Assembly: GCA_937941745.1 (NCBI GenBank)
Contig: CALDGV010000732.1
Span: 1-15,520, forward strand
DNA from: an uncultured Prosthecobacter sp.
GTDB taxonomy: Bacteria; Verrucomicrobiota; Verrucomicrobiia; Verrucomicrobiales; Verrucomicrobiaceae
DNA: 15,520 bases
Direction of reading: 5' to 3'
In this document: piece by piece, positions 1 through 15,520 of the stretch
Layout of the letters: every line of letters starts with the position of its first letter
Numbering within the stretch: the first letter of the stretch is position 1
Program-made: the position numbers and the translations under genes
The notes under the pieces: model-generated
What the model saw: the letters and a program-made list of their open reading frames with translations, nothing else
Databases searched by the model: none
What the model was told of the DNA's origin: nothing

Positions 1-25
1 GCTTCACAGAGGCCAGCACTTTCAT
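1..25 (-). CDS. rpmJ: 5' end of probable ribosomal protein bL36 (partial, runs off the left edge)
   Basis: Only eight codons lie in the window, reading M-K-V-L-A-S-V-K on the minus strand. Ribosomal protein L36 typically begins MKVRASVK, so the match is close, and L36 is a very short zinc-ribbon protein of the large subunit. An AGGAG Shine-Dalgarno core sits six bases upstream of the ATG, the best ribosome binding site in the window, as expected for a highly expressed gene. The gene is divergent from the YkgJ-type gene starting at 62, with only 36 bases between them. What is seen is the start, its ribosome binding site and eight residues; the identity as L36 is inference from so few residues. 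The sequence left of the window would settle it: a CxxC...CxxxxH zinc ribbon of about 37-45 aa should follow. Confidence 0.5.
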
Positions 26-31
26 TGTTAA

Positions 32-38
32 CTCCTGA
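32..38 (-). promoter_or_regulatory. Shine-Dalgarno site of the left-edge gene
   Basis: On the minus strand this reads TCAGGAG, followed by a six-base spacer and an ATG at 25-23. It is a near-consensus site in a window where most genes have none, and it is the main support for calling the left-edge start real. Confidence 0.6.
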
Positions 39-61
39 TTCTCCGGCAGCAGGCTTGAGCC

Positions 62-556
62 ATGCCTGAAACCATCACGGAAGCCGCCTCCCGCCTCTGC
101 ACGGCCTGCGGCTTGTGCTGCAATGGCACGCTGTTTGAAATCGTCCGGCTTCAACCTCAGGATTCAATCCGGGAGCTGGAGGCATTGGGCATGGCCATCA
201 GCCGCCGAAAAAGCGAACCCTACTTCCGCCAGCCCTGCCGCTTCCTGAACGGCTGCACCTGCACCATTTACTCCCAGCGGCCGGAGCGCTGCCGCGATTT
301 TGAGTGCCGCCAACTGCGCCTGCTGGCATCGGGCGAAATCAGCGAAGCCGAGATTCAGGAAAACATCCAAGCGGCCCAGGACCTCGTCCGCAGGGTTGGG
401 CAGGCGCTGGCACGCCTCGGAGACACTGCAGAACACGAAGCTTTAGGGGAACGCCTGCGTCGCGCCCTGGCCGAGCATGCGGACCATGAACTGCACGAAG
501 CCGCGGGCCTTTTGCGCTCGCGGCTCGACCGGGATTTTCACTCCCGTCATCTCTGA
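62..556 (+). CDS. YkgJ-family cysteine cluster protein (putative Zn/Fe-chelating, UPF0153-like)
   Basis: This 164-aa soluble protein has the signature of the YkgJ/UPF0153 family. An N-terminal C-x2-C-x2-CC cluster (C13, C16, C19, C20) is followed by C59, then C65 and C67 in a G-C-T-C-x-I-Y segment, then C77 and C82 in R-P-x-x-C-R-x-F-x-C. The family is predicted to bind zinc or an iron-sulfur cluster through these cysteines; its biochemical role is not established. The last 80 residues are charged and helical with no recognisable motif. The ATG at 62 is chosen because the first cysteine cluster follows after 12 residues; a weak AGG lies eight bases upstream. It is convergent with the amidohydrolase gene, with 11 bases between the two stop codons. 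Family assignment is firm, function is not. Confidence 0.85.
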   Translation: MPETITEAASRLCTACGLCCNGTLFEIVRLQPQDSIRELEALGMAISRRKSEPYFRQPCRFLNGCTCTIYSQRPERCRDFECRQLRLLASGEISEAEIQENIQAAQDLVRRVGQALARLGDTAEHEALGERLRRALAEHADHELHEAAGLLRSRLDRDFHSRHL

Positions 557-567
557 CTGTGGCAGGC

Positions 568-1500
568 CTAGCCAAGGCGGAAGACCTTTTGAGAATTCTC
601 CCAGAGGATTTTGCGCTCGACCGCTTTGCTGGGGGAAAGCTTGCGGATGGCGGCGATCGTTTGCGCGCCCTGGCAGCCAGGGCCGCGTCCAAAGTGATCC
701 GCGCAGTCGCTGCCGTACAGGACCTTATCCTGATGGCGATCGAAGAAGCCGGTGGTGTGTTCCTCGTCACGGGTCAGAGCCAGCAGACCTGAGCCAGCAG
801 ACATGTCGGCATACATGTTGGGATAGTCTGCCAGATAGCGGTCGGTCAGCCCTCCGGGTGTGATCTTGCCTTTCGGGTAGTTCACCTTCTGATCGTGGTT
901 TTTGTCGATGTTGCCCCAAAAAGCCTGGGCATGGCCGATGAAGGTCGTCTTGGGGAACTTCGCCAGCATGGTGTGAAAGCGGTCATAGCCGCGGTTGTAG
1001 GTCTGAAACTGGAAGTGCAGAAGGATGGGCACCCCGTAGGCACCTGCGAGTTCATAGAGCTTCTGACTGGAGGGCGAATCGCACTCCACATCGAACTTCT
1101 GCTCGCCAATGATGCAGGCTCCCTGCTTGAGCCATTTTTCGATCTCCGCAGGCGCGGATTCGAGGTCTGTAACCTCATTCGCCCCCCAAAGATAGGCCTG
1201 GGGATTGGCATCCGCCACCCGCTTGCACCAGGCGGTGTCACCACAGCGGGCTGCAAGGCCATTGGAGCGGCCTTTGTGGGTCGAAGGGCGGTCCATCGGC
1301 GTGCCGGAAGGCAGTAGAATGCTTTTCGTGACCCCCATGACCTTCTGATGCAGGATCAGATGCTCGTCTGAACGATCATGGTAGTGGGTATGCTGGTGGA
1401 TGTCGAAAACCGGCTCCACCTCCGGCTGCTGGCCCCAGGAAGCAGCGGCGGCGCTGGAAAGGATCGTGGACAGGAACGAGCGGCGGGAAGGATGGCGCAT
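568..1500 (-). CDS. Tat-exported amidohydrolase-family metal-dependent hydrolase
   Basis: A 310-aa protein opening with a twin-arginine signal: S-R-R-S-F-L at residues 5-10, then an Ala/Ser-rich hydrophobic stretch to about residue 24. The mature part begins with D33-I-H35-Q-H37-T-H39, resembling the metal-binding HxH of amidohydrolase family 2 (TIM-barrel) enzymes. Other likely metal or catalytic residues are H162 in I-L-L-H-F, H190 in F-I-G-H and D265 in Y-G-S-D-C-A-D. Length fits the family, whose members hydrolyse or decarboxylate varied small substrates; the substrate cannot be read here. The Tat signal implies it folds with its metal in the cytoplasm and acts outside the inner membrane. 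It lies 87 bases downstream of the 333-aa gene on the same strand, so co-transcription is possible. The start is set by the Tat motif; no clear ribosome binding site is visible. Confidence 0.85.
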   Translation of the reverse strand: MRHPSRRSFLSTILSSAAAASWGQQPEVEPVFDIHQHTHYHDRSDEHLILHQKVMGVTKSILLPSGTPMDRPSTHKGRSNGLAARCGDTAWCKRVADANPQAYLWGANEVTDLESAPAEIEKWLKQGACIIGEQKFDVECDSPSSQKLYELAGAYGVPILLHFQFQTYNRGYDRFHTMLAKFPKTTFIGHAQAFWGNIDKNHDQKVNYPKGKITPGGLTDRYLADYPNMYADMSAGSGLLALTRDEEHTTGFFDRHQDKVLYGSDCADHFGRGPGCQGAQTIAAIRKLSPSKAVERKILWENSQKVFRLG

Positions 1501-1540
1501 CAGGCCAAAACGACCCTAAAGAACCCCTGAACCGGGCCTG

Positions 1541-1569
1541 GAATGACGAAATCCGAAATCAGAATGACG
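1541..1569. repeat. Short intergenic repeat with two GAATGACG copies
   Basis: The octamer GAATGACG occurs at 1541-1548 and 1562-1569, and between them GAAATC occurs twice in tandem (1548-1553 and 1555-1560). The unit lies in the 87-base gap between the 333-aa gene and the amidohydrolase gene. It resembles the dispersed intergenic repeats built from AATGACGAA units that I recall from PVC-group genomes. That comparison is from memory; only the two local copies are seen. Confidence 0.4.
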
Positions 1570-1587
1570 TTCCTGCAGCGGCCATGC

Positions 1588-2589
1588 CTAGCGCAGCAGA
1601 CCGAGAAGCTCGCGCATCCGCAGCTCAATGTTGAGCAGACAGGCCTGCACATGACCAAGCCAGGTCTTGTCCGTGCCAGGAGTGGATTGCAGCACCAGTC
1701 GGTCCGTGGCGTTCAAGGCCGCACTGAAGAGCGGCAGAGACTGCTCCAAGTCCACCACCAGGAAATTCCAGCCGGATTTGTTCTCCGAAGAAAACTGCCG
1801 AAGCACATGGATCAGGTGCGCGGCGAGGTCCGCCACCGTGGAGAGAAGCTGAACCACTGCCGGGCGATTTCTGACTTCATGCGACTGGTTGAGCAGGTTC
1901 TCAAAACGGCGCAGTTCCTGAGCCAGCGCCACCGCCCGGCGAGCAGGGTCAGCCGGCGCCTTTTCTTCTGGATTGGCCACCGTGGGCCGGGGCTCTGGAT
2001 CGCTTAGGTCGGCAAAAGGGTCGGCACCCGGTGCCTTGGGCTCGAAAGGATCGGCCATGCCTGGCGCATGCAGGGCGGACGGGCCGGATTGGTCAGGATC
2101 ACGACTGGAAAGCAGGAAGTGCTTCCGGCGTGCGCGGGCTTGGCGAAATTGCTGGGCATCCTCCTCAGCACTGAGCTGCCAGGCCGGAGCGCTGACGCGA
2201 AGCTGAAGGTGCCAAGACTGAATCAGGATGCGCTGCGCCTGCTCATTGAACCATTCAAAGAAGAGCAGATTTTTGAGCCCAGAAGGATCGGGAAGCACAT
2301 TTTCCCCAGAACGACGACGTGGCAGCTTGGAAACCCGGTTCGAGGCCGTCATCACCCCAGTGAAACCCACCTGGGTCGGAGCCATCCAAGCCACATCATC
2401 CAAGTCGGCATTGGGCAGTGGATTATGAAAATCCACCCGGCAGCCCGCAATGTCTCTCATGAAGTTCCCGACCAGCTCCACGCGAACCGGCTGGCCCATG
2501 CCAGCCAGATGAAGCAGACCCGTGACCAAGCCGGGCACTTCGTTGGACAAATAACCGCCGAGGAGGGAGGATTCGAGGCACAAGATCAT
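1588..2589 (-). CDS. Conserved-looking protein of unknown function, 333 aa
   Basis: I do not recognise this as a named family. Residues 1-80 look like a compact beta-rich domain, with L-V-T-G-L-L-H-L-A-G near 21-30 and V-R-V-E-L-V-G-N-F-M-R-D-I-A-G-C-R near 35-51. I have an impression of similar uncharacterised proteins in Planctomycetes and Verrucomicrobia. Roughly 80-160 is basic and mixed, 165-225 is a Pro/Asp/Ala-rich linker likely to be disordered, and 225-333 is alpha-helical with Leu spacing that suggests a helical bundle. No signal peptide or membrane segment is seen, so it is probably cytoplasmic. The ATG at 2589 is the first in frame after the AT-rich intergenic region, and it has no Shine-Dalgarno site. 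It is divergent from the SixA-like gene. A link to the GTPase operon to the right is possible but unproven. Confidence 0.7.
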   Translation of the reverse strand: MILCLESSLLGGYLSNEVPGLVTGLLHLAGMGQPVRVELVGNFMRDIAGCRVDFHNPLPNADLDDVAWMAPTQVGFTGVMTASNRVSKLPRRRSGENVLPDPSGLKNLLFFEWFNEQAQRILIQSWHLQLRVSAPAWQLSAEEDAQQFRQARARRKHFLLSSRDPDQSGPSALHAPGMADPFEPKAPGADPFADLSDPEPRPTVANPEEKAPADPARRAVALAQELRRFENLLNQSHEVRNRPAVVQLLSTVADLAAHLIHVLRQFSSENKSGWNFLVVDLEQSLPLFSAALNATDRLVLQSTPGTDKTWLGHVQACLLNIELRMRELLGLLR

Positions 2590-2734
2590 TAGTGATTGTA
2601 AAATCTATAATGAGATGAAACTAACAGCAAGGGCGCAACGCACCAAACTCCAGCCCTAGCGACCTTACTCCCAATTCGGGCAGTTATTGACACTCCACTC
2701 CGATCATGTCAGAGACCCGCCACCTGCCTCAGGA
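2590..2734. promoter_or_regulatory. Divergent intergenic region with probable promoters
   Basis: This 145-base gap separates the divergent 333-aa gene (minus) and the SixA-like gene (plus), so it should hold promoters for both. Its left end is the most AT-rich stretch of the window. A perfect TATAAT lies at 2606-2611 on the plus strand, but no good -35 box sits 16-18 bases before it. On the minus strand TACAAT (2600-2595) lies just upstream of the ATG at 2589, which would give a very short or absent leader and would fit the missing Shine-Dalgarno site. A TTGACA at 2687-2692 has no matching -10. The boxes are seen; their use is inference. Confidence 0.35.
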
Positions 2735-3313
2735 ATGAAATACCTCACCGTCATCCGCCACGCCAAATCCAGCTGGGATCAGCCTGGTCTGGCGGATCAC
2801 GACCGGGCTCTGAACGAACGCGGACGCAAGGCAGCTCCCGCGGTGGCGGCCTTCCTGCATCGCACCTATTTTGGCGGGGCAGAAAGCCCGCCTCTGCTGC
2901 CGAGGCCGGACCGACTGGTTGCGAGCACTGCCCTGAGGGCTCTGACGACAGCGCAAATCATGCGTGAAAGCCTGCAAATGCCGATCGAGCACCTCCTGCT
3001 CGACTCGCGGCTTTACCTGGCAGAGGCCAACAAGATCCTCGAGGTAGTTCGTGACCTCGATGAGAGCTGGCAGCACGTGATGATTTTCGGCCACAACCCC
3101 GGGCTTCACGATTTTGCCGATCACCTGCTGGCACGTGCGCATGTGGCCAAGATGCCGACCTGCAGCACCGTGATCATGGCACTGCCCACCGAATTCTGGG
3201 GGTTGGCCGAATGGAGCACCGCCCAGTTGATCGGTCATATCACCCCCAAATCCCTGGAGCGCCGATTCCCCGAGCTCTGTGCGGGCATTTCCCGGGCAGA
3301 TGGCGATGATTGA
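2735..3313 (+). CDS. SixA-like phosphohistidine phosphatase (histidine phosphatase superfamily)
   Basis: A 192-aa protein of the histidine phosphatase (phosphoglycerate mutase-like) superfamily. The catalytic R-H-A motif is at residues 8-10 within I-R-H-A-K-S-S-W, the usual start of SixA proteins, with H9 the predicted phospho-acceptor. S-T-A-L-R-A (R68) matches the conserved S-x-A-x-R-A/T segment, and H120 in F-G-H-N-P-G-L is the second active-site histidine. SixA of E. coli removes phosphate from His-containing phosphotransfer proteins; the substrate here is unknown. The ATG at 2735 is chosen because the RHA motif follows at the standard distance. An upstream TTG at 2687 is in frame but would add 16 residues foreign to the family. 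The next gene begins 24 bases downstream, so the two may be co-transcribed. Confidence 0.9.
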   Translation: MKYLTVIRHAKSSWDQPGLADHDRALNERGRKAAPAVAAFLHRTYFGGAESPPLLPRPDRLVASTALRALTTAQIMRESLQMPIEHLLLDSRLYLAEANKILEVVRDLDESWQHVMIFGHNPGLHDFADHLLARAHVAKMPTCSTVIMALPTEFWGLAEWSTAQLIGHITPKSLERRFPELCAGISRADGDD

Positions 3314-3326
3314 ACTGCCTCTCTTT

Positions 3327-3334
3327 GAAGGAAA
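3327..3334 (+). promoter_or_regulatory. Ribosome binding site supporting the GTG start at 3338
   Basis: GAAGGAAA, with an AGGA core at 3329-3332, lies five bases before the GTG at 3338. It favours that start over the internal ATG at 3386, whose nearest purine-rich tract (AGGAAG, 3364-3369) is too far away at about 16 bases. Confidence 0.45.
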
Positions 3335-3337
3335 GCT

Positions 3338-3976
3338 GTGAGGCTGGGTCGCAAGGCGGCGTTAGGAAGTTCACGCTTTTGCTCCATGAATGCCTCCCTC
3401 TTCCCTGCCCTCCTCCGTGGAGCCCTTGGCTTTGCATTTGTCAGTGTGGCAGCTTTTTCCGTGTGGGCATTTGCAGCCCCCTGGTTCCGTAATTTCGGGG
3501 GTGAACTGGGCATGTATGCAGCGATTGCCGCAGTGTTTCTCGCCGGCAGCGGGATGGTGCTTGGATCACTCGCAGGGGGAGCCGGCCGATTTTACAAAGC
3601 CTTTCTGCCCGCCTTTCTGGCCTATGCCGTGGTCTGGTGCGTAGCTTGGTTCGGACTCAAAGGCCGACTGGGTGAATGGGTCGGCGCTGGCGCAGGCTGT
3701 CTGGTCTTTGCCTGGATCGCCATGAAGATGCTGGGCAGCACGCGGGGATGGATGGCGGCTTTCCTAGCACTCTTTGTCCTGCACACGGCGGGCTATTTTG
3801 CAGGCGACTGGTCGATGTACGACGTCTTCATTCCCAAGGCCAAGGCAGTGGGCAAAGACACGCCCGAATTTCAGCATTACCTGACGCTCGCCAAGCTCTC
3901 CTGGGGGGTGTTTTATGGCTTCGGCTTCGGGGCGGGCATCGGCTGGGTGTTTCATCGGGCAAGGATTGCGGCTTGA
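3338..3976 (+). CDS. Six-helix integral membrane protein of unknown function
   Basis: A 212-aa protein (196 aa if it starts at the ATG at 3386) dominated by about six hydrophobic segments, near residues 30-48, 58-80, 88-108, 114-132, 139-156 and 190-207. The loop between the fifth and sixth helices (roughly 157-187) is polar and contains D-V-F-I-P-K-A-K. The first 16 residues are basic and would be cytoplasmic. I do not recognise a family; it has no catalytic motif or transporter signature that I can name. It follows the SixA-like gene by 24 bases, and leuD begins 40 bases after it, so it may belong to a short plus-strand transcript running to gcvH. The start is uncertain, as the ribosome binding site supports GTG 3338 while ATG 3386 sits nearer the first helix. 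Confidence 0.7.
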   Translation: MRLGRKAALGSSRFCSMNASLFPALLRGALGFAFVSVAAFSVWAFAAPWFRNFGGELGMYAAIAAVFLAGSGMVLGSLAGGAGRFYKAFLPAFLAYAVVWCVAWFGLKGRLGEWVGAGAGCLVFAWIAMKMLGSTRGWMAAFLALFVLHTAGYFAGDWSMYDVFIPKAKAVGKDTPEFQHYLTLAKLSWGVFYGFGFGAGIGWVFHRARIAA

Positions 3977-4016
3977 GCCTGCGCTCGTCCTGCTTATGGA
4001 CTGGGCTCACCTCATC

Positions 4017-4619
4017 ATGGCCCTCGCAAAGATCACCCAAGTTTCCGGCACTGCCGTTCACGTTCCAGGTTCTGACATCGACACCGACCGCATCATCCCC
4101 GCACGCTTCATGAAATGCGTGACCTTTGATGGCCTGGGTGAATACGCCTTCTATGACGTGCGCTTCGACAAGGACGGCAAGCCCACCGGCCACCCGCTGG
4201 ATGATCCCCGCTTCAAAGGCGCCTCCATCCTGCTCAGCGGCTCCAATTTCGGCTGTGGAAGCTCCCGTGAGCACGCACCGCAGGCCCTCTACCGCTTTGG
4301 CTTCCGCGCCGTGATCGCCGAAAGCTTTGCCGAGATCTTCTTCGGCAACTGCACCACGCTCGGCATTCCCTGCGTCTGCGCCAAGAGCGAGGACATCACC
4401 AAGCTGGCCGCTGCGGTCGAAGCCAATCCAAAGCTCGACGTCACCGTGGATGTGGCGAACAGCAAGGTCACCTACGGCAGCGAAAGCTTCACAGTCACCA
4501 TTCCCTCCACGGCCCACGACGCGCTTGTCAGCGGACGCTGGGACCCGATCGGCGAGCTTCTGGAGGCCAAAAATGCCATTCATGAGCGCATGACCGCCCT
4601 CGGTTTCGCGAATCCTTGA
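4017..4619 (+). CDS. leuD: 3-isopropylmalate dehydratase small subunit
   Basis: LeuD pairs with LeuC to isomerise 2-isopropylmalate to 3-isopropylmalate in leucine synthesis; the small subunit forms the swivelling aconitase-type domain and acts in the cytoplasm. The 200-aa product has the expected length. It shows D-I-D-T-D-R-I-I-P at 20-28, typical of the family start, and the substrate-binding loop N-F-G-C-G-S-S-R-E-H-A at 77-87, followed by A-E-S-F-A-E-I-F-F-G-N. The ATG at 4017 is chosen because it gives the normal N-terminus; in-frame ATGs at 3996 and 3915 would add non-family residues and the latter would overlap the preceding gene. No Shine-Dalgarno site is visible. leuC is not in this window, so the two subunits are not directly adjacent on this side. 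gcvH follows after 27 bases. Confidence 0.93.
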   Translation: MALAKITQVSGTAVHVPGSDIDTDRIIPARFMKCVTFDGLGEYAFYDVRFDKDGKPTGHPLDDPRFKGASILLSGSNFGCGSSREHAPQALYRFGFRAVIAESFAEIFFGNCTTLGIPCVCAKSEDITKLAAAVEANPKLDVTVDVANSKVTYGSESFTVTIPSTAHDALVSGRWDPIGELLEAKNAIHERMTALGFANP

Positions 4620-4646
4620 ACCCTCCCAAACTCAGCACTACCCGCC

Positions 4647-5024
4647 ATGAGCCTTGTTCCCGATCATCTTCGTTATCGCGACAGTCACGAGTGGGTGGAT
4701 GCCGCTCAGGCCATCTCCCCAGTTGGCATCACTGACCACGCCCAGGCAGAGCTGACCGACGTGGTGTTTGTTGAACTGCCCAAGCTGGGTGCTGTCAAGG
4801 CAGGCCAGCAGGTCTGCGTGGTGGAGTCCGTCAAGGCAGCCAGTGACATCTACAGTCCGGTCAGTGGAGAGATCACCGAGGTGAATGAGGCCCTGTCTGC
4901 CAATCCGGGCCTCATCAACACCGATCCCTATGGTGAAGGCTGGATCTTCAAGATCCAGTTGAGCGACCCAGCCGAGGCCACATCCCTGAAGGATGCCGTT
5001 GCCTACAAGGCGATGATTGGCTGA
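4647..5024 (+). CDS. gcvH: Glycine cleavage system H protein
   Basis: The H protein carries the aminomethyl group on lipoyl-lysine between the P, T and L proteins of the glycine cleavage system in the cytoplasm. The 125-aa product matches the usual length and covers the whole lipoyl domain. It opens with the S-H-E-W motif at 13-16, continues with G-I-T-D-H-A-Q and the V-V-F-V-E-L-P segment, and has the lipoylation site V-V-E-S-V-K-A-A at 58-65 with K63 as the modified lysine. It ends with the family's P-Y-G-E-G-W-I-F-K. It is 27 bases downstream of leuD. The genes for the T and P proteins are not in the window. It is convergent with the DUF456 gene, with a hairpin between them. Confidence 0.95.
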   Translation: MSLVPDHLRYRDSHEWVDAAQAISPVGITDHAQAELTDVVFVELPKLGAVKAGQQVCVVESVKAASDIYSPVSGEITEVNEALSANPGLINTDPYGEGWIFKIQLSDPAEATSLKDAVAYKAMIG

Positions 5025-5027
5025 TCT

Positions 5028-5050
5028 CCGGGTTTCCTGTCGGAAGCCGG
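5028..5050. terminator. Hairpin between convergent gcvH and DUF456 genes
   Basis: The stretch folds as a stem of seven pairs (including one G-T) around a TGTC loop at 5038-5041, extended by two more pairs past a single bulged G. The left arm is 5028-5037 and the right arm 5042-5050. It starts four bases after the gcvH stop and ends nine bases before the DUF456 stop, a natural place for a bidirectional terminator. No T-tract follows on either strand, so an intrinsic terminator is not proven. Confidence 0.45.
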
Positions 5051-5059
5051 ACGGACGGC

Positions 5060-5605
5060 TCACCAAATCACGTCCAGCAGCACGGTCGCCGTCATGGCGC
5101 CTGACAACACCAGGCGGACCGCCAGTCCCACGCCTGTTCCAAGCAATGTTCCCCAGGTGCTCTTCACCGCTGGAGCCATTCGTTTCTTGGCGAAGATCAG
5201 CTCAAATACCAGACCACCGGCCAGAGGCCCCAGAAGGAAGCCAAGAGGCGCGAAAAAGAGCCCCACGACACCTCCGACAAAGACGCCCAAGATGCCCCAG
5301 CGGCTGGCACCAAACCAACGTGCGCCCATCGCCCCTGCTGCCATGTCCACGAAGTAGGAGACGACGAGCAGCAGCGCGAGGATCACCAGCCCCACCCAGC
5401 TCATGCCCTGCTCTGGCAGCAGCACCGTGTGCAGCACGCCGGCGATGAAAATCAGAAAAGGCCCGGGCAGCAGGGGCAGCACGGAACCGATCAGGCCGAC
5501 ACCCAGCAGGCAGATGGTCAGCGACCAGACCCCCAGCACCTGCCAAGGAAGCGAAGTGACGAGCGTGGTGAGCCATTCCCAGGAGTCTTGCAGCCATTCC
5601 ATCAT
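5060..5605 (-). CDS. DUF456-family membrane protein
   Basis: A 181-aa integral membrane protein of the DUF456 family. The family hallmark is a glycine- and proline-rich pair of helices, seen here as I-G-S-V-L-P-L-L-P-G-P-F-L-I-F near residues 39-53, then G-A-M-G-A-R-W-F-G-A-S-R-W-G and the glycine-rich G-V-F-V-G-G-V-V-G-L-F-F-A-P-L-G-F-L-L-G-P-L. About five membrane helices can be drawn. The family's function is unknown. The start is set at the ATG at 5605 (M-M-E-W); another in-frame ATG at 5644 would add 13 residues not typical of the family and leave only five bases to the upstream stator gene. It is the last gene of the minus-strand run and may be co-transcribed with the GTPase operon, but its family is widespread on its own, so a shared job is doubtful. 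Confidence 0.8.
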   Translation of the reverse strand: MMEWLQDSWEWLTTLVTSLPWQVLGVWSLTICLLGVGLIGSVLPLLPGPFLIFIAGVLHTVLLPEQGMSWVGLVILALLLVVSYFVDMAAGAMGARWFGASRWGILGVFVGGVVGLFFAPLGFLLGPLAGGLVFELIFAKKRMAPAVKSTWGTLLGTGVGLAVRLVLSGAMTATVLLDVIW

Positions 5606-5649
5606 GCGTGTGTGTAGCCCTGATACGCACCGTGCGCACCACATTCCAG

Positions 5650-6588
5650 CTAAAGAGGTTTCGGCTTGGCTCCGGTGGCACTGAAAAACAGCACGCGATG
5701 CTCATCACAGATCTCGACGCCGTAGTCGAGCCCCAGCTCAAAGATGAGCTTTTTGAGTTCACGCATGGTGCTGAAGGAGTCCGGATAGACGTAAAGTGTG
5801 AGATAGCGCTTCGTGCCTACGAGCTGGGGAAGAAATTCACGCAGGCGCTTGGCATCGCGCACCGGCAGCAGGCCCTGCCCTGGCTGCGGCACCGCCGTAA
5901 AATGACCATCGGCAGCCGTGGCGCGCACAATGCCAGGAACCGGCTGGCCATTGGCATCAAAGAGAGGAAAAACCTGCCCGTGTCGAAGAATGATTGGGGC
6001 TGGAGGCCGGTCAATCTGGCGTTCACGAGGAAAACGCACCGTCTCGACCTTGAGACGGCTCACGGTCTCCAGCTCCAGTTGAAGGTCGGCGAGCTGCTTC
6101 TTCACTGCAGCGTGCCGTTGTCGCGCGGCCTCGGTCGCCTTGTTGGCCACACCCAGCTTCTTTTCAGCTTCCTGAACCTGCTCACGCAGCCGCGCTATCT
6201 CCGTGCTCGCATCACGCATCAGCTGTTCCGCCTTTGTCGCAGCCAGCTCATCCTGCTCCGCACGCTGCTGTCGCCGCTCTTCGGCAGTCTTTTTCAAAGC
6301 CTCGAGCTCCTGGACAAGCGGCTTCATGGACGGGTCATCTTCACGCTGAAGCTGCGCACGTCGTTTTTGCAGGCCGTCCAGCTCGGCACGCGCCTGCTCC
6401 ATCTGCTTTTCCAGAAGGATGCCTGCCTCGTGATCCACCACCTCGTTCGCCGGCGTGACCTCAGGCTTGGGTCGGCTGAGCATGGCCAGCAGGCAGGCAA
6501 TCAGGATGATGCCGCCAAACACATTGCACAAGGTGTCGAGCAGCAGTTCCAGGCTGTCCTGATTTCCGGAGTGAAGACGTCGCTTCAT
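5650..6588 (-). CDS. MotB/ExbD-like stator protein with coiled coil (second copy)
   Basis: A 312-aa single-pass protein. A short basic N-terminus leads into one membrane helix (about 15-37) that opens with the acidic residue D18 in L-L-L-D-T-L-C-N-V-F-G-G. MotB and ExbD carry an essential proton-accepting Asp at this place, so the protein is likely the plug/stator partner of the MotA/TolQ channel encoded two genes upstream. Residues 55-185 are a charged heptad-rich coiled coil, in the periplasm by the positive-inside rule. A C-terminal domain of about 120 residues follows, with R-Y-L-T-L-Y-V-Y-P-D-S-F near 255-266. I see no OmpA-type peptidoglycan-binding motif. The start ATG overlaps the previous gene's stop as ATGA. 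The layout repeats that of the preceding gene. The role is inferred from layout and context, not from strong sequence identity. Confidence 0.75.
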   Translation of the reverse strand: MKRRLHSGNQDSLELLLDTLCNVFGGIILIACLLAMLSRPKPEVTPANEVVDHEAGILLEKQMEQARAELDGLQKRRAQLQREDDPSMKPLVQELEALKKTAEERRQQRAEQDELAATKAEQLMRDASTEIARLREQVQEAEKKLGVANKATEAARQRHAAVKKQLADLQLELETVSRLKVETVRFPRERQIDRPPAPIILRHGQVFPLFDANGQPVPGIVRATAADGHFTAVPQPGQGLLPVRDAKRLREFLPQLVGTKRYLTLYVYPDSFSTMRELKKLIFELGLDYGVEICDEHRVLFFSATGAKPKPL

Positions 6589-7436
6589 GGCCGCCCTCCT
6601 TTCAGCGAGGCCTCGTTGCCAAATTCGATGTCGGCCTCTTCAGGAATGACGTCGTAGCCAATCTCATAACCCTCCGCGCGTGCGCGCTTGGTCAGCATTT
6701 CAAAGTGCTGGGCTCCTGAGGGCTTGAAGTAAAAGACAACGTAGTGGCTGTCCGGCGAAGCCTGGCGCAGGTAGCTGGCAAAATCGGCCACTGAACCTGC
6801 CCCCGACGGGGTGCCATCCGGACGCTGAAAACGGATCAACGAGCTTTGCACCAGGACCAGGATCGGCAGCTTTTTCGAGCCATCACGCTCAGGAATGAGG
6901 GTGATCACGTTTTGACGCTCACGAGCACGTTTCAGCGAGCTCTGGGCATCAATGACCTTCTTTTCGAGGTCGGGAATGTCCTTGACCCATCCCGATGAAA
7001 GCAGCTCCCCCTCATGAAGCGAAGCATTCAATTGCTCCAGGCGGCTCAGCAGCTTCTTTTTCTCATCTCGCAGCAATGAATCCCTGCCCGTGGCATCCGC
7101 ATCCCGGTTCAAACCTGGAATGGGTCGGCCATCCATTTCGGCGATGCTGGTTTTAAGCTGCCCAATGAGCCGGCGCACAGTCGTTTCATCCAGGTCCGGC
7201 TGCCGCTCCCAGTCAGCCACCTGATGCTGAAGGGTGATGATCTGAGCTTTCATGGATTTCAGCTCCTCCTGCCTCTTGGCATAAGGCACCGCACCGCTTC
7301 CTTCCGCCAGCTTTTCATCCAGGTTCAAGGCCAGGAACAGCGCCAGGGCGATCAGGAACCCGGACGTGCCGGTGATGATGTCCTGAAAGGCAAAGAAGCT
7401 GATCCCGCCGGTCTGTCTGCCAAAGCGTGAGCGCAT
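6585..7436 (-). CDS. MotB/ExbD-like stator protein with coiled coil (first copy)
   Basis: A 283-aa single-pass protein. The N-terminus is basic (M-R-S-R-F-G-R), then G-G-I-S-F-F-A-F-Q-D-I-I-T-G leads into a membrane helix at about 17-38 with D19 at its start, the position of the proton-binding Asp in MotB/ExbD. Residues 45-185 form a coiled coil with heptad-spaced Leu/Ile and many Lys, Glu and Arg. The last 100 residues look like a small alpha/beta domain, with H-Y-V-V-F-Y-F-K-P-S-G and later Y-E-I-G-Y-D-V-I-P-E. The ATG at 7436 lies four bases after the channel gene's stop; an in-frame ATG at 7475 would overlap the channel gene by 35 bases. The F-Q-D-I-I-T motif resembles uncharacterised PVC-group proteins found beside MotA/TolQ genes, as I recall. 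It is the likely direct partner of the channel. Confidence 0.78.
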   Translation of the reverse strand: MRSRFGRQTGGISFFAFQDIITGTSGFLIALALFLALNLDEKLAEGSGAVPYAKRQEELKSMKAQIITLQHQVADWERQPDLDETTVRRLIGQLKTSIAEMDGRPIPGLNRDADATGRDSLLRDEKKKLLSRLEQLNASLHEGELLSSGWVKDIPDLEKKVIDAQSSLKRARERQNVITLIPERDGSKKLPILVLVQSSLIRFQRPDGTPSGAGSVADFASYLRQASPDSHYVVFYFKPSGAQHFEMLTKRARAEGYEIGYDVIPEEADIEFGNEASLKGGRP

Positions 7437-7440
7437 GAGA

Positions 7441-8295
7441 TTAGCGGCCGTTGAGCCGGAGTTTGCCTGCCACATTCTTGTGGCAGATGTCGTTGCAGGT
7501 GTCGAGGAACTCAGACTCGCGGCTCTGCAGCCAGCTTACCAGCAATTGCAGGATCAAGGCGCAGACGAGCGCCACGAGGGTGGTTTCAAAGGCTGTGGCC
7601 AGGCCGCCCGTGACATTTTGCAGCGAGCTGCGCAGGGCCACCATGTCCGCCCCAGCCGCCAGGGTGGTGGCAAAGGCACCGATGGCCTGGCTGAGCCCCT
7701 GCACCGTGCCAATGAAGCCAAGCACGGGAATCGCCCAGAGGAAGCCCTGCGTCATCGCATAGCTGGAGGCGATCTGTGCCTCATCATTCTCCGCCTGGAT
7801 CTTGAGAATCGCAGCCACATCGGCGGTGTGTCCGATGTTGTGAAGATTGGCCAGCGCCAGATCAATGCGGTTGAGCAGGATGAAGTGGCTCGGATCGTCC
7901 ACAATCGCCCCCATGCGCTCCCGCACGGCCCTCGCCGTGGCCGGCGTGAGCTCAAAGTCGGGCTGCTGAGGCATGACCGGCAGCTTTTCCGCCTTCACCT
8001 GGAGTTGAAACTTCCGCCATTTCAGAAACAGCATGGCCAGCGCCCAGAAGAAAAGCAGCATCGTCGGATAAGGGCATGGGCCGCGCTGGGTGAACATGTC
8101 GCGAAACCACGGCGGCACAGGACCGGCCACAACAACCGCATAAAAGAGGAGCGTCATCGCCAGTCCGAGCCAGAAGGCCAGCCACTTGTTCGGCGAGGTG
8201 AACCGGCCGCCCGAAAAGCCAATGCGGCGCTCAGGATCCATGCGCGACCAGCTGAGCATGAGCAGCGGAGAGGAAGAAAAGGGATTGGGGTCCAT
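7441..8295 (-). CDS. MotA/TolQ/ExbB-family proton channel protein
   Basis: A 284-aa inner-membrane protein with four hydrophobic segments at about 38-58, 78-95, 182-205 and 232-257, and a cytoplasmic loop of about 85 residues between the second and third. This is the MotA/TolQ/ExbB topology. The third segment contains P-V-L-G-F-I-G-T-V-Q-G-L, the family's conserved glycine-threonine motif, and the last carries G-L-A-T-A-F-E-T-T-L-V-A-L, matching the pore-lining ALxTTxxGL region. Family members form pentamers around a dimer of MotB/ExbD-type proteins and turn proton flow into rotation or force. Two candidate partners follow immediately downstream. The start ATG at 8295 gives a 37-residue polar N-terminus before the first helix. 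Compared with TolQ the N-terminus is longer and the C-terminal tail short, unlike the long-tailed ZorA of Zorya. Confidence 0.88.
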   Translation of the reverse strand: MDPNPFSSSPLLMLSWSRMDPERRIGFSGGRFTSPNKWLAFWLGLAMTLLFYAVVVAGPVPPWFRDMFTQRGPCPYPTMLLFFWALAMLFLKWRKFQLQVKAEKLPVMPQQPDFELTPATARAVRERMGAIVDDPSHFILLNRIDLALANLHNIGHTADVAAILKIQAENDEAQIASSYAMTQGFLWAIPVLGFIGTVQGLSQAIGAFATTLAAGADMVALRSSLQNVTGGLATAFETTLVALVCALILQLLVSWLQSRESEFLDTCNDICHKNVAGKLRLNGR

Positions 8296-8326
8296 GAGTG
8301 TTTGAAAAGACAGAGGCAGCAGGTTT

Positions 8327-8980
8327 TCAGGCGTCCCCGATGGGGAAGATGCGGCGGAAAAGATCCGGAGCCAAAAGAGCGGTCAAAACGGCCAGCGCGA
8401 GCGTGCTGTAGCCGATGATCACAGCCCCGAGCGCCAGTCCGCGTCCCTCCAGAAGCGGCTGCCTCTCCATCTGACGCAGTGCCAGGTGTCCAAGCACCAG
8501 GCTCGGCAGCCAGCTCACCAGGTTCAAGTAGGGCACGAAGCTGGCACAGCTCACCACAAAGGCGGCGACGGCCAGCCAGCATGTAGGAGCGACATCGGCA
8601 GCCCCCACCGCTTCGGAGTCTTCTGCCGATCTTGCGGCGGCCATGCTCGCTTTGATGAAAACCGGAGGCGCTTTGCCAAAGGGATCGGGCTTGGAAACCT
8701 GACCCTCGAAGCCCATTCTGCGCCGGCCAGACAGCCTCATCGGCTCTGCCGGCTCCATCTCCTTTTGCCGCAAAGCCGATCCCAGCAGGGCAGCTCGGCT
8801 TTCCAGTTCAGCCGCATCCAGGGACTCCAGATGATCACGCAAAGGCAGCCAGCCTGCATCGACGCGGATCTGATACAGAGAATGAATCTCCCCGGCCTGC
8901 AAAGCCTCCCGAATGCGTGTGATGGACCAGGGACCGATAGCCTGGCCTCGCCATTGGAGCTGATGCAGAGATTCGCTCAT
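8327..8980 (-). CDS. GYF-like domain plus DUF4190 membrane protein
   Basis: A 217-aa protein with an N-terminal GYF_2-type domain at about 7-52: W-R-G-Q-A-I-G-P-W-S-I near 10-20, and D-A-G-W-L-P-L-R near 41-48. In this bacterial domain a G-P-[FYW]-S turn and a late Trp form a peptide-binding face. A polar linker of about 80 residues follows, then two C-terminal membrane helices of the DUF4190 type (about 133-200) with L-V-L-G-H-L-A-L-R-Q between them and R-G-L-A-L-G-A-V-I-I-G-Y in the second. The GYF part would face the cytoplasm. In this operon it could tether a proline-rich partner; the Pro-rich linker of the GAP1 protein is one candidate. The ATG at 8980 overlaps the preceding stop as TGATG; a GTG at 8983 would add one residue. 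Confidence 0.82.
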   Translation of the reverse strand: MSESLHQLQWRGQAIGPWSITRIREALQAGEIHSLYQIRVDAGWLPLRDHLESLDAAELESRAALLGSALRQKEMEPAEPMRLSGRRRMGFEGQVSKPDPFGKAPPVFIKASMAAARSAEDSEAVGAADVAPTCWLAVAAFVVSCASFVPYLNLVSWLPSLVLGHLALRQMERQPLLEGRGLALGAVIIGYSTLALAVLTALLAPDLFRRIFPIGDA

Positions 8981-11964
8981 CACTTCAGGAAAGGAGTTTC
9001 TGACGGTGCTGAACCCGCGGATGCCGAAGCTTTCCCGGCCAAGCTGCCATGATAGTCCCGCAGCAGTTCCTGGCGGTCGAGAGGCAGAAAAAGCACTGGA
9101 GTGAAGGGGGGCACCTCAGCAGAAACGGAGGCCGTGCCTGCGGCTACTGGCTTAGGAGAGCTCTTGGTGGCCAGCCAGACTTCCTGGGCTGCACGTGCGG
9201 CATTGTTGAGCTTCACACGACGGTCGGTGTCCACAAAGCCACCAAACCTCACGCCTGCAGCCACCACCCGCATGATCAGCACCCGGCGCGCCTGGGCCTC
9301 CTTTTCATACTGCGGAGCTTGTCGGCTGGAGAAAAAACCTTCCAGCGCACCGTCGAACTGGGCACGCACCTTGGGGATCATCCAGTCTTCACTGCGCAGC
9401 GGATAGCTGCCGATCAAACGATGCAACTCAGCCAGGTCAGCCCGCAACGAAGCGCACAGGTGCCATCCCCAGGCAAAAGGCCGGTCACGTGTCAGGCGTT
9501 CCAGCTCAAGCATGATGTAGGCCTTGGCGAGCGGGGGGGCGGTGGCATCTCCCATCAGACGATCCAGGGTGTCGAGAAGGCTTCGTTCAAACTTCTCACC
9601 GTTCGCATCCGTCATCCGGTCAAGCTGAAGGCTTTTCACCAGCGTGCCTGTCGTGCTGGGCCGGGAACTGAGCACGCTCTGCCCCTGCTCGCTGCCGCCG
9701 CCGATGGCGAGGCGCTTGAAGTCCTGCTGAATGAATGCTGCCCCTGTATCTTCAGGATGAGGATCGAAGGCCTTGCCGCTCCAGCGCCTCTGGCTGTCGC
9801 CAATGCGGCCTTCACTCAAAGGCCCCAGACTCCAGACGCTGCGCTTTCCACGGCCGCTGGAATGATCCATAATCACATTCTCCCAGATGCCGTTGAGGTT
9901 CGGATCATCCCGAAGTGCGAGCAGCACCTTCAGATCATGCTCCTGGGGTGTTTCGGGATGCATGGCAGCACCACTCACATCCTCCACCGCAGCTTTCCAC
10001 ATGGCCAGGTCGCCATTCATGAGCAGGCTGGCCAGAAACTGCTCCTCCGTGGGCAGGGCATTGAGTGCGCTGGCTGCAGGTGCGGCTTCGATGAAGGCGA
10101 TCTCCTGCCAGAGCGAGAGTACGTTGCGGTATTCAGCGAGGCTGGTGGCCGCAGCGGTCTTTTCACGAACTTCGCCCAGCCGGTGCAGGGCCTCACGAAA
10201 GGTCTGCAGGCGCTGGCGGGCATTCCTGATCTGCGCCTCCAGGTCTGCTGGCAGTTGCAGCGAAGCTGCTTCTGGACGGGTGTAGGCTTCCAACCCTGCG
10301 ACCTGGCTTTCAAGCCTTGCCACAGTCGCCTCCACCTCAACAGCCGGCTTTTCAAAGCTCAAGCCGGACTTCAGTTCGCCAGCCATGCCCTCCAACTGCC
10401 TGCGCACTTCCTGGCTGCGGTTGGCGCCGAGATCTGCCAGCATGAGTTCGGACTTGGTCTTCAGGGCACTGATGCGCTGATTCACACCAGCCGCCACATC
10501 CCCAGGAAGCTGCGCTGCCAGCGCCCTGGCATCTTCCAGACGTTTCAGCACTTCGGCAGGCTTCAACGAGCCAAATTCGGCCTCCAGCGACTTCAACGCC
10601 ACCTCAGCCTGCCCGAGCAAACCCTGGCTTTGGCCGGTCCACGCTTCGGTTTCCTCGATTCTTGTGCGCAGGTAGGGCCAGCGAAGCAGAAGCGGATGCT
10701 CGCTTCTGAGCACGGCCACCAGCTTGGCTGCCGGCTCCGCAAGCTGGCGGGCCTTGTAGCTGGCAAGGTCAAGGGCGTAGGCTCGCGCCTGCCAGCCATG
10801 CCAGGCAACCCCAGCCACCGCGAGCAGAAAGGCGATCAAAGCCGCCGCAGAAAGGAAGGCACGGGCACGCACCCTGTTGCGGGCATGCTCAAGCGCAGAA
10901 CGAATTTTCTGCCCAACCTGCCTCAGACGGGTGAGAACATCTTCTGCCACAGGCAGGCCATGGCTTTCCAGTTCTCGCCACCGACGGATGAACTGCTCAT
11001 CCAACGAGGCAGCTTCCGAAAGCCGGGGCGGCGTGCCTGTCAGGAGCCGAGTCTCGGCTTCTTGGACAAAGGCCTGAAAGCCGCTCAAAGAGCGCTCAAA
11101 GGCACGCTGACGTTCAATCGCGTTGCGCCGCTGGCTGCAGGCGGCTGTGAGCACCTCGAAGGCGCTCCTCAAGCTTCCATCAAGGCGGAGATCGTGCTTG
11201 AAAACCAGGTCGCCCACCATCTCGCAGGCCAGCAAAACCGCCTCCCATTCGCCAGCGGTATGATGCTTCTCAGCCTCGGCAATCAGACTGGGAATCTTCT
11301 CCTCAGCCTGACGACGACGCAGCGCCTGGCGGATCCCTTCGGCCTGGATGAACTCGGCAGCATCTGCGCGCTTGTCTTCCGGCACGGTCATCGCGACCTT
11401 TTCCGCCAGGACGGCAATACGTTCCTCATCATCCGTCTTCAGTGCCGCACGGAGTTCCTCCATGGATTCCTGCCACTGCTTGTTTTCCAGGCGCTGCAGT
11501 TCGGCGCGGGCGTTGTCATCACCAGGATTCAGCTTCAGAATCGTGCGAACGATGCGCAGGGCCTTCTCGTTCTCCCGGGAAAGCACCGCTGCACGGAAGT
11601 CTTTGTAAAGCGGGTGATTCGCCGTGACCCCTTGGGCATAAAGCCGGTCCAGCGCCTGCACGGTCCTGGCATCAAGCCTTGGCGCGACCGGCAGCCGGTG
11701 AGCCTGACAGAAATCCAGCCAGGCTTTCTCACCGCCGAAGCTGAGCGCAGCCGCCAGATCCAGCAGCGGAGGCTCTTCTTCGGCGGCCTGCAGCGCCTGA
11801 TAGTCACTGCCTTTCGCCAGCATGGCAGCGATGCGTTCGAGCCGTGCAGAGCACTCTTGTGAGAGCCGTGCATAGGTGACTGCCGCCTGCTCCACGGCAC
11901 TGGAGACGATGCCCGTCTGCAAAGTGGAGCGGATGAGTTCGATGGTGTCTGTGGGGGGCTTCAT
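8980..11964 (-). CDS. Large single-pass coiled-coil membrane protein, 994 aa, unknown family
   Basis: I do not recognise a named family. Residues 1-365 are almost wholly alpha-helical and charged, with tetratricopeptide-like stretches (for example A-L-R-I-V-R-T-I-L-K-L-N-P-G-D at 135-149). A basic segment (R-N-R-V-R-A-R at 362-368) precedes one membrane helix at about 367-388, so the N-terminal part should be cytoplasmic and the rest periplasmic. Roughly 395-640 is helical with heptad spacing. Then comes a mixed region with a Gly/Ser-rich patch around 700-790, another helical domain to about 935, and a Pro/Ala/Ser-rich tail. It has no Walker motif, signal peptide or peptidoglycan-binding motif. 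The gene starts inside the GAP1 stop (ATGA) and ends inside the GYF start (TGATG), which fixes both boundaries. It could link the cytoplasmic GTPase module to periplasmic parts of the complex. Confidence 0.8.
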   Translation of the reverse strand: MKPPTDTIELIRSTLQTGIVSSAVEQAAVTYARLSQECSARLERIAAMLAKGSDYQALQAAEEEPPLLDLAAALSFGGEKAWLDFCQAHRLPVAPRLDARTVQALDRLYAQGVTANHPLYKDFRAAVLSRENEKALRIVRTILKLNPGDDNARAELQRLENKQWQESMEELRAALKTDDEERIAVLAEKVAMTVPEDKRADAAEFIQAEGIRQALRRRQAEEKIPSLIAEAEKHHTAGEWEAVLLACEMVGDLVFKHDLRLDGSLRSAFEVLTAACSQRRNAIERQRAFERSLSGFQAFVQEAETRLLTGTPPRLSEAASLDEQFIRRWRELESHGLPVAEDVLTRLRQVGQKIRSALEHARNRVRARAFLSAAALIAFLLAVAGVAWHGWQARAYALDLASYKARQLAEPAAKLVAVLRSEHPLLLRWPYLRTRIEETEAWTGQSQGLLGQAEVALKSLEAEFGSLKPAEVLKRLEDARALAAQLPGDVAAGVNQRISALKTKSELMLADLGANRSQEVRRQLEGMAGELKSGLSFEKPAVEVEATVARLESQVAGLEAYTRPEAASLQLPADLEAQIRNARQRLQTFREALHRLGEVREKTAAATSLAEYRNVLSLWQEIAFIEAAPAASALNALPTEEQFLASLLMNGDLAMWKAAVEDVSGAAMHPETPQEHDLKVLLALRDDPNLNGIWENVIMDHSSGRGKRSVWSLGPLSEGRIGDSQRRWSGKAFDPHPEDTGAAFIQQDFKRLAIGGGSEQGQSVLSSRPSTTGTLVKSLQLDRMTDANGEKFERSLLDTLDRLMGDATAPPLAKAYIMLELERLTRDRPFAWGWHLCASLRADLAELHRLIGSYPLRSEDWMIPKVRAQFDGALEGFFSSRQAPQYEKEAQARRVLIMRVVAAGVRFGGFVDTDRRVKLNNAARAAQEVWLATKSSPKPVAAGTASVSAEVPPFTPVLFLPLDRQELLRDYHGSLAGKASASAGSAPSETPFLK

Positions 11965-14573
11965 GGGGCGGACTCGATCTTGATCTCACACAGTCTTCTG
12001 AGACCGGCAAACAGGCTGTAAAACCCCTTCGGAAGACCAAGGGAGGCCGGAGTCATGGGGACGAGGGCTTTACGATCCCCTTCGAGCTGAAGAAGGCGCT
12101 GCTGACGAACGGCCAGCGAATCATCCAAACGCCGAGCCTGCTCTTCCTTTTGAGCCTTGGCGAGCTTGCTGGCGGCCAGTTCGGACCGGCGCTGCTCATC
12201 AATCCGGATTCCCTGGCGAAGGGTTTCCAGCTCTTGATCCAGGCTGACGAGCCTGAATTTCGCCGCACTGTCGCTGACAGGCGAAAGATCAGCCTCAACC
12301 AGCATCCGCCTGCCTTCGGCACGCAGCCGGAAACGGCGTGATGGATCATCGACATTTTGCAGCCTGAGCGGCGGATTGCCGACGATGCTCAGGGTTTGCA
12401 GCCAGCGTGAAGCCTGAGCATCGAGATACGTGGCCGTTCCTGCAATTTCAGCCTTGAATGAAAACCCCTCCGAAGCAGGCCAGGCATCCACCAGTTCCGC
12501 CGCCTTGGGCAGAACAATGACCTCAAACAGCACTTGGGCACCGCTGGCATTTCGGCTGATCAGGCGTGTGGCGACCGTTGGATCCGGCAGCCTGACCAGA
12601 CGGCGCTGACTGAACTCCAAAGGCAGAGGATCGTTGAAGCTCTTGCGATAGACACCGGCTGCACCCAGGGGCCTGAGACGAGCAAGCCTGGATTCAGGAT
12701 CGCCCACGGATCCGATGAAGACCTGCATTTCAGGTTCCGTGGGCAGGGACGGCAGTTGCTCCAAAGCCTGGACCAGTGACATCAGCGCTGTCTCCATGAC
12801 GATGTAGCGAGGATGAGCTGAGGCCGGTCCATCGGCAGGAATCACCGGCTCTCGCGTGGTCTCGGCGGGCGGCATGATCACGGGTGGTGGAGTCACTGCG
12901 ACGGGTGCCTGAGCGCTGGGGGCCTGGAGTTGCTGGCGAATCTGATCACGCAGCCAGACAGGGGCTTCAGGCAGGTTCTGCGCCTTCTTCAGCGTTTCGC
13001 GATCGGCTTCCGTGAGCTGCGCGGGAGCCTTGGAGGCCAGTTCCCAGGCCTGAATCCAGCCAGGCTCCTCCGAGGCAGTGAGTTGCATGCTGCTGAGAAG
13101 GTCCCGCCATTGACGCGGCGTGCCCTGGCTCGGTGGGCGGGCAACAAGATGCTTGAGCACCTGCTGATGAATCTCCTCTGGCAGCACCTCCGGCATCTCT
13201 GGCACACCCCCAAAAACGAGCGCCACCTCGCTCCACTGCTCCTTCATACGGCTTACGGTCACGAGCACCTTGGAATGCACCTCTTGAGGATCATCGCCAG
13301 ACCAGGCGGGATCACGAACCCCCTCCTGAACCCAGCGCAGCCAGGAACGGAAACCCAGGACGAGGTCCGTGAACTCGTCCTGCGTGCTGGGCGGCATGGA
13401 AATCTCCGCTGGCCGAAGTGGTTCACGGATGGCCGCCAGAATCTGCTGGAGCGTTTCGCGATGGGCCTCCACCAAAGCCTTGTCACCCTGTGCCTTGAGC
13501 CAGTTTTGCGTCGCAGGCAGCTGCAGGCGGTGCCTTTGCCAAAGCTCATCCACGTCCCGCGCCAGGCTGATGGCATCCTGCGGATGGTTCTTTTGGAAAG
13601 AACCCAGGCGAGGAAGCTGGGGCAGCAGCAGCCATGAAAGCATGCCCAGCAGCGCCATGCCGGCTGCAACCGCCACCAGCGGCCAGGGCGAACGAGCTCC
13701 GCGTGGATGATTCTCTGGAAACAAGGGCGGCAAAGGTGTCGCCACCTGAACCGGCGCATTCACAGGAGAAGCCGGAGGCTGAAACTGAGGAATCGCAGCG
13801 CTGACTGGAATTGTTTTGCTTTCGTGAAGCCTGGGCGCAGGCAGTGTCTGTGGCTGGGTGAGGTCAAAAACGGTTCGGGAAGCCGACTCCACCTGGGAAC
13901 GCAGCGGCGAATCATGGGCCAGGGCCAGCCAGCGTAAATCCGCAAGGTCATCAGTCGGCTCGACATGGGTAGTGAAGGTGACCAGCCAGGCCGAAGTGCC
14001 GCCCACCTTGGCCAACGATTCATGGAAAAGCTCCAAGGCACCCTCCTCGCTAGGCAGGAGAAGCAGGCAGCGCTGAGCCTGGGCAGGCAGGGCTGCGTTT
14101 GCAGCGTCATGCGTCAGCTTCTGCCAGGCTCCAGACTCTTGGCTGGGACGGAAGCTGGCCAAGGAGACTTCCTCATCGGGTCCGAAAAAACGAGGAGACT
14201 CGTTCCAGCCTCCCAGCCAGCGCATCTGCCGGAGAACATCCGCCGGGGTCAGGCCTGCTTCAGCTGCACCCCGGGCCTCCCGAGCCTCCAAGATCAAGTG
14301 ATGAGCGATGTGGTTGGTGCGCCCGGTATAATCCGAACCCGCATCACGGATGCAGCTCAGCACATGATGGCTGCCGGCACCCACATGCAGGATGCGATGA
14401 CTGAAGACCACACGACGCGGGTTCAACCCGGGAGTGTGGGCGAACTGCGACACACGCTCCACCGCTGCCGCCAGCAGCGCCCCCACCGACCGATGCCTCG
14501 CCACCGTGCCAAAGCCCGTCCGGCCCGCTTCGAGCAGGCGGGGGGCTGAGGTATAAATGAGCTGGTGGGCCAT
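11961..14573 (-). CDS. GAP1-type GTPase-associated protein with membrane anchor, 870 aa
   Basis: The N-terminus resembles the GAP1-N2 domain as I recall it. It reads H-Q-L-I-Y-T-S-A at 3-10, V-V-F-S-H-R-I at 55-61, and the strongly diagnostic D-Y-T-G-R-T-N-H-I-A-H-H-L near 81-93, then P-A-D-V-L and G-G-W at 110-123. W-L-V-T-F-T-T at 196-202 belongs to the following middle part. GAP1 proteins are encoded beside TRAFAC-type GTPases and were proposed as their partners in conflict systems. Here a Pro-rich linker (255-290) leads to one membrane helix at about 297-318, which is followed by some 550 residues, probably periplasmic. These comprise a helical region, a Pro-rich linker near 545-590, a beta-rich region, and a short coiled coil near 780-835. 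It begins 16 bases after the GTPase stop and overlaps the next gene as ATGA. Domain naming is from memory; the membrane fusion is seen directly. Confidence 0.78.
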   Translation of the reverse strand: MAHQLIYTSAPRLLEAGRTGFGTVARHRSVGALLAAAVERVSQFAHTPGLNPRRVVFSHRILHVGAGSHHVLSCIRDAGSDYTGRTNHIAHHLILEAREARGAAEAGLTPADVLRQMRWLGGWNESPRFFGPDEEVSLASFRPSQESGAWQKLTHDAANAALPAQAQRCLLLLPSEEGALELFHESLAKVGGTSAWLVTFTTHVEPTDDLADLRWLALAHDSPLRSQVESASRTVFDLTQPQTLPAPRLHESKTIPVSAAIPQFQPPASPVNAPVQVATPLPPLFPENHPRGARSPWPLVAVAAGMALLGMLSWLLLPQLPRLGSFQKNHPQDAISLARDVDELWQRHRLQLPATQNWLKAQGDKALVEAHRETLQQILAAIREPLRPAEISMPPSTQDEFTDLVLGFRSWLRWVQEGVRDPAWSGDDPQEVHSKVLVTVSRMKEQWSEVALVFGGVPEMPEVLPEEIHQQVLKHLVARPPSQGTPRQWRDLLSSMQLTASEEPGWIQAWELASKAPAQLTEADRETLKKAQNLPEAPVWLRDQIRQQLQAPSAQAPVAVTPPPVIMPPAETTREPVIPADGPASAHPRYIVMETALMSLVQALEQLPSLPTEPEMQVFIGSVGDPESRLARLRPLGAAGVYRKSFNDPLPLEFSQRRLVRLPDPTVATRLISRNASGAQVLFEVIVLPKAAELVDAWPASEGFSFKAEIAGTATYLDAQASRWLQTLSIVGNPPLRLQNVDDPSRRFRLRAEGRRMLVEADLSPVSDSAAKFRLVSLDQELETLRQGIRIDEQRRSELAASKLAKAQKEEQARRLDDSLAVRQQRLLQLEGDRKALVPMTPASLGLPKGFYSLFAGLRRLCEIKIESAP

Positions 14574-14589
14574 GGAACAGACAGGACAT

Positions 14590-15520
14590 TCACTTCACGG
14601 TGACCACCTCAGGCGCGAGCTGCGACAGCACCCAGAGCGTCGGAACCTCCACCTGCCGAGGTTGGATGCTCTGTGGGTCAGGACCGATGCGTACGTGGCC
14701 TTCACGATCAGTGAACTGCACCGGGGAGCAGCCAAGCGGACTGATGGCAAAATAGGCGACGTTGGAAGAAATAGCCTCGGCATTCGCCACGATGGCCGGG
14801 CAGAGTTCGAGCAGCATTTCGCGAATGCGCGCCGAGTTCTGCCGAATGTTGTCCTGAACGAGAGCTCCCTTTTCCACACAAGGCAGCAACGGACCACCGG
14901 GCAGCAGATGCTCCCAGGTGTCGCTTTTGCCCACCATGACGGCAAAAGGCGTGTCGATGGTCTGACGTGAGTCGAGACCGAGGACGTTTTTGATGCGCAC
15001 CTCGGTCTCGGCGAGAATCACATCCTGCTGGTCGAGCCGACGACTTTGAATCTGCGGATCACGAATGCCACGCAGGCGTGCACGGAACTCCGTGTTGTGC
15101 AGCGGATCGAACAGGAAAAAGATGCCCGAAGCCACGGCGATGTGCTGGGCTCCCGGGGAATCGGCACTGTTCCGAGTAGGTTCAAAGTGCTCGCCCGCAT
15201 TGTCGTAAAACACGAGAGCAAAATCGGTGTCATGCGCCCTGCTGCGGGTGACACGGAAGACAAAGGGTTTCGGCAGCCGCACCTTGCGCCCCTGGCGTGG
15301 CAGGGTCTCGTAGAGCATGCCCTCCAGTTCCGTCTTTGCCAGAAAGGCATCCTCCGGTGTGGAGGCGGAAAAGAGCTGCGTGCGCATCTGCGTGAGAATC
15401 ACGTTCTCCGAAGGGTCGGCATCACGGAAGGTGACACCGAAGTTTTGATACAGGCTCGTCTGGAGGGTGCGTGTGAGCACGCTAAGGTAGTAGCTCTTGC
15501 CGGACGAGGGCGCGCCCACG
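14590..15520 (-). CDS. DO-GTPase2-like P-loop GTPase (partial, N-terminus beyond the right edge)
   Basis: The 309 residues present are the C-terminal bulk of a P-loop GTPase. Counting from the GTG at 15519, which is probably an internal Val codon, the Walker A loop is G-A-P-S-S-G-K-S at 2-9. A G3-type motif F-Y-D-N-A-G-E follows at 104-110 (DxxG with the extra Glu typical of TRAFAC GTPases), and the base-specificity motif is V-G-K-S-D at 196-200, a GKxD form of NKxD. The long insertion between G1 and G3 and the position before a GAP1 gene fit the DO-GTPase2 (double GTPase) family of predicted conflict systems. No membrane segment is seen, so it is cytoplasmic. A Walker A loop so near the edge means a further N-terminal region may be missing, possibly a zinc ribbon or other domain. 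The stop at 14590 lies 16 bases before the GAP1 start. Confidence 0.8.
   Translation of the reverse strand, partial: VGAPSSGKSYYLSVLTRTLQTSLYQNFGVTFRDADPSENVILTQMRTQLFSASTPEDAFLAKTELEGMLYETLPRQGRKVRLPKPFVFRVTRSRAHDTDFALVFYDNAGEHFEPTRNSADSPGAQHIAVASGIFFLFDPLHNTEFRARLRGIRDPQIQSRRLDQQDVILAETEVRIKNVLGLDSRQTIDTPFAVMVGKSDTWEHLLPGGPLLPCVEKGALVQDNIRQNSARIREMLLELCPAIVANAEAISSNVAYFAISPLGCSPVQFTDREGHVRIGPDPQSIQPRQVEVPTLWVLSQLAPEVVTVK

Follow-up and report, generated by a model that had tools for sequence, protein, structure and literature searches.

DO-GTPase systems of the GAP1-N2 type were described by Kaur et al. 2020 (eLife, PMC7159879), in which a DO-GTPase with a zinc ribbon lies beside a GAP1-N2 protein and GAP1 often carries a TM segment. 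The available part of that paper lists verrucomicrobiae, reports planctomycete GYF proteins with a trypsin or a TM-rich region, and classes GAP1-N2/DO-GTPase systems as conflict systems; MotA, ExbB, TolQ and proton channel do not occur in its main text. The DO-GTPase literature that we found is, in its accessible parts, computational. Separately, a force-transducer survey (Mol Biol Evol 2025, PMC12204202) describes a PVC motor cluster in the order TPR, tolQ-like, a pair of heterologous tolR-like genes and a vWA transducer, and neither GTPase nor GAP1 occurs in its accessible text. Both halves of the locus studied here are already published in these two papers, and we found no paper joining them. 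In Myxococcus, as given in the available parts of PMC9389320, PMC12288465 and PMC3169522, AglR has two MotB-like proteins, AglQ and AglS, and the GTPase MglA comes with a GAP; effectors of MglA include AglR and GltJ, and GltG is an FHA protein.

We analysed a stretch of 15,520 nucleotides from an uncultured Prosthecobacter sp., hereafter the window. Seven co-directional genes were found on its minus strand (15519 to 5650), which overlap by 4 nt or are separated by gaps of 4 to 31 nt, and the single tightly coupled operon claimed by the first-pass annotation is real. All features given below lie on the minus strand. Five nucleotides after the last gene, a DUF456 membrane protein is encoded (5060..5644; PF04306, E 3.6e-30 in Pfam). 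It had no match in any of the loci L001-L011 and is probably a neighbour, not a part of the operon.

The DO-GTPase gene (14590..15519) runs off the window end, leaving the C-terminal half of the protein, 309 of about 596 residues. For this partial gene DO-GTPase2 (PF19993) reached E 0.0043, below the Pfam cut-off, and the family was identified at E<=0.01 in 42 of 45 full-length relatives; the counterpart in locus L001 is 95% identical to the window GTPase. The two motifs named in the first-pass annotation proved invariant in 45/45 GTPases (L002 numbering), with D392, G395 and E396 in the Walker B region DNAGE (15190..15204), which holds the conserved Glu of DO-GTPases, and K484 and D486 in the guanine-specificity-like motif GKSD (14920..14931). 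G288, G293 and K294 of the P-loop GAPSSGKS (15493..15516) were equally invariant. Moreover, full-length relatives carry extra FHA-like, GYF_2 and zinc-ribbon parts, and the four Cys of the ribbon (206, 209, 265 and 268 of L002), in a part lying outside the window, were kept in 45/45 relatives. The adjacent gene (11961..14573) encodes GAP1, with a strong match to GAP1-N2 (PF20013, E 3.2e-20, 73 bits versus a cut-off of 24) and a weak one to GAP1-M (E 0.14, 12.8 bits versus 24). By eye, it carries one hydrophobic stretch near residue 300 followed by about 550 further residues, and one such stretch was counted in most GAP1 homologues in motor loci, in agreement with the proposed GAP1-N2-type partner with a membrane anchor. 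The locus resembles the GAP1-N2-type systems in its DO-GTPase with the Walker B Glu, its GAP1-N2 neighbour and the zinc ribbon of the GTPase relatives, whereas those systems have a fibronectin type III partner and the window instead has a channel and two-stator motor downstream. Since Pfam gave no fn3 match at E<=1 for any of the seven proteins (with a partial GTPase), we regard the operon as a variant, not a canonical system of this type.

Two membrane proteins lie between the switch and the motor genes. The AlphaFold2 model of the 994-aa scaffold (8980..11964; mean pLDDT 83.7) predicted TPR-like helices, one TM helix within helix 341-405, a helical part and then a beta domain, and BLAST clustering placed homologues in 71 of 91 loci. 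The protein had been called a membrane coiled-coil protein; the predicted TM helix agrees with the membrane assignment, whereas the TPR-like helices and the beta domain do not fit a simple coiled coil. Similarly, the 218-aa protein (8327..8983) had been assigned as GYF-DUF4190, of which Pfam recovered DUF4190 (PF13828, E 1.2e-11) but not GYF, although the N-terminus looks GYF-like by eye.

The channel gene (7441..8295) encodes a MotA/TolQ/ExbB-type protein of 284 aa, as the first-pass annotation had it, with MotA_ExbB (PF01618) over the cut-off at E 5.6e-9. The match covers residues 156-263, and the protein ends 21 residues past it, without a long tail. We counted four hydrophobic stretches by eye, and three or four in most homologues; the pore-helix residues T197, T238 and T239 were kept in 41 of 42 sequences, the remaining one being truncated. 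A proline-rich loop (residues 106-118; 7942..7980) differed between two groups of MotA: in 41 GTPase-linked proteins P109 was found in 41, P112 in 26 and F/Y114 in 41, while in 8 GTPase-free relatives the counts were 5, 0 and 1. This pattern makes the loop a candidate site at which the GTPase or a GYF domain could dock.

Downstream of MotA, two different stators are encoded, as had been claimed, each with a hydrophobic N-terminal stretch containing an Asp, and neither with a Pfam match over the cut-off. Stator 1 (6585..7436), whose start had been placed at 7475 and was corrected to 7436 (283 aa), consists of a membrane stretch, a coiled coil and a C-terminal domain, and matches stator 2 in a profile comparison (probability 99). 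Its membrane Asp (codon 7380..7382) was present in 34 of 37 sequences and replaced by Ser in the other 3. Stator 2 (5650..6588; 312 aa) has the same arrangement, ending in a putative TolR/ExbD-like domain, and its membrane Asp (D18, codon 6535..6537) was invariant (37/37). Structural comparison gave TolR/ExbD as the best rows at modest Z, which suggests a TolR/ExbD-like fold for the stator domain. The motor shares with TolQ-TolR and ExbB-ExbD the MotA_ExbB domain, the Thr and Asp positions and, at modest Z, the putative stator domain, but its two stators differ from each other and have long coiled coils; TolA, TonB, TolB or Pal were not recognised in the operon. Compared by description with the PVC cluster of PMC12204202, as far as its text is available, the window likewise has a single channel gene, two different TolR-like genes and an upstream TPR-like gene. 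A TM-linker-vWA gene follows stator 2 in several other lineages here, whereas DUF456 takes that place in the window.

We then surveyed 387 genomes of the phylum. GAP1-N2 was present in 72 of them and a strong second-stator match in 37, of which 34 also had GAP1-N2; the motor was found in 30 of 79 GAP1-N2 neighbourhoods. Among the matches listed, 8 of 11 loci had the same seven genes in identical order, which is more than chance would give, and the exceptions either end at contig edges (L003, L004) or are rearranged (L010). GTPase and MotA distances were correlated (r = 0.90), and the correlation remained 0.85 after allowing for RpoB. This wide co-occurrence and shared evolution beyond species kinship support the coupling of GTPase/GAP1 to the two-stator channel, and a restriction to close relatives, named at the outset as a refutation, did not appear.

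Taken together, we consider it fairly probable that the operon encodes a GTP-switched, proton-driven motor of the 5:2 type, with an asymmetric axle, which exerts force across the envelope. The operon products would together form a single trans-envelope machine. Within it, MotA would combine with the two stators, which are paralogues of each other, into a 5:2-class motor run by protons, in which a MotA pentamer probably surrounds a stator 1-stator 2 heterodimer and the stator 2 Asp would be the indispensable proton carrier. The DO-GTPase would act as a cytosolic switch that the membrane-anchored GAP1 senses or regulates, and the TPR-like membrane protein of about 1000 aa may be the scaffold or transmission that links switch to motor and, in its putative topology, extends into the periplasm. 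In the GTP state the complex would engage the motor, possibly via GYF domains on the proline-rich MotA loop, and proton flow would then pull or turn something in the envelope as the presumed cargo. In several other lineages the carrier of an outward force may be the TM-linker-vWA protein. More tentatively, and at somewhat less than even confidence, we suggest a GTP-clutched rotary motor, made of a DO-GTPase/GAP1 clutch, a TPR-like transmission and an obligate heterodimer axle with unequal proton carriers; it would be an old modular engine of the phylum, with the output part swapped from one lineage to another (vWA transducer, trypsin or DUF4190 proteins) and with motor relatives recruited beside a CRISPR locus.

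Alternatively, the GTPase/GAP1 system and a Tol-like motor could work independently of each other and be encoded in one operon only for joint regulation. GTPase-free motor trios exist, as do scaffold-motor sets without an adjoining GAP1 (L165, L173, L174) and motor-free GAP1 loci, including one clade with PilM-like partners. However, the correlation left after RpoB, and the rearranged loci L010, L132, L085, L061 and L102, in which GTPase, GAP1, MotA and the two stators have stayed linked, make this very unlikely. Within the envelope-motor reading, a special case would be a motor for surface motility or adhesion that moves adhesins or polymers along the cell and corresponds in function to Myxococcus MglA/AglRQS/Glt. 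The likeness to AglR/AglQ/AglS considered here is one of make-up: one MotA-like and two MotB-like subunits linked to a GTPase. The FHA and GYF parts of the GTPases, set beside MglA and GltG, and the vWA proteins after stator 2 would also fit. We nevertheless hold this special case to be rather unlikely, as Myxococcus has an MglA-type GTPase and a Roadblock GAP, whereas Pfam listed DO-GTPase2 and GAP1-N2 for the switch proteins and no Ras-like or Roadblock family; in addition, the operon held no recognisable gene for a Glt transducer protein, an outer-membrane protein or an adhesin.

The first-pass annotation had suggested a defence role. As an anti-phage or conflict system, the operon would have a switch that senses envelope damage or invasion and opens the proton channel, in a Zorya-like manner, or dissipates the membrane potential. 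Besides the conflict-system classification, this agrees with the patchy spread within one family (28/68 genomes at E<=1e-15) and with the modest correlation with RpoB (0.55), which leaves room for transfer. Moreover, the profiles used here detected a distantly related motor trio on an Anabaena plasmid, where it comes after a CARF-HEPN gene belonging to a type III-B CRISPR locus and is followed 3.6 kb later by a viperin gene; a further trio on a Microcystis plasmid has methylase, SLATT and helicase genes as neighbours. However, PADLOC and Pfam recognised no defence effector or effector enzyme among the seven operon proteins; in PADLOC, MotA was weakly ZorA-like and stator 2 gave weak coiled-coil matches (best LmuB, E 4e-5). 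Of the 117 flanking proteins scanned (170 in the flanks), no more than 2 matched PADLOC at E<=1e-10. No close copy of MotA or the GTPase was found on plasmids, no GTPase match in phages and no stator 1 relative on viral contigs, and in other loci TM-linker-vWA or PilM-like proteins, which resemble envelope proteins, accompany the core. On these grounds defence is not supported, and we find a conflict system distinctly unlikely. Zorya (PMC11890865, available part) is likewise a MotA-like and MotB-like proton motor, but with a long ZorA tail and ZorC/D/E/F/G partners; the short MotA and the partners here rule out Zorya identity, with ZorC/D, ZorE and ZorF/G unmatched in the seven proteins by PADLOC at E<=0.1. 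For the Pal-like peptidoglycan-binding domain of ZorB there was no OmpA match in Pfam, and the best structural rows were TolR/ExbD. A force-exerting envelope machine, rather than a proven antiviral system, is most likely.

Such a machine would give the DO-GTPase switch, through the motor fixed to it, a measurable output in the form of proton flow and force. If true, it would be a GTPase-controlled motor of the 5:2 type outside myxobacteria. For AglQ/AglS, the available part of PMC9389320 raises the question of a common axle for two kinds of stator, and the unequal stators described here would make such sharing directly testable.

The seven genes of the operon lie on the minus strand, running from position 15519 at the window end to 5650, with overlaps of 4 bases or gaps of at most 31 between them. 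Three products exceeded the Pfam cut-offs, GAP1-N2 (E 3e-20), MotA_ExbB (E 6e-9) and DUF4190 (E 1e-11), and the DO-GTPase2 match of the GTPase, whose gene is truncated by the window end, fell below the cut-off (E 0.0043). The seven-gene operon described in the first-pass annotation stands, with corrections. The complete GTPase gene in the related locus L002 encodes 596 aa. Among 45 full-length GTPase relatives, Pfam at E <= 0.01 identified DO-GTPase2 in 42, GYF_2 in 16 and FHA in 9; the invariant residues were four zinc-ribbon Cys, the P-loop Lys, both acidic residues of DNAGE (Asp and Glu) and, in GKSD, Lys and Asp. The rest of the window is ordinary by Pfam: two proteins had no match, and the others were Aconitase_C, GCV_H, His_Phos_1, DUF456, Amidohydro_2 and CxxCxxCC proteins. 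A 333-aa protein at 1588-2589 showed no Pfam match at E <= 0.01. The DUF456 gene (5060-5644), on the same strand as stator 2, begins 5 nt past it and had no match among 11 related loci.

A MotA scan of bacterial genomes yielded at least 11 loci; among those listed, ten carried the names Verrucomicrobiaceae, Prosthecobacter or Brevifollis, and the eleventh was labelled Verrucomicrobia bacterium. All seven genes were found in identical order at 8 of them, L003 and L004 are truncated by contig ends, and at L010 the GTPase-GAP1 and motor genes adjoin but are divergent. GAP1-N2 was present in 72 of 387 genomes sampled from Verrucomicrobiota (71 above cut-off). The 78 places from this search and a second copy in genome G002 gave 79 neighbourhoods, 30 of which carried MotA; both stators lay within the fetched piece in 27, and in the remaining three, cut by the piece end, stator 2 was found further along. 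As far as the fetched piece extends, 26 of the 30 motor loci kept the canonical order, and L061, L085, L102 and L132 were rearranged. Motor-free rows of the GTPase tree numbered 42, of which 14 had less than 9 kb of downstream sequence and are hence little informative.

A reverse search of these 387 genomes with the stator-2 profile gave 42 strong matches (>90 bits), spread over 37 genomes, of which 34 belong to the 72 GAP1-N2 genomes. Thirty matches fell inside a GAP1 neighbourhood and 12 outside. Among the latter, L164, L172 and L175 were bare at contig ends, L170 and L171 had the scaffold at the contig start, and L165, L173 (only about 2 kb visible each) and L174 had a scaffold without a preceding GAP1, which at L174 lay about 23 kb distant. 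The other four were divergent trios without a GTPase (L166, 9859-12424; L167, 8973-11493; L168, 8214-10746; L169, 9997-12511) that form one divergent clade; by eye, neighbours in several resemble EPSP synthase or YihY proteins.

The 994-aa scaffold and its homologues were found at 71 of 91 loci. It is predicted to contain TPR-like helices, one transmembrane helix, a helical part and a beta-rich part (pLDDT 84), and no clear relative was found. DUF4190, GYF-trypsin or other transmembrane-rich proteins adjoin the scaffold and MotA. At seven loci, stator 2 is followed by a protein with a TolA-like layout, namely a hydrophobic stretch at the N-terminus and a linker rich in Gly and Ser; in a Pfam scan of 49 proteins that took in five of these seven, VWA_2 matched 5, PilM_2 matched 8 (best E 6e-17) and PilO matched 2. 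In another branch, PilM-like and T2SSM/PilO-like proteins come after the core of GTPase, GAP1 and scaffold. A PilM-like gene follows the scaffold, with the motor absent, at L062, L063, L064, L070, L073, L077, L089, L090 and L092, several of which also carry T2SSM/PilO-like genes. We read these partners as envelope mechanics. The membrane Asp of stator 1 is Ser in L003, L007 and L008, close relatives of the window, and is thus replaceable. By eye, L178 (8849-12195) and L177 (8217-10451) encode two stator-like proteins beside a MotA whose N-terminus resembles a zinc ribbon; the first stator-like protein lacks the membrane Asp (and in L177 matches the profile only at E 0.05), and the second has it.

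Tree distances of the GTPase correlated with those of MotA at 0.93 (38 loci), of stator 1 at 0.89 and of stator 2 at 0.92 (35 loci each), while 999 shuffles reached at most 0.28. At the 24 loci for which RpoB was available, GTPase and MotA correlated at 0.90 (partial correlation 0.85), whereas either protein against RpoB gave 0.55, also above all shuffles; the two proteins therefore track each other more closely than the species phylogeny. These correlations and the co-occurrence of the genes support the reading of switch and motor as one machine, which had been proposed as GTP-gated and proton-driven. Along the GTPase tree, motor-bearing loci occur on both sides of the main group's first split, and at least 6 of the 7 changes required by the motor label are imposed by well-supported branches; the PilM-like label requires one. 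Counts of this kind are inflated by contig ends and missing genes. Genomes G298 (L055) and G336 (L088) have nearly identical RpoB and GTPase-motor systems on opposite sides of the tree, for which replacement, different copies or a binning error are possible explanations.

The same annotation had proposed a candidate defence system, and this reading, though possible, is not supported: PADLOC recognised no defence protein among the seven members, and only one or two matches among the 117 of 170 flank proteins scanned, to mad2 and mad3, which we take to be methylation-associated families. MotA showed a weak ZorA-like similarity (best E 5e-7) and stator 2 weak coiled-coil matches. The first 25 of 114 flank Pfam families were mostly metabolic and transport, and neither a close copy of MotA or the GTPase in the plasmid search nor a copy of the GTPase in the phage search was found. 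A trio of MotA, Asp-less stator 1 and Asp-bearing stator 2 (profile E 4e-43, 3e-17 and 3e-27) lies on Anabaena cylindrica plasmid pANACY.03 (L184, 5327-9517 and 13130-13882), directly 3' of the CARF-HEPN gene of a type III-B CRISPR locus and upstream of four hypothetical genes and the genes for a kinase and viperin; it is possibly a CRISPR-linked proton motor. Its MotA has a long tail, and the nearby kinase is a deoxynucleoside kinase. A similar trio occurs on Microcystis aeruginosa NIES-2481 plasmid p1 (L185, 6536-9136), adjoining N-6 methylase, SLATT, helicase and NUDIX genes and an integrase. These two plasmid trios indicate that the motor family can at least accompany defence.

The DO-GTPase/GAP1-N2 class has been described, with tubulin, HSP70 and kinase as its three large themes, in a main text with zero occurrences of MotA, ExbB or TolQ (Kaur et al. 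2020, PMC7159879). PVC clusters that combine a TPR gene, a tolQ-like gene, a pair of heterologous tolR-like genes and a vWA gene are reported in a 2025 survey whose text mentions neither GTPase nor GAP1 (PMC12204202). Among titles and abstracts of the openly licensed literature, we recognised no paper joining the class with the motor; of the experimentally studied systems, the Agl-Glt machine and Zorya come closest, by analogy of function rather than by membership. Stator 2 was found at E <= 1e-15 in only 28 of the 68 genomes of one family (two of the 28 near 86 bits), a lower bound because at least one genome (G011, L004) was missed through a contig end, and the system therefore looks accessory. 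Taken together, the operon is two known kinds joined into one new combination.
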